From: Bacteroidaceae bacterium
GTDB lineage: Bacteria > Bacteroidota > Bacteroidia > Bacteroidales > Bacteroidaceae
Direction: 5' to 3'
Assembly: GCA_017520935.1 (NCBI GenBank)
Contig: JAFXEF010000001.1
Coordinates: 1 to 64,000, forward strand
DNA length: 64,000 nucleotides
This document shows positions 1-64,000 of this stretch, one piece after another. The stretch's first letter is position 1. The number at the start of each line of letters is the position of its first letter. A program made the translations under genes and the position numbers. The notes under the pieces were generated by a model. It was given only the letters and a program-made list of their open reading frames with translations, did not search any database and had not been told where the DNA came from.

Positions 1-112
1 GGGAAACAATCATCGCTTGGTGGTGGTTATCAAATTTACGATTCAGTTCGTGTATATTCGGTTTATCGGCACACACGCTGAATATGACAGGATAGATTGT
101 TCAACCATATAA
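1..112 (+). CDS. higB: HigB-type toxin, C-terminal end only (cut by window edge)
   Basis: Reading from base 2, the frame encodes a tail containing HRLVVVIKF, FVYIRFIGTHAEYD and a stop at 110-112. This is the familiar C-terminus of HigB/RelE-superfamily mRNA interferases, which cleave ribosome-bound mRNA. The start lies outside the window. It overlaps nothing and is followed 11 nt later by a helix-turn-helix protein that would be its antitoxin; this toxin-first order is typical of HigBA modules and fits the assignment. Only about 36 residues are visible, so activity and catalytic residues cannot be judged. Confidence 0.8.
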   Translation, partial: GNNHRLVVVIKFTIQFVYIRFIGTHAEYDRIDCSTI

Positions 113-123
113 AAAGAAATGTT

Positions 124-489
124 ATGGCAAAGATAGAAAACGAGATTCAGTATGAATGGGCAGTAAAGCGTGTGGAGGAACTGCTTCCGTTGGTGACGGA
201 TGACACTCCGCGTACCGACCCTAACAGCATCGAGTTGGAACTGCTTTCAAATATGGTTGCAGACTACTCGGAGGAACATTTCGCGATAGGCTCTCCATCG
301 CTGATGGATGTGATCAAGTTGCGTATGTATGAGATGGGCATCACGCAGAGTGGCCTTGCTCAACTGCTTGGAATCAGTCCATCGCGAGTGAGCGAATACC
401 TCTCGGGAAAGAGTGAACCGACCTTGAAGATAGGTCGCGAGATTAGCCGCAAACTGCATATTGATGCAAACATTGTGTTGGGGGTGTGA
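124..489 (+). CDS. higA: HigA-like antitoxin, XRE helix-turn-helix
   Basis: A protein of about 121 residues. The C-terminal half is a Cro/C1-type helix-turn-helix (QSGLAQLLGISPSRVSEYLSG) and the N-terminal half is acidic, as expected for the part that wraps a toxin. It follows the truncated HigB gene directly and probably represses the shared promoter as well as neutralising the toxin. I chose the ATG at 124; an upstream in-frame TTG at 97 lies inside the toxin gene and is less likely. A strong hairpin with a T-run follows the stop, so the module ends here. Family assignment rests on the HTH and the context. Confidence 0.8.
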   Translation: MAKIENEIQYEWAVKRVEELLPLVTDDTPRTDPNSIELELLSNMVADYSEEHFAIGSPSLMDVIKLRMYEMGITQSGLAQLLGISPSRVSEYLSGKSEPTLKIGREISRKLHIDANIVLGV

Positions 490-512
490 AGTGCTCCTCT
501 TTAATATACATA

Positions 513-544
513 GGGACATCCGCGTAGGGTGTCTCTTTTTTTTT
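513..544 (+). terminator. Intrinsic terminator after the first HigBA module
   Basis: A 9-bp stem with two G-U pairs (513-521 with 527-535) around a GCGTA loop, followed by nine T residues. It lies 23 nt past the antitoxin stop. Confidence 0.75.
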
Positions 545-556
545 ATTGGCTAATGA

Positions 557-587
557 TTGGAGAGTGTTGGAAGTTTTGTTACTTTTG
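557..587 (+). promoter_or_regulatory. Bacteroidota-type promoter, possibly giving a leaderless mRNA
   Basis: TTG at 557-559, a 20-nt spacer, then TACTTTTG at 580-587, matching the -33/-7 consensus of the Bacteroidota primary sigma factor. The predicted start site is about 591-592, on or next to the ATG at 592, so the transcript would have almost no leader. Confidence 0.6.
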
Positions 588-591
588 TGGA

Positions 592-1434
592 ATGAAAACT
601 TATTTATTCGATACACTCAATAGATTTCGTCGATTCAGTGAGAACTTGGATGTAAAGGCTACGCTCTGCAATAGGCCTTGGCAGGTGTTCAATGATTCGG
701 GGGAGAAGGAACTATATATCTTTCAGGAAGATGGAACGTTGCTTATTACATATAGTGGCCGAGTGACTCATAGTACATGGCAATATATCGCAGCCAACAA
801 ATCTATTGTCATTAGTGCTGGTGAGCAGTCGTATATGGTTCATCCTGCGTTTATGGATAATGTGCTGTTTGCTTTGCAGGTGGATGGGACGAACGAATGT
901 GCCTTTCTAATCGACGAGAATAATGCTCAAAGTTTTGCTCCAAGAAGTTATACTGCGTTGATGGGGTATTTTGAGGAGAAGGAGCGTAGAGCGTTAGAGG
1001 AGGAACGACGTAAACGTCAAGCAGCTATAGACGTAGAGAATCGTAGACGACAAGCTGCAATAGAAGAACAACACAGACAAGAACAATCTCAACTAGAAAA
1101 TCGTGCTCGACAAGTATATGAAGGGATTGGACTCCACTATTTCTATACGTTTGTGATAGGGTTTTTCCCGACAATATTAGCGATAATATTGCTTGGTGTC
1201 ATATTATGGTCTTTATTCCCTTTTAACCCTTTTATAATGTTTCCTGTTCTGTTCGGGGGAATATTTTGCGGGGTTATATGCCAAACAATATGCGGCGAAT
1301 GGATTTTAAAAAAACGTCTAAGAAAATATACGAAAAAGAATCCAAACGCTTTAGAAATATCTTATTTAATAGAACTATATAATAATAACGCTAAATATTT
1401 CAAAATAGAAATGAAGGATCTATTAGGTAGATAA
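592..1434 (+). CDS. Unknown membrane protein with charged coiled coil
   Basis: I do not recognise this 280-residue protein. Residues 1-125 form a soluble, probably beta-rich domain. About residues 130-175 are a strongly charged helix of repeated EEERRKRQ and ENRRRQAA motifs, certainly a coiled coil. Two hydrophobic stretches near residues 185-235 form a membrane hairpin, followed by a basic tail (KKRLRKYTKK). The ATG at 592 is chosen because a good promoter ends four bases upstream; the upstream in-frame ATG at 529 would lie before that promoter. It stands alone between a terminator and a long non-coding stretch, and its AT-rich 3' half differs from the core genes in the window, consistent with accessory origin. 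Confidence 0.6.
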   Translation: MKTYLFDTLNRFRRFSENLDVKATLCNRPWQVFNDSGEKELYIFQEDGTLLITYSGRVTHSTWQYIAANKSIVISAGEQSYMVHPAFMDNVLFALQVDGTNECAFLIDENNAQSFAPRSYTALMGYFEEKERRALEEERRKRQAAIDVENRRRQAAIEEQHRQEQSQLENRARQVYEGIGLHYFYTFVIGFFPTILAIILLGVILWSLFPFNPFIMFPVLFGGIFCGVICQTICGEWILKKRLRKYTKKNPNALEISYLIELYNNNAKYFKIEMKDLLGR

Positions 1435-1543
1435 CTGCTTCTACTTAGCCGACTATCTGCAGAACTAAAAAGGGGATTCTTGTGAGTATCCTTTTGTTTT
1501 TACATGCAAGGGAATCGTCCTTGCTGGATTTTAGAGCATAAAT

Positions 1544-1603
1544 TTCCGTTACGGCGGATATGCATGATCTGCCGTTCATGTGAGTATCAGGGTTTGTAAC
1601 CCG
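1544..1603. repeat. Dispersed intergenic repeat, copy 1
   Basis: Shares TTCCGTTACGG-GGATA at its start and ATCAGGGT-TGT-ACCCG at its end with 26750-26808, with similar sequence between. Both copies are intergenic and more than 25 kb apart. The 3' part contains a CGGGT/ACCCG-type inverted repeat. Confidence 0.6.
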
Positions 1604-1661
1604 AAAGAAGTATTTGATATTCTAACTGATCTATCTGGTCGTTTGTGGTGCAATAAAAGAC

Positions 1662-1701
1662 TACTGTCCGTTAAAAACTCGAAAACTTTTAGCGGACAGT
1701 A
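1662..1701. repeat. 15-bp inverted repeat (possible MITE or IS-end remnant)
   Basis: TACTGTCCGTTAAAA (1662-1676) is the inverse complement of 1687-1701 except for one position, with a 10-base loop. There is no T-run, so it is not an ordinary terminator. The TACTGTCCG terminus resembles an insertion-sequence end, but no transposase is next to it. Confidence 0.55.
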
Positions 1702-1741
1702 ATCATTTGATGTAAACGTTGAATATACTTTCAATTGCAAC

Positions 1742-1885
1742 TCAATACAGCAATCCCACTATCCACAAGGGGAGTTTCTTGCCTATGGGATGCTCTATGC
1801 CGTCGGCCAGGATGTAGGAGTGGGGGAGGTCGGCAATCTGCTCGAACGACTTGTCGCGTTCGCCCACCTCGAAAGAAAATCGTTT
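1742..1885 (-). pseudogene. C-terminal remnant of a DUF4143-type AAA ATPase
   Basis: On the minus strand an open stretch of about 48 codons ends at 1742 and reads FEVGERDKSFEQIADLP, then SYILADGIEHPIG, then KLPLWIVGLLY. This is the characteristic C-terminus of the large family of Bacteroidales ATPases with DUF4143. An in-frame stop lies immediately upstream (1892-1894) and no Walker motifs are present, so only the last eighth or so of the gene survives. It marks past rearrangement beside the toxin modules. The identification is from memory of the family motif. Confidence 0.6.
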
Positions 1886-2100
1886 AGTATGCTAACCTTT
1901 TTTGCTATGGTGTTTTGCTTCTAGTGTCAGTGCAACACCTGCTAAGGTTTGATTTTAATTCCGAATAATGGCGTAAAATTTGGAATAAAAGTCGCGGCAG
2001 GTATTTGCTTGTCCAAACGAAATGCTGCAAATAAAGGAAAATGCTTGTTGAATTAATGAAAATAATTCCACTAAAATAGTGGAGTGATGAAAAGAATCAT

Positions 2101-2108
2101 TACCTTTG
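2101..2108 (+). promoter_or_regulatory. -7 element of the second HigBA module
   Basis: TACCTTTG at 2101-2108 matches TAnnTTTG; the -33 box at the expected distance is poor (TAGT). It lies 26 nt before the toxin ATG, so the promoter may be weak or autorepressed by the antitoxin. Confidence 0.5.
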
Positions 2109-2133
2109 CACTCAGAACAGAGAACAACGGCAT

Positions 2134-2451
2134 ATGGAGATTGTCTTTGAGAAAGAGTATCTGCGCCAATTGTATGAGACAGGCAAGGCTGAGGGGAAGA
2201 AGTATAGATTCCAACCCCAGATAGTATCGCGCTATCAGTTGCGCATCAAAATGCTGGAGCAGGCCAATAGCATAGAGGAACTCTACAATATCCATTCTTT
2301 GCACTATGAGGTGCCAAAGGGTGATAAGGCTGGTATTTCATCCATTAGAGTCAATGACCAATACCGAATAGAGTTCACTGTGAAACAAATTTCTTCTGAG
2401 GCTGTTGTGACGATATGCAACATCTTGGAGTTGTCAAACCACTATAAATGA
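2134..2451 (+). CDS. higB: RelE/HigB-family toxin
   Basis: A 105-residue protein with the RelE/ParE-superfamily layout: N-terminal helices (EKEYLRQLYETG), then LYNIHSLHYEVPKGDKAG and ISSIRVNDQYRIEF, the strand pattern of the HigB branch sometimes labelled plasmid maintenance killer protein. Expected activity is translation-dependent mRNA cleavage. Its stop overlaps the antitoxin start by 4 nt (ATGA), so the two genes are translationally coupled. It is not closely similar to the HigB tail at 1-112, so the two modules look independent rather than duplicated. Confidence 0.85.
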   Translation: MEIVFEKEYLRQLYETGKAEGKKYRFQPQIVSRYQLRIKMLEQANSIEELYNIHSLHYEVPKGDKAGISSIRVNDQYRIEFTVKQISSEAVVTICNILELSNHYK

Positions 2452-2768
2452 CCGCAACAATGGGTACCTACACATGTCAACGCGCCATCCATCCTGGCGA
2501 AATACTGAAAGAAGAGGTGGAATACCGAGGTATCAAGCAGACTGTACTTGCCGAGCAGATGGACCTGTCGTACAAGATGTTAAACGACATTCTCAACTGC
2601 CGCCGTCCTTTGACTGCTACTACAGCATTGCTCTTTGAGGCTGCGCTGGGTGTCAATGCAGGCCTCCTCATGCGTATGCAACTGGACTATAATATGCAAA
2701 CAACACAGCAGGACAAGTCTTTTATCCAACGACTGGAGAAGATAAGACGTATTGCTGCCGTATTTTGA
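2448..2768 (+). CDS. higA: HigA-family antitoxin
   Basis: A 106-residue helix-turn-helix protein with the HigA hallmark IHPGEILKEEVEYRGIKQTVLAEQMDLS in pieces: IHPGEILKEE near residue 15 and a DNA-binding helix at about 30-60. HigA proteins neutralise HigB and repress the operon. The start overlaps the toxin stop by 4 nt; an internal ATG at 2460 is an alternative. The gene ends at a bidirectional terminator shared with htpG on the other strand. Confidence 0.87.
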   Translation: MTATMGTYTCQRAIHPGEILKEEVEYRGIKQTVLAEQMDLSYKMLNDILNCRRPLTATTALLFEAALGVNAGLLMRMQLDYNMQTTQQDKSFIQRLEKIRRIAAVF

Positions 2769-2793
2769 TTGTTACGTTTGCTGCTGGTATTAA

Positions 2794-2836
2794 GAGGGCG
2801 ACTGGATTCTCTCCAGCCGCCCTCTTGTTGTTTGTT
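2794..2836. terminator. Terminator after higA
   Basis: Stem GAGGGCG-CTGGA (2794-2806) pairs with 2812-2824 across one internal mismatch, followed by a T/G-rich tract. It lies between convergent genes and could also end htpG transcripts. Confidence 0.7.
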
Positions 2837-2930
2837 CTCAGTTCATTGTGCTAAAGGCAATGACACTGCGGAACCTAAATTGTCAAATTACTATATAGTC
2901 AATAAATTGTCAATTGTCACTTGTGAATTG

Positions 2931-4985
2931 TCAATTGATCATTTCCACACTACGCTTGATAAATCTGCTCAGTGCCTCACCCTTGAGCATACCGTTCTGC
3001 AGCAGTGCAAGGTCGATGAGTTGGTGTAGCACGTTGTTGTCCTTGGCAAAGTCGGCAAAGATGGATTCGCGCTTGTGGCTCTGCTCGTGTATCTTGGTGT
3101 GGAGGTCGCTCAGTTCATCCTTCTCGGCAGAGGGTATCTCCTCGTCCTTCATGCCCTTGTGCGATGCTTCCAGTGCCTCCTCGCGTGCCTTGAGGGTAGC
3201 TGTCTCCTCATTGATGGGTCTGAGGCTGTCGGCTGTCTGCTCCTTCTCGGCTGTGAGTACGGACTGTATGAGGGGGTGGTCGGTGTTGAGGATGAGGGTG
3301 TACATGTCGGGCATCTCACCGTAGAAGCTCATGCCTGCATTGATGGCTGCCATCTCTTTCATACGGCGCATATACTCGCTCTGAGTGATGATGATGGGTG
3401 CCGAGCTGTTGCCGAGTGGCTGTGCATCGACGTGGAACTCGGTCTTCTTCACCTCGGGCATCTGGCTCTTGAAGGCTGCCGTGAGCATCTCCTTCTCCTC
3501 GGTGGGTAGCTCCACTCGCTGCTTGTCTTCCTTGACGATGAGGTTGTCGATGATGTCGGCATCCACACGTGAGAAACGGCTCTTCTCCATCTTTTGCTCA
3601 TAGAGGTTGAGCATGGCGGTATCAAGCTGGCCATCGAAGAGGAGCACGTTGTAACCTTTCTGCTGAGCTGCCTCGATGTAGGTGTACTGCTCGTCACGGT
3701 CGGTGGCATAGAGGTAGATGAGGTTGCCCTCCTTGTCGGTCTGCTCGCCCTTGATGAGCTCCTGATACTCCTCGTAGGTGAAGTGCTTGCCTTCGGTGTC
3801 AGTGAACAGGGCAAACTGCTTGGCCTTGTCGTAGAATGACTCTTCGGTGAGCATGCCGTAGTTTATGAACAGCTTCAGGTCGTTCCACTTCTCCTCGAAC
3901 TCCTTGCGGTTGTCCTTGAAGATACCGTTGAGGCGGTCGGCCACCTTCTTGGTGATGTAGGTGGAGATTTTCTTTACATTGGAGTCGCTCTGTAGGTATG
4001 AGCGTGACACATTCAAGGGGATGTCGGGTGAGTCAATCACACCATGCAGCAGGGTGAGGAAGTCGGGCACGATGCCTTCTACGGAGTCGGTCACATACAC
4101 CTGGTTGCAGTAGAGCTGTATCTTGTTTTTCTGCAGGTCGATGTTGCTCTTTATCTTGGGGAAATAGAGCACACCCGTGAGGTTGAAGGGGTAGTCCACG
4201 TTGAGGTGTATCCAGAACAGCGGCTCGTCGCTCATGAGGTAGAGGTCGCGATAGAACTTCTTGTAGTCTTCGTCGGTGAGCTCGCTCGGGGTGCGTGTCC
4301 ACAGCGGTGTGGTGTCGTTGATGATGTTGTCCTCGTCGGTCTCCACCTGCTTGCCATCCTTCCAATCCTTTTTCTTGCCGAAGGCGATGCTGATGGGTAG
4401 GAAGCGGCAGTACTTGGTGAGCAGTGAGCTGAGGCGGCTCTCCTCAAGGAACTCCTTGCAGTCGTCGTCGATATGGAGGATGATGTCGGTACCGCGGTCG
4501 GCCTTCTCCACCTCTTCGAGCGTGAACTCGGGACTGCCGTCGCAGCTCCACTTCACAGCCTGTGCCTCGTCACGGTACGAGCGTGTCACGATGTCCACAC
4601 TCTTGGCTACCATGAAGGCTGAGTAGAATCCGAGGCCGAAGTGGCCGATGATGGCATTGGCGTCGTTCTTGTACTTCTCCAGGAAGTCGTTGGCGCCGGA
4701 GAAGGCAATCTGGTTGATGTACTTGTCAATCTCCTCGGCTGTCATACCGATACCGCGGTCGCTGATGGTGATAGTGCCAGCCTCCTTGTCGAGCGATACA
4801 TGCACGGTGAGGTCGCCCAGCTCGCCCTTGAAGTCGCCCTTCATGGCGTATGTCTTGAGCTTCTGTGTAGCGTCGACGGCATTGGATACCAATTCGCGGA
4901 GGAAAATCTCGTGATCACTGTAGAGGAACTTTTTGATGATGGGGAAGATGTTCTCGGTCGTAACCCCAATGTTACCTGTTTTCAT
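2931..4985 (-). CDS. htpG: Molecular chaperone HtpG (Hsp90)
   Basis: A full-length 684-residue Hsp90. The N-terminal GHKL ATPase domain shows FLRELVSNAVDA (Asn and Glu for Mg-ATP), ISDRGIGMT and GHFGLGFYSAFMVA within the first 130 residues; the middle and C-terminal dimerisation domains follow. It is a cytosolic ATP-dependent chaperone of stressed and client proteins. The start MKTGNIGVTTENIF is the usual Bacteroidales N-terminus. It is monocistronic. About 240 bases separate it from the divergent cyclophilin gene; I could not identify its own promoter there with confidence. Confidence 0.97.
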   Translation of the reverse strand: MKTGNIGVTTENIFPIIKKFLYSDHEIFLRELVSNAVDATQKLKTYAMKGDFKGELGDLTVHVSLDKEAGTITISDRGIGMTAEEIDKYINQIAFSGANDFLEKYKNDANAIIGHFGLGFYSAFMVAKSVDIVTRSYRDEAQAVKWSCDGSPEFTLEEVEKADRGTDIILHIDDDCKEFLEESRLSSLLTKYCRFLPISIAFGKKKDWKDGKQVETDEDNIINDTTPLWTRTPSELTDEDYKKFYRDLYLMSDEPLFWIHLNVDYPFNLTGVLYFPKIKSNIDLQKNKIQLYCNQVYVTDSVEGIVPDFLTLLHGVIDSPDIPLNVSRSYLQSDSNVKKISTYITKKVADRLNGIFKDNRKEFEEKWNDLKLFINYGMLTEESFYDKAKQFALFTDTEGKHFTYEEYQELIKGEQTDKEGNLIYLYATDRDEQYTYIEAAQQKGYNVLLFDGQLDTAMLNLYEQKMEKSRFSRVDADIIDNLIVKEDKQRVELPTEEKEMLTAAFKSQMPEVKKTEFHVDAQPLGNSSAPIIITQSEYMRRMKEMAAINAGMSFYGEMPDMYTLILNTDHPLIQSVLTAEKEQTADSLRPINEETATLKAREEALEASHKGMKDEEIPSAEKDELSDLHTKIHEQSHKRESIFADFAKDNNVLHQLIDLALLQNGMLKGEALSRFIKRSVEMIN

Positions 4986-5168
4986 ATCGTTTTGAATTAT
5001 GTATGATTAATGTACCTTTATATAATATATGGAAGCGTTAATACAAACAATGCTCCGTGGGTTAAGGTTGCAAACGAAGTGCCATACGAGGCATTTGGGA
5101 ACTACTTATGACAAATTGTCGCAAGTGGGTGACAAAATCGATTATACTGCAGTGCTTGCTATCCGCAT

Positions 5169-5199
5169 TTTGTGTATTCGTTTTTTTTATTTACTTTTG
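5169..5199 (+). promoter_or_regulatory. Promoter of the cyclophilin gene
   Basis: TTTG at 5169-5172, a 19-nt spacer, and TACTTTTG at 5192-5199: a good Bacteroidota -33/-7 promoter. The predicted start near 5204 leaves a leader of about 25 nt and excludes an in-frame ATG at 5172 as the translation start. Confidence 0.7.
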
Positions 5200-5228
5200 T
5201 GATTCATATCAACAAACTGTATTATAGT

Positions 5229-6086
5229 ATGAAGAGAACATTTACGTCTGTCCGCTCCGCTGTTGCAACTGTCCTGTTGCTCCTGATATGTGGCGGTTTT
5301 GCTGTAGCACAACCAAATAACAATAAGAATATGGAACAGGTAACTCCCCAGGTACGTATCAGTACCAACTATGGCGACATTGTAGTGCGCCTTTATGATG
5401 AGACTCCCGAACATCGTGACAACTTCCTCAAACTGGCTCGTGAGGGCTATTATGACAATACGCTCTTCCACCGTGTCATCAAGGATTTTATGATTCAGGG
5501 TGGTGACCCCGACTCCAAGGGAGCTCCTGCCGGCAAACAGCTTGGTAGTGGCGGTCCTGGGTATACGCTTCCAGCAGAGTTTGTATATCCGCAGTACTTC
5601 CACAAGCGTGGTGTGCTCAGTGCAGCCCGTCAGGCCGACCAAGTGAACCCTGAACGTCGTTCGTCTGGCTCGCAGTTCTATATCGTATGGGGAAAGAAGT
5701 ATACCGAGTATGAACTGAAGCAGCTCGCTTCGCAGCTCGACGGACAACGCGGACAGCAAATCTTCAATGGGTTGGCAGCCCAGCATCGTGATAGCATACA
5801 GGCAATGTATCAGCGTGGTGACCAAAAGGGACTGATGGAACTGCAAAATCGCTTAGTGGCCGAGACTGACAAGATATTGGCTTCTACCCCTGGCTTTACC
5901 TTCACCCCCGAGCAGGTGGAGGCTTATACGACGGTAGGCGGTACGCCTCACCTCGATAACCAGTACACTGTATTCGGCGAAGTGGTGAGCGGCCTTGAGG
6001 TGGTGGAGAAGATTCAAAAGGTTGCCACTGGCACTGCTGACCGCCCCAAAGAGGATGTAGTAATGACAGTGACCGTGCTCGAATAA
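5229..6086 (+). CDS. Secreted cyclophilin-type peptidyl-prolyl isomerase
   Basis: A 285-residue protein with an N-terminal signal peptide (hydrophobic residues 12-28, VLLLLICGGFAVAQ), so it acts in the periplasm. The cyclophilin fold follows: ISTNYGDIVVRLYDETPEHRDNF, then FHRVIKDFMIQGGDP and SGSQFYIVWG, with the catalytic Arg of FHRVI present. An insertion of about 60 residues (YTEYELKQLASQLDGQRGQQ onward) splits the domain before the final VFGEVVSGLEVVEKI. That insertion is common in Bacteroidales homologues. It assists folding of exported proteins. Start chosen from the promoter and the signal peptide. It is followed by a clean terminator. Confidence 0.93.
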   Translation: MKRTFTSVRSAVATVLLLLICGGFAVAQPNNNKNMEQVTPQVRISTNYGDIVVRLYDETPEHRDNFLKLAREGYYDNTLFHRVIKDFMIQGGDPDSKGAPAGKQLGSGGPGYTLPAEFVYPQYFHKRGVLSAARQADQVNPERRSSGSQFYIVWGKKYTEYELKQLASQLDGQRGQQIFNGLAAQHRDSIQAMYQRGDQKGLMELQNRLVAETDKILASTPGFTFTPEQVEAYTTVGGTPHLDNQYTVFGEVVSGLEVVEKIQKVATGTADRPKEDVVMTVTVLE

Positions 6087-6108
6087 GGACTACAGGATGT
6101 TACAGATG

Positions 6109-6139
6109 ACAGAGGCACCGTAAAACACGGTGCCTCTGT
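6109..6139. terminator. Bidirectional terminator between cyclophilin and SDR genes
   Basis: A 12-bp perfect stem ACAGAGGCACCG (6109-6120) paired with 6128-6139, lying between convergent genes. The trailing T-run is short. Confidence 0.75.
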
Positions 6140-6195
6140 TATATAAAGCTTACATGTCGGTATGGACAGAAAGTTCCTTACCCATGCTCTCAGTG

Positions 6196-7008
6196 CTACA
6201 TCGCAAAGACATTGAAGCCACCATCAACGACCGCTACCGTACCTGTGACAAAGCTGGAGGCCTCGCTGATGAGATACTGGATGGTGCCACATAGCTCTTC
6301 GGCACGTCCCATTCGTCCGAAGGGAGTTTGACGGATAACGTCTTGCCCTCGTTGAGTGTATGTACCATCGGGGTTGGTCAGTAGGGTACGGTTCTGTTCG
6401 GTGAGGAAGAAACCTGGGGCAATGGCATTGACGCGGATGCCCTCACCAAATTTCTTGGCTACCTCTGTGGCCATATAGGCAGTAAAGTTGCTAATACCTG
6501 CCTTAGCTGAGGCATAGCCGCATACACGGGTCATCGGGCGAAAAGCTGCCATACTGGAGAAGTTGACAATAGCACCTTTTTGCTGCTCTACCATTGGCTT
6601 CAAGAATACCTGTGTGGGAAGCACAGTGCCTATAAGGTTAAGTTCGAGTACACGTTGGAAATCCTCTAATTTCAGGTCAAAAAAATTACCGTCGGGGGCA
6701 ATGGTGGCACCAGGCATGTTGCCTCCGGCTGCATTGAGTAGGGCATCGACACGTCCGTAAGCAGCGAGGATGTCTGCAAGGTTCTGCTCCAGGGCTTCGC
6801 GATTCATTACATCGGTGGTGAGGAACATGGCTTCACCACCGTTCTTCTTGATGTCTTCTACGATGGCATTGCCTACTTCGACTTTACGGCCAAGAATGAC
6901 TACACGAGCCCCTTCTTCGGCCAGATGGGCTGCGATGGCGCGTCCCAACACTCCAGTGCCGCCAGTGATGACGACAACCTGGTCCTTTACACTAAACAGA
7001 TTCTTCAT
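6196..7008 (-). CDS. Short-chain dehydrogenase, D-mannonate oxidoreductase type
   Basis: A 270-residue classical SDR. It has the cofactor loop TGGTGVLGRAIA at residues 16-27, NAAGGN near 93, catalytic Ser in NFSSMAAF near 150, and YASAK (Tyr and Lys) near 165. Sequences of this type, with GGNMPGA and the loop after the active site (FFLTEQNRTLL), are annotated as mannonate or fructuronate oxidoreductases in hexuronate breakdown, interconverting D-fructuronate and D-mannonate with NAD(H). There is no uxuA or uxaC beside it, so the substrate is inferred from family resemblance only. It is transcribed alone from a promoter at 7067-7098. Confidence 0.8.
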   Translation of the reverse strand: MKNLFSVKDQVVVITGGTGVLGRAIAAHLAEEGARVVILGRKVEVGNAIVEDIKKNGGEAMFLTTDVMNREALEQNLADILAAYGRVDALLNAAGGNMPGATIAPDGNFFDLKLEDFQRVLELNLIGTVLPTQVFLKPMVEQQKGAIVNFSSMAAFRPMTRVCGYASAKAGISNFTAYMATEVAKKFGEGIRVNAIAPGFFLTEQNRTLLTNPDGTYTQRGQDVIRQTPFGRMGRAEELCGTIQYLISEASSFVTGTVAVVDGGFNVFAM

Positions 7009-7066
7009 CTTATCTTTTTTGTTGTTTCTAATAGCATTTGAATATAATTATAGCTTAATGTCGGCA

Positions 7067-7098
7067 CAAAAATAACTAAAAAGATGTAGTATGTGAAA
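7067..7098 (-). promoter_or_regulatory. Promoter of the SDR gene
   Basis: On the minus strand TTTC (7095-7098), a 20-nt spacer and TATTTTTG (7067-7074), giving a start near 7062 and a leader of about 54 nt. Confidence 0.55.
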
Positions 7099-7223
7099 TT
7101 CTTTCTCTTTTAAACAGCTTAATTTTATGTTTTTCACGAAATACTTTGCTGATAGGTGCAGTTATATGTGGATTATTTGATGTATGTATTTGTGGGATAA
7201 ACCAATAAAAAGTCGTGGGATAA

Positions 7224-7255
7224 ATTGGGATTCTCATAGTTTCTGAATAAATTTG
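7224..7255 (+). promoter_or_regulatory. Promoter of rmuC
   Basis: ATTG at 7224-7227, a 20-nt spacer, TAAATTTG at 7248-7255. The predicted start near 7260 lies about 60 nt before the chosen ATG and rules out an upstream TTG start at 7253. Confidence 0.65.
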
Positions 7256-7321
7256 CATCATATTAAGTGTAGAATTGGCAAAACGAGTTATAAGCCCGTG
7301 ATTTACACTATGATGATAGCT

Positions 7322-8644
7322 ATGGAAATATATCTTGTAATAGTTTCGTTGGTCTTGTTGAGTGTGCTTGGCATAGTGGCTCTTGTGCTTTTGGTGAAGG
7401 TGAATCGTAGACGCCAGGCACTGGGCGAGGAGCAGTTGCGTCAGCTACTGACAGAGCAGACTGCCGAATTGTTGGGGCAGTTGCAGACGGTGCGCGAGGA
7501 ACTGTCGCGTATAACACGTGAGCAGATGGCTGAAAACCGTATGGAGTTGGGACGTAGGGTAGAGGACTTGCGTAAGGAAATTGCCGACAATCAGGTGCTG
7601 CAGCTACAACAGATACTGGATACGCTCAATAGGAATCTGCTTACGACCAATGAGTTGCAGCGCGATAAACTGGAGACCATGACTCGTAGGCAAGAGCAGT
7701 TGGTGCAGTCTACGGAAAAGCGCCTCGATGAGATGCGTCTGATGGTGGAAGAGAAACTGCAGAAGACACTCAACGAGCGCATAGGACAATCGTTCGAGCT
7801 GGTAAGGACACAATTGGAGAATGTGCAGAAGGGGTTAGGCGAGATGAAGAGTCTGGCACAAGATGTAGGCGGCCTGAAGCGGGTGCTCACTAATGTGAAA
7901 ACCCGAGGAACTTTCGGAGAAGTGCAACTGCAAGCCCTGTTGGAGCAGATGCTTAGTCCGGAACAGTATGACGCTAATGTCAAAACCAAGCAGAAGAGCA
8001 CGGAATTTGTGGAGTTTGCGGTCAAACTTCCTGGTAAGGAGGATGGTTTGGAGTGTGTATACCTGCCGATAGATGCGAAGTTTCCCAAAGATGCATACGA
8101 GCAGTATCTCGATGCCTATGAATCGGGGGAGGTGGAACGTATCAATGCGACTTCGCATCAGCTTGAGATTGTGGTCAAGAAGATGGCACGCGACATACGG
8201 GACAAGTACCTTGATCCACCCTATACCACCGATTTTGGAATCATGTTCCTGCCTTTCGAAAATATATATGCTGAGGTTATTCGTCGCACAGCACTTGTAG
8301 AGCTGCTTCAACGTGAATTCAGGGTTATCGTAACTGGACCTACCACACTTGGTGCTATTCTCAACAGTCTACAGATGGGTTTCCGTACGTTGGCCATTGA
8401 GAAGCGCTCAAGTGAAGTATGGACGGTGCTGGCAGCAGTGAAAACGGAGTTCGGCAAGTTTGGCGGTATGCTGATGAAGGTGCAGAAGAACCTTGAGACT
8501 GCGGGTACGCAGCTTGATGAGGTGATAGGCAAGCGCACCCGTGCCATAGAGCGGAAGTTGCGTCAGGTGCAAGAGCTACCTGCCGATCAGTCGGCAGATA
8601 TCTTGTCACTTGATAGTGCTGTACTTGACGAAGAGCAGGAGTGA
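7322..8644 (+). CDS. rmuC: RmuC family DNA recombination protein
   Basis: About 440 residues. An N-terminal membrane helix (YLVIVSLVLLSVLGIVALVLLV) is followed by a long coiled coil (residues 30-190) and the RmuC nuclease-like domain, visible as GTFGEVQLQALLEQMLSPEQYD, LPIDAKFPKDAYEQYL and FLPFENIYAEVIRR. RmuC limits inversions at short inverted repeats in E. coli; the domain belongs to the PD-(D/E)XK-like group. An ATG at 7310 (four residues earlier) is equally possible. The gene shares its direction with the next two genes but has its own promoter. Confidence 0.92.
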   Translation: MEIYLVIVSLVLLSVLGIVALVLLVKVNRRRQALGEEQLRQLLTEQTAELLGQLQTVREELSRITREQMAENRMELGRRVEDLRKEIADNQVLQLQQILDTLNRNLLTTNELQRDKLETMTRRQEQLVQSTEKRLDEMRLMVEEKLQKTLNERIGQSFELVRTQLENVQKGLGEMKSLAQDVGGLKRVLTNVKTRGTFGEVQLQALLEQMLSPEQYDANVKTKQKSTEFVEFAVKLPGKEDGLECVYLPIDAKFPKDAYEQYLDAYESGEVERINATSHQLEIVVKKMARDIRDKYLDPPYTTDFGIMFLPFENIYAEVIRRTALVELLQREFRVIVTGPTTLGAILNSLQMGFRTLAIEKRSSEVWTVLAAVKTEFGKFGGMLMKVQKNLETAGTQLDEVIGKRTRAIERKLRQVQELPADQSADILSLDSAVLDEEQE

Positions 8645-8684
8645 TGGTATATGAAAAATGAACACTATTAAAGAAATAGGAAAT

Positions 8685-9317
8685 ATGAAAAAGACAATCT
8701 TAACCGTTGGCATCCTCGGCTGCATGTTGGCTGGTTGCCAAAACAAGCAACAGGAGACAACAGCCGTGTGTACACAGCAAGAGAACCAGGTGGTGGCTAC
8801 TATTATGGAACGCCGTAGCATCCGTAAGTACAAGCCGCAGCCGGTAGAGCGTGAGAAAATGGAACTCATCCTCAAGTGTGGCATCAATGCACCGAACGGA
8901 CAGAACAAGCAGTCTTGGGAAGTGCGTGTAGTAGATAATCCCGTGTTTATGGCCGAAATCAAAGAGGCTATGGCCAAGGGACATCCCGATATGGATCCTG
9001 AAATGGTGAAGGGGTGTTTCCGCGGAGCTCCTACGATGGTGTTTATAGCTCGTGCCAAGTCGTATGACTTCTCGGCCTACGATTGCGGACTTATGGCCGA
9101 GAATATGGTGCTTTCTGCTTGGTCTATGGGAGTAGGTTCTATATGCTTGGGCAGTCCTGTGCGTTTCTTAACAGACAATGAGGCTTGCCTGCCTATCCTT
9201 GAAAAGCTCGGGTTCAGCGAAGACTATGAGTTGTGCCTTTGTGTAGGTTTCGGCTATGCCGACGAGGCTCCTGCTGCCAAACCGCGCGATTGGGGCAAGG
9301 TGAAGTACGTGGACTAA
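8685..9317 (+). CDS. Lipoprotein nitroreductase-family oxidoreductase
   Basis: A 210-residue protein. Residues 1-18 are a lipoprotein signal (KKTILTVGILGCMLAGC with lipobox LAGC), which is unusual for this family. The rest is an FMN-binding nitroreductase: MERRSIRKYKPQPVE, APNGQNKQSWEVRVV, GLMAENMVLSAWSMGVGSICLGSP. Such enzymes bind FMN and reduce nitro or quinone-like substrates with NAD(P)H. Here the predicted location is membrane-anchored in the periplasm or on the surface, where the electron donor is unclear. The ATG at 8685 is chosen because it begins the signal peptide; the ATG at 8658 would add nine polar residues. A hairpin (9338-9361) without a T-run separates it from the sulfatase. 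Confidence 0.88.
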   Translation: MKKTILTVGILGCMLAGCQNKQQETTAVCTQQENQVVATIMERRSIRKYKPQPVEREKMELILKCGINAPNGQNKQSWEVRVVDNPVFMAEIKEAMAKGHPDMDPEMVKGCFRGAPTMVFIARAKSYDFSAYDCGLMAENMVLSAWSMGVGSICLGSPVRFLTDNEACLPILEKLGFSEDYELCLCVGFGYADEAPAAKPRDWGKVKYVD

Positions 9318-9377
9318 GTCCCTGAAATAATGATTGGGTGGGGCAGGGGAACTTGCCCCACTAAAATGATAGGTACT

Positions 9378-10754
9378 ATGAAGAAGAACCTTCCTCTTTA
9401 CGCTGCAGGATTATTAGTTACCTCTACAATGCAGGCTTATGCTCAAGGCGAGGCATCATTGCTCCGTCCCAATATTGTGTTCATCCTTGCCGATGACCTC
9501 GGCTATGCCGATTTGGCCTGCTATGGTAATGAGTATATTGAGACTCCAGTCATTGACCAGTTGGCAGCAACGGGAGCCCGCTTCACCCGTTGCTATGCGG
9601 GCTCGGCAGTGAGTTCCCCTTCGCGTTGTACGCTGATGACAGGCAAGCATACGGGGCATAGTACTATTCGTGACAATTTTGTACAGGCTGGAGGCATTGA
9701 GGGTAAGAAGGGGGAACAGACCATTCGCCGTATGCACTTACTGGAGTCTGACACAACGATTGCCGATGTGCTTCGAGCTGCAGGCTATCGTACCTGTCTG
9801 GTCAACAAATGGCATCTCGACGGTTTTAATCCCGAAGCCACACCTCTCAATCGCGGATTTGATGAGTTTTATGGTTGGCTCATTAGTACGGCTCATTCCA
9901 ATGACCCCTATTATTATCCTTACTATCGTTTTCATGGCAGTGAGTTGATTAATATTGTCGAGAATGAGGGTGGGGCACATGCCATTCACAATACCGACCT
10001 CTCTACCGATGATGCCATTCGCTTCATACGTCGCAACCAGAACTCTCCCTTCTTTCTCTATTTGGCTTACGATGCTCCACACGAGCCTTATAACATAGAT
10101 GACACACATTGGTATACCCACACGCCTTGGGCAGCCAATACCCAACGATATGCCTCGCTAATAACCCATATGGACAGTGCTATCGGGCGTGTATTGGCCG
10201 AACTGGACTCCCTTGGTCTACGCAACAATACCCTTGTCATCTTTGCTTCCGATAACGGAGCTGCCCGTCAGGCACCACGCGAGACACTCCGATGTGTAGG
10301 TGACCTACGCGGAATGAAGGCACAGATGTACGAAGGAGGTTTGCGCGTACCTTTCATCGTGAATATGCCGGGTCGCGTGGCGCCTCATACCATAGACAAT
10401 CGTATATGGTTCCCTGATGTAATGCCTACACTTGCTCACGTGGCTGGTGCCGCAGAATATCTGCCGAAGGAGCTGGATGGCATGAATATCGCCCCACTGT
10501 TCTATGACGGAAACACCTCTATGGATACGGATAGCCGATTGCTATATTGGGAATTTCCAGGAAAGCAGCGGGCGGCTATTCGTGGTGGATGGAAGGCTGT
10601 ATCCGTGAAGCGCGGTACACCGCTTGAACTATATCGGATAGATGAAGATCCGAACGAAACAACTAATCTCGCACCACTCTATCCTGCATTGGTGACTGAG
10701 ATGGATAGCCTGATGCGATGTGCTCATCGCCCATCGCCCAACTTCCCAGAGTGA
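9378..10754 (+). CDS. Secreted Ser-type sulfatase
   Basis: A 458-residue protein with a signal peptide (LYAAGLLVTSTMQAYAQ). Metal-binding FILADDLGYADL and the sulfatase signature SSPSRCTLMTGKHTGH are clear. The modified position is Ser (S-x-P-S-R), so formylglycine would be made by the radical SAM maturase anSME rather than by a Cys-specific enzyme. FASDNGAA and the late WKAV motif complete the fold. It hydrolyses sulfate esters, probably on host or plant polysaccharides; the exact substrate cannot be read. There is no SusC/SusD pair or maturase nearby. The start is set at the signal peptide; ATGs at 9330 and 9366 are less likely. Confidence 0.93.
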   Translation: MKKNLPLYAAGLLVTSTMQAYAQGEASLLRPNIVFILADDLGYADLACYGNEYIETPVIDQLAATGARFTRCYAGSAVSSPSRCTLMTGKHTGHSTIRDNFVQAGGIEGKKGEQTIRRMHLLESDTTIADVLRAAGYRTCLVNKWHLDGFNPEATPLNRGFDEFYGWLISTAHSNDPYYYPYYRFHGSELINIVENEGGAHAIHNTDLSTDDAIRFIRRNQNSPFFLYLAYDAPHEPYNIDDTHWYTHTPWAANTQRYASLITHMDSAIGRVLAELDSLGLRNNTLVIFASDNGAARQAPRETLRCVGDLRGMKAQMYEGGLRVPFIVNMPGRVAPHTIDNRIWFPDVMPTLAHVAGAAEYLPKELDGMNIAPLFYDGNTSMDTDSRLLYWEFPGKQRAAIRGGWKAVSVKRGTPLELYRIDEDPNETTNLAPLYPALVTEMDSLMRCAHRPSPNFPE

Positions 10755-10811
10755 TATATACGGTTGTTTGTATAAGATAAACGATGAAAAGGTTTTAGTA
10801 GAATATTTAAA

Positions 10812-12980
10812 ATGTTTAAGATGAAAAGATTAAGATTTTATGTGACATTAGCATTAGCATGTACGCTTTTCGGAGCGCAGGCCGATGAAGGAATGTGGCT
10901 GCTTCAGATGATGGAGGAGCAGTACTTGGTGGATCAAATGAAAAAGCAGGGGCTGCAACTTGAAGGCACCGACCTCTACAACCCCACTGCCCCCTCAATC
11001 AAGGATGCTGTAGGTATCTTTGGCGGTGGTTGCACGGGTGAGATTGTATCTCCCGAGGGACTCATTCTCACCAACCATCACTGTGGCTATGGTGCCATTC
11101 AGCAACACAGTTCCGTGGAGCACGACTACCTTACCGATGGATTCTGGGCTATGACCCGCAGTGAGGAACTGCCTACTCCAGGACTGGAATTTACCTTTGT
11201 AGAGAAGATTGTGGATGTTACCGATAAGGTGAATGCCCTCATCGCGAGCGACAGTATCAGCGAGGCACAGTCGCTGTCATATCAGTTCCTGGGTCGCATG
11301 GCCAGTGAGGAGCTCAAGGCCAGCGAGTATGATGGCATGCCCGGTATAGAGGCCATCGTGCGCCCCTTCTATGCTGGCAACCGCTACTATTTGTTCTTCC
11401 TCAAGGTATATTCTGATATCCGCATGGTAGCTGCACCTCCCTCGTCGGTGGGCAAGTTTGGTGGTGAGACTGACAACTGGATGTGGCCGCGCCACACAGG
11501 CGACTTCTCCATGTTCCGCATTTATGCCGATTCACTGGGCAATCCCGCCCTCTATAGCGAGAACAACGTTCCTCTCCGCACTCCCAAGCATCTGAGCATC
11601 TCTGTCAAGGGACTCAATGAGGGTGACTATGCTATGGTGATGGGCTTCCCCGGCAGCACCCAGCGATTCCTCACCCGCAGCGAGATTCAGCACCGTATGG
11701 ATTGCCAGAACACTCCACGCATTCAGGTGCGTGAAGCTCGTCAGGAAGTATTGAAGAAGGAGATGGCTGCCAGCGACAAGGTACGCATCCAGTATGCGGG
11801 CAAGTATGCCAGCAGCAGTAACTATTGGAAGAACTCCATTGGAATGAACAAAGCCATTGTCGACAACAAGGTACGCGAGGCCAAGACCGAACAGGAGGCA
11901 CGCTTTGCTCGCTTTGCAGCCGAACAGGGCAACGATGAATATGCTACCGTAGTGACCAAGATTGATGAACTTATGGCCAAGACATCATCCGAGGCCTATC
12001 TGCGTATGGCATTCACTGAGACCTTCATGATGGGTATTGAGTTCGGAGCTCCCTACCGTGTGATGGACAGCCTCAAGGTGGCTATCAAGGGTAAGAACAA
12101 GGAGGCCATAGCCAAGTGGAGCGATGAACTGCGCAAGTCGTATGCCCAAATACATAATAAGGACTACGACCACGAGGTAGACCGTAAGGTTGCCAAGGCT
12201 CTCTTTGCCCTCTATAAGGAGATGAATATTGAGTTGCCCGCTTTCTATGCCATCATCGACATGGAGTATAAGGGCAACATCGACCGCTACATTGATGATA
12301 TGTACGACAACTCCATCACTGCTAACGAACAGAATCTCGAGAAGTTCCTCAAGAAACCTTCGGCTAAGGCTATAGATAAAGACCTTGCAACAGCTTTCTC
12401 GCGTGGTAAGTGGGAGATGTACACTCGTCTCAATGCAGCCACAGCCGCTACTCGTGACGAGTTACAACTCCTGCACAAAACGTATGTACGTGGTCTCTGT
12501 GAGATGTATGCTCCCACGCCCAAGGCACCCGATGCGAACTTTACCCTGCGTCTTACATACGGTACAGTGAAGCCCTATAGTCCCAAGAACGGAGTTAGCT
12601 ACGACTATTACACCACACTTGAGGGTGTGATGGAGAAGGAGGATGCAGCCAATCCCGAGTTTGTAGTGCCCGAGAAGCTCAAGCAACTCTATGCCGCCAA
12701 GGACTATGGCCGCTATGCAATGAACGATGGTCGCTTGCCTGTAAACTTCATCACCACCAATGATATCACAGGCGGTAATAGTGGAAGTCCCGTGATGAAT
12801 GCCAACGGCGAACTCATTGGCTCGGCTTTCGATGGCAATTGGGAGTCACTGAGTGGCGATATCAACTTTGACAATGACAAGCAACGCTGCATCGTGGTAG
12901 ATATCCGCTACGTACTCTTCATTCTCGAGAAACTGGGTGGCTGCAAACACCTCGTCGATGAGATGACTATCGTAGAGTAA
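10812..12980 (+). CDS. dpp7: S46 family dipeptidyl-peptidase, DPP7 type
   Basis: A 722-residue periplasmic serine peptidase with a signal peptide ([16 protein letters not shown]). The chymotrypsin-like domain carries catalytic His in [13 protein letters not shown] and Ser in [10 protein letters not shown], separated by the helical domain of the S46 family. Eighteen residues after the catalytic Ser the sequence is FDGN. In characterised members Gly here goes with DPP7 (hydrophobic P1) and Arg with DPP11 (acidic P1), so I infer DPP7 specificity. Such enzymes remove dipeptides from peptides in amino-acid-fermenting Bacteroidota. An ATG at 10821 is an equally good start. The gene ends at a long palindrome. 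Confidence 0.93.
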
Positions 12981-13004
12981 TCAGCAAATAGATAGAATCT
13001 AACC

Positions 13005-13042
13005 GTAATCCCTGTATAAACAGCTGTTTATACAGGGATTAC
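13005..13042. terminator. 38-bp perfect palindrome between convergent genes
   Basis: GTAATCCCTGTATAAACAG at 13005-13023 is followed at once by its exact inverse complement to 13042. It lies between dpp7 and the tolC-like gene. It lacks a T-run, so it may act as a bidirectional terminator through stem strength. Confidence 0.7.
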
Positions 13043-13070
13043 TTGTTGAAAAAGACGCTTCAGGACAGCC

Positions 13071-14492
13071 TTATTCTAAATATACCGTGATGCCACCGCT
13101 GAGCTGGAGCAGCGAAATCTCGCATACCTTGGTGTTGTACTCGGCCACGAGGATGCGCTCCTCAGCATCAAGGAGGCTCTTCTGTGCCTCGCGCATCTCA
13201 ATGCCGGAGAGGTCGCCGAGGAGATAACGCTCGTGGGCGATGTCGTAGTTCTCGCGGGCAGCGATGACGTTCTCCTTCTCTAAGGCGAGCAGCATGCGGT
13301 TGTTTTCGTAGGCCTGCCACAGGTCGGCTAGGTCGGTGTAGAGCGCGAGGGTGAGGTCATATTGTTGCAGCTCGGCATTCTTTACTGAGAGGCGGGCATT
13401 GCGTTGTTCGCTACGACGCTTGCCGTCGTAGAGGTTGAAGCCGATGGTCACACCCACATCGCCACCCCATTGGTTACGGCGTAGGGTATTGCCGGAACCA
13501 TAGCGGTTGGTGTTGTTGCCATAGCCGGCATTGAGGCGTACGTAAGGGTAGTTGCGCGAGCGTACACTGCGCAGGTCAATCTCGGCCAAGGTCTGGTTTT
13601 GAGCCGCGATCATCATGGAGGCATTATTCCGTTTGGTGAGCACCCAAAGACTGTCAAACTGTGGCAAGGCAAGCAGTTCGATGTCTTCGTCGCAGGAGGT
13701 GAAGTTGACATTGAGACTGTCTTCGGCCATCAGCTCGTGAAGACGGATGCGCGATGAGGCCAACAGTTCGCGTTGCTTGAGGCACTGGGCACTGTCAGCA
13801 TTGAAGTCCACACGTGCCTGCTGCAGGTCGAGCCGTGAGAGTGAACCGATCATCCAACGCTCATAGACAATGCGGAGACGTTCGCGCGAGAGTTCCACGG
13901 CCGAGAGGTAGTTTTGCAGGCGCTGGCGCTGTTGTACGAAGTTGTAGTACTCAGCGGTAAGTTCGGCCATGTAATCCTCAATGGCAAGGCGTGTCTGGGT
14001 AGCGGATATCAGTTTGAGCTCGCGCAAGCGATTGTAGTTGGCCTGTAGCTGGAATCCGTTGAACACGGTCCACGACACATCTATGCCTGCATTGAGCCCA
14101 TCGTCATAGATGCCTCGGGTCTTTGTCACGCTCTCATCGGCACGGTTCACTGCATCGCTGCTGTTGAGGGCACCGTTATATCCTGCCGAGAGGCTCACCG
14201 AGGGGAACAGTCCGGCATTTTCCATCGTGGCATTGTTGGCTGCCATCTGCTCCTCGTTGCGGGTGATGCGAAGCGAGTAGTTCTTGTCGAGCCCTCGCTC
14301 AAGACACTCCTTCAAGGACGACGGTCGGGTATTCTCGGTCGTCTGTAGAGTTTCGCTATGCAGGGTGGAGAGGATAGAGGTGGAGTCAGGGGTGATGGTT
14401 CTCGGTTGAGAGTGGTGTGACTCTGCACTCCTGCTTTCCTGCACTCCTAAGAACAGCAGCATAGCTGCTACATATATATATCGGTGTCTCAT
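13071..14492 (-). CDS. TolC-family outer membrane efflux channel
   Basis: About 473 residues with a signal peptide (RHRYIYVAAMLLFLGVQESRSA). Two outer-membrane-factor repeats are visible, each with long helices and a strand turn: SLSAGYNGALNSSDAV and LNAGYGNNTNRYGSG. It forms the trimeric exit duct for the RND pump encoded upstream. The start ATG (14490-14492) overlaps the pump stop by 4 nt, so the two are translationally coupled. An upstream in-frame ATG at 14624 lies inside the pump gene and is rejected. The second repeat covers about residues 290-470. Confidence 0.9.
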   Translation of the reverse strand: MRHRYIYVAAMLLFLGVQESRSAESHHSQPRTITPDSTSILSTLHSETLQTTENTRPSSLKECLERGLDKNYSLRITRNEEQMAANNATMENAGLFPSVSLSAGYNGALNSSDAVNRADESVTKTRGIYDDGLNAGIDVSWTVFNGFQLQANYNRLRELKLISATQTRLAIEDYMAELTAEYYNFVQQRQRLQNYLSAVELSRERLRIVYERWMIGSLSRLDLQQARVDFNADSAQCLKQRELLASSRIRLHELMAEDSLNVNFTSCDEDIELLALPQFDSLWVLTKRNNASMMIAAQNQTLAEIDLRSVRSRNYPYVRLNAGYGNNTNRYGSGNTLRRNQWGGDVGVTIGFNLYDGKRRSEQRNARLSVKNAELQQYDLTLALYTDLADLWQAYENNRMLLALEKENVIAARENYDIAHERYLLGDLSGIEMREAQKSLLDAEERILVAEYNTKVCEISLLQLSGGITVYLE

Positions 14493-17400
14493 TGGTTGTC
14501 CTCCTCTTTTGATTGGTCGGTTGAAATGTAACTGTATATGGCTGGCACCACATACATGGTCATAATGGTAGAGATGAGCATGCCACCCACCACGGCTGTA
14601 CCCATGGCGATACGTCCGTTGCATCCCTCACCCGTGGCATACATCAGCGGCAAGAGACCAAGGATGGTCGATGCGCTGGTCATAAGGATCGGGCGTAAGC
14701 GCTGTACGGATGCTTCGCGTATGGCTGTCATCTTGTCCTCGCCATTCTTTTGGCGTTGGTTGGCAAATTCCACGATAAGGATACCGTTCTTGGCCACCAG
14801 TCCCACGAGCATAATCATACCGATCTCCGAGTAGATGTTCATCGTCTGGTCGCCTACCATCATGAAGATGAGTGCTCCGAAGATGGCCAATGGGATGGTA
14901 ATCATAATGATGATGGGGTCTTTGAAGCTCTCAAACTGTGCTGCGAGAATCAGGTAGATGAGCACGAGTGCCAAGCCAAAGGCGAAGAAGAGGCTCGATG
15001 AACTCTCGCGGAACTCCTTGGACTCACCTGACAGGGCGGTACGGAAGGTGTCGTCGAGCACCTCGGCAGCAATCTTGTCCATCTCGTCAAGACCGTCACC
15101 GATGGTCTTCCCTTCGGCCAAACCTGCCGATACGGTAGCCGCCACAAAACGGTTGTAGCGATACAGCTTCGGGGGTGCTATACCCTCGACAAGTTCCACG
15201 AGGTTGTCCATCTGTATCATCTCTCCATTGTCACTACGCATATAGATGGACTTAAGATTGGCCGGAGCATTACGCTGCTGACGGTTGATCTCACCCACAA
15301 TCTCATACTGCTTGCCATTGAGGTAGAGGTATCCCATACGCTGACCGCTGAGTCCATATTGCAGGGTCTGTGCAATATCACGGGTGTTCACACCCATCAG
15401 ATTGGCTTTCTCGCGGTTTATCTGGATGCGTACCTCGGGCTTGCTGAACTTGAGGTTCACGTCGGCCATCTGGAATGTGGGGTTCTCATACACACGGGTC
15501 ATAAACTCGGGCAACACCTCGGCCAGCTTCTCTATGCTGGTCGCCTGCAGCACATACTGTACGGGCATACCGCCACGGCGTCCGCCGAAGGTCGACTGCT
15601 GCTGCACGAATGAGCGGGCACCCGTCTTCTTCTGCACCGCCTTGGAGAGCTGCTCGGCCACCTCCATCTGCGAGTAGTCGCGGTCCTTGATGTCCTTCAA
15701 GGTAATCTGTACGTTACCCGAACCGCTCGACACACGTGCTGTGATGAATTCGGCATCGGGCATGATGGAGTCGGCCAGACGGCTAATCTCCTCCGTATAG
15801 TCGCGCATATATTCATAGGTCACGCCCTCAGGACCCATCGTGCGGATGGTAATCTGCGAGCGGTCTTCAAGCGGGGCCATCTCTGAAGGCACTTCGCCCC
15901 ACATCCATATACAACCACCAAATGAAATGATCATAACTATCAGTGCAATGGCACGGTAGCGCAGGATGAATTTGAGCGAGCGCTCATAGAAGTTGTTGAG
16001 CCACACGAAGAAAGGCTCTGTCACGCGATAGAACCACGGCTGCTCCTTGCGACGTTTCAGAATTTTGGTAGCCAGCATAGGGGTTACGGTGAGCGCGGCA
16101 AAGGATGATATGATCACCGCGCCGGCAATCACCAGCGCAAACTCGCGGAACAATCGGCCTGTGGTACCCTCCATGAAGACGATGGGGAAGAATACGGCAA
16201 GCAAGGTGATAGTGGTAGAGATTACGGCAAAGAAAATCTCCTTGGCACCCTCGATACCAGCAGCACGCGGCCGCATGCCCTTCTCTATACGTATATATAT
16301 ATTCTCCGTCATTACGATGGCATCGTCCACCACCAGACCCACGGAGAGCACGATGGCAAGCATCGTGAGCACATTGATGGAGAAGCCCAGCAGATACATG
16401 ATGAAGAATGCACCGATGAGCGATACCGGGATTACGATACAGGGCACAAGCGTCACGCGCCAGTCGCGGAGGAAGAGGAAGATAATGATGATAACGAGCA
16501 CGAATGCCTCCACCACCGTATTCTTCACCTCGTCGATAGAGGCGCGAATGAAGCGGGTATTGTCGAAACCATACTTATACTCCACATCCTCGGGGAGGTC
16601 CTTCTTCATAATCTCCATACGCTCATACACCGCCTCGGCAATGTTGATATGGTTGGCACCGGGCTGTGGTACCACTACCACACCCACCATGGGCACACCG
16701 TTCATCTTCATGTAGCTCTTGATGTCGCGGGCGCTCAGTTCTGCACGGCCTATGTCGCTGAATCTTACGATGCGTCCGTTGCTCTCCTTAATTACAAGGT
16801 TGTTGAACTCCTCGGTCGTATGCATCAATCCGAGCGTACGGATGGACAGCTCCACCGTGTTACCCTCGATACTACCAGAGGGAAGCTCCACATTCTCTGA
16901 GTCGAGTGCGCTCTTCACGTCCATCGGGGTGATGCCATAGCCTGACATCTTCACGGGATCGAGCCACAGACGCATACAATACCTCTTCTCACCCCAGATA
17001 TTTACGGCACTCACTTCGGGGATGGTCTGCAATTGCTCCTTCACGGTAAGGTCAGCAATCTCGCTCAGCTCCAGCAACGAGCGCTTGTCGCTCTGTATGG
17101 CCACCATAAGGATAGGCGATGCATCGGCATCGGCCTTCGATACGGTTGGTGGGTCGCAGTCTCGTGGCAGGAAGCGCTGTGCACGCGACACCTTGTCGCG
17201 CACGTCATTGGCAGCTGTCTCCAAGTCGACCGACAACTCAAACTCCACCGTAATCCAGCACTGTCCCTGCTGGCTCACACTGGTCAGCGAGCGGATACCC
17301 GGTATACCATTGATATTCTGCTCCAGTGGCTCGGTAATCTGATTCTCTATGACGTCGGCATTGGCACCGGGATACGAGCATGATACCGAGATAATGGGAT

Positions 17401-17524
17401 TATCCACCGACGGATATTCACGGACACCCAGGCTCATGTAACCTATCGCACCGAACAGTACGATAATGAGCGTAAACACCGTGGCGAGCACCGGGCGACG
17501 TATACTTAGTTCTGATATATTCAC
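14489..17524 (-). CDS. RND efflux pump, HAE-1/AcrB-like
   Basis: A 1011-residue inner-membrane transporter with 12 expected helices. It begins MNISELSIRRPVLATVFTLIIVLFG, the usual N-terminus. The charged helix 4 motif VGLVVDDAIVMTENI (two Asp of the proton relay), the GSGNVQITLK region and the second-half motif VGLVAKNGILIVEFANQ are present. It exports amphipathic compounds by proton antiport with the adaptor (upstream) and channel (downstream). Its length is slightly below E. coli AcrB (1049), normal for Bacteroidota. Substrates cannot be inferred; no local repressor gene is adjacent. Confidence 0.95.
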   Translation of the reverse strand: MNISELSIRRPVLATVFTLIIVLFGAIGYMSLGVREYPSVDNPIISVSCSYPGANADVIENQITEPLEQNINGIPGIRSLTSVSQQGQCWITVEFELSVDLETAANDVRDKVSRAQRFLPRDCDPPTVSKADADASPILMVAIQSDKRSLLELSEIADLTVKEQLQTIPEVSAVNIWGEKRYCMRLWLDPVKMSGYGITPMDVKSALDSENVELPSGSIEGNTVELSIRTLGLMHTTEEFNNLVIKESNGRIVRFSDIGRAELSARDIKSYMKMNGVPMVGVVVVPQPGANHINIAEAVYERMEIMKKDLPEDVEYKYGFDNTRFIRASIDEVKNTVVEAFVLVIIIIFLFLRDWRVTLVPCIVIPVSLIGAFFIMYLLGFSINVLTMLAIVLSVGLVVDDAIVMTENIYIRIEKGMRPRAAGIEGAKEIFFAVISTTITLLAVFFPIVFMEGTTGRLFREFALVIAGAVIISSFAALTVTPMLATKILKRRKEQPWFYRVTEPFFVWLNNFYERSLKFILRYRAIALIVMIISFGGCIWMWGEVPSEMAPLEDRSQITIRTMGPEGVTYEYMRDYTEEISRLADSIMPDAEFITARVSSGSGNVQITLKDIKDRDYSQMEVAEQLSKAVQKKTGARSFVQQQSTFGGRRGGMPVQYVLQATSIEKLAEVLPEFMTRVYENPTFQMADVNLKFSKPEVRIQINREKANLMGVNTRDIAQTLQYGLSGQRMGYLYLNGKQYEIVGEINRQQRNAPANLKSIYMRSDNGEMIQMDNLVELVEGIAPPKLYRYNRFVAATVSAGLAEGKTIGDGLDEMDKIAAEVLDDTFRTALSGESKEFRESSSSLFFAFGLALVLIYLILAAQFESFKDPIIIMITIPLAIFGALIFMMVGDQTMNIYSEIGMIMLVGLVAKNGILIVEFANQRQKNGEDKMTAIREASVQRLRPILMTSASTILGLLPLMYATGEGCNGRIAMGTAVVGGMLISTIMTMYVVPAIYSYISTDQSKEEDNQ

Positions 17525-17648
17525 TTCGAAAAATTGAAAGTTAAAAGTTGAAAATTAAAAGTCACTTTAGAAAGTTGAAAATTGAAAGTTCATTCGTTGA
17601 TGTCCCATAAGGACAGAGGATAAACAACCGAAGGATAATTTTCAATTT

Positions 17649-18746
17649 TTAATTTTTAATTTGCTTGACATTGTCCAACACCACGCTCTGTCCCTCACGC
17701 AACTGCATCGTACCCGTCGTGATGACGGTGTCGCCTACAGCCAAGCCCTGCACCACCTGCACAAGTTCCTCGTTGCGTATGCCCTTGGTGATAATGGTCG
17801 TCACAGCCTTGCCGCCCTTGTAGAGGAACACCTTGTCGTGACCCATCTCCGACACGATGGCCTCGCTCGGTACGGCGATAGCATCGGGATATTCGCGAGT
17901 GAGCAGGTTCACGTTGACATAGCGTCCGGGGAACAGGGCACCGTCGGAGTTGTCATACAGAGCACGCACAGTGAAGGTTCGCGTGTCCATATTCACGCGA
18001 GAGTCCGTAGCATACACCTTCGCTGAACGCTCGGCAAGGTCGCCCTCCACGGTGAAGTTGAGTCGGGCACCAGCCTTAAGTACTCCCGAGTAGCGCTCAG
18101 GCACCGAGAACTCTATCTTCAGCGGATTCATCTTTGTGAGCTTCACGATAGGGGTTGTGGGCGACACGTATGCACCGAGGCTCACCTCACGCAAGCCCAG
18201 CACACCGTCGAACGGGGCACGCAACTCCTTCTGTGCAATATTAGCCTTCACGCGGTCAATCTCAGCATGCAGTGCTGCCAGGTTGGCCTGTGCCTCCTGG
18301 AACGCTTCCTCGCTGACAGCCTCCTTCTCGAGCAGTGCATTCTGACGATACATACGGTCCTGGAACAGCTTCAGTTGCGCCTCCTGCTTGCGCAGTTCGG
18401 CCTGCAGGGGTTCATCATTGATCTTGGCCAGCAGGTCGCCCTTACGCACGAAGGCACCCTCCTGGAAAAGAATCTCAGTCACCTTGCCCGAGGTCTCGAA
18501 AGCCAGGCTCACCTCCTCGTCGGGCATCACGTTACCGCTCACAAAGAGCTCATCGGCCAATAGCACACGGTCCAGCACTACAGCCTGCACATTGAGTGTG
18601 CGGCTCTGCTTTGGAGCCTGCGGCTGCTTCACCACCTCATCTTTCAGTTCCTCATTCACGTGAGGTTTGAATGCACGTAAGCCCAGCACTACGGCAAGAC
18701 CCACTCCAATGACGCCCACAAGCGTCCATTTCAGCGTTTTGTTCAT
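17649..18746 (-). CDS. RND efflux periplasmic adaptor (membrane fusion protein)
   Basis: 365 residues: one N-terminal anchor helix (LVGVIGVGLAVVLGLRAF), then barrel-sandwich halves (FVSGNVMPDEEVSLAFETSGKV and KELRAPFDGVLGLREVSLGAYV) around a coiled-coil hairpin at about 115-175, then beta-barrel and membrane-proximal domains. It links the RND pump to the outer membrane channel. It is first in the three-gene operon. A TAACTTTG element on the minus strand (18787-18794) is a plausible -7 box. The 124 bases between it and the pump gene are AT-rich with repeats like AAAGTTGAAAATTGAAAG and hold no gene. Confidence 0.93.
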   Translation of the reverse strand: MNKTLKWTLVGVIGVGLAVVLGLRAFKPHVNEELKDEVVKQPQAPKQSRTLNVQAVVLDRVLLADELFVSGNVMPDEEVSLAFETSGKVTEILFQEGAFVRKGDLLAKINDEPLQAELRKQEAQLKLFQDRMYRQNALLEKEAVSEEAFQEAQANLAALHAEIDRVKANIAQKELRAPFDGVLGLREVSLGAYVSPTTPIVKLTKMNPLKIEFSVPERYSGVLKAGARLNFTVEGDLAERSAKVYATDSRVNMDTRTFTVRALYDNSDGALFPGRYVNVNLLTREYPDAIAVPSEAIVSEMGHDKVFLYKGGKAVTTIITKGIRNEELVQVVQGLAVGDTVITTGTMQLREGQSVVLDNVKQIKN

Positions 18747-18844
18747 ATTTTATTCTATTACATTTATATTTTTTGTAAAGTGACTCCAAAGTTACACAAA
18801 AGTTTATTAAACCCATACATTTTTTAAGGGTTATTAAGAAAACG

Positions 18845-18874
18845 GAAAGCGTGAACCTGTTGGTCCACGCTTTC
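18845..18874 (-). terminator. Terminator of nadC
   Basis: Stem GAAAGCGTG (18845-18853) with CACGCTTTC (18866-18874), extended inwards by ACC/GGT; read on the minus strand it is followed by CGTTTTCTT. Confidence 0.7.
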
Positions 18875-18963
18875 TGAACGTTCATACATAATTAAAATTC
18901 CCAATTGGGAATTCCCTGTGAATGGCAAGTTGGGAATTCAAAATCCAGAACTCATAATTCATC

Positions 18964-19809
18964 TCACTCATTCACCGCCTTGAAACTCATGTCGAGGCTC
19001 TTCACCGAGTGGGTAAGTGCGCCCACCGACACGAAGTCCACGCCACACTCTGCATACGAACGTATCGTGTCGAAGGTGATACCGCCTGATGACTCCACCT
19101 CAAGTCTTCCATCGACAATCTCCACAGCCTTGCGTGTGTTCTCCACAGAGAAGTTGTCGAGCATCACGCGATCTACTCCTTCGAGTGCCAGCACCTGGTT
19201 CAGCTCATCGAAATTGCGCACCTCCACCTCAATCTTCAGGTTCTTTCCCTTGGCCTTGCAGTATTCCTGTGCACGGCTTACAGCCTGCGGTATACCTCCA
19301 GCGAAGTCTATATGGTTGTCCTTGAGCAATATCATGTCAAACAGGCCGATGCGATGGTTACATCCGCCACCGATCCGCACCGCATCTTTCTCCATAAGGC
19401 GCATGCCCGGTGTAGTCTTGCGGGTGTCGAGCACACGGCACTTGGTACCTTCGAGCAGCTTCACGTATTCATTCGTGATGGTTGCGATACCACTCATACG
19501 CTGCATTACATTGAGCATCAGACGTTCCGTCTGTAGTAGGCTCTGCACCTTACCTTCTACAACAAAGGCCACATCGCCCGGCTTCACGTGAGCTCCATCG
19601 TTGATGTACACCTCCATCTTCATCTCAGGGTCAAAGCGATGGAATATCTCGCGAGCCATCTCTACACCGGCAATAATACCTTCTTCCTTGATGATGAGTC
19701 GGCTCTTGCCCATAGCGGTGTCGGGGATACATGAGAGAGTGGTGTGGTCGCCATCGCCAATATCCTCAGCGAACGAGAGCGCAATCAGTTGGTCTATCAG
19801 TTCATTCAT
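18964..19809 (-). CDS. nadC: Nicotinate-nucleotide pyrophosphorylase (carboxylating)
   Basis: A 281-residue quinolinate phosphoribosyltransferase. It has EDIGDGDHTTL at the N-terminus, RLMLNVMQRMSGIATIT, RVLDTRKTTPGMRLMEK (phosphate and quinolinate binding Arg/Lys), LLKDNHIDFAGG and the C-terminal VESSGGITFDTI. It converts quinolinate and PRPP into nicotinate mononucleotide in NAD synthesis. It is monocistronic and diverges from rlmH; a TATCTTTG element on the minus strand (19869-19876) is the likely -7 box. nadA and nadB are not in the window. Confidence 0.96.
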   Translation of the reverse strand: MNELIDQLIALSFAEDIGDGDHTTLSCIPDTAMGKSRLIIKEEGIIAGVEMAREIFHRFDPEMKMEVYINDGAHVKPGDVAFVVEGKVQSLLQTERLMLNVMQRMSGIATITNEYVKLLEGTKCRVLDTRKTTPGMRLMEKDAVRIGGGCNHRIGLFDMILLKDNHIDFAGGIPQAVSRAQEYCKAKGKNLKIEVEVRNFDELNQVLALEGVDRVMLDNFSVENTRKAVEIVDGRLEVESSGGITFDTIRSYAECGVDFVSVGALTHSVKSLDMSFKAVNE

Positions 19810-20047
19810 AATCGTAGATATATTATTAAAAAATATGTGTCACTGCTTATGTCTGTTTTTTTATGTTGCAAAGATAGGACAAACGAGTGAATAAAACTTG
19901 TTTTTATTTCCAACGAGTGCAGACTATCTTCGTATTCAAGATACAAAGATAACGATTCTTTTACAATAAGCAAGTTTTATTCATTCATTCTTCGTAAATT
20001 TGCCTCACGAAACAATCGTTGATAAAATCCATACTGATTCATACAAG

Positions 20048-20521
20048 ATGAAGACCCTCCTTATAGCCATTGGTAAAACCGATAACCGCTACCTCACGCA
20101 GGCGGTCGACGACTACCTTGCCCGTGCCAGCCACTATGCCCCTATCGAGTTGAAGATAATTCCCGATATCCGCGATGTGAAGAACCTCTCGCAGGAGCAG
20201 CAGAAGGAGCGCGAAGGTCAGCAGATTGTCAAGCTCATCCAGCCTGGCGACCACGTCATCCTGCTCGACGAGGGCGGCAAGGAGTTCACCTCCGTGGGCT
20301 TTTCCCAGTGGCTCCAGCAGCGAATGAACACCGTGAGCCGTCGTCTTGTCTTTGTCATCGGAGGCCCCTACGGCTTCTCTTCCGAGGTATACGCCCTTGC
20401 CCAAGGCAAGATTTCCCTTTCGCAGATGACCTTCTCGCACCAGATGGTACGTGTCATCTTCGCCGAGCAATTTTACCGTGCCCTCTCCATACTCAACAAC
20501 CTGCCTTACCATCATCAATGA
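20048..20521 (+). CDS. rlmH: 23S rRNA (pseudouridine-1915-N3) methyltransferase
   Basis: A 157-residue SPOUT methyltransferase. MKTLLIAIGKTDNRYL at the start, LLDEGGKEFTSVGFSQWL in the middle, and VIGGPYGFS followed by LSQMTFSHQMVR form the knotted SAM-binding site. It methylates pseudouridine 1915 in helix 69 of 23S rRNA. The ATG at 20048 matches the family N-terminus; the upstream ATG at 20000 would add 16 unrelated residues and overlaps a -7 element TAAATTTG at 19995-20002. Confidence 0.95.
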   Translation: MKTLLIAIGKTDNRYLTQAVDDYLARASHYAPIELKIIPDIRDVKNLSQEQQKEREGQQIVKLIQPGDHVILLDEGGKEFTSVGFSQWLQQRMNTVSRRLVFVIGGPYGFSSEVYALAQGKISLSQMTFSHQMVRVIFAEQFYRALSILNNLPYHHQ

Positions 20522-20576
20522 CATGATCGGAATTAGGCATCAGTAGCGGCCTCTTCGGCATACCTGAGTTAAGGCC

Positions 20577-20679
20577 TCCTACAGGTGGCAAATTCAGGCA
20601 CCTATAGGTCATAAATTTTATCATCTATAGGTCTTTATTTTTATGACCTATAGGTCTTTCGAAACAAGACCTGTAGAGG
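20577..20679. repeat. 103-bp array of four 23-bp palindrome-centred repeats, copy 1
   Basis: Four direct units of 23 bp start at 20577, 20600, 20623 and 20646, followed by ACCTGTAGAGG. Each begins with a version of ACCTATAGGT, a 10-bp palindrome, followed by an AT-rich spacer. The same arrangement with matching unit order recurs at 26324-26426. Confidence 0.8.
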
Positions 20680-20777
20680 GCTGTACTATAAGGTGTCAGT
20701 TTTCTCGTAAATTTATCCCTTTTTTGCCTGTGTGCCCGGACAAAAACAGCCATTGAAGCAAAACCACCCTTCACGAA

Positions 20778-20834
20778 GAAAATTTTGTTTCTACGCGATA
20801 AAAATTTTGTTTCATCGCGATGAAACAAAAATCG
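20778..20834. repeat. 22-bp direct repeats with 26-bp perfect palindrome
   Basis: Two 22-bp units (20778-20799, 20800-20821) share AAAATTTTGTTTC and CGCGAT. The second runs into GAAACAAAAATCG, so 20805-20830 is a perfect 26-bp palindrome centred on TCGCGA. Confidence 0.7.
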
Positions 20835-21176
20835 CCTCCTTTGCAAGGGGAAAATCGGATGCCGTGAGCCGTCCGCGGACAGACGGTAGCGGCCGGACAA
20901 CCGACGCAGCGAGCGAGTGCAGAGTCAAGCTTGCTTGAATTATGCCGAGCCGCAAGGAGGAAAACGAAGTTATCCGTTGGTGGATATAGGAGGAAGTTGT
21001 ATCTTCGTATGTTTTTTCTCACGAAAGATTAATGTCTTGACATCATTAATTTTCCCTCTTTCGTTAGATTTTTCCAGAGATATTTGTTACCTTTGTGCCT
21101 CATAATGGTGAGCCGTGAGCGGTGAACCATGAAGATTGTTAGATAAGTATGGACGACGGTATAAGTTATAAACGGA

Positions 21177-21998
21177 ATGAAACAGGTAAAGCCCAAAAAA
21201 TCTCTGGGACAGCACTTTCTGAAAGACCTTTCCATAGCGAAAGCCATAGCAGATACTGTCGACAAGCATCCCTCGCTGCCCATCCTTGAGGTAGGGCCCG
21301 GCATGGGGGTACTCACTCAGTTTCTCCTTACCAAAGAGCGCACGTTGGGTGTGGTGGAAATCGACACGGAGTCGGTGGCCTACTTGCGTGCACACTATCC
21401 CGAGCTGGAGGAACACATCATCGAGGACGATTTCCTCAAGATGCATCTTGACAGCTTGTTTGACGGCAGTCCTTTCGTACTCACCGGTAACTATCCCTAC
21501 AATATATCGAGCCAGATATTCTTCAAGATGCTCGACAATAAGGAACGTATCCCTCTGTGTACAGGTATGATACAGCGCGAGGTGGCACAGCGCATCGCTG
21601 CAGCACCGGGCAGCAAGACCTACGGCATACTGAGTGTGCTGATACAGGCTTGGTATGATGTGGAATACCTCTTCACGGTGAACGAGGGTGTGTTCAATCC
21701 GCCACCCAAGGTGAAGAGCGCGGTCATCAGCATGCGTCGTAACGAGGTCACTGATTTAGGGTGCAACGAGGCATTGTTCAAGCGTGTGGTGAAGACTACC
21801 TTCAACCAACGTCGTAAGACACTGCGCAACTCCATCAAGCCGCTGGTGCCTGCCGGACATCCCGTATTGGCAGGTGAGATATTCAACCGCCGACCCGAGC
21901 AGCTCTTCGTGGCAGAGTTCGTGGAGTTGACGAAGATGATAGAGGCTCTTCCCCTGCATGATAGCGGTGACTCGGACACCGTAGAGAATAATGAATGA
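21177..21998 (+). CDS. rsmA: 16S rRNA dimethyladenosine transferase
   Basis: A 273-residue Rossmann methyltransferase (KsgA). It has KKSLGQHFLKD at the N-terminus, VGPGMGVLTQ for SAM binding, and the catalytic TGNYPYNISSQIFFKML (NxPY type). It dimethylates two adjacent adenosines near the 3' end of 16S rRNA. A -7 element at 21088-21095 sets a leader of about 75 nt. mgtE follows after 95 nt in the same direction; a GC-rich hairpin-forming stretch (about 22050-22080) lies between them. Confidence 0.96.
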   Translation: MKQVKPKKSLGQHFLKDLSIAKAIADTVDKHPSLPILEVGPGMGVLTQFLLTKERTLGVVEIDTESVAYLRAHYPELEEHIIEDDFLKMHLDSLFDGSPFVLTGNYPYNISSQIFFKMLDNKERIPLCTGMIQREVAQRIAAAPGSKTYGILSVLIQAWYDVEYLFTVNEGVFNPPPKVKSAVISMRRNEVTDLGCNEALFKRVVKTTFNQRRKTLRNSIKPLVPAGHPVLAGEIFNRRPEQLFVAEFVELTKMIEALPLHDSGDSDTVENNE

Positions 21999-22093
21999 AC
22001 ACTGAATCTGAAACAAACGGCTCCAACTAACCACTTTAGTAAGGACTGAGATTCCCTCCTTGGGAGGGGTTAGGGGAGGCCTCCAAGATAATT

Positions 22094-23452
22094 ATGAAAG
22101 ATTCCATCATACTTACCCGCGAATACATAGAGCTGATAGAGCAGCTCGTGGCTGAAAAGCAGGCCGAAGAGTTGAAGCGCCGGCTCGACGAGATGCACCC
22201 TGCGGACATAGCCGAGATGTGTGACGACATGTCCATAGAGGATGCCCGCTATATCTATCACCTGCTCGAAGGCGAGGAAGCTGCCGACGTGCTCATCGAG
22301 ATGGACGAGGATGCCCGTAACGAACTCCTCGAAGAGGTTCCTTCGGAAACTATCGCCAAGAAGTTTATCGACTACATGGACACGGACGATGCCGTGGACA
22401 TCATCCGTGACATGGATGAGGAGAAGCAGGAGGAGATTCTTGCCCACATCGAGGACATAGAGCAGGCGGGCGACATCGTGGATCTCTTGAAGTACGATGA
22501 GGACACTGCCGGTGGTCTCATGGGTACGGAGATGGTGATTGTGAACGAGAACTGGTCGATGCCCGACTGCTTGCGCGAAATGCGCCTGCAGGCCGAGGAC
22601 CGCGACGAGATATACAACGTGTATGTGGTGGACGACGAGGAGCGCCTGCAGGGTGTGTTCCCGCTGAAGAAGATGATCACTAATCCTTCGGTATCGAAAG
22701 TGAAGCATGTGATGGACCGCGACCTTATCAGCATACATGTGGACACTCCGGTGGAGGAGGTGGTGCAGCTCATCGAGAAGTATAACCTCGTGTCTGTGCC
22801 GGTCATCGACAGCATAGGTCGCCTGGTGGGACAGATTACCGTTGACGATGTCATCGACGAGTTGCGCGAACAGACCGAGCGCGACTATCAGTTGGCATCG
22901 GGTCTCTCGCAGGACGTGGAGAGCGATGACAGCATCATCAAGCAGACTCGCGCACGCCTTCCCTGGCTGCTCATCGGTATGGTGGGTGGATTGGGTACAT
23001 CGGCCATCTTGGGTCTCTTCGACGGCGTGTTTGCCCAATATCCCGAGATGGCGCTCTTTATTCCGCTTATCGGTGCTACGGGTGGTAACGTGGGTACACA
23101 GTCATCGGCTATCGTGGTGCAGGGTCTCGCCAACAACTCGCTCGATATTGGCAATACGGGCCGACTGATACTGAAGGAGTCGCTCGTGTCGCTCCTCAAC
23201 GCGGCCATCATATCGCTTGCCGTGTTCGGGTACAATTGGTGGCGCTATGGTGTAGGGTCACCTGCTACCTACTCGGTGAGTCTTTCGCTCTTCTGTGTGG
23301 TTATGTTTGCTGCCCTTTTCGGCACCTTCGTCCCCATGACATTGGAAAAGCTCAAGATTGACCCTGCCATTGCTACAGGACCTTTTATCTCCATCACCAA
23401 CGATGTCATCGGCATGCTCATCTACATGGGTATCACGGTGTGGTTGGCATAG
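22094..23452 (+). CDS. mgtE: Magnesium transporter MgtE
   Basis: 452 residues. An acidic N domain of helical repeats (AEMCDDMSIEDARYIYHLLEG and similar) covers residues 25-130. Two CBS domains (about 130-255) include TAGGLMGTEMVIVNENW and LVSVPVIDSIGRLVGQITVDDVID. Five membrane helices follow, with the pore motif GGNVGTQSSAIVVQGLA. The CBS and N domains close the pore when intracellular Mg2+ is high. It may be co-transcribed with rsmA. It ends at a strong terminator. Confidence 0.96.
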   Translation: MKDSIILTREYIELIEQLVAEKQAEELKRRLDEMHPADIAEMCDDMSIEDARYIYHLLEGEEAADVLIEMDEDARNELLEEVPSETIAKKFIDYMDTDDAVDIIRDMDEEKQEEILAHIEDIEQAGDIVDLLKYDEDTAGGLMGTEMVIVNENWSMPDCLREMRLQAEDRDEIYNVYVVDDEERLQGVFPLKKMITNPSVSKVKHVMDRDLISIHVDTPVEEVVQLIEKYNLVSVPVIDSIGRLVGQITVDDVIDELREQTERDYQLASGLSQDVESDDSIIKQTRARLPWLLIGMVGGLGTSAILGLFDGVFAQYPEMALFIPLIGATGGNVGTQSSAIVVQGLANNSLDIGNTGRLILKESLVSLLNAAIISLAVFGYNWWRYGVGSPATYSVSLSLFCVVMFAALFGTFVPMTLEKLKIDPAIATGPFISITNDVIGMLIYMGITVWLA

Positions 23453-23469
23453 AGATTGTGTAAGAACCT

Positions 23470-23508
23470 AAAAAGACTGCTTCTCCAGTAGGGGGAAGCA
23501 GTCTTTTT
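23470..23508. terminator. Bidirectional terminator between mgtE and GH84 gene
   Basis: AAAAAGACTGCTTC (23470-23483) pairs perfectly with GAAGCAGTCTTTTT (23495-23508); A- and T-tracts on both sides suit convergent genes. Confidence 0.9.
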
Positions 23509-23531
23509 GTGCTATAGTATCGTTGTCGTTT

Positions 23532-26195
23532 CTACTTGGTGATAGTCCACTGGTAAGCTTCTGCGGTTGGTATATTTGCGGTACCGGGTTGCTTACCGTT
23601 GACAATCCAGAATTGTGATCCTCCGTTGCCGGCATTGCGGATGGCAAACTTGCCGTTTTGCTCGGTCAGCACGTAGGTATTCCAGAGAGGATTGTATTGG
23701 TTAGTGCCGAAATTGCAGATTTCATTTACGTAGCGGTCGTCAGCTGCACTCTTGAGGTTGTATCGTCCCGTTTCTTCCACGATGGTGAGTACCCACAGCT
23801 GTGCCTTGTCGCCTTCGCGCCGGGCGGCAAACTCGGGTGTGCCACCCTGTCCGCCCACGTTCATGTTGGTGAGGCAGCGACCCTCGCCATCCATGATGTA
23901 GTAGGCCTCACCGCTCTCGATGGTGGGGTGGGCGGGTGTCTCGCCACCTACGGGGATAATCTCGAAGATGAAGTGATCGTTGCGCATGTTCTGTTCGGGT
24001 GCCTGATAGATGCGCTCCTCATCGGCCGTCCACATGCGTCCACCGGCATTGCCGGCTGTCCTGATGGCATACTTGCCGTTCATGCGGTAGATGGTTACCG
24101 AGTGCCATGCGGGGTCATAGGGGTTGAGACTCTTGTCGCGCCAGAAGTCGCCATGCTCATTGATGTAGCGGCCGTCCTGCGCATTGGTAATCTTGTAACG
24201 TTCGGTAGTGGGGTCGATGGCGATATTCCATTCCTGACGTTGCGGGTTGATGACATCCTCCTCGGCTTGCAACACGGGGTAGTCGCCTGTGCGGTCGGGG
24301 TTGGCATTCACGTCGGTGAGCCAGCGTCCGTTCACCTTTATATAATAGCGTCCCTCCTCGATGAGGTCGGCGGGGAATACCTCCTTGCGGTAGGTATGCT
24401 TGCTCTTGTATTCGCGGATGAGGTTCTTGGTGCTGGCCTTGATGAAGGGGACTACCACCTCATTGGCTACGGTGGGGTTGGGCTTCTTGATGGAGCCTTC
24501 GAAGTTGCGCGAGAGGATGGCCTTCTGTGCCTGTTCCAGCTGTGCCAGCTGCTCATAAGCAGCGATGAAAGCCTTCTCGTCACCCTTGTTGAGCAACGTG
24601 TGCAGCTGCATCACCAGCTGTCCGCGCTGTCCGATAATCTTCATCACCTCTACCCATGGAGTGATCTCAGCAATCATCTCCGGCTCTTCGGTAGACGACA
24701 GTAACTCGTTGGCGGCACTTTCCATCTTGTCGAACTCTGCAGTCATGGTCTCTATAGCTGCAGCATCGTAGCCATCAGCCATGGCTTCGTTGAAGGCATC
24801 AGCAACCGTCTTGAAGATGGCTGACTCGCCTTTTCGACGTAGACCGTGGCCTGTGGGGCCGAGGTCGATGTTGTGCTGGCAGAACAGGCGGAAGGCATCC
24901 ACATGCTCGGGCATCAGCTCCGCCAAAGCGCGTTCCCAAGAGGCTACAGAAGAGTAGGCATCCATATTCCAGGTGTAGTCAGCAATGCTGTAGAGCGATA
25001 CCTTTGAAGCCTCGGCATACTCCATGGGGTTCGATACGAAGCCGCTCAGCTGATGGGCGATGTTGAGATCATTGCCGTAGGTGGGACCCATCAGCATGTG
25101 GTCAATGCAGAAGTCGTTCACCGGGTAGTTGAGCCAGATGTAGGCATTGCGCTGTATCTGTGCGTTGATCCAGTCCATGTCGGTCTGGTTAATCATGTCC
25201 ACTACAGTAGCGCCCGTCCACATGATGCGTATGTCCTTGTCCATCGTAGTGCCTAAGTCAGATAGGTACGAACCGCCTGACCAGCTCTTGTTGTACTGTG
25301 TGGGGCAAAGGATGAGGGGAGCCACGTCGGGGTGCTTCTGCACGAACTCGCGGTTCAGGTAGTTCATATACTCGGCCTGCTTGGTTCCCTTCGACTGCTC
25401 GGCACCGAAGATATCGTCGAAGAAGATGGCAAAGGCACGTACGCCGAGCCCGTACATCCACTCTAACTTCTGGATAGAACTCTTGAGGTCGGCCTCGTTC
25501 CACTGAATATCACCACCCGGATGCATGGCCCATACGAAGTCTACTTTGTTCTGTGCAGCTGCCTTGGCCAGCTCACTGATGCGCTGAGCCTCGTTGGCAG
25601 GGTAGGCCTCGCGCCACTGATTGCGGTGGTAGGGATCATCTTTCGGGCCGTAGATATATACGTTCATCTTGTTTCGGCCGTAGAAGTCGAACTGGCGCAA
25701 ACGATCCTTATGGCTCCAGGGATTGCCGTAGAAACCCTCAACCACACCGCGCTCCAACACATCGGGCCAGTCCTTTACCTCGGCTGTCATCACCTCGGGC
25801 TGTGAGACCATCTGCAGGAAGGTCTGTACACCATAGTAGGTACCTGCTTCGTCAGCTCCGGCAATCACCACCTGCTTCTTACCTATATTAATATAGTAAC
25901 CCTCTACCTTGTCGGGAATCTGCTTGTCGTATGCCTTCACGGCTTTGTCGCCCCGCTCACCGATAATCACCTTGACTCCCTTGCCGGCTTCTGTAAAATG
26001 CTTGCGAAGCAGAGCCACAGCATCGGCATCGGCATCTTCGGCACCTTTGATAACGATGTTCTTGGGTTGGTCAAATGCCTTGTCGCCCCACACGATGCGT
26101 TGGGGAATGGGCGATACATTCACTGTCTGTGCTGTCAGCGCTGCTGTCATGCAGCAAGCCGCCGTCCATGATAAGATTCTCTTGTTTGTTTTCAT
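23532..26195 (-). CDS. GH84 beta-N-acetylglucosaminidase with lectin-like C-terminal domains
   Basis: 887 residues with a signal peptide (SWTAACCMTAALTAQ). An N-terminal GH20b-like domain (about 25-145) precedes the GH84 barrel: ERGVVEGFYGNPWSH, YGPKDDPYHRNQWRE and the catalytic Asp pair in FAIFFDDIFG. This is the family of Bacteroides O-GlcNAcase homologues, which act by substrate assistance. The C-terminal 270 residues hold two repeats (about 625-745 and 755-885) resembling ricin-type trefoils, each with a YYI-GR-LT start and a Q/E-W end. They probably bind glycans. It diverges from a large repeat protein gene across about 880 non-coding bases. A host-glycan role is inferred. Confidence 0.93.
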   Translation of the reverse strand: MKTNKRILSWTAACCMTAALTAQTVNVSPIPQRIVWGDKAFDQPKNIVIKGAEDADADAVALLRKHFTEAGKGVKVIIGERGDKAVKAYDKQIPDKVEGYYINIGKKQVVIAGADEAGTYYGVQTFLQMVSQPEVMTAEVKDWPDVLERGVVEGFYGNPWSHKDRLRQFDFYGRNKMNVYIYGPKDDPYHRNQWREAYPANEAQRISELAKAAAQNKVDFVWAMHPGGDIQWNEADLKSSIQKLEWMYGLGVRAFAIFFDDIFGAEQSKGTKQAEYMNYLNREFVQKHPDVAPLILCPTQYNKSWSGGSYLSDLGTTMDKDIRIMWTGATVVDMINQTDMDWINAQIQRNAYIWLNYPVNDFCIDHMLMGPTYGNDLNIAHQLSGFVSNPMEYAEASKVSLYSIADYTWNMDAYSSVASWERALAELMPEHVDAFRLFCQHNIDLGPTGHGLRRKGESAIFKTVADAFNEAMADGYDAAAIETMTAEFDKMESAANELLSSTEEPEMIAEITPWVEVMKIIGQRGQLVMQLHTLLNKGDEKAFIAAYEQLAQLEQAQKAILSRNFEGSIKKPNPTVANEVVVPFIKASTKNLIREYKSKHTYRKEVFPADLIEEGRYYIKVNGRWLTDVNANPDRTGDYPVLQAEEDVINPQRQEWNIAIDPTTERYKITNAQDGRYINEHGDFWRDKSLNPYDPAWHSVTIYRMNGKYAIRTAGNAGGRMWTADEERIYQAPEQNMRNDHFIFEIIPVGGETPAHPTIESGEAYYIMDGEGRCLTNMNVGGQGGTPEFAARREGDKAQLWVLTIVEETGRYNLKSAADDRYVNEICNFGTNQYNPLWNTYVLTEQNGKFAIRNAGNGGSQFWIVNGKQPGTANIPTAEAYQWTITK

Positions 26196-26323
26196 ATTGT
26201 TTAGTGTTTATTGTTTAAGTCTGTACACATTACTTAATTTCCAATTCATTCAGCGAAGATACACATTCTTTTCCATATAAATCTGTTTTTTTGCCATTTT
26301 TTCCTTTGTCTTTTCGGTAAGCC

Positions 26324-26426
26324 TTCTACAGGTCGCAAATTCAGGCACCTATAGGTCATAAATTTTATCACCTACAGGTCTTTAATTTTATCCCCTGTAG
26401 GTCTTTCGAAACAAGACCTGTAGAGG
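26324..26426. repeat. 103-bp array of four 23-bp palindrome-centred repeats, copy 2
   Basis: Units start at 26324, 26347, 26370 and 26393, then ACCTGTAGAGG. Unit order and most bases match copy 1, including the distinctive GCAAATTCAGGC and TCTTTCGAAACAAG segments; differences are single substitutions. Confidence 0.85.
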
Positions 26427-26460
26427 GCAGTGTTGTCTGACCTCTGTTTTCATTCGTTTT

Positions 26461-26505
26461 GGCACGCTGATGACACTGATGTTGAGAGATGAACGCTGAT
26501 GTCTT
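26461..26505. repeat. 45-bp dispersed repeat, copy 1
   Basis: GGCACGCTGATGAC-CTGATGTTG, then AGATGA-CGCTGATRT; matches 26881-26925 with few substitutions. It has internal CTGATG triplication. Confidence 0.6.
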
Positions 26506-26642
26506 TTACTGACCACTGAACACACTGAACACACTGGATCATCACCGATAATAATAAGAATTGAGACCGTCTGTCTCTCTCTCATTGGAAGATTATTTTA
26601 TTCCGCTGTAATGTTTTTCTTCTTCACGTCATATTTTATATC

Positions 26643-26726
26643 CCAAGGTTTGGGATGTACGTACCAAGCCTTGGGATGTACGTACCAAAGCTTGGGATAT
26701 ACATACCAAGCCTTGGGATATAAAAT
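26643..26726. repeat. Four 21-bp tandem repeats with CCAAG-CTTGG cores
   Basis: Units at 26643, 26664, 26685 and 26706, each of the form CCAAGsCTTGGGATGTACGTA with small changes. The flanks ATTTTATATC and GATATAAAAT make the whole array nearly palindromic, so about 95 bases can fold as one hairpin. Confidence 0.85.
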
Positions 26727-26749
26727 TCATGGTGTAGAAAAAACTATTC

Positions 26750-26808
26750 TTCCGTTACGGTGGATACACCTTATCCGCCGTATCTGAATATCAGGGTCTG
26801 TGACCCGC
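26750..26808. repeat. Dispersed intergenic repeat, copy 2
   Basis: Counterpart of 1544-1603; shares TTCCGTTACGG-GGATA and ATCAGGGT-TGT-ACCCG. Confidence 0.6.
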
Positions 26809-26845
26809 AATAACCTCAAAGGGGGCAGAGACCCCTACCTCAGCA

Positions 26846-26870
26846 CCCTCGGATATCCAATATCCGAGGG
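26846..26870. repeat. Perfect 11-bp stem hairpin
   Basis: CCCTCGGATAT, loop CCA, ATATCCGAGGG. There is no T-run, so it is not a classical terminator. Confidence 0.6.
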
Positions 26871-26880
26871 GACAAGTAAT

Positions 26881-26925
26881 GGCACGCTGATGACGCTGAT
26901 GTTGCAAGATGACCGCTGATATTTA
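26881..26925. repeat. 45-bp dispersed repeat, copy 2
   Basis: Second copy of the element at 26461-26505, 420 bases away in the same orientation. Confidence 0.6.
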
Positions 26926-27078
26926 TTATTATCTGTGATAATCTGCTGAATCTGTGTCATCAGTGTGCCAAACAAAAAACAGACAAGAATAATTAAAATA
27001 AATTTAATCATAGAATAGTCGTCTTTTATCAAAAAAAATGTGTAATTTTACCTCCGAATAACTATTACAATCATTATC

Positions 27079-30000
27079 ATGAAAAGACTATTTACTTTCT
27101 TTGCACTTTCTGTGCTGATGGCCGTTGGCGCGTATGCCCAGTGGACCAAGCCCGCAGCTCCCGCCTCTGTGCCGCTGCAAATTGGTGAAACTCTGTATCT
27201 CTACAATCCTGTCGCCGATGCCTTTTTCCTTGGCGCTAATGAATGGAACACCCGTGCCAGTGTAAGTGCCACCAAAGGCTATAAGGTGTGGATTGAGAAG
27301 TATGAGCTTGACGACATCTCTTACTACCTGACCAGCGATGTGGAGACCAAGGGGCAGGTGATGTGTACCTTCATTGATGGTGTGGAGAGTATCTGGGTGG
27401 ACCGTAACAAAGCCGACGATGTACAGAAACTCTTCACCTTTGAGGCACAGGATGACGGCACCTATCGCATAGGTCTGTCGCCCGAGAACCGTAGCTTCAA
27501 TCCCGAAACGTATCCAGGTGCTTATTTGGGGCTCATCCCTGAGAAGAATGATACGCGCATATATTTGTGCGATACCTCTTCTTTTTATCCTCCCTTCTAC
27601 GATCCGGAGTTGTGGCAGACCAAGTGGAACTTCGTGGCTCCGTCAGAATACGAGGCTTATGTGGGCAAGAAGCAGGCCTATGAGGCTGCTGTGGCTTTGA
27701 AAGCCAATATAGACAAGGCGCTTGCCGAGAATGAGGGTATCGATATCTCTTCTATACAAGCCGTTTATGACAATACGGCCAGCACGGTCGAGCAGCTCAA
27801 CAAGGCGGCTGAGGACTTGGTATGGCTTGTTGTTGAGTTCCAGACTGCAAGAGTATCGGTAGATACGCCTGCAGACTTTACTCCATACATCACCAACGCA
27901 TCGTATGACAGCAATAACAATGAAGGTTGGAAGGGGACAGCTCCTGCTTTCCAGCAGTTTGGCAATGCCGAGTTCTATCAGTGTAATTACGATACTCATC
28001 AGTCGCTCACAGGACTCAAGAATGGTATCTACAAGGTAGGGCTTACCGGTTTCTATCGTGCCGGCTGGGCCGACAATGATGCCACAGCATACGATTTGTT
28101 GATTGATGAGGGTAACGACTCGCTGCAGAATGCCAAACTCTATGCCTCTACTGCCGGCATGAGTGCGGTTGCCGCTCCACTCACATTGGCCAGTGCCGGT
28201 GCTACTGCAGACTCGATTGCCGGTGGCGTGTTGGCTAACAAACATGGAAAAATCCCTAATGATATGCAGGCCGCCAGCGAGTATGTTAAGGCTGGTAAAT
28301 ATCCTGAAGTGAACGTGCTCGTATATGTAAACGACGGCACGCTTACTTTAGGTCTTAAGAAAGAACGCCAGCTCGAAGGTGACTGGACCATTCTTGATGA
28401 CTGGAAGCTCTACTATCTGGGTGAGAGCGATGACGCATTTACCTATTTCGTTTCTGATTATCTGGGCAAGTCTGAGGATTACGAGACGTACATTGAATAC
28501 AACGAGGTATACCACCACAAGCCAAGTTATACAGCCTACTTGGAGGCACGCAATACGCTCGCTGATGCTGACGATGCCGCTTCTATAGCCGCTGCTATCA
28601 AGGCGTTTGACGCTGCCGTATTGGCACTTGAGGAGAGTATCGAGGCCTATGCCCTTTTCTATGCCAAGTATCAAGATGCTTGTGCTTATATGGAGAGCCT
28701 CAATCCCGATATCGTTTACGAAGATCCCCTTTACAACCTCTCTGACTATCTCTATCTCGAAGGGGAGCCTTCAGAGTTGTATCCCAATGGTACAGGTCTT
28801 TCTATCTTAGAGAACGGTACTCTGGATGCTGAACAGATTATGGCCGAGATCGCTTTCTTGGAGAAACTCCTTGCCGACGCTATCGCCAATGCGCTCGTTG
28901 ACGGTACTGACTGCTCTAACCTGCTCAAGAATGCTTCGTTTGCCGAAGAAGGTGGATGGACCAAGCAGCCGGGCGTAACCTTCCCCACTGGCGGTAACCC
29001 TGTAGGCGAAGGCCCAAATATGGTGTTCGATGTGTATCAAGAGCTCGGCAACCTGCAGAATGGCCTCTATGAGTTTACTGTAAATGCCTGCTACCTTGCA
29101 GCTGACTATACAGCCCTCACCGGCGAAGAGCAGTACAAGGCATATACCTATATCAATAGCTATCAGAAGTTGATGAATTCTGTGCTTGCTGACCCCACGG
29201 CAGAGTCATCTCATGCTGAAGATTACAATTATCCCGGTAAGGGTTACGTGCCTAATAGTGCAGCCTCTGCATATCAGGCATTTACTGATGGCCGTTATGT
29301 GCAGACCGTCTATGGTCTCGTTACCGATGGCACGCTGCGTCTCGGTATCCGCAACGACCTCCGTTATGCCGATGGTAGCCGTGCATGGTGGACAGGCGCC
29401 AAGCTTATTTTCCGCGCGATGAACGAGGAAATTCTGGGTGAGGTAATCACCGCTACTGTACCTGAGGCACAAGCTCTCTTGACCAACAAGTGCGGGCAGC
29501 CCGAACTCGACAGTTTGCAGATGGCTATCTCTGCCGCTACAGCAGCTGCTGGTGGTGAAGCGCGTTACGATGCTCTCGTAACTCTGAAGCATGCTATGGA
29601 AAGCGTTATAAATGCTACGGAAAGCTATGCAAAGCTCCATACCGCTCTTGGTAACCTCCATACTGCTATAGATGAGTATGCTGAGACAGCTTCTGCCGAG
29701 GCAGTGAAGAATGCTAAGGCTCTTTATACTGAGGTTCTGGCTGCCTATGAGGCTGGTACCTATAATAACATTGAGGCTATAGCAAAGGCCGAGGCCGTAA
29801 ACCTTGCCGTGGTAGAGCTCAAGATTCCCGATATGAGTGGGGGCGATGATGAACCTATCGATGTCACCTCACTCATTGTCAACAATAATTTCGACCCAGC
29901 CAAGGGTGACAAGAACACAGGCGTTATTGAAGGCTGGACTACCAGTGCCATGAATGGCTACAAGCAGAATACCGTCAGCTACAATAAGGCCAATATTACT

Positions 30001-31164
30001 CTGTACCAAGATCTTGTGGGTCTTACTCCTGGTAAGTATAAGGTGACTGTGCATACCTACTACCGTGCCGGCTACTACAATGAGGAGTGGGAGCGGAAGG
30101 AGAATGGCGAGGATACTCATCTCACCACTCTCTACGCAGCCACATCGGATGAGCGCTTCGAGACCAAGGTGATGAACCTCTACGAAGGTGCCTCTGCTAC
30201 TGACTATGGTGTGAAATGCTACACTTTGCCCAATGGTATGTTTGCCCCCGATGGTACGACACCTACTGTAGAGTTCTTCAAGCAGGGGCATTATCTCAAC
30301 GAACTGGAGTTTGTGGTAGGTGAAGACGGTAAGGCGCGCATCGGTTTGGAGAAGACCGAAATTCTTGCCAACGATTACGAGGTGGTAGGAGAGTGGAACC
30401 TCTACTACCTTGGTTCTGTAGAACCCGAACCCGCAGATGTTACCTCACTCATCGTCAACAATAACTTCGACCCAGCCAAGGGTGACAAGAACACAGGCGT
30501 TATTGAAGGCTGGACTACCAGTGCCATGAATGGCTATAAGCAGAATACCGTCAGCTACAATAAAGCAACTATTACTTTGTACCAAGATCTCGTAGGTTTA
30601 CCCATGGGTAAATATAGGGTGACCGTACATACCTACTACCGTGCTGGTTACTACAATGAGGAGTGGGATCGGAAGGAGAATGGTGAGGAAACTCATCTCA
30701 CCACTCTCTACGCAGCCACATCGGATGAACGTTTTGAAACCAAGGTGATGAACCTCTACGAAGATGCCTCTGCTACCGACTATGGTGCGAAGTGCTACAC
30801 TTTGCCCAATGGTATGTTCGCCCCCGATGGTACGACACCTACTGTAGAGTTCTTCAAGCAGGGTCATTATCTCAATGAACTGGAGTTCGTGGTAGGTGAA
30901 GACGGCAAGGCGCGCATTGGTCTGGAGAAGACCGAGATCCTCGCCAATGACTATGAGGTAGTGGGTGCATGGCATCTCTACTATCTGGGCAAATCAGAAG
31001 GTGAAGGTGATGGCATTCAGCGTGTAGATAACGCTCCTGTGTTCGCCACAGAGATCTACACTCTCGATGGCGTTCGCATCAGTGCTCCGCAGTCCGGCAT
31101 TAACATCATTCGCACTCTCCGTGCCGACGGTACAGTGGAGGTGAAGAAAGTGCTGGTAAAGTAA
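27079..31164 (+). CDS. Large secreted repeat protein with T9SS-like C-terminal tail
   Basis: 1361 residues with a signal peptide (FTFFALSVLMAVGAYAQ). Four copies of a beta-sandwich, carbohydrate-binding-like domain are visible: about 266-454, 610-790, 928-1119 and 1120-1310. Each shows N-x-F/Y near its start, a GLYK/GKYKVT strand, then YRAG. The last two are nearly identical over about 190 residues. Short helical FIVAR-like linkers separate the first three. The last 45 residues (IYTLDGVRIS ... GINIIRT ... VKKVLVK) resemble the type IX secretion sorting domain, so it is probably exported to the cell surface. No catalytic motif is seen. It diverges from the GH84 gene and likely binds or presents glycans; function is inferred only. 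Confidence 0.8.
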   Translation: MKRLFTFFALSVLMAVGAYAQWTKPAAPASVPLQIGETLYLYNPVADAFFLGANEWNTRASVSATKGYKVWIEKYELDDISYYLTSDVETKGQVMCTFIDGVESIWVDRNKADDVQKLFTFEAQDDGTYRIGLSPENRSFNPETYPGAYLGLIPEKNDTRIYLCDTSSFYPPFYDPELWQTKWNFVAPSEYEAYVGKKQAYEAAVALKANIDKALAENEGIDISSIQAVYDNTASTVEQLNKAAEDLVWLVVEFQTARVSVDTPADFTPYITNASYDSNNNEGWKGTAPAFQQFGNAEFYQCNYDTHQSLTGLKNGIYKVGLTGFYRAGWADNDATAYDLLIDEGNDSLQNAKLYASTAGMSAVAAPLTLASAGATADSIAGGVLANKHGKIPNDMQAASEYVKAGKYPEVNVLVYVNDGTLTLGLKKERQLEGDWTILDDWKLYYLGESDDAFTYFVSDYLGKSEDYETYIEYNEVYHHKPSYTAYLEARNTLADADDAASIAAAIKAFDAAVLALEESIEAYALFYAKYQDACAYMESLNPDIVYEDPLYNLSDYLYLEGEPSELYPNGTGLSILENGTLDAEQIMAEIAFLEKLLADAIANALVDGTDCSNLLKNASFAEEGGWTKQPGVTFPTGGNPVGEGPNMVFDVYQELGNLQNGLYEFTVNACYLAADYTALTGEEQYKAYTYINSYQKLMNSVLADPTAESSHAEDYNYPGKGYVPNSAASAYQAFTDGRYVQTVYGLVTDGTLRLGIRNDLRYADGSRAWWTGAKLIFRAMNEEILGEVITATVPEAQALLTNKCGQPELDSLQMAISAATAAAGGEARYDALVTLKHAMESVINATESYAKLHTALGNLHTAIDEYAETASAEAVKNAKALYTEVLAAYEAGTYNNIEAIAKAEAVNLAVVELKIPDMSGGDDEPIDVTSLIVNNNFDPAKGDKNTGVIEGWTTSAMNGYKQNTVSYNKANITLYQDLVGLTPGKYKVTVHTYYRAGYYNEEWERKENGEDTHLTTLYAATSDERFETKVMNLYEGASATDYGVKCYTLPNGMFAPDGTTPTVEFFKQGHYLNELEFVVGEDGKARIGLEKTEILANDYEVVGEWNLYYLGSVEPEPADVTSLIVNNNFDPAKGDKNTGVIEGWTTSAMNGYKQNTVSYNKATITLYQDLVGLPMGKYRVTVHTYYRAGYYNEEWDRKENGEETHLTTLYAATSDERFETKVMNLYEDASATDYGAKCYTLPNGMFAPDGTTPTVEFFKQGHYLNELEFVVGEDGKARIGLEKTEILANDYEVVGAWHLYYLGKSEGEGDGIQRVDNAPVFATEIYTLDGVRISAPQSGINIIRTLRADGTVEVKKVLVK

Positions 31165-31178
31165 TAGGTGGAAAATGT

Positions 31179-31215
31179 AAAGAGGGTGTGCATGTCGTTT
31201 TTGCACACCCTCTTT
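31179..31215 (+). terminator. Terminator of the large repeat protein gene
   Basis: Perfect 14-bp stem AAAGAGGGTGTGCA (31179-31192) with 31202-31215, then CTTG. Confidence 0.85.
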
Positions 31216-31277
31216 CTTGTAGATCCGGTATATATTATTCGAATTGGCATCATCAATAAGATAAATGGTGTCATAAA

Positions 31278-31309
31278 ATTGCGCATCTCGAATAATTTAG
31301 CTAATTTTG
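31278..31309 (+). promoter_or_regulatory. Promoter of thrS
   Basis: ATTG at 31278-31281, a 20-nt spacer, TAATTTTG at 31302-31309. The -7 box forms the left arm of the hairpin at 31304-31336. Confidence 0.65.
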
Positions 31310-31343
31310 CAGCCAATTGTATGTTGGCTGCAAAATGTTTTTT
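31304..31343 (+). terminator. Terminator-like hairpin overlapping the thrS promoter
   Basis: Perfect 13-bp stem ATTTTGCAGCCAA (31304-31316) with TTGGCTGCAAAAT (31324-31336), then G and six T. Read-through RNA from upstream would form it, but RNA started at the embedded promoter (about 31314) would lack its left arm. Confidence 0.65.
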
Positions 31344-31402
31344 ATTGTGGCCTATATATAATAAGGTGTAGCAAGAACGAAAAAAATAATACATATAGGA
31401 CA

Positions 31403-33346
31403 ATGATTAAGATTACTTTTCCTGATGGCTCGGTGAGGGAATACGAAGCTGGCGTTACCGGCTTGCAGATTGCCGAGAGTATCAGCAGTCGTCTGGCACA
31501 GGATGTGCTGGCCTGCAGTGTGAATGATGAAATAGTGGAACTCAACCGTCCCATTCTGGAGGATGCCAGCATCCGTCTGCACAAGTGGGACGACGAGCAG
31601 GCCAAGCATGCCTTCTGGCACACCAGTGCCCATCTCTTGGCTGAGGCTCTACAGGAGCTGTATCCCAATATCCAGTTTGGTATCGGTCCCGCCATCGAAA
31701 GCGGATTCTACTACGACGTGGATCCGGGTGAGGGTGTGACTATCAAGGAGGGAGACCTCGAGGTCATCGAGAAGAAGATGGCTGAGTTGGTTGCCAAGAA
31801 TGAGAATGTAGTGCGCAACGAGATCTCGAAGACCGAGGTGCTGAAGATGTTTGGCGACCGTGGTGAGACCTATAAGTGCGAACTTATCTCGGAACTTGAG
31901 GATGGTACCATCACCACCTATACGCAGGGGGCATTTACTGACCTTTGCCGTGGACCGCACCTCGTCTCTACTGCCCCCATCAAGGCAATCAAGTTGACTT
32001 CTGTGGCTGGTGCCTATTGGCGTGGCGACGAGAAGCGCAAGATGATGACCCGTATCTACGGTATCAGTTTCCCAAAGAAGAAGATGCTTGATGAGTATCT
32101 GGTGATGATGGAGGAGGCCAAGAAGCGCGACCACCGTAAGATTGGTAAGGAGCTTGAACTCTTCATGTTTACCGAGATGGTAGGTAAGGGCTTGCCTATG
32201 TGGTTACCTCGCGGTACCGCTCTCCGTTTGCGCTTGGAGGATTTCTTGAAGCGTATCCAGAAACGTTTCGGCTATCAGCAGGTGATGACTCCGCATATCG
32301 GTAATAAGCAACTCTATGTGACTTCGGGTCACTGGGATCACTATGGAAAGGACAGCTTCCAACCCATCACCACACCTGAAGAGGGTGAGATGTACCTGTT
32401 GAAGCCGATGAACTGTCCCCATCACTGTATGATCTACAAGTGGCAGCCCCGCTCATACAAGGATCTGCCTCTCCGTTTGGCTGAGTTCGGTACCGTGTAT
32501 CGCTATGAACAGAGTGGTGAGCTCCATGGTTTGACTCGTGTACGTAGCTTTACCCAGGACGATGCCCACATCTTCTGCCGTCCCGACCAGGTGAAGGAGG
32601 AATTTATCCGTGTGATGGATATTATCCAGATTATCTTCAAGGCACTCAACTTCGAGAACTATGAGGCTCAGATTTCATTGCGCGACCCCAATAATACGAC
32701 CAAGTATGTAGGTTCTGACGAGAACTGGGCACGTGCCGAGCAGGCTATCGTAGAGGCTTGCGAGGAGAAGGGTCTGAAGGCTCGTGTAGAAACAGGTGAA
32801 GCTGCTTTCTACGGCCCCAAGCTCGACTTCATGGTGAAGGATGCTATCGGTCGTCGTTGGCAGTTGGGTACCATTCAGGTTGACTACAACTTACCCGAGC
32901 GCTTCCAGCTGGAGTATACTGGTTCGGACAACCAGAAATATCGTCCCGTGATGATTCACCGTGCTCCCTTCGGCTCAATGGAGCGTTTTGTGGCAGTGCT
33001 TATCGAGCATACCGGTGGTAAGTTCCCCTTGTGGCTCACCCCCGACCAGGTGGCTATCCTGCCTATCTCGGAGAAGTTCAACGACTATGCCGAGCAGGTG
33101 AAGAGGGAACTTGAGCAGTACGACGTGCGTTGCATCATTGACGGACGTAGTGAGAAAATCAACCGCAAGATCCGTGACAATGAGATGAAGCATATCCCCT
33201 ACATGCTCATTGTTGGCGAAAAAGAGCAGGCCGAGGGTACAGTTACCGTACGCAGACAGGGCGGAATCAACGAAGGAAGCCTGAAAATAGCCGAATTTGG
33301 TGAAAAAATCGAGGAGGAAGTTAATAATATGATAAATGAATGGTAA
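31403..33346 (+). CDS. thrS: Threonyl-tRNA synthetase
   Basis: 647 residues. TGS domain ([17 protein letters not shown]), editing-type second domain ([43 protein letters not shown]), class II catalytic core with motif 2 near [31 protein letters not shown] in pieces, [13 protein letters not shown], and the C-terminal anticodon-binding domain from about residue 540. It charges tRNA-Thr and edits Ser-tRNA-Thr. The start matches the family; the upstream in-frame ATG at 31307 lies within the promoter. infC follows after its own promoter, the classical thrS-infC-rpmI-rplT order. Confidence 0.97.
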
Positions 33347-33466
33347 CTTTTGCAAGCAGAAGATAGGCTATACCTCGGAAAGTTGCATATAAATCTAATT
33401 TAATAGAATCTCTTCCTCGTTCTGTAAAGAAAAATTAAGAATTTTCTATACTTTCGTTCGTTGAGA

Positions 33467-33498
33467 TTTGCGTTTTCGCTCGGTTTGCACTATCTTTG
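33467..33498 (+). promoter_or_regulatory. Strong promoter of the infC-rpmI-rplT operon
   Basis: TTTG at 33467-33470, a 20-nt spacer, TATCTTTG at 33491-33498: full match to the Bacteroidota consensus. Start predicted near 33503, giving a leader of about 110 nt that could hold translational control; GGCGGCAAGATTGCCG-type pairing is possible in it. Confidence 0.8.
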
Positions 33499-33611
33499 CG
33501 CCCGCATTTGACAATGTGGGCGGCAAGATTGCCGTTTCGTAGCGTTAGATACAGAACAAAAAAGAATTAGTAACCATTAAAAAAGACAGCAGAACAAACA
33601 AATTCATCTGA

Positions 33612-34181
33612 ATGAAAAAAGACAACCTGAAAGGCCAACACCGTATCAATGAACAGATACGAGCCAAAGAAGTCCGAATTGTTGGTGACAACATTGAATC
33701 TACCGTAGTGTCAATCCATGAAGCACTGAGAATAGCCGAAGAGAATGAAGCAGACTTGGTAGAGATTTCACCGAACGCCGTTCCGCCTGTTTGCAGAATT
33801 ATTGATTACTCAAAGTTCCTGTATCAGCTGAAGAAGAAACAGAAGGAGATGAAGGCCAAGCAAGTGAAGATTGACGTTAAGGAAATCCGCTTCGGCCCTC
33901 AGACAGATGACCACGACTACAACTTCAAACTGAAGCATGCCATTGGCTTCCTTAAGGATGGAGATAAGGTTAAGGCATATGTGTTCTTCAAGGGACGCTC
34001 AATCCTCTTCAAAGAGCAGGGCGAGGTGCTGTTGCTGCGTTTTGCCAACGACCTTGAGGAGTATGGTAAGGTAGACCAGATGCCTGTACTCGAAGGTAAG
34101 CGCATGACCATCTTCATTTCACCGAAGAAGGCTGCCGCTCCCAAGAAAGAGAAGCCCGCTCAGCAGAAAGAGGAAAATTGA
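33612..34181 (+). CDS. infC: Translation initiation factor IF-3
   Basis: 189 residues. The N domain begins [18 protein letters not shown], the linker is Lys-rich ([11 protein letters not shown]), and the C domain has [20 protein letters not shown] and [13 protein letters not shown] Lys/Pro/Gln tail of about 20 residues ([16 protein letters not shown]) extends past the E. coli length. IF-3 binds the 30S subunit and checks the initiator tRNA and start codon. It starts with ATG rather than the rare AUU used in enterobacteria. rpmI follows after 145 bases that contain a small stem (about 34271-34290). Confidence 0.97.
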
Positions 34182-34326
34182 AAGTGAAAAGATGGAAGTT
34201 GATATCTTGAATCCATAAGGGAGTACTTTCATCTATCATCTTTCAACTATAAACTTGAGAAAAGCGGCTGCGTGCCGGTATAGTACGCACCGTTTATATA
34301 TTAATAATTAAATAATAACTAACAAC

Positions 34327-34524
34327 ATGCCAAAAGTTAAGACTAACTCCGGTTCAAAAAAAAGATTCGCTCTTACCGGAACAGGTAAAATCAAGAGAAA
34401 GCACGCTTATCACAGTCACATCTTGACAAAGAAGACTAAGAAGCAAAAACGTAACCTTGACCACTTTACACTTGTACACGGTGCAAACGTAAGCCAGGTT
34501 AAGGAACTTCTTGCAATGAAGTAA
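34327..34524 (+). CDS. rpmI: Ribosomal protein bL35
   Basis: 65 residues, [21 protein letters not shown] and then [19 protein letters not shown], the standard bL35 pattern, very basic. It is a component of the 50S subunit and lies between infC and rplT as in most bacteria. Confidence 0.97.
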
Positions 34525-34627
34525 TCTTAAAGTTAAGCGAGTTATTCTAAAAACAATTATTAATCGGATGGTTAGCAAAACCAAGACTGCCCCGGGCAGC
34601 GCTAACATCTAAAAACGAAACAAAACT

Positions 34628-34978
34628 ATGCCAAGATCAGTAAATCATGTTGCTTCAAGAGCAAAGAGAAAGAAAATTTTAGGTTTAACCAGAGGTTACT
34701 TCGGTGCTCGTAAGAACGTTTGGACCGTTGCCAAGAATACTTGGGAGAAGGGTCTGACCTACGCTTACCGCGACCGTAAGAATAAGAAGCGCAACTTCCG
34801 TGCCTTGTGGATCCAGCGTATTAACGCTGCCGCTCGTCTCGAGGGTATGTCTTATTCTCAACTGATGGGTGCATTGCACAAGGCTGGTATCGAGATCAAC
34901 CGTAAGGTGCTCGCCGACCTCGCAATGAATCATCCTGAAGCTTTCAAGGCTATCGTAGCTAAGGCTAAGGCTGCTTAA
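34628..34978 (+). CDS. rplT: Ribosomal protein bL20
   Basis: 116 residues, [20 protein letters not shown], then [13 protein letters not shown] and [13 protein letters not shown]. It binds 23S rRNA and is essential early in 50S assembly; in several bacteria it also represses its own operon by binding the leader. It is the last gene of the operon, closed by the terminator at 35037-35066. Confidence 0.97.
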
Positions 34979-35036
34979 TTGTGGCTCACGCAGCTTAAAT
35001 AATCACTTGCGAAATAGTGTTATTTAACATGATAAC

Positions 35037-35066
35037 GAAAAAAGAGGCTTCGGCCTCTTTTTTTAT
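35037..35066 (+). terminator. Terminator of infC-rpmI-rplT
   Basis: AAAAGAGGC, TTCG tetraloop, GCCTCTTTT (35041-35062) with extra A and T tracts on either side. Confidence 0.92.
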
Positions 35067-35260
35067 TGGAGAAAACTTCCTATATTTGCATTAGCAAAAG
35101 CAGGAGAGAAGCGCATTCGTTGCGAACAATCAAGCTTTCGGCTGCGTTCTTTGAAGTGAAGAAGAGAAAGATGGGGTATGAAGGTGTAGAAAGAAAAACG
35201 AATTGTTTGCAATGAGTAGGGGACTTTCAACTTTCAGTTTCAACTTTCAATTCGAAATAT

Positions 35261-35435
35261 AGTCGTGTCGGTTTAGACTGGGAAACTCATCAATTATATC
35301 TGAAACCGAGGACAGCTTCGACTTCCAATGGCGGGCCACGCCCCGTAAGGGGTAACCTTGAGTCGGTGGATTACAAAGGGGGCGAGCACTCAAATCCTAT
35401 TTCTCGGAGTTTCATCGCATCAATCCGGCACGACT
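35261..35435 (+). ncRNA. ssrS: 6S-like RNA (Bacteroidales-1 motif)
   Basis: The ends pair: 35261-35271 with 35425-35435 (11 bp, one G-U). Inside, GAAACTC (35282-35288) pairs with GAGTTTC (35407-35413), then a one-sided 17-nt bubble leads to CCGAG/CTCGG and an apical region with GGCG-CGCC and CCCCGTAAGGGG hairpins. A long rod with a central bubble is the 6S RNA architecture, which mimics an open promoter to hold RNA polymerase. I recall the Bacteroidales-1 motif as lying downstream of the L20 gene, and later proposed to be 6S RNA. The position fits exactly. The 5' end is uncertain; the best visible -7 element is 170 nt upstream, so processing or an unseen promoter is needed. Confidence 0.75.
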
Positions 35436-35478
35436 TCTTTATATATAAACGCCAAAAGGTATTAATAACGTATTTGCT

Positions 35479-35850
35479 GTGGGCAGAAACAAATTTTCAA
35501 AACGCGAGATAGACATTATCGGTAAGCTCCTGAGTCGTAAAATGGCAGGCAACCGCAATCAGCAGAAGATGGTGAGACATACGCTTCGCACCGTCTTTGA
35601 CTTTAACATCTCTGATTTCAACGTGCAAGGAAAAGCCTTCGGCTCCGAAGACCTGCAATCTTGTGTGCGCCGTGGCGTTATCCATATCTTGGATGATGCC
35701 ACCATAGAGACCATGAAGGTGCGCTATGCCGAAAAGAAACAGCACGAAGAGGCTCTACGCCAAGCTGAGGCAGTGGCCGACGGCGAAGCGGTAGATTGGC
35801 AAGAGGTGCAGCGCCAGTGGGACGAATATTACGCCCAGCATCCGGAATGA
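35479..35850 (+). CDS. Small protein of unknown function
   Basis: 123 residues from a GTG start (no in-frame ATG for the first 24 codons). The N-terminal half is basic (RNKFSKREIDIIGKLLSRKMAGNRNQQKM); the C-terminal half is acidic with a coiled-coil-like helix (KKQHEEALRQAEAVA) and ends QRQWDEYYAQHPE. I do not recognise a domain; such basic-acidic small proteins may bind RNA or ribosomes, but that is speculation. It stands just after the 6S-like RNA and ends at its own terminator, so it is probably monocistronic. Codon use resembles the core genes, which supports it being real. Confidence 0.7.
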   Translation: MGRNKFSKREIDIIGKLLSRKMAGNRNQQKMVRHTLRTVFDFNISDFNVQGKAFGSEDLQSCVRRGVIHILDDATIETMKVRYAEKKQHEEALRQAEAVADGEAVDWQEVQRQWDEYYAQHPE

Positions 35851-35910
35851 CTCTCTCTAAATTATAATGCCTCAAATGGCTAAATAGTATAACTTGTAAT
35901 GATGGTTAAG

Positions 35911-35943
35911 AAACGCGTAAGATCTCAAGGTCTTGCGCGTTTG
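35911..35943 (+). terminator. Intrinsic terminator
   Basis: AAACGCGTAAGA (35911-35922) pairs with TCTTGCGCGTTT (35931-35942) with one G-T pair; GTTCTTTC follows. Confidence 0.8.
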
Positions 35944-36123
35944 TTCTTTCCAAAAAAATGACTTTTCCGGGGTATCTTCAGCAAAAAGTGTAAAGAAACT
36001 TTACAATTTTCGCTCAAAAAAGCGTTTTTTCGATTTTTCTTGCGGAAAGTGTTTGCTTGTGTGAGTAACTTCGCTAAGCAAATCGCGCACGACTATTAAT
36101 AACCGAAAAAACGCAATACGACA

Positions 36124-38541
36124 ATGAAGGAGTTTTTCAAAAATCTCGGACGCTACAGAGTGTCGTCCACGCTCAATATCCTGGGCCTCGGCATTGCCTT
36201 CGCGGCAGCTTACATCATCTTGGTGCAAGTAAACTTTGACCTCGCCTACAATCGTTGCTTCAAGGATGCGGAGAGGATATATCGCTTGGAGTTTAAGTCC
36301 GTAATGGGCGACGAGGGCAAGAAGATGCCACACGTGTCTCATTATGTAGGTGAGGCTGTGGGCGACAACAATGCCAATGTGGAGGAGTATGCTTGGGCGT
36401 TCCCTTATCCTCAGCCAAACATTTTTATAATTCTTCCTCAGGAAGAGATAAAAGAGTATTTTCAAGCGGAAGCTCGCATCTGCTCATACAATCTGCCCCA
36501 ATTGTTCAACATACCGCTCCTCGACGGCAGTTATGAAGAATTGGCGCATCCCAACTCCATCGTGATAAGCGAGTCGTTTGCCCAAACGCACAACCTCAAG
36601 GTGGGCGATGCCGTGATGACGGGAAGCGAGAAAGCACCCAATATGAATGTACAGACGATACGGGGTATCTATCCTGACTTCCCCGACAACTGTGAATTCG
36701 CAAACACCGTAGTCTTGCAGTTGACCGACAAGGAGATAATGCCAGGCAAGGATGAGTTTTGTTACTCCTATTATTATAAGGTGTATGATGTTGGGCAGAA
36801 CGATATGGTGCTTGCCAATGGTCTCCGCCTGATAGCACCGAGGTACGGTGAAGCATACGAGGATTTGCGGAAGGCCTCAGAAGGTGCCAGCCAAGAGCAA
36901 TGGCTGAAACTGGGGAAAGAATATATGCGACTGACGTCGGTCTATGACATCTACTTTGCCAATGATGTAGAGGGAATCATTGGTCACGATATTGGCAACA
37001 GATTTACCACCTACACATTGCTGAGCATTGCGGTGCTGATACTGGCCATTGCATTCATCAACTTCGTGAACTTCTTTATGGCGATGGTGCCACGGCGCAT
37101 ACGACGTGTGAATACGGAGAAGGTGTTTGGCTGCTCTACACGTCGCCTGCGCATGGGCTTTGTGCTCGAAGCCGTAGGACTGGTAGTGCTCGGCCTTCTA
37201 TTGGCTGCCTACATCGTCTTTATGGTAGCGCCAGAGTTGACTGGGATGATTTCTACATCGGTTTTGCTAAGAGACAATCCGATGATAGCCTTGTCTATTG
37301 TTGGTGCTGGCCTTCTGCTTGCCGTGGTCAGCAGCATCTATCCTGCCTACTATATCACATCCGTGCCACCTGCCTTTGCCCTGAAAGGCACGTTTGGCAA
37401 CACAGCTTCGGGGCGTCGTATGCGCTACGTGCTATTGGGCATACAGTTTGCCATCTCCATCGCCCTCATCACCTGTACGTTGTTTATTCGCTTGCAACAT
37501 ACCTATATGATGCGTTACGATATGGGCTTCAACAAAGAGAACGTGCTTGGGGTCAATCTCGGAAGCGGAAATGCCACCAAATCGCGGTGGGACTTCAATG
37601 CGCGTCAACAGTTTACCCATGAGCTGAAGACCAATCCGATGATTGTAGATGCAGCCTTTGGCTCGGAAAACTTCATTGCACCCACCCGCTCAACGCATAA
37701 CAGAGTGACGGAGAAGGGTGATAACATCTTCTTTCAGTCCTATTCCGTGTCATATAACTTCCTTCGAGTTATGGGAATCGAACTGATTGAAGGACGTGAC
37801 TATATGCCGGAAGACGAACAACAAGACGACAAGCAACTCTACATCTTCAACGAAACGGCACAGAAGGAATTTGGTCTGAAGGTAAATGAAGATTTGAGCG
37901 GAGCTACTGCCATCGGTTTCTGTAAGGACTTCAAGTTCCGTTCCCTGCAATATGAAAGTTCTGCCTTTGCCTTCTGCGTAAGAGAGCATACAGGGTACAT
38001 CAAGCATTGCTACGTGCGCACAACAGCAAACGCCGATATTGAAGCCGTGGAAAAGCATATCAAGGACTGTGTAACAAAGATGGGCGATGATGCGAACTCA
38101 ATTACCATCGAGTTCTTCGATGAAGAACTGGATCGCCAATACGAGAAGGAGCGCGAGCTGAACCGCTTGATTACCATCTTTGCTCTCATCTCCATCTGCA
38201 TCTCACTGATGGGAGTCTTCGGCCTCGTGTTCTTCGAGACCCAGTATCGCCGTCGCGAGATTGCCTTGCGCCGTGTACACGGAGCTCAGATAAGCGAGAT
38301 ACTGCGTATGTTTGTGCTGCAATATGCCCGTATGGTGGGTGTGGCCTTCCTCTTTGCCGTGCCCGTGAGCTACCTCATTATGACGCGCTGGCTCGAAGGG
38401 TATGCCTACCACATCCCGCTCTACTGGTGGGTCTTCGCCCTTGCCCTCCTCATCGTGCTCGTCGTCACCAGTGCTATTGTGTTGGCCCGCTCGTGGAAGG
38501 CGGCGAAGGAGAATCCCGTGAATGCGTTGTATAAGGAGTAA
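36124..38541 (+). CDS. FtsX/MacB-type ABC transporter permease, paralogue 1
   Basis: 805 residues: an N-terminal anchor helix (STLNILGLGIAFAAAYIILVQV), a periplasmic MacB-PCD-like domain (about 50-285), then the first group of membrane helices (TLLSIAVLILAIAFINFVNFFMAMVPRR). A second MacB-like domain lies near 440-670, and final helices contain MGVFGLVFFETQYRRREIALRRVHG, the FtsX signature. It is one of the duplicated-domain permeases common in Bacteroidota, probably coupling ATP hydrolysis to periplasmic events or lipoprotein/peptide export. No ATPase gene is adjacent; the next ABC ATPase is about 6 kb away on the other strand. Substrate unknown. Confidence 0.85.
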   Translation: MKEFFKNLGRYRVSSTLNILGLGIAFAAAYIILVQVNFDLAYNRCFKDAERIYRLEFKSVMGDEGKKMPHVSHYVGEAVGDNNANVEEYAWAFPYPQPNIFIILPQEEIKEYFQAEARICSYNLPQLFNIPLLDGSYEELAHPNSIVISESFAQTHNLKVGDAVMTGSEKAPNMNVQTIRGIYPDFPDNCEFANTVVLQLTDKEIMPGKDEFCYSYYYKVYDVGQNDMVLANGLRLIAPRYGEAYEDLRKASEGASQEQWLKLGKEYMRLTSVYDIYFANDVEGIIGHDIGNRFTTYTLLSIAVLILAIAFINFVNFFMAMVPRRIRRVNTEKVFGCSTRRLRMGFVLEAVGLVVLGLLLAAYIVFMVAPELTGMISTSVLLRDNPMIALSIVGAGLLLAVVSSIYPAYYITSVPPAFALKGTFGNTASGRRMRYVLLGIQFAISIALITCTLFIRLQHTYMMRYDMGFNKENVLGVNLGSGNATKSRWDFNARQQFTHELKTNPMIVDAAFGSENFIAPTRSTHNRVTEKGDNIFFQSYSVSYNFLRVMGIELIEGRDYMPEDEQQDDKQLYIFNETAQKEFGLKVNEDLSGATAIGFCKDFKFRSLQYESSAFAFCVREHTGYIKHCYVRTTANADIEAVEKHIKDCVTKMGDDANSITIEFFDEELDRQYEKERELNRLITIFALISICISLMGVFGLVFFETQYRRREIALRRVHGAQISEILRMFVLQYARMVGVAFLFAVPVSYLIMTRWLEGYAYHIPLYWWVFALALLIVLVVTSAIVLARSWKAAKENPVNALYKE

Positions 38542-38580
38542 AAGGAGAGGTATGAATCAATAAAACAAACAAGCGTTTCT

Positions 38581-38650
38581 GTCATTTTGAGCAACGCGAA
38601 AAATCTCAACAACACACTCTGCGAGATCTTTCACATTCGTTCAAGATGAC
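38581..38650. repeat. Inverted repeat of the GTCATTTTGAG type
   Basis: GTCATTTTGAGCAACGCGAAAAATCTC at its start and GAGATCTTTCACATTCG with AAGATGAC at its end form an imperfect palindrome of 70 bp between the two permease genes. Elements of this form are common small mobile or REP-like repeats in many bacteria. Confidence 0.6.
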
Positions 38651-38769
38651 AAACAGACAAACAACAAGATTTTTCAAGCCTGTGACAAAAAATCACGCCT
38701 GTGATAATTCTTGAGAAAGGGACAAAACAAAAATACGTACAATGCAAACAATAAAAACACTATACTATT

Positions 38770-41172
38770 ATGAAAGAGTTCTTTAAGAATCTCGGACGCT
38801 ACAAAGTGTCGTCCACGCTCAATATCCTGGGCCTCGGCATCGCCTTCGCGGCAGTTTACGCCATCTTGGTACAGGTCTATTACGACCTTAGTTTCAATAG
38901 CAGCATTAAGGATGCTGACCGCATCGTACGCATTGACAAGCGCTTCTACAGTTGGGGCGAAGACAAATGGTTTGCCACAATGCCCGACCCTTTGGGGCTG
39001 CGATGCGGTGATGACGAACTGGTGGAGAGTTTCGGGCGACTGCAACGCAAGATACGGTGGGACAGTGACGGCACCATTGTCATTAACTTGGAGAAAGATA
39101 ATGAGCGCCATCCCGTTAAAGTCGGATTCGCACAAGGAACGGCAGGTATCTTGAATACTTTGGATTTCAAGATTGTAGCTGGAAGTACATACAATTTCGA
39201 AAACACGGGAGGCATACTGCTTAGCGAACAATTTGCCAATATCCATAATCTCCAGACAGGCGATATCATATATGATGGAGACAGAGGAATATCGGTGAAC
39301 GGAATATTCAAGGACTTCCCGAGAAACAGCGACTTCTACGGTATCCAGCTGTTCAATTGCATCCCCAACCAGAGTTTGAACACGAGTGAGGGAAATGAAA
39401 TCTTCTATTGGTATTATAAGCTAAAGGATGCTAAGATGAAAGATGCATTCCTGAAGAATGCCTATATCAAGTTCCACGAGAGCGACAAGATAAGGGGGAA
39501 TGCAGAAGACAAGACAACGCTGGATGACTATCGTAATACAATCGCTGACCTGCGCATTACCGCACTCGATGAGACCTATTTCTCGACTTGCCACTCGGAA
39601 TCGAAAGTTGGCAACCGCTCTACTACCAATGTGCTGCTTGCCTTTGCGGTGATTCTTCTCATCATTGCATTTATCAACTTCATCAATTTCTTTATGGCAA
39701 TGGTACCGCGTCGCATACGCCGTGTGAATACGGAGAAGATATTCGGCTGTCCTACGTGGCGCCTACGCATAAGCTTCGTGCTTGAGGCCATAGGGTTGGT
39801 ATTGCTTGCTCTGCTGCTTGCAGCCTTCATCGTCTTTATGACAGCGCCCGAGTTCAATATGACGCGTCTGCTTTCTGTGCCTGTCGACCTTCACGAGAAC
39901 GTGCCTATAGTGCTCATCACGCTTGGAGCTGGTATCTTGCTTGCCATCGTGGCCAGTCTGTATCCTACCTATTATATAACGTCCGTGCCTCCCGCCTTTG
40001 CCATCAAAGGTTCGTTTGGCAATACTGCGGCAGGCCGTCGCCTACGCTATGCCCTGCTGGGATTACAGTTCTTTATCTCATTGTCGCTCATCACCTGCTC
40101 GCTTTTCATCAACAAGCAGTACCGCTTCTTCATGGACTACGACATCGGCATCAATCGCGAACATCTGCTGTGTACCGAAGTGCCGGTAGGACTGACCTAC
40201 GAGGCCAATCGGAACAACTTTACTCAAATGCTCAAGGAAAACCCGATGATACAGGAGGTGGCATACACAGAGACCAATCTCATTGCCGAAAGCCGTCAGA
40301 GGTACAATTGCCACGCGGTAAAGGAGGATAAATCAATACTCTTTCAGATGCAACCTGTCACGTGGGACTTCCTCCATTTGATGGGTATCGACATTACTGA
40401 AGGACGCGACTTTGAGAAGCAGGACGAACAAGCACCTACCTCAATCTTTATCTTTAACGAAACGGCCCGCAAGCAATATGATATAGGACTTGATACGGAA
40501 ATAACATATCACATGAAGCCTGCCAAGATTCTTGGATTCTGTGAAGACATACACTTTCGTCCGTTGCAATACGAGCAGATGCCGTTAGCTTTCACCGTGA
40601 TACCCGACAATAGAGGACGTGGCTATCCTCACCTTTATATCCGTACGGTACCGGGAGTCGATGTAGAGGCTGTAGAAGCGCACGTACGCGAGTGTGTAGG
40701 TCGTCTTGCTCCCAACGCCTATCTTGAAAACATCAAGGTACGATTCTTCTACCAAGAGTTGGGCGAGGAATATGAGAAGGAGAAGAAGGCCAATATGCTC
40801 ATTACGGCATTCTCTATTATTTCCATCCTCATTGCCTTGATGGGAGTCTTCGGCCTCGTGTTCTTTGAGACGCAATATCGCCGTCGCGAGATTGCCCTGC
40901 GCCGTGTACACGGAGCGCAGATAAGCGAGATACTGCGTATGTTTGTGTTGCAATATGCCCGTATGGTGGGTGTGGCCTTCCTCTTTGCCGTGCCCGTGAG
41001 CTACCTCATCATGACGCGCTGGCTCGAAGGGTATGCCTACCACATCCCGCTCTACTGGTGGGTGTTCGCCACGGCCCTGCTCATCGTGCTCGCCGTCACC
41101 AGCGCTATTGTGTTGGCTCGCTCGTGGAAGGCGGTGAAGGAGAATCCCGTGAATGCGTTGTATAAGGAATAA
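38770..41172 (+). CDS. FtsX/MacB-type ABC transporter permease, paralogue 2
   Basis: 800 residues, same architecture and direction as the previous gene, with a near-identical start (MKEFFKNLGRYKVSSTLNIL) and a nearly identical last 125 residues from MGVFGLVFFETQYRR onward. The two periplasmic domains differ strongly between the paralogues (for example WGEDKWFATMPDPLGLRCG here has no counterpart), so they probably sense or handle different ligands. The intergenic 228 bases hold the 70-bp inverted repeat and no clear promoter. It ends before a bidirectional terminator shared with mltG. Confidence 0.85.
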   Translation: MKEFFKNLGRYKVSSTLNILGLGIAFAAVYAILVQVYYDLSFNSSIKDADRIVRIDKRFYSWGEDKWFATMPDPLGLRCGDDELVESFGRLQRKIRWDSDGTIVINLEKDNERHPVKVGFAQGTAGILNTLDFKIVAGSTYNFENTGGILLSEQFANIHNLQTGDIIYDGDRGISVNGIFKDFPRNSDFYGIQLFNCIPNQSLNTSEGNEIFYWYYKLKDAKMKDAFLKNAYIKFHESDKIRGNAEDKTTLDDYRNTIADLRITALDETYFSTCHSESKVGNRSTTNVLLAFAVILLIIAFINFINFFMAMVPRRIRRVNTEKIFGCPTWRLRISFVLEAIGLVLLALLLAAFIVFMTAPEFNMTRLLSVPVDLHENVPIVLITLGAGILLAIVASLYPTYYITSVPPAFAIKGSFGNTAAGRRLRYALLGLQFFISLSLITCSLFINKQYRFFMDYDIGINREHLLCTEVPVGLTYEANRNNFTQMLKENPMIQEVAYTETNLIAESRQRYNCHAVKEDKSILFQMQPVTWDFLHLMGIDITEGRDFEKQDEQAPTSIFIFNETARKQYDIGLDTEITYHMKPAKILGFCEDIHFRPLQYEQMPLAFTVIPDNRGRGYPHLYIRTVPGVDVEAVEAHVRECVGRLAPNAYLENIKVRFFYQELGEEYEKEKKANMLITAFSIISILIALMGVFGLVFFETQYRRREIALRRVHGAQISEILRMFVLQYARMVGVAFLFAVPVSYLIMTRWLEGYAYHIPLYWWVFATALLIVLAVTSAIVLARSWKAVKENPVNALYKE

Positions 41173-41202
41173 AATGAGCGGAGGAGAGTGTGATAATTGG
41201 AA

Positions 41203-41239
41203 AAGACTGTTCCCCAAAGTCGTTTTTGGGGACAGTTTG
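41203..41239. terminator. Bidirectional terminator between permease 2 and mltG
   Basis: AGACTGTTCCCCAAA pairs with TTTTGGGGACAGTTT around a GTCGT loop (one offset base), between convergent genes. Confidence 0.8.
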
Positions 41240-41245
41240 ATGGTT

Positions 41246-42283
41246 TTATTTGATTCCTCTCTGATTCAATGCCTGCTGGTATCGGCGGGCATTGGCATTA
41301 TGTTCAGCTAAGGTAGAGGCGAAGTTGTGATAGCCCGAGAAGTCCTCCTTGGCACACATATATATATAGGAATGCTTGGCAGGATTGAGTACGCTCTCGA
41401 TGGCTGCGATGCTCGGTATACGTATGGGGCCAGGGGGAAGGCCGGCATACTTGTAGGTGTTGTAGGGCGAGTCTATCGTGAGGTGGACGAGGAGGATGCG
41501 GCGCAGGTCGAACTTGCCGTGGGCAAACTTCACCGTGGGGTCGGCTTGCAGCAGCATGCCGCGCTTCAGGCGATTGAGGTAAAGTCCCGCAACGAGGGGC
41601 TTCTCATCGTTCTTGTTCGTCTCCTCATCTACGATAGAGGCCAATGTGGTAACCTCGATAGGGGTGAGCCCTTGTGCTTGTGCCTTCTTCCTGCGCTCGG
41701 TGTTCCAGAAGGTGTCGTGCTCCTTCTTCATGCGTGCGATAAACTGCTTCGGCGACATGGTCCAGTACACCTCGTAGGTGTTGGGCAGGAATAGGGTAGG
41801 GAAGGTCTCTTCCGTGTAACCAAGGCTGTCGATAAGGTGATGGTCGGTCAGGATAGTGGCTATCGCTGCGGAGTCTGTCATAAGCTGCTTGCCCACAGCA
41901 CCGGCCAGTCGGTCGAGCGTGCGCACCGAAGGAATTACGAGCCGCACCGGTGTCTGGTTGCCAGAGAGCAGTCGCAGGCAGATATCACGCATCGAATCGC
42001 CTGGACGTATGGCATAGTTGCCTGGCTTTATCCGTTCGTCATACTTATAGTATCTCATCAGAGGGGTAAATGCCATCATGCTACCTATTCCCTCTGCCGA
42101 TGCTACTTTGTCTGCCACTGTGCTGGTGTTGTCTTCGGGATAAATTTGTATATAGCTGGTCTCTGCACCGCTCACCTGCGGACCCAATACCTTGTCGTAT
42201 GCAATATAGCCCACTGCCGCTACAGCAACGAGTAACACTGTCACTACTATACCCGTTATTATACGTTTCTTCATATCCGCCAT
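41246..42283 (-). CDS. mltG: Endolytic murein transglycosylase MltG
   Basis: 345 residues (342 from the second ATG at 42274). One N-terminal membrane helix (IITGIVVTVLLVAVAAVGYIAY), then a LysM-like region and the YceG catalytic domain with LASIVDEETNKNDE (catalytic Glu), VAGLYLNRLKRGMLLQADPTV and YAGLPPGPIRIPS. It cleaves nascent glycan strands in the periplasm and helps set glycan chain length. It follows lysA in the same direction with about 90 bases between. The family identification is firm. Confidence 0.96.
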   Translation of the reverse strand: MADMKKRIITGIVVTVLLVAVAAVGYIAYDKVLGPQVSGAETSYIQIYPEDNTSTVADKVASAEGIGSMMAFTPLMRYYKYDERIKPGNYAIRPGDSMRDICLRLLSGNQTPVRLVIPSVRTLDRLAGAVGKQLMTDSAAIATILTDHHLIDSLGYTEETFPTLFLPNTYEVYWTMSPKQFIARMKKEHDTFWNTERRKKAQAQGLTPIEVTTLASIVDEETNKNDEKPLVAGLYLNRLKRGMLLQADPTVKFAHGKFDLRRILLVHLTIDSPYNTYKYAGLPPGPIRIPSIAAIESVLNPAKHSYIYMCAKEDFSGYHNFASTLAEHNANARRYQQALNQRGIK

Positions 42284-42374
42284 GGGTTTTTAGAATACGT
42301 GTAAACTGACGTAGTGATTATCCTTTTCTGTATATTTCATCTCAATCATCACGTGACGATTTGCTGTTGTTCGT

Positions 42375-43535
42375 TTACAACTCCTCGCTCAAGTACCCTT
42401 TAGGTAGCTGACGGCAATTGTATTGCGAAGCCATAATCTCCCCGTAGGCTCCTGCTGAACGTATGGCGATAAAGTCGCCACGATGGGTAGCGTTGAGGTC
42501 GACAGACTTGCCGAAAACGTCGGAGCTCTCACATACAGGACCCACCACATCGTAGGTGAGCTCGGGCTCATCGGATGAGATGTTCTCGATGCGGTGATAT
42601 GCCTGATACAAGGCAGGACGGATGAGGTCGGTCATGCCAGCATCGACGATGGCAAAGCGCTTGCAGGTGCCCTCCTTTATGTAAAGGACGCGTGTGATGA
42701 GACTGCCGCACTGGGCTACGATGCTACGGCCGAGCTCAAAATGGACGGTCTGTCCGGTCGTGAGGTGCAGGTGCTTGCGGAACACCTCAAAGTAGCTGTG
42801 GAAGTCGGGGATGTACTTGTGGTTGGGGTGTCCGTAGTCGACACCGAGTCCGCCACCCACGTTGATGCTTCGGATGGGATACTTGCGGCGACTGAAGAGG
42901 GTGGTGAGCTCGTTGATGCGGTTGCACAGTGCCACGAAGTCAATCATGTCCAATATCTGTGAGCCTATGTGGAAGTGTATGCCCACGAAGTCGATATGAG
43001 GCAGGGCAATGGCTTGTTCGATGACGGCCTCTATCTGTTCGAGGTTAATACCGAATTTATTCTCGGCCAAGCCTGTGGTGATGTTGCTGTGTGTGTGTGC
43101 ACCTACATTGGGGTTGATGCGAAGGGCGATGCGTGCCACCTTGTCCTTTTGTGTCGCCAGTTCGTTGATGATGAGTAGTTCGGCTTCTGACTCTACGTTG
43201 AAGCAGTGGATGCCGTAGTCGAGGGCGAGGTTTATCTCGCGGTCGCTCTTGCCTACACCGGCATATACCACCTTATGGGCAGGGAAACCTGCTTCGATGG
43301 CTGCACGTACTTCGCCGCCACTGACGCAATCGGCACCGAAGCCCGCCGCACTGATGATACGTAGTACCTTGGGATTGGCGTTGGCCTTGATGGCGTAGTG
43401 CATCTCGTACTCTGGATTGTGCCGAAGCTCCTCACGGATGGTGTCGAGAGTTTCGCGCAGTACCTGAGTGTCGTAATAGTAGAAGGGCGTTTCGATATTT
43501 TGGAAACGCTGTATGGGGAAGGTACCTTTAATCAT
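42375..43535 (-). CDS. lysA: Diaminopimelate decarboxylase
   Basis: A 386-residue fold III PLP enzyme. HYAIKANANP carries the PLP lysine near residue 49; IHFHIGSQI, NVGGGLGVDYG and the GPVCESSDVFG motif with its catalytic Cys are all present, as is SAGAYGE near the end. It makes L-lysine from meso-diaminopimelate, the last step of the pathway. It starts four nt after the lysC stop, so both are certainly in one operon for the aspartate pathway. Confidence 0.97.
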   Translation of the reverse strand: MIKGTFPIQRFQNIETPFYYYDTQVLRETLDTIREELRHNPEYEMHYAIKANANPKVLRIISAAGFGADCVSGGEVRAAIEAGFPAHKVVYAGVGKSDREINLALDYGIHCFNVESEAELLIINELATQKDKVARIALRINPNVGAHTHSNITTGLAENKFGINLEQIEAVIEQAIALPHIDFVGIHFHIGSQILDMIDFVALCNRINELTTLFSRRKYPIRSINVGGGLGVDYGHPNHKYIPDFHSYFEVFRKHLHLTTGQTVHFELGRSIVAQCGSLITRVLYIKEGTCKRFAIVDAGMTDLIRPALYQAYHRIENISSDEPELTYDVVGPVCESSDVFGKSVDLNATHRGDFIAIRSAGAYGEIMASQYNCRQLPKGYLSEEL

Positions 43536-43539
43536 CTCT

Positions 43540-44856
43540 TTAATTGTTAAACAACTTGTCGCTCAGTGCCTGTAAAGCACGTTTCTTGTCGCTCTCCTTG
43601 ATGAGGAAGGATATGTTGTAGTTGCTACCACCGAACGAAATCATACGGACGGGAATGTCGCGCATGGCATCCATGGCGCGGGCTTCGAAACCGATGTTCT
43701 CCCAGTCCATATCACCTACAACGCAAATGATACACATGTTGTGGTCGATGGTTACGGTACCGTACTTCTTTAGGTCGTGGACAATCTCGTTGAGGTGTTT
43801 GGTGTTGTCGATACTCATGGAAACGCCTACCTCGGAGGTGCAAATCATATCGATGGGGGTCTGATAGCTCTCGAAGATCTCGAACACCTTGCGCAGGAAA
43901 CCGTGGGCAAGGAGCATGCGGCTCGACTTGATCTTGATGGCGGTAATATTTTCCTTGGCTGCTACGGCTTTGATGGTACCAGGGTCGGCCTCGTTGTTGA
44001 TGGTAGTACCTGGTGCTTCGGGCTGCATCGTGTTCAGCAACTTTACGGGGATGTTGGCAAATTTGGCAGGCTGTATGCAGGTGGGGTGGAGTATCTTGGC
44101 TCCGAAATAACCTAACTCGGCTGCCTCCTCGAAGTGAAGATGGCGCACGGCAGTGGTCTTGTCTACGATGCGAGGGTCGTTGTTGTGCATACCGTCGATA
44201 TCGGTCCAAATCTGAATCTCGCGTGCTCCGATGGCTGCTCCGATGAGCGAAGCAGTGTAATCGCTACCGCCACGCTGGAGGTTATCAATCTCACCGTTGA
44301 TGTTGCGGCAGATGAATCCTTGAGTAATATAGATTTGTGCTTTGGGACTGGCGGCCAGTACCTCGGTGAGCTTCTCCTTGATGTAGGCTGCGTCGGGTTC
44401 CCCGTTTTTGTCGGTGCGCATGTAGTCGAGGGCAGGGATGAGGTGTACGCTCACACCCTGCTCCTTGAGATAGTTGGTCACCATGTTGGTAGAGATTATC
44501 TCGCCTTGCGCCAAGATGATGCGCTCCTCGATGGAGGTGAACAGCTGTTTGGTGAATGAACGGAGGTAGTTGAATACATCGCGTACGAGTTCCGTGGTTT
44601 TCTGCTTATACTCTTCTGTGCTATACAGCTCACTGATATGTTTATGGTAGAGACCTTCGAGCTTGTTAATGACTTCGTTGGCACTGTCTGGATTGTTGTT
44701 GGCCAGGTAGCCACAAATTTCTACCAATGAATTGGTTGTACCCGACATAGCTGAGAGTACCACTATTTTGTTTTCTCCATCGTTGATAAGCGAGGCTACA
44801 CCTTGCATACGCTGTGCGGAACCTACTGAAGTGCCGCCAAATTTCATTACTTTCAT
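43540..44856 (-). CDS. lysC: Aspartate kinase (monofunctional, LysC type)
   Basis: 438 residues. MKVMKFGGTSVGSAQRM at the N-terminus, RGGSDYTASLIGAA and EIQIWTDIDGMHNNDPR in the kinase domain, and two C-terminal ACT domains (about 300-435, with FEIFESYQTPIDMICTSEVGVS). It phosphorylates aspartate, the first step to lysine, threonine and methionine; ACT domains imply feedback control, probably by lysine given the lysA partner. No homoserine dehydrogenase domain is fused. Confidence 0.96.
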   Translation of the reverse strand: MKVMKFGGTSVGSAQRMQGVASLINDGENKIVVLSAMSGTTNSLVEICGYLANNNPDSANEVINKLEGLYHKHISELYSTEEYKQKTTELVRDVFNYLRSFTKQLFTSIEERIILAQGEIISTNMVTNYLKEQGVSVHLIPALDYMRTDKNGEPDAAYIKEKLTEVLAASPKAQIYITQGFICRNINGEIDNLQRGGSDYTASLIGAAIGAREIQIWTDIDGMHNNDPRIVDKTTAVRHLHFEEAAELGYFGAKILHPTCIQPAKFANIPVKLLNTMQPEAPGTTINNEADPGTIKAVAAKENITAIKIKSSRMLLAHGFLRKVFEIFESYQTPIDMICTSEVGVSMSIDNTKHLNEIVHDLKKYGTVTIDHNMCIICVVGDMDWENIGFEARAMDAMRDIPVRMISFGGSNYNISFLIKESDKKRALQALSDKLFNN

Positions 44857-44893
44857 ATAATATCAGTATTGTTTTGTTCTTAATTGTTTGTTC

Positions 44894-45592
44894 TTATTCC
44901 TGTCTTTCGGAGTTTTCTGGGTGCTCAGGAGCATTTGTTACTAACCTGTGTCCTTCGCAACGGAACACTTTGCCAGGATACTCCTCTATTAGTTGTAGGT
45001 TGTGGGTAGTCATAATGACCGTAGAGCCTTTGGCGCAGATATTGCGCAACAACTCTACAATCTGACGCCCCGTCTCGGGGTCGAGATTTCCGGTAGGCTC
45101 ATCGGCAAGGATAATCTCTGGTGTGTTGAGGATAGCACGGGCGATGACGATGCGTTGTTGCTCACCACCCGATAGCTCATGGGGCATCTTATACCCTTTG
45201 GTGCTCATGCCGACCTGCTCCAGAACCTCTTCGATGCGAAGGGTGCGCTTACCCTTGTCGTTCCAACCGGTGGCTTTGAGTACAAAGTCGAGGTTGTCCC
45301 TCACATTACGGTCGATGAGCAGTTGGAAGTCCTGGAATACGATACCGATACGTTTGCGTAGTGCCGGTATCTGCTTGCGACGAATGCGTGCCATATCGTA
45401 GCCCAGCACATTGGCATTGCCGCTATGGATGTCGAGTTCGCCATACATCGTCTTGAGTAGGCTCGATTTGCCTGAGCCTACTTTTCCAATGAGGTATACG
45501 AATTCACCTTCTTGAACCTGCAGATTCACCTCTTCGAGCACGATATTTTCCTGTTGGCGAATCTCTACGTTCTGATAGTTTACCTGTGACAC
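44894..45592 (-). CDS. FtsE-like ABC transporter ATPase
   Basis: 232 residues. Walker A is GKVGSGKSS (Val where most have Ser or Pro), Q-loop VFQDFQLL, signature LSGGEQQR, Walker B IILADEPT, and the switch His in MTTHN. The length and sequence fit the FtsE/LolD group. In Bacteroidales this gene is often annotated ftsE and would partner a membrane FtsX elsewhere; no FtsX is adjacent here. It sits 37 nt upstream of lysC and 17 nt downstream of the glycosidase-like gene in the same direction, so co-transcription is possible. Confidence 0.88.
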
Positions 45593-45609
45593 GTGTATAT
45601 TTCTTTATT

Positions 45610-48387
45610 TTAATCCTGTGTAACAATCATTTTTTCTACGATAACACTGCCATCGGTGTATTGTGTCCGTACGATGTTGATGCCCTTTTGCGGAGTGTCA
45701 TGGCATACGCCATTTAAGGTGTAATAGCTTGTTCTGGCGATAGTGCTTGGTGTTATGACCTCCTCGATATCACTGGCATTGGCAAAGAGAGCATCGACCT
45801 CATCGGCCGACAAAGCGTAATTGTATATGCGTAAGTCGTCAATTTCACCTTTGAACATAGCGTCGCCCTTGAATTGGCTACGTCCTATATAATTGAATAT
45901 GGGGCAAAAGTCTATAGGACGCAAGGTGATGTCGGAAGTGGATGCTTTCAGCTCTCCATTAATATAGGCCGCAATACTGTCATCACTGATGGTGAGCGTG
46001 ATATGCTTCCAGGTATATGTCCCAAGTCTACTGATATCCATATATTGCTCGTCACCACCGTTCTTGATGGCAAAGCGCATCTTGTTGTTGGCGGCATTGG
46101 TGGTGAGGAACATATATTGGTCTTCTCCATTGCCAAAATCGAAGATGCGTTGCCAGCTACCGCTACCCTTCCAGCGTACCCAAAGGGCAATGGTCATTTC
46201 ACGGCGGTCGGCGATTGCCGTGGGTAGTTGCAGGTAATCGAGACTACCATCCAATGTCAGCGCTTTGTCGCTTAGGTTTTCCTTCTTGGCCGTTAAATAT
46301 GCGGCCTCACCATAGTGTGCTGCATTCATCTTGTGTAATGTAGCATCAGTCAATGTGTTCTCGAACTGGTATGATGCTATAAGGGCCTGATCGTCGAGTA
46401 GAGCTGCTATTACCGAGTCGGAAGCCTCGGAGCGATTCATAGCACGGTCGATAGCCTTTATCTTATATATATAGCTGCGACCTTCGGTTACTGTATTGTC
46501 AATAAAGGCCGTGTCAGTAATATTGCGGGCTATAGTGTTCCATGCATAAGGTGCGCCCAGTGATGCATCGGCACGCAAAATGGCATATCCCGTCACGTCC
46601 GATTCTTTTACGGTATTCCATGATAGGTTGATGGTGGCAGCTGTAGCCTCGGCCGACAGGCCCATCGGTGCATCGGGGGCATTTTTCTCGCAGGTAGCGT
46701 TTGTCGGGAGCAGGCGCCATTGTTGGCGGTCATCACCAGTGAATGCATTCTGCTGAATGGCAGCACCATCAATGCTGCTTCCACTTGATACTTCAAGGCA
46801 TTTCCCTGAATGGCGGCTAAATATATAGTAGTAGCCATCGCCGGCATATTGGAAATACCATTGCTCGTTAGCTCCTTTGCTTCCTGAATATAAGATAATA
46901 CCGCCACCATTGGAGGTAGACCAGTTGTTTACATCTAATTGCGAGCCGTTTTTTACATTGGATATATAGAAATAGCTGAAGTCGCCACCTACACGGCTAT
47001 CTACAGGTGTGATATTCCATTGCTGATAGGTCTGCTTTTTATTGGCTCCCTGGCAGATGGCACTGCCGTTCGATGTGCTGCCATTCTGGGGCATTATCAG
47101 CTTGCGGCTCTTTTTGTTCATAAGGATAAACTTTCCTTCGGTAGGGGTTAAAGGCACATCCTCGCCGGCATGTATTTCAAGCACGCGCTCGGCGTTAGTC
47201 TGGCCTTTCTGATAGCTGCCTATGGCACCTCCAGGAAGTTCCATAATGTATTCGTGCATCGGACCATGTCCATCAAAATATGCCACCTTGTCTTTTGATA
47301 CCACACGGTACGATGAATTATTGGCTTGTCGTTCCGAAGTGCCGCCAAACAGCTGGATGCGTCCGTCAGGCATACGGTATACCGAGGCGGCTGTCCAGTG
47401 TGCACGGTCTTCGCCATAGGCAAGACGCTCGCCAAATGTAGCTTGGCAGTACTGCCCACGGGCACGTCCGTCATACCCCCACCAGATACCTGTTTGCATT
47501 CCATATTCAACACCTACCATGGCTTCCATCACATTGTGTAGCTCGTCGGCCGTGGCATAGTGTCCGTTGGCGCGTACCGTTTCGAAGAATTTGGCATAGT
47601 TGTCAAACGAGCCGGCCAGCTGGTGCGTGTTGCCTTCGTCAAGGTAGGGGCTTAGTCCGTTATACCATTCGAGCGCTTTGTCACAGTTGAGTGTATTGCC
47701 ACCGCTCACACGGATGCTGTCAAAGAATTCATCTTCTGTCATCAGTCGGCATATTTCTCTGAAGTCGGCCATTGTTCCTTGGTTCCATGCTGCGAAGTCT
47801 GCTTCGTTGAACGGAGCGATGGACACCACATTGAATCCCTTGCTGCGGCAGTAGTTGACGGTAGCCTTAAAAAGCCTTATCCACTCGGCGGGTTTGCCTA
47901 CATAGTTCTTTCGGTGTTGGGCAGCCTTCTTCTTCCACTCTTCCCATGCCTTCTCGTTTTCGAAATTCTTCAACTCGTTGTCGCAAAGCACTTCATGGTC
48001 ACTGTTGAGCGCAATGTCCTTAACCCCCGAGAGCCTTATCAGGCGGAGGCGCTCGTTAAGGTCTTTCTGTTGTTCGGCACTCAGCTCGCCATTTTCGTCA
48101 ACGAGATCACTTGGCTGGAACGACACACGTCCTGTTCCAAGATACTCCTTACCTATATGATTGGTTCCTCTTCGTATGTTGTCTTCACTGGGCCATGCTG
48201 TGTCAAGTCCCCAAAGCACGGGAGTCTTCACTCCTTCATCGTCTGTGTTGAAGAGGATTGTCACATCGGTTTTCTGATTGGCTACCAAGTAGTCGCTTGC
48301 CGATGCGATAGAGCCGGTGCTTTCTTGTGCATGCAAAGAGGTTGTCGTGCCTAACAGGCACATGGCGTAGAGCAGATGCTTCTTCAT
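45610..48387 (-). CDS. Secreted multidomain glycosidase-like protein with T9SS-like tail
   Basis: About 925 residues with a signal peptide (KKHLLYAMCLLGTTTSLHAQ). Residues 25-440 look like a clan A TIM-barrel glycosidase: VVSIAPFNEADFAAW carries an NE pair typical of the acid/base position, and TADELHNVMEAMVG may hold the nucleophile. A GH30-like assignment is possible but not certain. Then come two ricin-type lectin repeats (about 445-575, with QQWNITPVD and QQWRLLP), a fibronectin III domain (about 585-670), a LamG/concanavalin-like domain (about 680-865) and a tail (YYTLNGVCHDTPQKGINIVRT) like the T9SS sorting signal. I chose the ATG at 48387 for the signal peptide. Confidence 0.82.
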   Translation of the reverse strand: MKKHLLYAMCLLGTTTSLHAQESTGSIASASDYLVANQKTDVTILFNTDDEGVKTPVLWGLDTAWPSEDNIRRGTNHIGKEYLGTGRVSFQPSDLVDENGELSAEQQKDLNERLRLIRLSGVKDIALNSDHEVLCDNELKNFENEKAWEEWKKKAAQHRKNYVGKPAEWIRLFKATVNYCRSKGFNVVSIAPFNEADFAAWNQGTMADFREICRLMTEDEFFDSIRVSGGNTLNCDKALEWYNGLSPYLDEGNTHQLAGSFDNYAKFFETVRANGHYATADELHNVMEAMVGVEYGMQTGIWWGYDGRARGQYCQATFGERLAYGEDRAHWTAASVYRMPDGRIQLFGGTSERQANNSSYRVVSKDKVAYFDGHGPMHEYIMELPGGAIGSYQKGQTNAERVLEIHAGEDVPLTPTEGKFILMNKKSRKLIMPQNGSTSNGSAICQGANKKQTYQQWNITPVDSRVGGDFSYFYISNVKNGSQLDVNNWSTSNGGGIILYSGSKGANEQWYFQYAGDGYYYIFSRHSGKCLEVSSGSSIDGAAIQQNAFTGDDRQQWRLLPTNATCEKNAPDAPMGLSAEATAATINLSWNTVKESDVTGYAILRADASLGAPYAWNTIARNITDTAFIDNTVTEGRSYIYKIKAIDRAMNRSEASDSVIAALLDDQALIASYQFENTLTDATLHKMNAAHYGEAAYLTAKKENLSDKALTLDGSLDYLQLPTAIADRREMTIALWVRWKGSGSWQRIFDFGNGEDQYMFLTTNAANNKMRFAIKNGGDEQYMDISRLGTYTWKHITLTISDDSIAAYINGELKASTSDITLRPIDFCPIFNYIGRSQFKGDAMFKGEIDDLRIYNYALSADEVDALFANASDIEEVITPSTIARTSYYTLNGVCHDTPQKGINIVRTQYTDGSVIVEKMIVTQD

Positions 48388-48515
48388 AGTCCTTATACGT
48401 GATACCTTATGATTATAGGCTACGAAGTTACGCATTTTTTCACAAATGACATAGATTTCTCTGATTTTTGTGGAGTTAGCAGAGAAACTTTGGGTGAAAA
48501 GCAGCTTCGGACAGT

Positions 48516-48959
48516 TTATGCCATATAAGTAGCACCAGTAGAACACTCAGGACATATTCCTGTGATTACATAATTAAACTGTTGCACTTGATACCCTTCA
48601 GGAAGATCTACTTTAGGGATACGCTGTTCGAAGAGGCAGATGGTGCGTCCACATCGTAGGCAGCGGAAATGGGGGTGGCGGTCATCGTCGTTGCTATGAT
48701 GATGTGAGTGACACACCTCGTAACGTGCCGATCCGCTACCGTCGTTGATGGAGTGGAGCAGGTGCTGCTGCTCGAAGAGGGAGAGTGTGCGGAATATGGT
48801 AGAGCGGTCGGCCGGATAAAGAATATCTTCTATTTGCCTGAGTGTCAATGTTTCATCTGCCTCAATGAGGCATTTTAGAACCAGCAAACGCATGGCCGTA
48901 GGCTTAATGTTACGTGTCTGCAACAACTCTACAAGGTATTGCTCTGTATTTCTTTGCAT
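48516..48959 (-). CDS. Fur-family metal-dependent regulator
   Basis: 147 residues. Winged helix (TAMRLLVLKCLIEADETLTLRQIE, then DRSTIFRTLSLFEQQHLLH), a His-rich metal site (CHSHHHSNDDDRHPHFRC) and two Cys pairs (CLRCGRTIC, CPEC) that bind structural zinc. It belongs to the Fur/Zur superfamily; which metal it senses cannot be told. It follows the HerA-like ATPase gene with 2 nt between, so it is in that operon. The downstream glycosidase-like gene begins 128 nt later. Confidence 0.92.
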   Translation of the reverse strand: MQRNTEQYLVELLQTRNIKPTAMRLLVLKCLIEADETLTLRQIEDILYPADRSTIFRTLSLFEQQHLLHSINDGSGSARYEVCHSHHHSNDDDRHPHFRCLRCGRTICLFEQRIPKVDLPEGYQVQQFNYVITGICPECSTGATYMA

Positions 48960-48961
48960 GG

Positions 48962-50479
48962 TTACCTCTTTTTTCGTGTGGCAGTCTTCTTTTTCGTGGT
49001 CGACTTCTTGGTTATATTACGTGCCAACTGCGTGGCAAATGTCTTGGCGAAATAGGTAATGGCCGTAGTGGCAACGGTCGCGAGAATACTCTTTGAAGCC
49101 TTTTTCGATGGCTTTTGCTGCTTCGTTACCTTTTGCTTTGCTTCTGCCTCCTCTCTTTCGGCAGCCTCCTTCTCTTCCGCTGCAAGCGCTTGTTCGCGTT
49201 GTCTGATAATTTTCTCGGCGGCAGATTCACGATTGATTGCGGTGTCGTATTTGCCTGCTATTTTGGATGCATTGTTAATCCCCTTGCGTTGCTCTTCCGT
49301 AATGGCTCCTATCTGGCTGAGTGGAAAAAGGATTTTTGCACGTTCCACCATGGAGGGGGCACCCTTTTCATCAAGTAGGGATACCAACGCTTCGCCCGTA
49401 CCTAATTCCAGAATCTCACGTTCTGTGGAAAAAGCAGGGTTGGGGCGGAAGGTTTGCGCTGCAGCCTTTACCGCGGTTTGATCCTTGGGCGTAAATGCAC
49501 GCAAGGCATGCTGTATACGATTGCCGCATTGTCCGAGGATAGCCTCGGGAAGGTCTGATGGTGACTGTGATATGAAGTAGATGCCTATTCCTTTCGAGCG
49601 TATGAGGCGTACTATCTGCTCTATTTTGTCGGTCAGCGCCTTGGAGGTATCTTTAAAGAGCATGTGGGCTTCGTCAAAGAAGAATACCATTTTGGGCAGG
49701 TCCATATCACCCATTTCAGGCATTTTCTCAAATATACTTGTGAGTAGCCAAAGCAGGAAGGTGGAGTATAGCTTAGGCTGTAGCATAAGGCGATCCGCTG
49801 CAAGGATATTCATTACGCCACGTCCATTCTCGGTCTGCAATAAGTCGAAAATGTCAAAAGCCGGTTCGCCGAAGAATTTGTCGGCTCCTTGCTCCGAGAG
49901 GGTCAGAAGCGCACGCTGTATGGCACCGATGGTCGCAGCTGAAACATTGCCATACATAGTGGAATAGCGGTCGCTGTTCTTGGCCACATAGTCGAGCATA
50001 AGTCGGAGATCCTGCATATCAATAAGGGGCAACTGTTCGTCTTCAGCTATACGGAAAGCAAGGGTGAGCACTCCTGTCTGTGTGTCATTAAGTTCCAACA
50101 GGCGGGCAAGCAGCATTGATCCCATGCTGGCTATCGTAGTACGCATCGGGTGTCCCTGCTCTCCATATACATCATAAAAGCGAACCGGACACCCCTCGAA
50201 TTTCAAAGCCGCAGGGTCAATCCCGAACTCCCCACATCGCTTTTCAATGAAACCGCTTAGTCTGCCCACCTGCGAAATGCCAGAGAGATCCCCCTTCATG
50301 TCAGCCATGAAGCAAGGTACGCCGGCTTGTGAAAGGGTTTCTGCGAGTACCTGTAGAGTCACGGTTTTTCCTGTTCCAGTGGCTCCTGCAATAAGACCGT
50401 GGCGGTTGGCCATCTTGCCAATAAGGTGAATGGAGCCAGCACTCGAATGTGCTACATATAGATTACCATCTTTATACAT
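48962..50479 (-). CDS. HerA-like ATPase (DUF853 family)
   Basis: 505 residues. Walker A GATGTGKTVTLQ near residue 32, Walker B MVFFFDEAHMLF near 262, and FISQSPSDLPEAILGQCGNRIQHALRAFTPKDQ, the standard DUF853/YjgR arrangement of a HerA/VirB4-type hexameric ATPase. The last 80 residues are a charged coiled coil (EKEAAEREEAEAKQ) followed by a very basic tail (KKSTTKKKTATRKKR) that could touch nucleic acid. Function is unsettled in the family. It is operon partner of the Fur-family gene downstream. Confidence 0.9.
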   Translation of the reverse strand: MYKDGNLYVAHSSAGSIHLIGKMANRHGLIAGATGTGKTVTLQVLAETLSQAGVPCFMADMKGDLSGISQVGRLSGFIEKRCGEFGIDPAALKFEGCPVRFYDVYGEQGHPMRTTIASMGSMLLARLLELNDTQTGVLTLAFRIAEDEQLPLIDMQDLRLMLDYVAKNSDRYSTMYGNVSAATIGAIQRALLTLSEQGADKFFGEPAFDIFDLLQTENGRGVMNILAADRLMLQPKLYSTFLLWLLTSIFEKMPEMGDMDLPKMVFFFDEAHMLFKDTSKALTDKIEQIVRLIRSKGIGIYFISQSPSDLPEAILGQCGNRIQHALRAFTPKDQTAVKAAAQTFRPNPAFSTEREILELGTGEALVSLLDEKGAPSMVERAKILFPLSQIGAITEEQRKGINNASKIAGKYDTAINRESAAEKIIRQREQALAAEEKEAAEREEAEAKQKVTKQQKPSKKASKSILATVATTAITYFAKTFATQLARNITKKSTTKKKTATRKKR

Positions 50480-50616
50480 ATCGTATGGATTGTTGTTCTC
50501 ATTGTTGAATTATATGTCTGCAAAAGTAGACCATTTTGTTGTTTTAAGCAATAGAAAAAGATGAATTCTACATTTTTTTTCTTTTGCTTGGCAACACAAA
50601 TAAATCGGTGTTTATC

Positions 50617-50647
50617 TTCGCTTATTCGAATTTTTGCATTAATTTTG
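50617..50647 (+). promoter_or_regulatory. Promoter giving a near-leaderless transcript
   Basis: TTCG (50617-50620), a 19-nt spacer, TAATTTTG (50640-50647). The predicted start near 50652 is about four bases before the ATG at 50656. Confidence 0.55.
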
Positions 50648-50655
50648 CGGCAAGA

Positions 50656-51756
50656 ATGAGAAATTTAGCTCGACATATTGAACTGTTGCTGCGTGACAAT
50701 GATTGTGTGATACTACCGGGATTCGGTGGTTTCATTGCACAGACAGTGCCTGCTTACTACGTGAGTGAAGAAGCACTGTATTATCCTCCATCGCGTAGTG
50801 TCCGTTTCAATGCTGCCATCACAATGAACGACGGACTGCTGGCGCAAAGCTACATGAAGAGCTATCAGGTTGATTATGCGCGTGCAAGCTATATGGTTGA
50901 TATTGCTATAGAGAAGTTGTGCGATGCTTTGGATGAAGAGGGCATGGTGACACTTCCACATATAGGGACAATCAAGCAAGACGTATACCAATCTATACAA
51001 TTCATACCCGAAGAGGCAGGTATCAGCTCGCCCTTCCATTTCGGATTAGACTCATTCCTTATCAAGGAACTACATCTGCTACACGAGTCTCCTGAGGCTT
51101 CTAAGCAACCTCAATCAATCATCACACACACAGCAAAGACTATCGATGTGCATATCAATAAGAGTGTGCTTCGCCAAGTAATATCGACTGCAGCTGTATT
51201 ACTGTTACTGTTGATGGTTTCGCTACCCATAGGCAATCATAAGCCTACGGATATAGCCTCTTTGCATCTGACCGACGTGATGGCTACACCTACGGCCAAG
51301 CAACAAGTGCCAATCCTCGCCATAGAGGCAACAACCATGGAAGGCGACCTTGCAGTGGAAGTCACCACAGTTGACTCTACAGCGGCAATGTCTCACGCTA
51401 TCGTGCCGACAGACATGCCTATGATCGAGGAGGCGATAGCTTTGGAAACAATCACTGATGAAGCCATCCAACCTACAGAAATAGCTGTAGAGACACCTCA
51501 AGTCAGTGCTGAGGTTCTACCCGAAAAGGTTTATCATGTCATTGTTGCCAGTTTGCCCAACCATCGTGGTGCCGAAGAAACAATGAACCAGTACATCAAT
51601 AAAGGGTATCCTAATGTATCGTTGGTAGAACGCGACAATCGCATCCGCATATCGCTGGTGCAATTCACCGATAAGGACGAAGCCAACAATTACCTCAAGG
51701 AGTTGCGCCAGATTGATGCATTCCAAAATGCCTGGCTACTCGCTGTGCGCAATTAA
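50656..51756 (+). CDS. HU-fold / transmembrane / SPOR domain protein
   Basis: 366 residues. The N-terminal 135 residues match the HU-CCDC81-type bacterial domains (RHIELLLRDNDCVILPGFGGF, then FNAAITMNDGLLAQSY and VTLPHIGTIKQD). One membrane helix follows (VISTAAVLLLLLMVSLPIG, about 180-200), then an acidic Thr-rich linker, and a C-terminal SPOR domain (YHVIVASLPNHRGAEETMN to the end) that binds denuded peptidoglycan glycan. It would join a cytoplasmic HU-like module to septal peptidoglycan, a Bacteroidota speciality. The ATG at 50656 is chosen because the promoter lies between it and the upstream ATG at 50584. An FHA gene follows 12 nt later. Confidence 0.88.
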   Translation: MRNLARHIELLLRDNDCVILPGFGGFIAQTVPAYYVSEEALYYPPSRSVRFNAAITMNDGLLAQSYMKSYQVDYARASYMVDIAIEKLCDALDEEGMVTLPHIGTIKQDVYQSIQFIPEEAGISSPFHFGLDSFLIKELHLLHESPEASKQPQSIITHTAKTIDVHINKSVLRQVISTAAVLLLLLMVSLPIGNHKPTDIASLHLTDVMATPTAKQQVPILAIEATTMEGDLAVEVTTVDSTAAMSHAIVPTDMPMIEEAIALETITDEAIQPTEIAVETPQVSAEVLPEKVYHVIVASLPNHRGAEETMNQYINKGYPNVSLVERDNRIRISLVQFTDKDEANNYLKELRQIDAFQNAWLLAVRN

Positions 51757-51768
51757 GAACACGCTTTT

Positions 51769-52305
51769 ATGAAAAGAGTCCGTTGTCCCAAGTGCGACCA
51801 TTTCATCCAGTTTGACGAGACCAAATACACCGACGGTCAATCGCTCGTATTCGTATGTGATAATTGCCAGAAACAGTTTGGCATACGTATAGGTGTGAGC
51901 AAACTGCGTGTCCTGCAGAAAGAGGAGTCAAAGACCAATTCCCTATCAGAAGAGCAGCAGGCCGAGAGTGTAGGTACCATCGTAGCTGTAGAGAACGTGT
52001 TCGGCTTTCGTCAAGAGCATCCGCTTCACTTAGGCGACAATGTTATTGGCCGTCGTAACAAAGGCGACGAAGTGGATATACCCATAGAGACCAACGACCC
52101 CAGCATGGATCGTCGGCACTGCATCATCAATGTGAAACGCGGCAAAGGGGGCGGCTATGTATATACTGTGCGTGACAATGATAGCATTACCGGTACCTTT
52201 GTCATGAACGAGATTCTTGGGGCAAAAGACCGTCTGCGCATTGAAGATGGAGCTGTCATCACACTTGGTGCCACCACCCTCATACTTCACGATGTAAAAG
52301 AATAG
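51769..52305 (+). CDS. Zinc-ribbon and FHA domain protein
   Basis: 178 residues. An N-terminal zinc ribbon (CPKCDHFIQF ... CDNCQKQFG) is followed by a linker and an FHA domain (about 75-178) with LGDNVIGRRN, DPSMDRRHCIINV and NDSITGTFVMNE, which keeps the Arg, Ser and His that bind phosphothreonine. It likely recognises a phosphorylated partner in the cytoplasm. It is 12 nt downstream of the HU/SPOR gene, so they form an operon and may work together in envelope or division control (inference). Confidence 0.87.
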   Translation: MKRVRCPKCDHFIQFDETKYTDGQSLVFVCDNCQKQFGIRIGVSKLRVLQKEESKTNSLSEEQQAESVGTIVAVENVFGFRQEHPLHLGDNVIGRRNKGDEVDIPIETNDPSMDRRHCIINVKRGKGGGYVYTVRDNDSITGTFVMNEILGAKDRLRIEDGAVITLGATTLILHDVKE

Positions 52306-52319
52306 TGTTGGCTGTAATA

Positions 52320-53360
52320 TTATATCGCCAATATCTTTGACTCCACATCGAAGGGGCAAAGATCATCCATGCGCATGGCATCAACAGCTATTCGTGTCAG
52401 TTCTTGTGCATTGGCATAAGGGATTGACTCCTTGTCGGCAAAGTAGCGTCCGGCATCAAGCATGCATTGTTCCGGGATTAAGCCTATCAGTTCGGTGCCT
52501 GTCACCTCATAGCCCAGTTCTTGAGCCACCATACACACCGTTTCATACGCCTTATGTATAGGACAAAGCGTGATGTCATTGATGTTCATCGACACTTGTG
52601 CACAGCCATACTCCTCAATGTACCAACCTATAGCCTTGCATCCACGAAGCAGTCCCGGACGACGCACTATTTTACCTTGGGTGTCTCGTAGGACATTGCC
52701 TTCAGTGTCGCGCTGCACTTCACCACTGGTTCGCACACGAGCCGCGATGGTTGCGGCCACATCACGCGATGTGGTGCTAAGGTTAAAGTTCACGGCAATC
52801 AGGAAATTACGTGCCCCCACCACTGTCGCTCCCGAACGTGCGGCTTGCTCTGTGTATTCTCCATCACCAAAATCAGGACGCATCACAGGGTCGCCCATTT
52901 TCTCGCGCAAGCCCTCATACTCACCACGGCGACAATCGGCAAGGTTTACGTGCTCGGGACAATAGGCGGCAGCTTCATAGCAATAGGTGGGAATGCCTAA
53001 TTCTTTATATATACGCTCGGCAAGTTTGCGAGCCAGTTCTGCACATTCGGCAAGTGTGATATTCTTTAAGGGAATCAAAGGAAGCACGTCGGTAGCCCCT
53101 ATACGAGGATGCTCGCCGTGGTGGTGACGCATATCAATGAGTTCAGCGGCACGCTTCACCATACGGAAAGCAGCCTCCACCACGGCATCGGCAGGCCCCA
53201 CGAACGTTATTACCGTACGGTTGGCCGCCTCGCCACGATCTATGTGCAATACGCGAACGCCATCGACCGAGCGTATAGTATCGGCGATGGCGTTAATGGT
53301 TTCGATACTGCGTCCCTCACTAAAGTTGGGCACGCACTCAACGAATCGAGTGTTCATCAT
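52320..53360 (-). CDS. ftcD: Glutamate formimidoyltransferase
   Basis: 346 residues (345 from the ATG at 53357). VECVPNFSEGRSIETINAIAD at the N-terminus with the catalytic His region (RHHHGEHPRIGATDVLPLIP) and FNLSTTSRDVAATIAARVR. This is the formiminotransferase domain alone, without the cyclodeaminase domain found in mammalian FTCD. It moves the formimino group from formiminoglutamate (histidine breakdown) to tetrahydrofolate. hutH, hutU and hutI are not in the window. It follows the porin gene by 6 nt, an unusual partner. Confidence 0.95.
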   Translation of the reverse strand: MMNTRFVECVPNFSEGRSIETINAIADTIRSVDGVRVLHIDRGEAANRTVITFVGPADAVVEAAFRMVKRAAELIDMRHHHGEHPRIGATDVLPLIPLKNITLAECAELARKLAERIYKELGIPTYCYEAAAYCPEHVNLADCRRGEYEGLREKMGDPVMRPDFGDGEYTEQAARSGATVVGARNFLIAVNFNLSTTSRDVAATIAARVRTSGEVQRDTEGNVLRDTQGKIVRRPGLLRGCKAIGWYIEEYGCAQVSMNINDITLCPIHKAYETVCMVAQELGYEVTGTELIGLIPEQCMLDAGRYFADKESIPYANAQELTRIAVDAMRMDDLCPFDVESKILAI

Positions 53361-53366
53361 TCAGAT

Positions 53367-54593
53367 TTAGAAATCATATTTAACCATTACACACACACGG
53401 TTGTTTTCAACCCAGTAGGTGCTATTAGAAAGCATGGAGACTTTGCCGTCTGCCTGATAAACACCATGAGCCGCAGCTGTATGTTCATACTCAAGACCAA
53501 TTTGCATGTTCTCCACCTTGTAGGTTACGATAGGCGAGAAACGATAGGCTTGAGCCAAGCCTTTATTGTTACGAACTACGGGAGTCTCTATATACTCATC
53601 TCCAGCCGAGCCATAATTCTTCATCCATCCGGCAAAGAAGCCGTAGCGAAGCTTCTTGCCATACATCATGGTTATCCATGCCGAACCGAGCTGCATAGGC
53701 TCGTAAGTATATGAACCATTGTCCGATATTTCCACGATGCCGAAGCCTGTAGGTTGCTGCATGTGTGAAGTATTTTGTCCATACACAGCCTTGGCACGGA
53801 CTGTGAGGTCATCTGCCTTGAGCGAACCGAATGCCATAGCCGAGTAGCTGGTCAGGCGTTCATTGACAAACCTGTTATCAGCCACCACACGCGGAGCTAT
53901 CGTAGACGCATTTACACCAAAGCCTCCCGAGAGGTGCTTGCCTTTGGCTGTCATCCCTACAAAGAGCTCGGGCACAAGTGCATTGCGCGAATACACATTT
54001 GAAGTCTTGTCATCAAGTCCTACCGAACCGTATTGGAATTGATAGAGGGCAGCGGCAGTAAAGGTGAGCGAGGTTATGGGAGAGTAGTTGTAGCGCACCT
54101 GCGGCGAGCGGTTGAAGGGATTGAACGGTGCTCCCGTAGCCAAACTGAATACTTCGGGCATCAGGTCGCCCGACATCGGATGCCATGCCTGACCCACGAG
54201 CAAATCAGAATTATCCCAAGCCAACTTAGTGTGTGCCTGACGGATGCGGAGATTGAAAGCCGATGAACTGGAAGCACCGCAAAAGTCCGACTCAAACTTG
54301 GCCGATGACCGTGCTCCCCAAATCTCGGGACCGCTCACATTGACGCCAAAACGGGTAGTGATGGAGAGGAAGCGTACCGAGGGGATAGCATTCAGGTCCT
54401 CTCCATGGGCATTCAGCTTCTGGTCATTGGGGAGCATATTGAACAGCCCTTCGTTAGACTGGACACAACTGCGCGAATCATACGTGAAGTAGTTGCGCAC
54501 AAAACCATACACCTCGGCCTTCACCGCCTTATCTTGCGCTGAAGCAGCCAGGCCGCTTAACGCAAACAAGCTTACAATCAATATCTTCTTCAT
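53367..54593 (-). CDS. Outer membrane porin-like beta-barrel
   Basis: 408 residues with a signal peptide (ILIVSLFALSGLAASAQ), repeated amphipathic strands, and a C-terminal Phe (VCVMVKYDF) as expected for BAM-inserted barrels. EVYGFVRNYFTYDSR and WGARSSAKFESDFCGA near the N-terminus resemble Bacteroidales DcaP- or OprO-like porins. Substrate unknown. A TAATTTTG element on the minus strand (54615-54622) is the probable -7 box, giving a very short leader. It is first in a two-gene unit with ftcD. Confidence 0.8.
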   Translation of the reverse strand: MKKILIVSLFALSGLAASAQDKAVKAEVYGFVRNYFTYDSRSCVQSNEGLFNMLPNDQKLNAHGEDLNAIPSVRFLSITTRFGVNVSGPEIWGARSSAKFESDFCGASSSSAFNLRIRQAHTKLAWDNSDLLVGQAWHPMSGDLMPEVFSLATGAPFNPFNRSPQVRYNYSPITSLTFTAAALYQFQYGSVGLDDKTSNVYSRNALVPELFVGMTAKGKHLSGGFGVNASTIAPRVVADNRFVNERLTSYSAMAFGSLKADDLTVRAKAVYGQNTSHMQQPTGFGIVEISDNGSYTYEPMQLGSAWITMMYGKKLRYGFFAGWMKNYGSAGDEYIETPVVRNNKGLAQAYRFSPIVTYKVENMQIGLEYEHTAAAHGVYQADGKVSMLSNSTYWVENNRVCVMVKYDF

Positions 54594-54787
54594 ACGTTAC
54601 TTCTTAAGTGTAGGCAAAATTACAAAATACTATTCAAAAAGCCTATAAATTGTAGAATAAAAATTGGAGGAAGAGGCTGCATGAAAGGTCCGCGAGGTCT
54701 TGAGCTACGATAAAAACGAAGCGTAAGTTACGATAAAAGGCAGTGTTCTCTTATGGGAAATATGCAGAGACTATGATATAAAGTAAA

Positions 54788-54871
54788 ATCATAACTTATG
54801 ATTACTTAATCACAACTTATAATTAAGTAATCAGAACTTGTGATTACCTAATCAGAACTTATGATTTGTGT
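54788..54871. repeat. Four 21-bp tandem repeats of the ATCAnAACTTATGATTACTTA type
   Basis: Units start at 54788, 54809, 54830 and 54851. Each contains an imperfect AATCATAAGTT/AACTTATGATT dyad. Same copy number and nearly the same period as the arrays at 20577, 26324 and 26643, with a different sequence. Confidence 0.85.
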
Positions 54872-55020
54872 TTACATAAAGGGTAGTAAAGGGTTTACCT
54901 CTATTAAAACCAACTTTTTATTCATTTGATTATATTTTTTTTGATAAGCTATTCTGAATTTATATCGAAATCATGTTAAAATAATTCTTCTTCCATTGTT
55001 CGTGTTTCAGAATTAAGTTG

Positions 55021-55028
55021 TACTTTTG
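55021..55028 (+). promoter_or_regulatory. -7 element ahead of the structured segment
   Basis: TACTTTTG at 55021-55028 fits TAnnTTTG; an ATTG lies 22 nt upstream (54995-54998). Start predicted near 55033. Confidence 0.5.
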
Positions 55029-55032
55029 CAGT

Positions 55033-55360
55033 ATCTCTACGCCGATACCTTGATTTAGTTGTACGGATTAAGGTGGCAGGGTGGGGATGACATAATGGAA
55101 AAAGCGTTTACTTAGCGCTTGTTTTGACGTGTGGAAATCTGGCAGTTTCAACAATCTTGTCAAAAACAAGGCAACGGTAGATGCCTATGGGTATGTTATA
55201 TCAAAACATTCAGGGTGCTTGCGTGTTGATGCAAGTGCAGTTTGTGCATATTACATATCGGCGTGGGCTTCGGCGTTGCTCGTTTCGACAAGATGGGCGA
55301 TGCCAGAGCCTCTACACGTGGGACGAGTAACAGGTACAGATTCCCACGCTTTTTCTTTTT
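55033..55360 (+). ncRNA. Candidate structured leader or small RNA ending in alternative hairpins
   Basis: CTTGTTTTGAC pairs with GTCAAAAACAAG early on; CTTGC-GCAAG forms a hairpin in the middle. The 3' part has GGCTTCGGCGTTGCTC (55266-55281) pairing with 55295-55310 at 15 of 16 positions including several G-U pairs. CCCACGC (55343-55349), just before a T-run (55350-55360), can pair either with GCGTGGG (55261-55267) or, as CGTGGGA/TCCCACG, with 55317-55323. Two exclusive pairings before a U-run suggest an attenuator or a free small RNA. The string looks familiar to me as a multicopy Bacteroidales intergenic sequence, which I cannot confirm. Confidence 0.5.
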
Positions 55361-55417
55361 AAATAAGGTATTGCCGAGTCTGGGGAGTCTATAGGCTGCA
55401 AAATTCATTTTGGCAGT

Positions 55418-55783
55418 ATGAAGAAGTGTGGGTGCATGTTGATTTTGGCTTTGACGCTAACGTCATGTAGTCCTAATGCCTGGGCCATGTTTTATGACAT
55501 TATGGAACTGACTGGAGGTGTGTTAGGGTTGACTGCAGGGGTGATTGATTTGGTCGATGGCAATAATAGCACATACAGTAGTGGCAGCTATAGTACGCAA
55601 AGGAGTGGACGTTCAAGACAAACCATTGAACGGGAAATAGCTGAATATGAAAAACGCATCGGAGAGTGTGAACGGTACATGGAGAATACAACCAACCCTG
55701 TTACACAAAGGCAGTATATGCAGACCATACAGAACTATAGGAAAATGATACAAGATCGTTACCGAGAGTTGCAAAATCTCTGA
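55418..55783 (+). CDS. Small lipoprotein with coiled coil
   Basis: 121 residues. Lipoprotein signal MKKCGCMLILALTLTSC with lipobox LTSC, a short hydrophobic Gly-rich helix (MELTGGVLGLTAGVIDLV) that could insert in a membrane, a Ser-rich linker, and a coiled coil to the end (REIAEYEKRIGECERYME and QNYRKMIQDRYRELQNL). I do not recognise the family. It is the first gene after the structured segment and 33 nt before the Ig-like lipoprotein, in the same direction as the RiPP genes, so it may belong to their operon. Confidence 0.75.
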   Translation: MKKCGCMLILALTLTSCSPNAWAMFYDIMELTGGVLGLTAGVIDLVDGNNSTYSSGSYSTQRSGRSRQTIEREIAEYEKRIGECERYMENTTNPVTQRQYMQTIQNYRKMIQDRYRELQNL

Positions 55784-55816
55784 AATAAGGAATTATCTAA
55801 ATTAAACACAACAATT

Positions 55817-57538
55817 ATGAAAAAAAAGATTTTTATGCTGATGGCATTGGCATTGTGCTTTACATTCAATGCTTGTGACCCTACTGTTGATCCAATTCCA
55901 GAAGAGGGTGTGGACATTTCGTTGAACAAAGAAGAATTGGTACTTGAAATTGGGCAGAGCGAGAGGCTTGTTGCTGCTTTTGACCCTGTTGATGCTTCTA
56001 ATACAGCCCATACGTGGAGTAGTGGCAACCCAAAGATTGCTTCGGTTGACGAAACGGGCAATGTTACGGGTGTGAGTGTAGGCGAGACAACAGTTGCAGT
56101 CAAAGCTCTGGATGGCGGCAAGATGGCGACATGCCGAGTAACCATCGTTGAGAAGTTTATCTCTGTTACAGGAATCACGCTTGACCAATCGGAATGTACA
56201 ATGATCGAGGGTGACGAATTGGTCTTGGTGGCTACAATCAAGCCATCCAATGCATCGAAGAAAGCGGTCAGTTGGAGTTCCGACAACAAGGAGGTGGCCG
56301 TGGTGAGCACCGAGGGACGCATCACAGCTATAGCCCCGGGTGAAGCAACCATCACTGCAACCACTGAGGATGGTGAGAAGACGGCATCGTGCAAAATTAC
56401 TGTCATTGCGCGTGGAGCAAAAATTTCGGAAGCCGATGTGACAAATATCACATCCAACTCGGCACTTGTTACAGGCCACGTAGAGGTGTCGGGTGTAGAG
56501 GTCTCTGAAGTGGGCCTTTGCTGGGCTACCACACAGAATCCTACCATAGAGAACCAGAGCATCAAGTCTTCATCGAAGCAGGGCGTGATCTATACCATCC
56601 GTAATCTATCGGCCGAAACAACTTATTACGTACGTCTGTACGCGGTTATTGATGGTTCTGTAAAGTATGGTAACCAAAACATCTTCGCCACCCTGCCAGC
56701 TGTTGATTTTGATATCCCCGAGATTTCGGATATCGCAGCCCACTCTACGGTAGTGAATGGTGTTGTTTATGCCAATGGCTCGAAGTTGGATGAAACGGGA
56801 GTGGTATATGGCACAGCCTCTATGCCTACAATAGACAACAACAAGGTGGTAGTTTCTGATGAGAATATCAATTGTTCTATATATGACTTGCTGGCCGATA
56901 CTCGTTACTATGTGCGCTTATATGCTGTGGTAAATGGTCAAAGCTATTATAGTGAAGAGGTGGAGTTTGTGACTAATGAAGAACTGATTGTTAAATTTGC
57001 TCCTACAGACTATTATGAAAACCGACTTATATTGAAAGCGAAAGCCCCCAAAGGATATACAAGTGTGGAGGTATGCTACAATACCAAGCCGAATCCTAAG
57101 ATTACCGATAATACCGCTACGGCTACATTAGATAAGAATGGTGATTTTGTATGGGATTTGACTGGACTCGCTAAGGGTACTACCTATTATATCAGACCTT
57201 ATAGTAGAACTGGGGCGAAGATTGATTATCATGAAGAGGAGGTATCAACAGAAACCTTGGGAGGAACTTATGGCTTTTCAAATGGATCATCATCATACTA
57301 TGGTGACCGTAAACAAAGAATGCATATAGATTACGTATTGCCTCAGGGTACATATATGGTTAGTTATGAGAAGAATGTTTATACTTATGGAGTTAATAAT
57401 ACTGAAACTGGAGAATATAAACAGTCAATCTATATTGATGGAGGGAAAGGTACGTTCTATATAGAGAAAGACCGTTATAATGCTCACGGTGAAGTATATG
57501 TGATGGACATAGAAAGAAATATTATATTTCACTATTAA
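55817..57538 (+). CDS. Ig-like (BIG2) and FN3-like domain lipoprotein
   Basis: 573 residues with signal and lipobox FNAC near residue 19. Two bacterial Ig-like group 2 domains (about 30-115 and 116-200) show VSVGETTVAVKALDGG and IAPGEATITATTEDGEKTASCKI. Three repeats of about 95 residues (200-480) have the FN3-like pattern ADVTNITSNSALVTGHV and SAETTYYVRLYAVIDG. The last 90 residues are Tyr/Gly-rich (GFSNGSSSYYGDRKQRM) and end FHY. It is probably surface exposed and adhesive. It lies 48 nt upstream of the Cys-rich precursor and in the same direction; a direct role with the modified peptide is possible but not shown. The 3' third is AT-rich. Confidence 0.82.
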   Translation: MKKKIFMLMALALCFTFNACDPTVDPIPEEGVDISLNKEELVLEIGQSERLVAAFDPVDASNTAHTWSSGNPKIASVDETGNVTGVSVGETTVAVKALDGGKMATCRVTIVEKFISVTGITLDQSECTMIEGDELVLVATIKPSNASKKAVSWSSDNKEVAVVSTEGRITAIAPGEATITATTEDGEKTASCKITVIARGAKISEADVTNITSNSALVTGHVEVSGVEVSEVGLCWATTQNPTIENQSIKSSSKQGVIYTIRNLSAETTYYVRLYAVIDGSVKYGNQNIFATLPAVDFDIPEISDIAAHSTVVNGVVYANGSKLDETGVVYGTASMPTIDNNKVVVSDENINCSIYDLLADTRYYVRLYAVVNGQSYYSEEVEFVTNEELIVKFAPTDYYENRLILKAKAPKGYTSVEVCYNTKPNPKITDNTATATLDKNGDFVWDLTGLAKGTTYYIRPYSRTGAKIDYHEEEVSTETLGGTYGFSNGSSSYYGDRKQRMHIDYVLPQGTYMVSYEKNVYTYGVNNTETGEYKQSIYIDGGKGTFYIEKDRYNAHGEVYVMDIERNIIFHY

Positions 57539-57586
57539 ACAAAGTGGAAAATCAATATTACATGATTCATTATTAAATCATTTCCA

Positions 57587-58102
57587 ATGGATCTCGAACG
57601 CAGAAAATTCTTTAAGACGGTAGTGACCAAGGTACTACCGATTTTAGGCACCATAGTTGTTGCTCCCAACCTGTTATCCTCCTGTTGTCCCGATGACCTT
57701 GTATTAGGTTGTGGCAATAGTTGTATGGGAACGGCACAAAGTGGTTGTGGAACTTCGTGTAGCAGTTCATGTGTAGGTACAGCTCAAGGTGGATGTGGTA
57801 GCAGTTGCCAATCCTCATGCTCGGGCTCGTGCAGTGAAGGTTGTGAGGGGAGTGCCAAGGCTGCTGGATGTGATGGATGTGCAGCATCGTGCAACAGCTC
57901 GTGCTCTGAATCATCCACCGCTGCTGCTTGTTCAGGATGTGGCAACAGTTGTAATCGGGCTTGTGCACAATCATGTCTATCGACTTGCCGGAACACTTGT
58001 GATGTCACTTGTCAGTTGTCGTGTAAAACGACCTGTAGAGATGGATGCTATCAGGGTTGCTTAGGAACTTGTAAAGGTTACTGTACAATCTTAAACGATT
58101 AG
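57587..58102 (+). CDS. Cys-rich CXXX-repeat RiPP precursor
   Basis: 171 residues, 30 Cys. Residues 1-32 are a leader: ERRKFFK (twin-arginine-like), a hydrophobic stretch and LSSC, a lipobox ending at Cys33. From residue 42 to 166, 26 Cys fall at positions equal to 2 modulo 4; Cys118 to Cys166 is an unbroken run of 13 at every fourth residue. Only Cys33, 34, 95 and 115 are off register. The third X of nearly every unit is Ser, Thr, Gly or Ala. The register gaps at 50 and 66 lie in the repeated GTAQ-G motif. Gene order (stop 4 nt before a radical SAM gene) marks it as substrate of the downstream enzymes. Expected modification is Cys-based cross-linking; the product is unknown. Confidence 0.9.
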   Translation: MDLERRKFFKTVVTKVLPILGTIVVAPNLLSSCCPDDLVLGCGNSCMGTAQSGCGTSCSSSCVGTAQGGCGSSCQSSCSGSCSEGCEGSAKAAGCDGCAASCNSSCSESSTAAACSGCGNSCNRACAQSCLSTCRNTCDVTCQLSCKTTCRDGCYQGCLGTCKGYCTILND

Positions 58103-58106
58103 GCTG

Positions 58107-59360
58107 ATGGCACAATATAAAAGCAACACCAAAGACTGGCAGTCTGGAATGGCGAAAAGCATCACCTTTATCGTTACTAAGGACTGCCAGCTTGCCTGCA
58201 AATATTGTTATCTTGTAGGCAAGAACACGAAAGAGCGCATGCCGTGGGAAATCGCCAAGCAGGCGATAGACTATATCCTCAGTCATGAAAAGGATTTCAA
58301 GGAAGAGTCTGTGATTTGGGACTTCATCGGTGGCGAACCCTTCTTGGAGATAGATTTAATAGACCGTATCTGTGACTACCTGAAAGTAGAAATGTATAGG
58401 AGAAATCATCATTGGTTCGACTCCTACCGCTTCAGTCTCTCCACCAATGGTATCAATTACCATACGGAGAAGGTACAGAACTTTATAGAGAAGAACCGCA
58501 GCCACTTGAGCATAGGCATTACGATTGATGGCACAAAACGGAAGCATGATCTTAACCGTATATGGAAGACTCCAGAGATGGAACGGGGCATTACCCCCAA
58601 CAACCCATCGGAAGAGCGGGGTTCGTATGACGATGTGGTACGTAATATTCCATTATGGTTGCAGCAATTTCCTGGTGGGTATACAAAGGTGACAGTCAGC
58701 AGTGCCGACATACCTTATATAAAGGAGAGTGTACTGCACTTATTTAGTCTTGGCATTCATGAAGTCAATATCAATTGTGTGTTTGAGGATGTATGGAACG
58801 AGGGGGATGACAAACTCTTTGAGGAACAGTTGATGGAACTGGCCGATGCTATTATCGACAATAACCTATACAAGGAGAATGCATGCTCGTTCTTTGTAGA
58901 CCATATAGGAAAGCCTTTGGACTGCACCTTGCAGAATCAGAACTGGTGTGGAGCAGGAAGAATGTTATCAATTGATACAGCAGGCAACTTTTATCCTTGC
59001 ACACGCTTTGCGCAGTATTCACTTCGCAACAAGCAGGCATGGATTATAGGTAATATTCATGATGGTATCGATAAGAACAAGTTGCGTCCGTTCCTCACGC
59101 TAGACCGTTGTACCCAGAGCACACAGGTATGTATTGACTGTGAGGTGACAAGCGGTTGCGCTTGGTGTCAAGGCGAGAACTATGATGCAGCTGATACTCC
59201 TACGGTATACCAAAGAACTACGGCAATCTGCAAAATGCATAAGGCGCGTGTAAGGGCCAACAATTATTATTGGAACAAACTGTTCCGAAAGTTAGAGTTG
59301 GAAGGTGAGCGCGAAGCCTATGAGAAAAACAAACGTGAGTCTAACGTAAGCAACTGTTGA
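58107..59360 (+). CDS. Radical SAM/SPASM peptide maturase, CXXX-repeat target type
   Basis: 417 residues. CX3CX2C at Cys27, Cys31 and Cys34 (FIVTKDCQLACKYCYLVG) binds the radical SAM [4Fe-4S] cluster; IWDFIGGEPFLE is the GGE SAM-contact motif. The C-terminal third is SPASM-like with WCGAGRMLSIDTAGNFYPC, then CTQSTQVCIDC and TSGCAWC, enough Cys for two auxiliary clusters. I recall a family named 'radical SAM peptide maturase, CXXX-repeat target' (TIGR04115); the fit is strong by context. It probably abstracts hydrogen from the precursor to form thioether links. It sits 4 nt downstream of the precursor and 4 nt upstream of the next maturase. Confidence 0.92.
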   Translation: MAQYKSNTKDWQSGMAKSITFIVTKDCQLACKYCYLVGKNTKERMPWEIAKQAIDYILSHEKDFKEESVIWDFIGGEPFLEIDLIDRICDYLKVEMYRRNHHWFDSYRFSLSTNGINYHTEKVQNFIEKNRSHLSIGITIDGTKRKHDLNRIWKTPEMERGITPNNPSEERGSYDDVVRNIPLWLQQFPGGYTKVTVSSADIPYIKESVLHLFSLGIHEVNINCVFEDVWNEGDDKLFEEQLMELADAIIDNNLYKENACSFFVDHIGKPLDCTLQNQNWCGAGRMLSIDTAGNFYPCTRFAQYSLRNKQAWIIGNIHDGIDKNKLRPFLTLDRCTQSTQVCIDCEVTSGCAWCQGENYDAADTPTVYQRTTAICKMHKARVRANNYYWNKLFRKLELEGEREAYEKNKRESNVSNC

Positions 59361-59364
59361 TACG

Positions 59365-60333
59365 ATGCTGAAATATCTTATAATACAATTGGACGATACA
59401 AGTACATCGTATTGCCATTACGGAAATCTTAGGAAAGATCACAGACTTATCTCGTTGGAGAATCTGAAAGCTGTTATTCTTTTTGCTATGAAAGAGAACC
59501 TGACAGTTCAGTTCGTATATCCGAAGTATGAGTTACCGGAAGAATACAAGGAGGCTATCCGTAGTATCGACCATAGCAAGATAGTTCCTATGGGAAGTAA
59601 GGAGAAAGGCGATGTAGTGGTCCTTGAAGGATGGGAAGAATTAGATGGATGTTCGTTGCTTCCCGACATAGCCTATGTGCTTCGTACAGGAAAAAAGGAA
59701 CTATTCGACAATTATACGCAGATACCTGATATATTACCCAGAGTCGCTCGTTTGAATGTGGTGATTACAGATGTAGAAACTTTCGAAGAGAAGGATTTCT
59801 TTACGTATAAAAAAGTGCTGGCCACGTTATCAAAAGAAGTTGAATCGCTTTATGCAAAAGGTTTGTCGCCTCAATTGAATTTGTTGACCGACCGTATGAT
59901 GTTGGATGGGATGAACAACTGCAATGCAGGTTGGGAGAGTATTACACTTGCTCCTGATGGAAGGTTCTATGTCTGTCCTGCTTTTTATTTGGCTGATGAG
60001 GATGAAGACTATGGTTTGGGCAAATCGAAGTATTCAATTGGGGATTTGGAGAATGGGTTGGATATAAAGAATCCTCAACTCTATAAGTTGTCCCACGCTC
60101 CGCTGTGTCGTAACTGTGATGCTTACCAATGTAAACGTTGTGTATGGCTCAATCGTAAGATGACGTATGAGGTAAATACGCCCAGTCACGAGCAGTGTAT
60201 GATGGCTCACTTGGAACGCAACGCAAGTCGTGAGTTGCTGATGGCTATACGCAAACATGGCACGTTCTTGCCGGGAATGGATATAAAGGAAATCTCGTAT
60301 CTCGATCCCTTTGATGTGAGAAAGGAATGGTAA
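59365..60333 (+). CDS. CXXX-repeat peptide maturase, SPASM-like without radical SAM motif
   Basis: 322 residues. There is no CX3CX2C anywhere, so it is not itself a radical SAM enzyme. The first 190 residues (LKYLIIQLDDTSTSYCHYG, a SLENLKAVILFAMKENLTVQF helix) look like a reduced partial barrel. The C-terminal 120 residues repeat the partner's cluster domain: CNAGWESITLAPDGRFYVCP, then APLCRNCDAYQCKRCVWLNR and PSHEQC. This matches my memory of the 'CXXX repeat peptide maturase' family (TIGR04119). It may bind iron-sulfur clusters and act as a partner or scaffold for the radical SAM enzyme. It starts 4 nt after that gene; its AT-richness differs from core genes. Confidence 0.88.
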   Translation: MLKYLIIQLDDTSTSYCHYGNLRKDHRLISLENLKAVILFAMKENLTVQFVYPKYELPEEYKEAIRSIDHSKIVPMGSKEKGDVVVLEGWEELDGCSLLPDIAYVLRTGKKELFDNYTQIPDILPRVARLNVVITDVETFEEKDFFTYKKVLATLSKEVESLYAKGLSPQLNLLTDRMMLDGMNNCNAGWESITLAPDGRFYVCPAFYLADEDEDYGLGKSKYSIGDLENGLDIKNPQLYKLSHAPLCRNCDAYQCKRCVWLNRKMTYEVNTPSHEQCMMAHLERNASRELLMAIRKHGTFLPGMDIKEISYLDPFDVRKEW

Positions 60334-60355
60334 ATCAATAAATACATTAATATAT

Positions 60356-60625
60356 ATGGAAAAGAAAGTGGTAGGCTCAGTAACCGAGTCGGAGAAAAAT
60401 GAGATTCAATCGCTGTTTGAACGCAGAAACGGTTTAAATGAATTAGCAAAGATTGTAACTGCGGATAATGATGCATTGTACGAAAGGTTGTTAAAGGATA
60501 TGAGCGAAACAGCTGCCAAATTTCAAGGCTGGTGGAATCGTATGGCTCAAAAGTATCAATGGGAGAGTACTCCCGAGGGAAACTGGGAGATAAACTTCGA
60601 TACTTGCGAAATATATCTAATGTAG
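60356..60625 (+). CDS. CXXX-repeat peptide modification system protein
   Basis: 89 residues, EKKVVGSVTESEKNEIQSLFERRNGLNELAKI then LYERLLKDMSETAAKFQGWWNRMAQKY: all helical, with a WW pair, no Cys in the helical part (one near the end). Small helical proteins of this kind close such clusters; I recall the family name 'CXXX repeat peptide modification system protein' (TIGR04116). It could bind the precursor leader or bridge the enzymes. It lies 22 nt after the maturase and is the last gene of the operon. Confidence 0.82.
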   Translation: MEKKVVGSVTESEKNEIQSLFERRNGLNELAKIVTADNDALYERLLKDMSETAAKFQGWWNRMAQKYQWESTPEGNWEINFDTCEIYLM

Positions 60626-60783
60626 GGGCTGTACCAACCTAAAGAAGTAGGCCGATACAAATCTGTTATCCCCAAATAGTTATAATTGCTTCTGTCCATT
60701 AAATGACGATGGGCAGATGCCGCGGCACCTGGGGCAACCTGTGGGAGTAGCACGCTTTAGCCCCCCCATGTCGTAAATGAACA

Positions 60784-60814
60784 AAAAGCGCCGTATCGAG
60801 GATACGGCGCTTTT
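60784..60814. terminator. Bidirectional terminator between RiPP operon and kbl
   Basis: AAAAGCGCCGTATC, GAG loop, GATACGGCGCTTTT: perfect 14-bp stem with A and T tracts on both sides. About 160 non-coding bases separate it from the last RiPP gene. Confidence 0.9.
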
Positions 60815-60839
60815 ATATCGCTTTAGGAGAGAGTGTGTC

Positions 60840-62030
60840 TTATTTGATCACACCCAGCTCCTTGCCAACCTTCGTGAAGGCTGTGATGGCCTTGTCGAGG
60901 TCCTCGCGGTTGTGGGCTGCCGAGAGCTGCACACGGATACGTGCCTGGCCTTTCGGCACTACGGGGTAGTAGAAGCCGGTGACGTAGATGCCCTCTTCGG
61001 CCATGCGGTTGGCAAAGTCCTGTGAGAGCTTGGCATCGTAGAGCATCACAGCACAGATGGCCGACTGGGTGGGCTTGATGTCGAAGCCGGCAGCCAGCAT
61101 CTTCTCACGGAAATAGGTCACGTTCTCCTGCTGCTTGGTGTGCAGGTCGTTGCTCTCCTTGAGTATCCTGAACATCTCAAGCGATGCACCTACTACCGAG
61201 GGGGGGATGGAGTTGGAGAAGAGGTAGGGGCGTGAGCGCTGGCGCAGAAGGTCGATAATCTCCTTGCGACCAGTGGTGAAGCCACCGATGGCACCACCGA
61301 ATGCCTTGCCGAGGGTGCCGGTGTGGATGTCGATACGGCCGTAGCAGTTGAACTGCTCGCTTACGCCGTGGCCCGTGGCGCCTACAACGCCTGCCGAGTG
61401 GCACTCGTCGACCATCACGAGGGCATCATATTTCTCGGCAAGGTCGCAAATCTTGTCCATCGGGGCAACGTTGCCGTCCATAGAGAACACACCATCGGTC
61501 ACGATGATACGGAAGCGCTGGGCCTGAGCCTCCTGGAGGCAACGCTCGAGGTCTTCCATATCGGCATTGGCATAGCGGTAGCGCTTGGCCTTACAGAGGC
61601 GTACACCGTCGATGATGGAGGCGTGGTTGAGAGCGTCGGAGATGATGGCATCCTCATCGGTGAGCAGGGGCTCGAACACACCGCCGTTGGCATCGAAGCA
61701 GGCGGCATAGAGGATGGTGTCCTCGGTCTTGAAGTAGTCGGAGATGGCTGCCTCAAGCTCCTTGTGAATGTCTTGGGTACCACAGATGAAGCGTACTGAT
61801 GACATTCCGTAACCGTGGGTCTGCATAGCCTTGGTGGCTGCCTCGATGAGACGGGGATTGTCTGACAGGCCAAGGTAGTTGTTGGCACAGAAGTTCAGCA
61901 CGTCGCGTCCGTCGGCCAGCTTGATATTGGCGCGTTGCGGGGTGGTGATGATACGCTCGTTCTTGTAGAGGCCGGCTTCCTTGATGCCGGCAAGCTCCTG
62001 TTGCAGGTGCTCTTTAATCTTTCCGTACAT
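60840..62030 (-). CDS. kbl: Glycine C-acetyltransferase (2-amino-3-ketobutyrate CoA ligase)
   Basis: A 396-residue alpha-oxoamine synthase. FCANNYLGLSDNP, SSVRFICGTQDIHKELE, DALNHASIIDGVRLCKA, MVDECHSAGVVG and the PLP lysine in GTLGKAFGGAIGG. The sequence fits Kbl better than the related serine palmitoyltransferase of Bacteroidota, which shares the fold. It joins glycine and acetyl-CoA or, in reverse, cleaves 2-amino-3-ketobutyrate from threonine. A threonine dehydrogenase is not seen nearby. A TAAATTTG on the minus strand (62084-62091) is the likely -7 box. Confidence 0.95.
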   Translation of the reverse strand: MYGKIKEHLQQELAGIKEAGLYKNERIITTPQRANIKLADGRDVLNFCANNYLGLSDNPRLIEAATKAMQTHGYGMSSVRFICGTQDIHKELEAAISDYFKTEDTILYAACFDANGGVFEPLLTDEDAIISDALNHASIIDGVRLCKAKRYRYANADMEDLERCLQEAQAQRFRIIVTDGVFSMDGNVAPMDKICDLAEKYDALVMVDECHSAGVVGATGHGVSEQFNCYGRIDIHTGTLGKAFGGAIGGFTTGRKEIIDLLRQRSRPYLFSNSIPPSVVGASLEMFRILKESNDLHTKQQENVTYFREKMLAAGFDIKPTQSAICAVMLYDAKLSQDFANRMAEEGIYVTGFYYPVVPKGQARIRVQLSAAHNREDLDKAITAFTKVGKELGVIK

Positions 62031-62178
62031 AGCTTTACTTGTTTTTTTATGGTTTGTGAAATGTCGTTTCTGTTCGTTGCAGGCAAATTTAGCTATTTCG
62101 TTTGATATGGCATTGCCGAATGAGCTTTTTTTTGCAGGCTATATCGTAAATGAAGGGTATATTTTCTTCTGCTGAAGC

Positions 62179-63297
62179 CTATTCTTCTGAAAATTGCTCA
62201 ATGGCTTTTACTATATCCTGCCCGTTGTCTGATATCGAAAGGAGGAGGTTGCGGTATTTGCCTCGCTCGGCGAGTGACTGCAACATCGGGTATACGGGCA
62301 TCTCCTCGGTCCAGTAACGGGTGTCGAGGAACAGCATGGGGCTGGCATATCCGAAACTGAGGTAGTGGTTCTGCACGGCATCCTGGAAGATTTCCTGCAT
62401 GGTGCCTGCACTGCCAGGGGTGTAGATGATGCCTCCCTTGGCAATGGTGAGGATGCCGTCTTCGCGAATAGCGTTCTCGAAATACTTGGCAATGTGTGTG
62501 GCAAAGGGAGTTGCAGGCTCGTGTCCGTAGAGCCAGGTGGGTACGCCGAGGCTTCGGTAGCGAGTTTGTGGGTAGCGGTTGCGTACTTGGAAAGCGGTGT
62601 CGAGCCACAGGGTATCGGTATAGGCCGGGGCTTGAACGAGTACCTTCATCGCTTCGTAAACATCGGCCTCCAGCCGTCCGGCCATCCAGGCACCAAGGTG
62701 GGTCGCCTCCATGGCTCCCGGTCCTCCTCCGCTCACCATCAGGTAGCCACGCTCTGTGAGCTGCTTGCTGATAAGGGCTATCTTGAGGTAGGCCTTGTCT
62801 GTACGTAACAGTCTGTGGCCACCCATGATGCCTACGATATGCTTCTCGTCGTACTCGGCCAGCAGATCGTGTAGTGAGTTGCTGATGGAATGGTCGTGTA
62901 GCGTACGTGCCAGTGTCTCTTTGATGTCGGTCGTGGTCTTTCCCTTCTGTAAATAGTATTGATATACCGTGTTGTCGTAGCAATGCCTGTAGCTGTCGGG
63001 AGAGCCTGTGAGGTATCCTTGATAGAGTGTGTCGGCTGTGTATAGATGGTTGCGGAAGCAGTTGTAGGGCACGTCAATATGGGAAAATATGAAGCAGCTC
63101 TTGTCTATCTGTATGCGCATCTGCTTGCTGAAGGTACAGCCCATGAATAGGCAATCGTAGTAACGGCAGGTGCTGCTCTCTTCGGTGAATGCCGAGAAGT
63201 CAAGGTCCTGAAAAACGTATCGCTCGATACGTTCGTTGTTGGCAAGTAACTCTTGCAACTCTACGGTGCTTTGTATTTCGTGGTACTGTCGATGCAT
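62179..63297 (-). CDS. LOG-family (lysine-decarboxylase-like fold) nucleotide hydrolase
   Basis: 372 residues. The C-terminal 250 residues are a Rossmann-like LOG domain: VSGGGPGAMEATHLGAWMAG and YTPGSAGTMQEIFQDA. The usual second motif is PGGxGTxxE; here the second Gly is Ser and the next is Ala, while GT and E are kept. Family members cleave nucleotide 5'-monophosphates to base and ribose 5-phosphate. The first 110 residues (DLDFSAFTEESSTCRYYDCLF and on) are an extra domain with weak pentapeptide-like periodicity. It is followed by kbl at 149 nt and preceded by the DUF4831 gene at 18 nt, so it is co-transcribed with the latter. Confidence 0.85.
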   Translation of the reverse strand: MHRQYHEIQSTVELQELLANNERIERYVFQDLDFSAFTEESSTCRYYDCLFMGCTFSKQMRIQIDKSCFIFSHIDVPYNCFRNHLYTADTLYQGYLTGSPDSYRHCYDNTVYQYYLQKGKTTTDIKETLARTLHDHSISNSLHDLLAEYDEKHIVGIMGGHRLLRTDKAYLKIALISKQLTERGYLMVSGGGPGAMEATHLGAWMAGRLEADVYEAMKVLVQAPAYTDTLWLDTAFQVRNRYPQTRYRSLGVPTWLYGHEPATPFATHIAKYFENAIREDGILTIAKGGIIYTPGSAGTMQEIFQDAVQNHYLSFGYASPMLFLDTRYWTEEMPVYPMLQSLAERGKYRNLLLSISDNGQDIVKAIEQFSEE

Positions 63298-63315
63298 TGG
63301 TGTGTGGTGTGTAGG

Positions 63316-64000
63316 CTATTCTTCTACCTTCAGCAGGGCTCCTGTATGTGGGTCTAAAGTGATTTCTATGTCTTTGTTTTTGTTGAAGAGCGATGATGAC
63401 AGGGTCTCGACATTGCCGAATTGTGCTAATGAGAGGCACTCTTCGGCATATACGGTGTTGTTGCTGTATACCTTGATGTCTGCTTTTCCTGGCAGAATGT
63501 ATACCAGTCCGTCTTGTTTCGTGTTGTTTTTCTTACCTTTGAGCTTTGCCTTCTTGTCGGTAGCCTCGGGCTCCGGGGCAGGTGCCGGTACGGTATTCTT
63601 ATTGGTGATGTCAATATATATAGGTGCACCGGCCAGGTCGTCTTTATGCAGCAGCCCGAGTTTACGGGAGAAACGCCCGAGGAGTGCCCGCTCTGTTTCG
63701 CTGTCAGGTATTACTTGATAGGTGTGGGTAGTGGTTTCGGTGACAGTGGTGCCAATGAATAGCTGCATGAGAGCCTGTTCCTGCTCCTCCATGCCTTTGA
63801 GTATAATCTTTAGCGCTTCGCCATCTTTGGGCATATTGTCGTTTTGCCCACGTAGCAATAGGTTTCTGCTCTCACGTATATCATAAATCTCTTTGGCTAC
63901 CAGTTCGGCCATCTTGGCCTTCGATGTTACCATGAGCATCTCCTCGGTCAGGTAGGTGCGAGGGTCTACGGGCTGTTGCTCGCTGTCTTGGGGAGTTGGG
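63316..64000 (-). CDS. DUF4831 family protein, N-terminus beyond window
   Basis: The frame is open from the window edge to the stop at 63316, about 227 residues. PRTYLTEEMLMVTSKAKMAEL, then AKEIYDIRESRNLLLRGQ and DGEALKIILKGMEEQEQALMQLF, continue through GLVYILPGKADIKVYSNN. This matches the DUF4831 proteins of Bacteroidales, which have no known function and usually carry a signal peptide (outside the window). A Met at 63939 could be mistaken for the start, but homology continues upstream of it. It is first in a unit with the LOG-family gene. Confidence 0.8.
   Translation of the reverse strand, partial: PTPQDSEQQPVDPRTYLTEEMLMVTSKAKMAELVAKEIYDIRESRNLLLRGQNDNMPKDGEALKIILKGMEEQEQALMQLFIGTTVTETTTHTYQVIPDSETERALLGRFSRKLGLLHKDDLAGAPIYIDITNKNTVPAPAPEPEATDKKAKLKGKKNNTKQDGLVYILPGKADIKVYSNNTVYAEECLSLAQFGNVETLSSSLFNKNKDIEITLDPHTGALLKVEE

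Follow-up and report, generated by a model that had tools for sequence, protein, structure and literature searches.

A 64,000-nt stretch of DNA from a Bacteroidaceae bacterium, here called the window, carries a noncoding segment at 55259-55417, directly before a RiPP locus, in which the initial annotation had noticed two mutually exclusive hairpins ending at a run of Ts. Does this segment control the genes from 55418 onward, as an attenuator or riboswitch would, or is it a free-standing small RNA with its own terminator? We found that the segment is the 3' end of a longer leader, which runs from downstream of a box at 55021-55028 to the start codon at 55418 (all leader and operon features described here lie on the + strand). 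The box, TACTTTTG, has the form TAnnTTTG, which we take to be the Bacteroidota-type promoter motif. It occurs in the same place in 162 of 187 homologues, compared with 13 of 187 after shuffling of the upstream sequence, and would place the transcript start at about 55033-55036. Judged from its sequence, 55029-55417 is most likely the untranslated leader of an operon that starts at 55418 and encodes a lipoprotein, an Ig-like protein, and CXXX-repeat RiPP genes.

The first gene of this operon (55418-55783) encodes a small predicted lipoprotein, for which no family was matched in Pfam or NCBIfam. It is followed by a gene for a secreted protein with Big_2 and fibronectin-like domains (55817-57538) and by the CXXX-repeat RiPP genes (57587-60625), comprising a Cys-rich RiPP precursor (57587-58102), a radical SAM maturase of family TIGR04115 (58107-59360), a maturase of family TIGR04119 (59365-60333), and a member of TIGR04116 (60356-60625). 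The precursor matches TIGR04117 below the cutoff (30.2 vs 50 bits), yet all three maturation families come next. Several near-palindromic repeats like TGATTACTTAATCA were seen by eye at 54775-54870, 5' of the leader promoter, and elsewhere in the window positions 35261-35441 match the Bacteroidales-1 RNA (suggested 6S RNA) with 136 bits. A conserved leader peptide, starting at the ATG in GACATAATGGAA, was considered and dropped after reading by eye because frame and start vary among the copies.

Both of the competing hairpins are present. CCCACGC (55343-55349) adjoins the T-run at 55350-55360, which by sequence and alignments would be the U-run of an intrinsic terminator, and can pair with GCGTGGG at 55261-55267, 75 nt upstream; this helix, P1, is 98.7% paired with double changes at 3 of 7 pairs. 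Shifted in register by one base, TCCCACG (55342-55348) can instead pair with CGTGGGA (55317-55323) across an 18-nt loop, forming the putative terminator hairpin T (55317-55348), which shows covariation. The initial annotation had further described a 16-bp, G-U-rich helix between these strands. The helix exists and contains several G-U pairs, but it has 14 uninterrupted pairs (55272-55285 with 55291-55304) rather than 16, with an additional 5-bp extension beyond a mismatch in the centroid structure; homologues conserve only its 8-9 bp core, and its G-U richness is partly private to the window copy. The corresponding hairpin, H1 (55272-55304), has its conserved part at 55272-55279 and 55297-55304. 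A further helix, PK (55275-55286 with 55320-55331), is 97.8% paired with double changes at 4 of 12 pairs, and it rules out both H1 and the terminator 5' strand, with which it shares segments. The segment 55250-55361 is predicted to fold more stably than any of 200 shuffled versions (z = -4.2), as is the whole of 55034-55361 compared with 100 shuffles (z = -8.2). The hairpins seen initially amount to about one-third of the structure: helices of two kinds, hypervariable and conserved, join the 5' half of the leader (55034-55176) to the 3' half.

The homologues that reveal these helices are numerous. A DNA search of the source genome gave 23 matches at E ≤ 1, and a covariance model of the 3' domain, R1, built from 12 source-genome copies, found 15 strong matches there. 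At E ≤ 0.001, R1 is present in 22 of 61 relatives, the source genome counted, with 0 to 9 copies in each of the other genomes and a few matches in other families of the order; at E ≤ 1e-4 the family was absent from all 98 genomes sampled evenly across the remainder of the phylum. A scan of species genomes for an exact pattern, which favours the conserved core, yielded at least 116 stretches among the matches listed. These matches come from Prevotella, Segatella copri, Bacteroides, Phocaeicola, Parabacteroides, Mediterranea, Palleniella, Xylanibacter, and Leyella, and also from Muribaculaceae, Paludibacteraceae, and Tidjanibacter; two that are labelled as Firmicutes or Roseburia MAGs are probably mis-binned. 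Rfam 15 gave no match to the window sequence at the gathering threshold, and up to E = 5 only a chance-level match to SR6. The family had no match in the plasmid collection, one 44-nt match in the phage collection, and two stretches in viral contigs, so that phages and plasmids are not its main habitat as far as the searched collections go. A search of mainly open-access journal literature found no description of it. By sequence and structure, the leader belongs to a multi-copy family of Bacteroidales leader RNAs that had not been filed before.

For comparative analysis, nhmmer matches above E 1e-3 or partial were discarded, and copies identical in the 3' domain plus 150 nt upstream were collapsed, reducing 239 matches to 199 distinct copies, 187 of them with enough upstream sequence. 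In the source genome, C36 and C48 became one copy by this step, and C57, at the end of a contig, fell outside the 187 used for pair tests. C36 and C48 (L011 and L010 of genome G000) have identical leaders and flanks on two contigs, by duplication or assembly artefact. Another source-genome copy, L009, keeps the 5' half and then continues into unrelated sequence, as a truncated element. L006 and L064, from genomes of different species (G000 and G014), do not differ anywhere in the 3' domain or the 150 nt before it, which suggests recent transfer. A DNA-level repeat or mobile element was considered as an alternative identity for the family; a leader agrees better with the structure and the linkage to genes, even if the L006/L064 identity does suggest transfer.

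We measured covariation by MI/APC, with no structure supplied, in 124 of the 187 copies (those with the promoter box and below 93% identity). The top-ranked signals were three long-range helices joining the two halves of the leader: tag 1, tag 2, and, between them, a more conserved core. The core pairs TCTGGCA (55138-55144) with 55301-55307 and is 97.9% paired, with double changes at 5 of 7 pairs. Tag 1 pairs ACGTGTGG (55127-55134) with CTACACGT (55312-55319), is 97% paired, and has up to five standard pair types per position; tag 2 pairs ATCTTGTC (55154-55161) with GACAAGAT (55287-55294) and is 91.9% paired, with double changes at 7 of 7 pairs. The tag 2 partner lies in the loop of H1, and the 5' strands of tag 1, core, and tag 2 are displayed by the loop of another hairpin, P2 (55118-55170; 55118-55128 with 55159-55170, 88.4% paired, double changes at 7 of 10 pairs). 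Next to P2, GCAACG (55171-55176) can pair with CGTTGC (55274-55279; 92.2% paired, few changes), a strand also used by H1 and PK, so that GTTGC has three partners. Upstream, AAAAAGCGT (55099-55107) pairs with ACGCTTTTT (55346-55354), that is, with the terminator base and U-run; this helix, A1, is 94.6% paired with double changes at 2 of 9 pairs, and we propose that it is the antiterminator. At the 5' end, P0 pairs CTACGCCGA (55037-55045) with 55258-55266, overlapping the P1 5' strand (84.6% paired, double changes at 3 of 9 pairs). Together, tag 1, tag 2, core, GCAAC/GTTGC, and A1 form one long rod, the minimum-energy fold of the window copy, and the same segments also serve P2, H1, PK, P1, and T.

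Comparing each copy's own strands with permuted partners, the proportion of paired cells was 92.4% vs 64.1% for tag 1, 85.1% vs 58.5% for tag 2, and 98.6% vs 87.5% for the core, and 97.5% vs 94.3% for PK, 90.7% vs 85.7% for T, 96.4% vs 94.2% for P1, and 95.9% vs 94.8% for A1; P0 was the weakest helix, at 86.6% vs 84.3%. Covariation of P0, A1, GCAAC/GTTGC, and H1 is barely above the permuted controls because they are conserved. In a tool alignment that kept 34 diverse copies of 75 candidates, the long-range set had 92.5% paired cells compared with 80.2% after shuffling and 217 double-changed cells compared with 66, the local set had 89.3% vs 86.3% paired cells, and the P1 plus PK set had 98.1% vs 95.8%. 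No helix set was equalled, in paired cells or in covariation score, by any of 500 shuffles or by its slid versions, which reached 33-55% paired cells. A lack of covariation among homologues had been named at the outset as one result that would speak against competing folds. The alignments instead indicate that several mutually exclusive helix sets, including both original hairpins, are kept by covariation. Predicted energies for the window copy are -128.3 kcal/mol for the rod, -121.9 for the local terminator, and -114.2 for PK plus P1. The three folds would thus span about 14 kcal/mol, a closeness that a switch requires, though energies of this kind cannot tell which forms co-transcriptionally.

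The tag 1 and tag 2 helices are hypervariable between copies and complementary inside each copy. In the source genome, the cognate tag 1 helix is the best in its row and column for 13 of 13 copies (its helix score averages 20.2, that of other partners 10.0), and the cognate arm duplex is likewise predicted to be best for 13 of 13 (-41.4 vs -22.4 kcal/mol); across genomes with at least three copies it is best in 79 of 82. Searching the entire 5' region blindly for the partner of tag 1 separated cognate from non-cognate poorly, with 18 of 187 copies above the 99th percentile, and position-specific tests were therefore used; only these made the separation. In two pairs of near-identical copies (L205/L206 and L244/L223), tag 1 has changed on both strands and most of the remaining element is kept. 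Once exact duplicates had been collapsed, tag 1 was identical in none of 310 within-genome pairs, compared with 103 of 17,081 between-genome pairs, and at core identity of at least 0.9 in none of 22 compared with 42 of 278, counts in which the pairs are not fully independent.

Such divergence need not reflect selection for specificity. The tags could have arisen by neutral compensatory drift, or gene conversion could have homogenised the rest of the leader. Because the tags serve one helix, they may drift where segments shared by several helices cannot; being paired in one fold only, they are freer to change than those segments. When all independent pairs were mixed, tag 1 did not differ significantly from an unpaired spacer (less alike in 32, against 20; p = 0.13). 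After seeing this result we split the pairs by genome. Of 26 independent pairs inside one genome, 23 have tag 1 diverging more than the spacer; of 56 pairs between genomes, near-identical ones dropped, 31 do, which leaves tag 1 not clearly the less similar of the two there (within against between: Fisher's test, p = 0.003; rank test, p = 0.0004). In a previous split, for which fewer loci had been placed in a genome, the count was 18 of 18. Mean within-genome identity is 0.42 for tag 1, 0.54 for tag 2, and 0.73 for the spacer. Gene conversion over short tracts could make spacer and core alike and so mimic part of the within-genome difference. The within-genome excess and the complete lack of a shared tag 1 among co-resident copies, also at high core identity, count against drift or conversion as the source of the tags, which we regard as possible but doubtful.

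We then considered how the leaders relate to the genes that follow. With the next ORF chosen by a crude longest-ORF rule, it lies on the same strand in 176 of the 184 distinct copies (among 199) that have at least 500 nt downstream, and its ATG typically follows the U-run by 70 nt (median; interquartile range 62-99); the start codon of the window copy is about 60 nt beyond the U-run. This supports the proposal that the genes from 55418 are controlled. The 151 non-redundant downstream proteins are very diverse and have no common function. A crude rule assigns a hydrophobic or lipoprotein-like start to 89 of them, 16 of which are BspA-type repeat proteins, and the other 62 include type II and III methylases, DndC-, SspB-, and BrxP-like proteins, DUF4007 proteins, and kinases. 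They look like accessory genes.

The spacer between U-run and start codon contains a short stretch complementary to the 3' side of the terminator, often in the loop of a small hairpin (GGAGCC, GGAGTC, or similar). In the window copy this element D is GGGGAGTCTATAGGC (55382-55396), within which GGGAGTCT is complementary to AGATTCCC at 55338-55345; corresponding pairs in other copies are AGGTTCTC / GAGAATCT, ACTGGCTTC / GAGGCCGGT, and GTAGCTCCC / GGGAGCTAT. The terminator 3' strand thus has four pairings: T, P1, A1, and element D. Complementarity exceeds the 95th percentile of shuffled spacers in 71 of 132 copies and that of non-cognate spacers in only 28 of 132, since the sequences are common within subfamilies. 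Judged by this complementarity, element D ties the predicted terminator to the gene. Six of the 199 copies, in different genomes (L003, L111, L134, L155, L160, and L244), lack a U-run and end in CACG(C/T)..TTGAACC or similar. Apart from L244 they have a common tail that contains ATACCATAAAGTT(C/A)CC about 90 nt further on, and in L111 and L160 a convergent HTH-like gene faces the copy. These copies may represent a stand-alone variant, or else mark a recombination junction.

The linkage to genes bears on three other explanations of the leader. It could be a free-standing regulatory RNA of about 320 nt that acts in trans and has an incidental downstream gene. Such an RNA would have its own promoter and terminator, as this one appears to, and might account for the copies ending in TTGAACC and for the first downstream ORF lying on the opposite strand in L111, L160, and L244. 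An incidental neighbour would hardly stand so regularly on the same strand, mostly at a narrow distance, behind a spacer with a conserved complement to the terminator, and we consider a free-standing RNA, which the initial annotation had offered as an alternative, to be quite improbable as the main reading. A metabolite riboswitch fares worse still. Competition at the terminator resembles an expression platform, and the attenuator half of the original proposal finds support; nothing points to a metabolite, because genes for BspA-like surface proteins, restriction, phosphorothioation, a RiPP, and a kinase have no common pathway, and the key helices are hypervariable in an element that Rfam does not match. 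We would be very surprised if this were a riboswitch.

Lack of a common pathway is less of a difficulty for a leader bound by a protein, such as an RNA-binding or NusG-like factor, that controls processive antitermination or translation, with the alternative folds serving as architecture. A large conserved structure before unrelated genes is what one would expect of a general factor, and element D, being close to the start codon, might have a part in translation. By itself, a bound protein leaves the conserved exclusive pairing of the terminator strands and the private tags unexplained, and we think this reading unlikely.

The reading we favour, and hold to be probable on the evidence of its sequence and alignments, is that the leader attenuates transcription, with read-through governed by long-range self-pairing via the private tags. 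The leader has a promoter box, a terminator-like hairpin with a U-run before the gene, and exclusive helix sets. If the 3' domain folds on itself, as H1 plus T or as PK plus P1, a stem would abut the U-run and RNA polymerase would stop, leaving an RNA of about 320 nt. If the 5' and 3' arms join through tag 1, core, tag 2, and GCAAC/GTTGC instead, A1 would capture the terminator base and U-run, and transcription would read into the operon. The two copy-private tags would make the arms choose their own partner, and the likeliest inputs to tip the balance would be a protein or the terminated RNA itself. We infer which fold stops and which reads through from the pairings, and P1 could instead belong to the antiterminator. 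Against attenuation stand the six copies without a U-run, and element D, transcribed after the U-run, has no place in the simple model.

Co-resident copies avoid equal tags, which suggests that the leaders meet in trans. We therefore also entertain, as a speculative extension that is rather unlikely to hold in full, that the leaders are orthogonal, self-recognising RNA switches: once terminated, a leader would act in trans on those still being transcribed from its own locus, the tags would be addresses diverging in a shared cell, and a dozen accessory genes could be set independently, possibly with memory. If so, the tags would prevent cross-reaction in trans between sibling RNA switches.

Attenuator leaders with intrinsic terminators place a promoter, a structured leader, a terminator, and a competing antiterminator before an operon, and the window leader has the same layout. 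The leaders of its family differ in being much longer, in preceding very diverse genes, in having copy-specific complementary tags, and in the conserved post-terminator element. In plasmid copy-number antisense systems (CopA/CopT, ColE1 RNAI/RNAII, and attenuation by pIP501 RNAIII), variable complementary segments decide RNA recognition. The tags resemble these variable segments, and attenuation would be an outcome in both; here, in contrast, both complementary segments lie on the same transcript, and the family is chromosomal and multi-copy. EAR, LoaP, and UpxY are processive antitermination systems. A leader whose structure carries polymerase past terminators would suit operons of diverse kinds, but the window leader matches no Rfam family at gathering score. 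The passages of PMC11697453 consulted describe FopS and GibS of Bacteroides as paralogous sRNAs, FopS being trans-acting, about 65-70 nt long, and characterised by an R1 seed. On that description, they resemble our family as multi-copy Bacteroidaceae RNAs with canonical promoters, and FopS differs in length from a leader of about 330 nt. Structured RNAs of human microbiomes have been predicted (PMC8040213), and the passage of that work consulted names none like this leader.

The further copies that the initial annotation had proposed to look for thus exist, before genes of many kinds. If our reading is right, many gut Bacteroidales control accessory genes, among them genes for surface proteins, anti-phage systems, and peptide natural products, through a large RNA family that had not been filed. 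The family would exemplify how a single RNA device is multiplied in a genome without cross-talk, and would offer a natural set of paired specificity tags for direct tests of that idea.

Follow-up and report, generated by a model that had tools for sequence, protein, structure and literature searches.

The window, the 64,000 nucleotides analysed here from contig JAFXEF010000001.1 of a Bacteroidaceae bacterium, contains a locus that probably makes a radical-SAM-modified, cysteine-repeat lipoprotein that matures in the cytoplasm before a dedicated Tat translocase carries it out of the cell. This reading draws on observations of the gene set, the repeat, a twin-arginine leader, a lipobox, linkage to tatAC and a distinct TatC clade, the fold of a pseudoenzyme and the co-occurrence of a Big2/Fn3 lipoprotein.

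Table 1 Features of the CXXX locus in the window.
Feature	Position	Strand	Evidence
Big_2 x2 / fn3 lipoprotein, 573 aa	55817..57538	+	Pfam, co-linear homologues
CXXX-repeat precursor, 171 aa, 30 Cys	57587..58102	+	ORF call, Cys spacing
Twin-arginine motif RRKFFK, residues 5-10	57599..57616	+	sequence, related precursors
Lipobox L-S-S-C, predicted lipidation site Cys33, then C-P-D-D	57674..57685	+	sequence
CXXX repeat region, Cys42 to Cys166	57710..58084	+	sequence
TIGR04115 radical SAM/SPASM maturase, 417 aa	58107..59360	+	HMM score
TIGR04119 partner, 322 aa, pseudo-radical-SAM barrel + SPASM domain	59365..60333	+	HMM score, AlphaFold
TIGR04116 accessory, 89 aa	60356..60625	+	HMM score, AlphaFold
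14-bp palindromic hairpin	60784..60814	.	hairpin scan

The locus and its precursor

The core operon (57587-60625, + strand) has four genes separated by 4, 4 and 22 nt (Table 1), and the ORF calls agree with the spacing and single direction described in an earlier, sequence-only reading of this DNA. HMM searches place the three proteins encoded after the precursor in the CXXX families which that reading had named: the 417-aa protein scores 625.5 bits against TIGR04115 over its full length (curated cut-off 350), the 322-aa protein 235.7 bits against TIGR04119 (cut-off 150) and the 89-aa protein 99.4 bits against TIGR04116 (cut-off 50), and the best scores of the enzymes are to CXXX families, not to unrelated SPASM families. 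The precursor itself scores 30.2 bits against TIGR04117, the family of Cys-Xaa-Xaa-Xaa radical SAM targets, under the cut-off of 50. The CXXX-repeat families were reportedly defined by Haft and Basu in 2011.

The same reading took the precursor for a CXXX polymer, and the cysteine spacing bears this out: the part after the signal has 21 i/i+4 Cys pairs, whereas 20,000 shuffles averaged 6.1 and never gave more than 14. Spacing of exactly 4 predominates, and the precursor was alone among 452 window ORFs in passing the repeat filter. Precursor bodies contain 21% Cys and about 5% Asp and Glu together; position i+4 after Cys is again Cys in most repeats, while the non-Cys residues vary (mostly S, G, T, N and K). 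CXXX substrates reach about 60 Cys.

In the leader, RRKFFK is followed by L17-P18-I19-L20-G21 (window stretch ERRKFFK..LPILGTIVVA), so a twin-arginine motif stands ahead of a hydrophobic stretch, as expected of a Tat substrate. Among precursors of related loci, 157 distinct sequences have RRxFF at this position. The pattern used for searching fixed the second Arg and FF but allowed Lys in place of the first Arg, which is Arg in 157/157. Pro is found at +13 in 150 of the 157 sequences, and RR is present in all complete precursors examined. As judged from its sequence, the leader is a Tat signal ending in a lipobox, and the exported lipoprotein character suggested earlier is supported. Three close homologues (L034, L045 and L147) have C-x-K-(D/E)2 at the lipobox Cys, resembling the Bacteroidetes lipoprotein export signal, CS(D/E)2 or K-(D/E)2 (PMC6222051), whereas the window has C-C-P-D-D at Cys33, unlike the tested forms. 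Precursors vary across relatives: many are short (~100 aa), have a signal-peptidase-I-like site and come several to a locus, up to 8 in L080, and some relatives fuse the repeats to a globular domain (in L043, a weak Fib_succ_major match below cut-off).

Two upstream lipoproteins had been put forward as partners, of which one stands. The 573-aa protein (Pfam Big_2, 122.7 bits, plus fn3) is encoded 48 nt before the precursor and has co-linear homologues in L034, L045, L048 and L147, exactly the loci with the “CGNSCxGTAQ” precursor subtype. Lipoprotein and subtype thus occur together in 5/5 loci, and the former is probably the partner of the latter. The 121-aa lipoprotein was found in the window only and was dropped. 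A single strong terminator had also been claimed, and the hairpin does exist, but it is a symmetric palindrome ~160 nt past the last stop, between convergent genes, and the scan called it on the minus strand only; it is probably a terminator common to the convergent genes.

The radical SAM enzyme, its partner and the accessory

The TIGR04115 protein has the cysteines of an active radical SAM enzyme: CX3CX2C at residues 27/31/34 and SPASM Cys at 281, 298, 342, 345, 351, 354 and 375, all invariant among 22 aligned sequences. Its closest solved sequence is CteB (PDB code 5WGG, E 8.6e-22). The TIGR04119 protein, found in 76/76 complete loci, differs in its N-terminal part. None of 44 TIGR04119 sequences has CX3CX2C in the first 180 residues, while their SPASM Cys are invariant. 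The AlphaFold model (pLDDT 90) nonetheless matches CteB (5WGG) with a Z of 21.2 over residues 1-296. The protein had been described as “SPASM-only”; the model instead indicates a pseudoenzyme partner with the full radical-SAM/SPASM fold but without the SAM-cluster Cys.

TIGR04116 is predicted by AlphaFold to form a helical hairpin with short strands (pLDDT 93.6), and a search of this fold against the PDB gave no significant match, leaving an assignment as an RRE unsupported. It accompanies Tat-type precursors, and the ABC-type genomes tested have none; one 88% complete genome (G259) has a Tat-type precursor without TIGR04116. We propose that it is a twin-arginine-leader chaperone.

Linkage to Tat export

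We surveyed 104 distinct related loci. A twin-arginine CXXX precursor is encoded in all 101 loci with at least 700 bp upstream, which answers the neighbourhood survey for Cys-repeat genes that the sequence-only reading had suggested. Of 76 loci with more than 5.5 kb downstream, 59 have tatA and tatC, at a median of 2.7 kb from the enzyme start. The window's genome has a second, partly assembled CXXX locus (L070, contig C50) with TIGR04119, precursor, TIGR04116, TatA and TatC; Pfam TatA_B_E and TatC were confirmed for this locus and one other. No tatAC lies beside the window's own locus, as in 17/76 loci, and we therefore assume that tatAC is used in trans.

In a TatC tree, a 100/99 branch separates 37 CXXX-linked sequences, as one group, from 38 TatC of other origin; two Lentimicrobiaceae sequences were left out of this tree, having fallen outside the clade in an earlier one, and two rows initially labelled “else” proved CXXX-linked. 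Among genomes of the window's family, at least two TatC copies are found in 22 of 35 CXXX-positive and 10 of 266 CXXX-negative genomes (p 4e-17), and in five genomes (G085, G099, G125, G240 and G247) the sole TatC is that of the locus. The relatives that lack RR (L208-L210) retain “KTLPGLAF” and carry an ABC transporter; their genomes contain no TIGR04116 at all. This genome linkage suggests that the export route is Tat with dedicated TatAC. A link to phages was considered and set aside: MT837480 is labelled phage, but the ORFs read are CXXX genes, tatAC and short unassigned frames, and no precursor match was found in phages.

Proposed pathway, alternatives and comparison with known systems

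The pairing of repeat-peptide genes with a private Tat copy suggests that the protein is finished inside the cell and then displayed on the surface. The precursor N-terminus would serve at once as RiPP leader (conserved ...LPxLG...) and twin-arginine signal. TIGR04115, with its pseudo partner TIGR04119, would modify the repeats in the reducing cytoplasm, most likely forming thioethers between Cys sulfur and a carbon of a neighbouring residue, while TIGR04116 probably keeps hold of the twin-arginine leader, or proofreads it, until maturation ends. The folded chain would then pass through TatAC supplied in trans, by the second CXXX locus or as housekeeping TatC, and be cleaved and lipidated at Cys33, probably for surface display next to the Big2/Fn3 lipoprotein, where it may act as a structural or binding polypeptide. 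More tentatively, we picture a new class of long, covalently stapled surface polypeptide, cross-linked over its whole length in the cytoplasm by the catalytic/pseudo-catalytic pair, checked by TIGR04116 and exported in fully folded form by its own TatAC, which could form an outer-surface lipoprotein stalk able to carry globular domains.

The product could instead be a secreted, bacteriocin-like antimicrobial RiPP, as the short, multiple precursors and signal-peptidase-I-like sites of many relatives would suit. We consider this unlikely: the window type is long, bears a lipobox and is paired with the Big2/Fn3 lipoprotein, in some relatives the repeats are joined to a globular domain (L043, weak match), and the operon showed no gene for immunity or for a protease-transporter. 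Slightly less likely still is a metal-binding or thiol-rich lipoprotein, largely unmodified, in which the enzyme makes only a small change, such as one link or an epimerisation, and cytoplasmic metal loading is the reason for using Tat. The Tat route is well suited to metal-loaded proteins, and the high Cys content amid variable repeat residues fits as well, but each complete locus encodes two SPASM proteins, one with the full catalytic-cluster Cys, and the nearest enzyme relatives make thioethers. An ordinary Sec/signal-peptidase-II lipoprotein with an incidental RR is very improbable. The lipobox, and the fact that Sec exports most Bacteroidales lipoproteins, speak for it; against it stand the RR of every complete precursor examined, the frequency of tatAC in the operon and the dedicated TatC clade.

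RiPPs are usually viewed as small peptides that leave via ABC transporters after leader removal. If the Tat pathway proposed here is true, RiPP biology would gain a second export logic, with a Tat-like leader, cargo of up to ~60 Cys and an operon that often includes the translocase; the cargo of Tat would come to include a repeat protein modified by an enzyme, and three families seemingly known from bioinformatics alone would gain a testable function. The system is present in the cultured gut bacteria Bacteroides salyersiae, Xylanibacter rarus and Leyella stercorea, which makes experiments practical. The locus of B. salyersiae DSM 18765, L153, includes tatAC, and that of X. rarus is L095. A limited literature search on these families, on CXXX-repeat peptides and on Tat in combination with RiPPs gave no relevant publication, and a Bacteroidales RiPP survey mentions neither CXXX nor Tat (PMC10352776).

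The ranthipeptide maturases CteB (SCIFF) and PapB share the enzyme fold and SPASM Cys pattern of the TIGR04115 protein, which nevertheless scores under the cut-offs of both the PapB-type model NF047865 (183 bits, cut-off 340) and the SCIFF maturase model (113.6 bits, cut-off 425). CteB, a thioether-forming enzyme, has ~90 N-terminal residues before the aligned stretch, which form its recognition domain; neither window enzyme has such a part. Unlike PapB substrates, CXXX repeats have no Asp/Glu acceptor at i+4 (CX3D/E; PMC9413430). Like Bacteroidetes surface lipoproteins with an export signal (PMC6222051), close homologues of the precursor have acidic residues after a Cys predicted to be lipidated, but CXXX precursors bear Tat signals rather than ordinary ones, and the window's motif is imperfect. 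Within the bioinformatics-defined NCBIfam CXXX families, three window proteins are clear members and the precursor is below threshold; a dedicated Tat, a pseudo-radical-SAM fold and a Big2/Fn3 partner are absent from the family names and the literature searched. The Tat pathway has leader-binding chaperones such as TorD, DmsD and NapD, and the likeness lies in a twin-arginine leader, cytoplasmic maturation before export and a small accessory. TIGR04116 is set apart by the lack of a significant PDB fold match, and the cargo here is predicted to be a repeat polypeptide modified by an enzyme rather than an oxidoreductase loaded with a cofactor.

Core operon and its enzymes

The sequence-only reading had all four core genes in the right place, and the re-measured spacings are 4, 4 and 22 nt. 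Its family assignments also hold: the enzymes score 625.5 (TIGR04115), 235.7 (TIGR04119) and 99.4 bits (TIGR04116), each above the curated cut-off. The precursor scores 30.2 bits against the curated TIGR04117 model, under the cut-off of 50. Its Cys repeat stands well outside chance expectation (i/i+4 Cys pairs: 21 observed; shuffle mean 6.1, maximum 14 in 20,000 shuffles); among the window's 452 ORFs the precursor alone passes the repeat filter. The genome (2.9 Mb in 64 contigs, 87% complete; the window sits on contig C54) belongs to the same family as Xylanibacter rarus, which carries locus L095.

Features of the window by position
Feature	Position	Strand	Details
Bacteroidales-1 RNA	35261-35441		Rfam RF01693, suggested 6S RNA; 136.4 bits
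Tandem imperfect palindromes	54776-54877		Type TAATCANAACTTNTGATTA; intergenic, upstream of the CXXX locus; like an operator array
RNA-like hairpin series	55225-55366		Strong (z -3.5); final stem and U-tract CCCACGCUUUUUCUUUUU; lies immediately 5' of the gene for the 121-aa lipoprotein; nothing matched in Rfam; may be an attenuator or small RNA
Big2/Fn3 lipoprotein gene	55817-57538	+	573 aa
Four core genes	57587-60625		Precursor (171 aa), TIGR04115 (417 aa), TIGR04119 (322 aa), TIGR04116 (89 aa)

In the TIGR04115 protein, CX3CX2C (27/31/34) and the seven SPASM Cys do not vary across an alignment of 22 sequences that includes the distant Anaerococcus fusion protein. Its closest solved sequence is CteB, the thioether-forming SCIFF maturase (5WGG, E 8.6e-22). 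The 322-aa TIGR04119 protein had been described as SPASM-only, which needs correction: its AlphaFold model (pLDDT 90) matches CteB across residues 1-296 (Z 21.2) and thus comprises a whole radical-SAM barrel plus SPASM. The SPASM Cys are retained but CX3CX2C occurs in none of 44 TIGR04119 sequences, which makes this a pseudo-radical-SAM protein. TIGR04116 is predicted to form a helical hairpin plus short strands, a fold with no significant match in the PDB.

Twin-arginine leader and TatC

At its N-terminus (MDLERRKFFKTVVTKVLPILGTIVVAPNLLSSC) the precursor has a twin-arginine motif followed by a hydrophobic stretch and a lipobox. We mapped 119 loci with TIGR04115, of which 37 come from genomes of this family (the window's own included), 80 are named genome loci and two are database records, one a distant Anaerococcus plasmid; dropping duplicates and Anaerococcus left 104 for counting. 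The proposed pairing of enzyme and Cys-repeat gene recurs in all 101 loci with at least 700 bp upstream, every one with a twin-arginine CXXX precursor. Where more than 5.5 kb was available downstream, TIGR04119 is present in 76/76 loci, TIGR04116 in 74/76 and tatA with tatC in 59/76. Both arginines are invariant among 157 distinct precursors (the search pattern fixed the second R and FF and allowed K at the first), and Pro occupies +13 in 150. Complete Cys-repeat ORFs outside this pattern also have twin arginines (e.g. RRTFLK, RRQLFR), the others being fragments or an unrelated membrane protein (locus L125). One locus (L080) holds eight CXXX-repeat ORFs in all, distributed over both sides of the radical SAM gene, and two (L064, L065) each have two adjacent TIGR04115-like enzymes.

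Within the family sample, TatC is present in 34/35 CXXX-positive versus 203/266 CXXX-negative genomes (Fisher p 0.003) and two or more copies in 22/35 versus 10/266 (p 4e-17), p values that overstate the evidence because related genomes are not independent. The CXXX-locus copy is the sole TatC found in five genomes (G085, G099, G125, G240, G247); some CXXX-negative relatives, such as G015 and G043 (99% completeness), have no TatC at all. In a first tree one clade held 35 of 37 locus TatC plus two sequences initially labelled as from elsewhere. One of these proved CXXX-linked, its contig (G299:C45) starting TIGR04119-TIGR04116-tatA, and the other lies on a CXXX contig itself (G077:C85), which also carries TIGR04116. 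Both locus TatC outside the clade came from Lentimicrobiaceae MAGs; with these two left out, a branch with 100/99 support separates 37 CXXX-linked TatC from 38 others. The CXXX-locus TatC thus appears, from its phylogeny, to be a dedicated paralogue.

No tatAC adjoins the window's operon. Elsewhere in the window's genome, contig C50 ends in a second CXXX locus (TIGR04119, a precursor starting MANMKRREFFRRVAKGLPILIL, TIGR04116, a 131-aa ORF, TatA and TatC), whose radical SAM gene would lie past the contig end, and C15 carries a further TatC. We infer that the C50 or C15 TatC serves the window's precursor in trans. A complete CXXX-tatAC locus with short unassigned ORFs also occurs in a GenBank record labelled 'Bacteriophage sp.' (L075; MT837480.1, 1-6791), probably mislabelled bacterial DNA.

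Lipoproteins and a proposed role of TIGR04116

A rough pattern finds a lipobox in about 43/157 precursors, often followed by acidic residues that resemble the Bacteroidetes export signal (PMC6222051); others look signal-peptidase-I-cleaved. Some precursors (L035, L043, L044) embed a non-repeat segment between or ahead of repeat blocks. Of the two upstream lipoproteins put forward as partners, the Big2/Fn3 protein remains a candidate, with homologues (37-42% identity) in L034, L045, L048 and L147, the very loci that carry the 'CGNSCxGTAQ' precursor subtype; this co-occurrence may come from common ancestry of the locus in addition to function. Among the loci surveyed, only the window has the 121-aa lipoprotein, whose candidacy is not supported.

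Three loci from another family of the phylum (L208-L210) serve as a natural control: they have a short precursor peptide that lacks the twin arginines and keeps 'KTLPGLAF', and an ABC transporter instead of tatAC; TIGR04116 is absent from all three genomes. L206 and L207 have Tat-type lipoprotein precursors, and TIGR04116 fused in one long frame with TIGR04119. TIGR04116 thus tracks the twin-arginine leader (G259, 88% complete, is the single exception), which suggests that it has a part in binding or proofreading this leader. LPxLG would be the leader part common to both export types, perhaps read by the enzymes. The Anaerococcus locus (L074, on A. prevotii plasmid pAPRE01) likewise has ABC transporters, with no Tat component among its annotated genes; there TIGR04115 and a TIGR04119-like C-terminal part form a single protein of 728-729 aa, with a class III lanthionine synthetase and the transporters as neighbours.

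Proposed pathway and known systems

The precursor would undergo radical modification in the cytoplasm, export by Tat in modified form, then lipidation and, probably, surface display. A search of an open-licence library turned up no account of these CXXX families, nor of any RiPP served by its own Tat system, and the Tat linkage is apparently new. Thioether chemistry is suggested by the nearest relatives, CteB and PapB, together with the Cys repeat. However, the PapB type uses an Asp/Glu acceptor (PMC9413430), which the CXXX repeats lack; in 71% of repeats Ser, Gly or Thr stands directly ahead of the following Cys.
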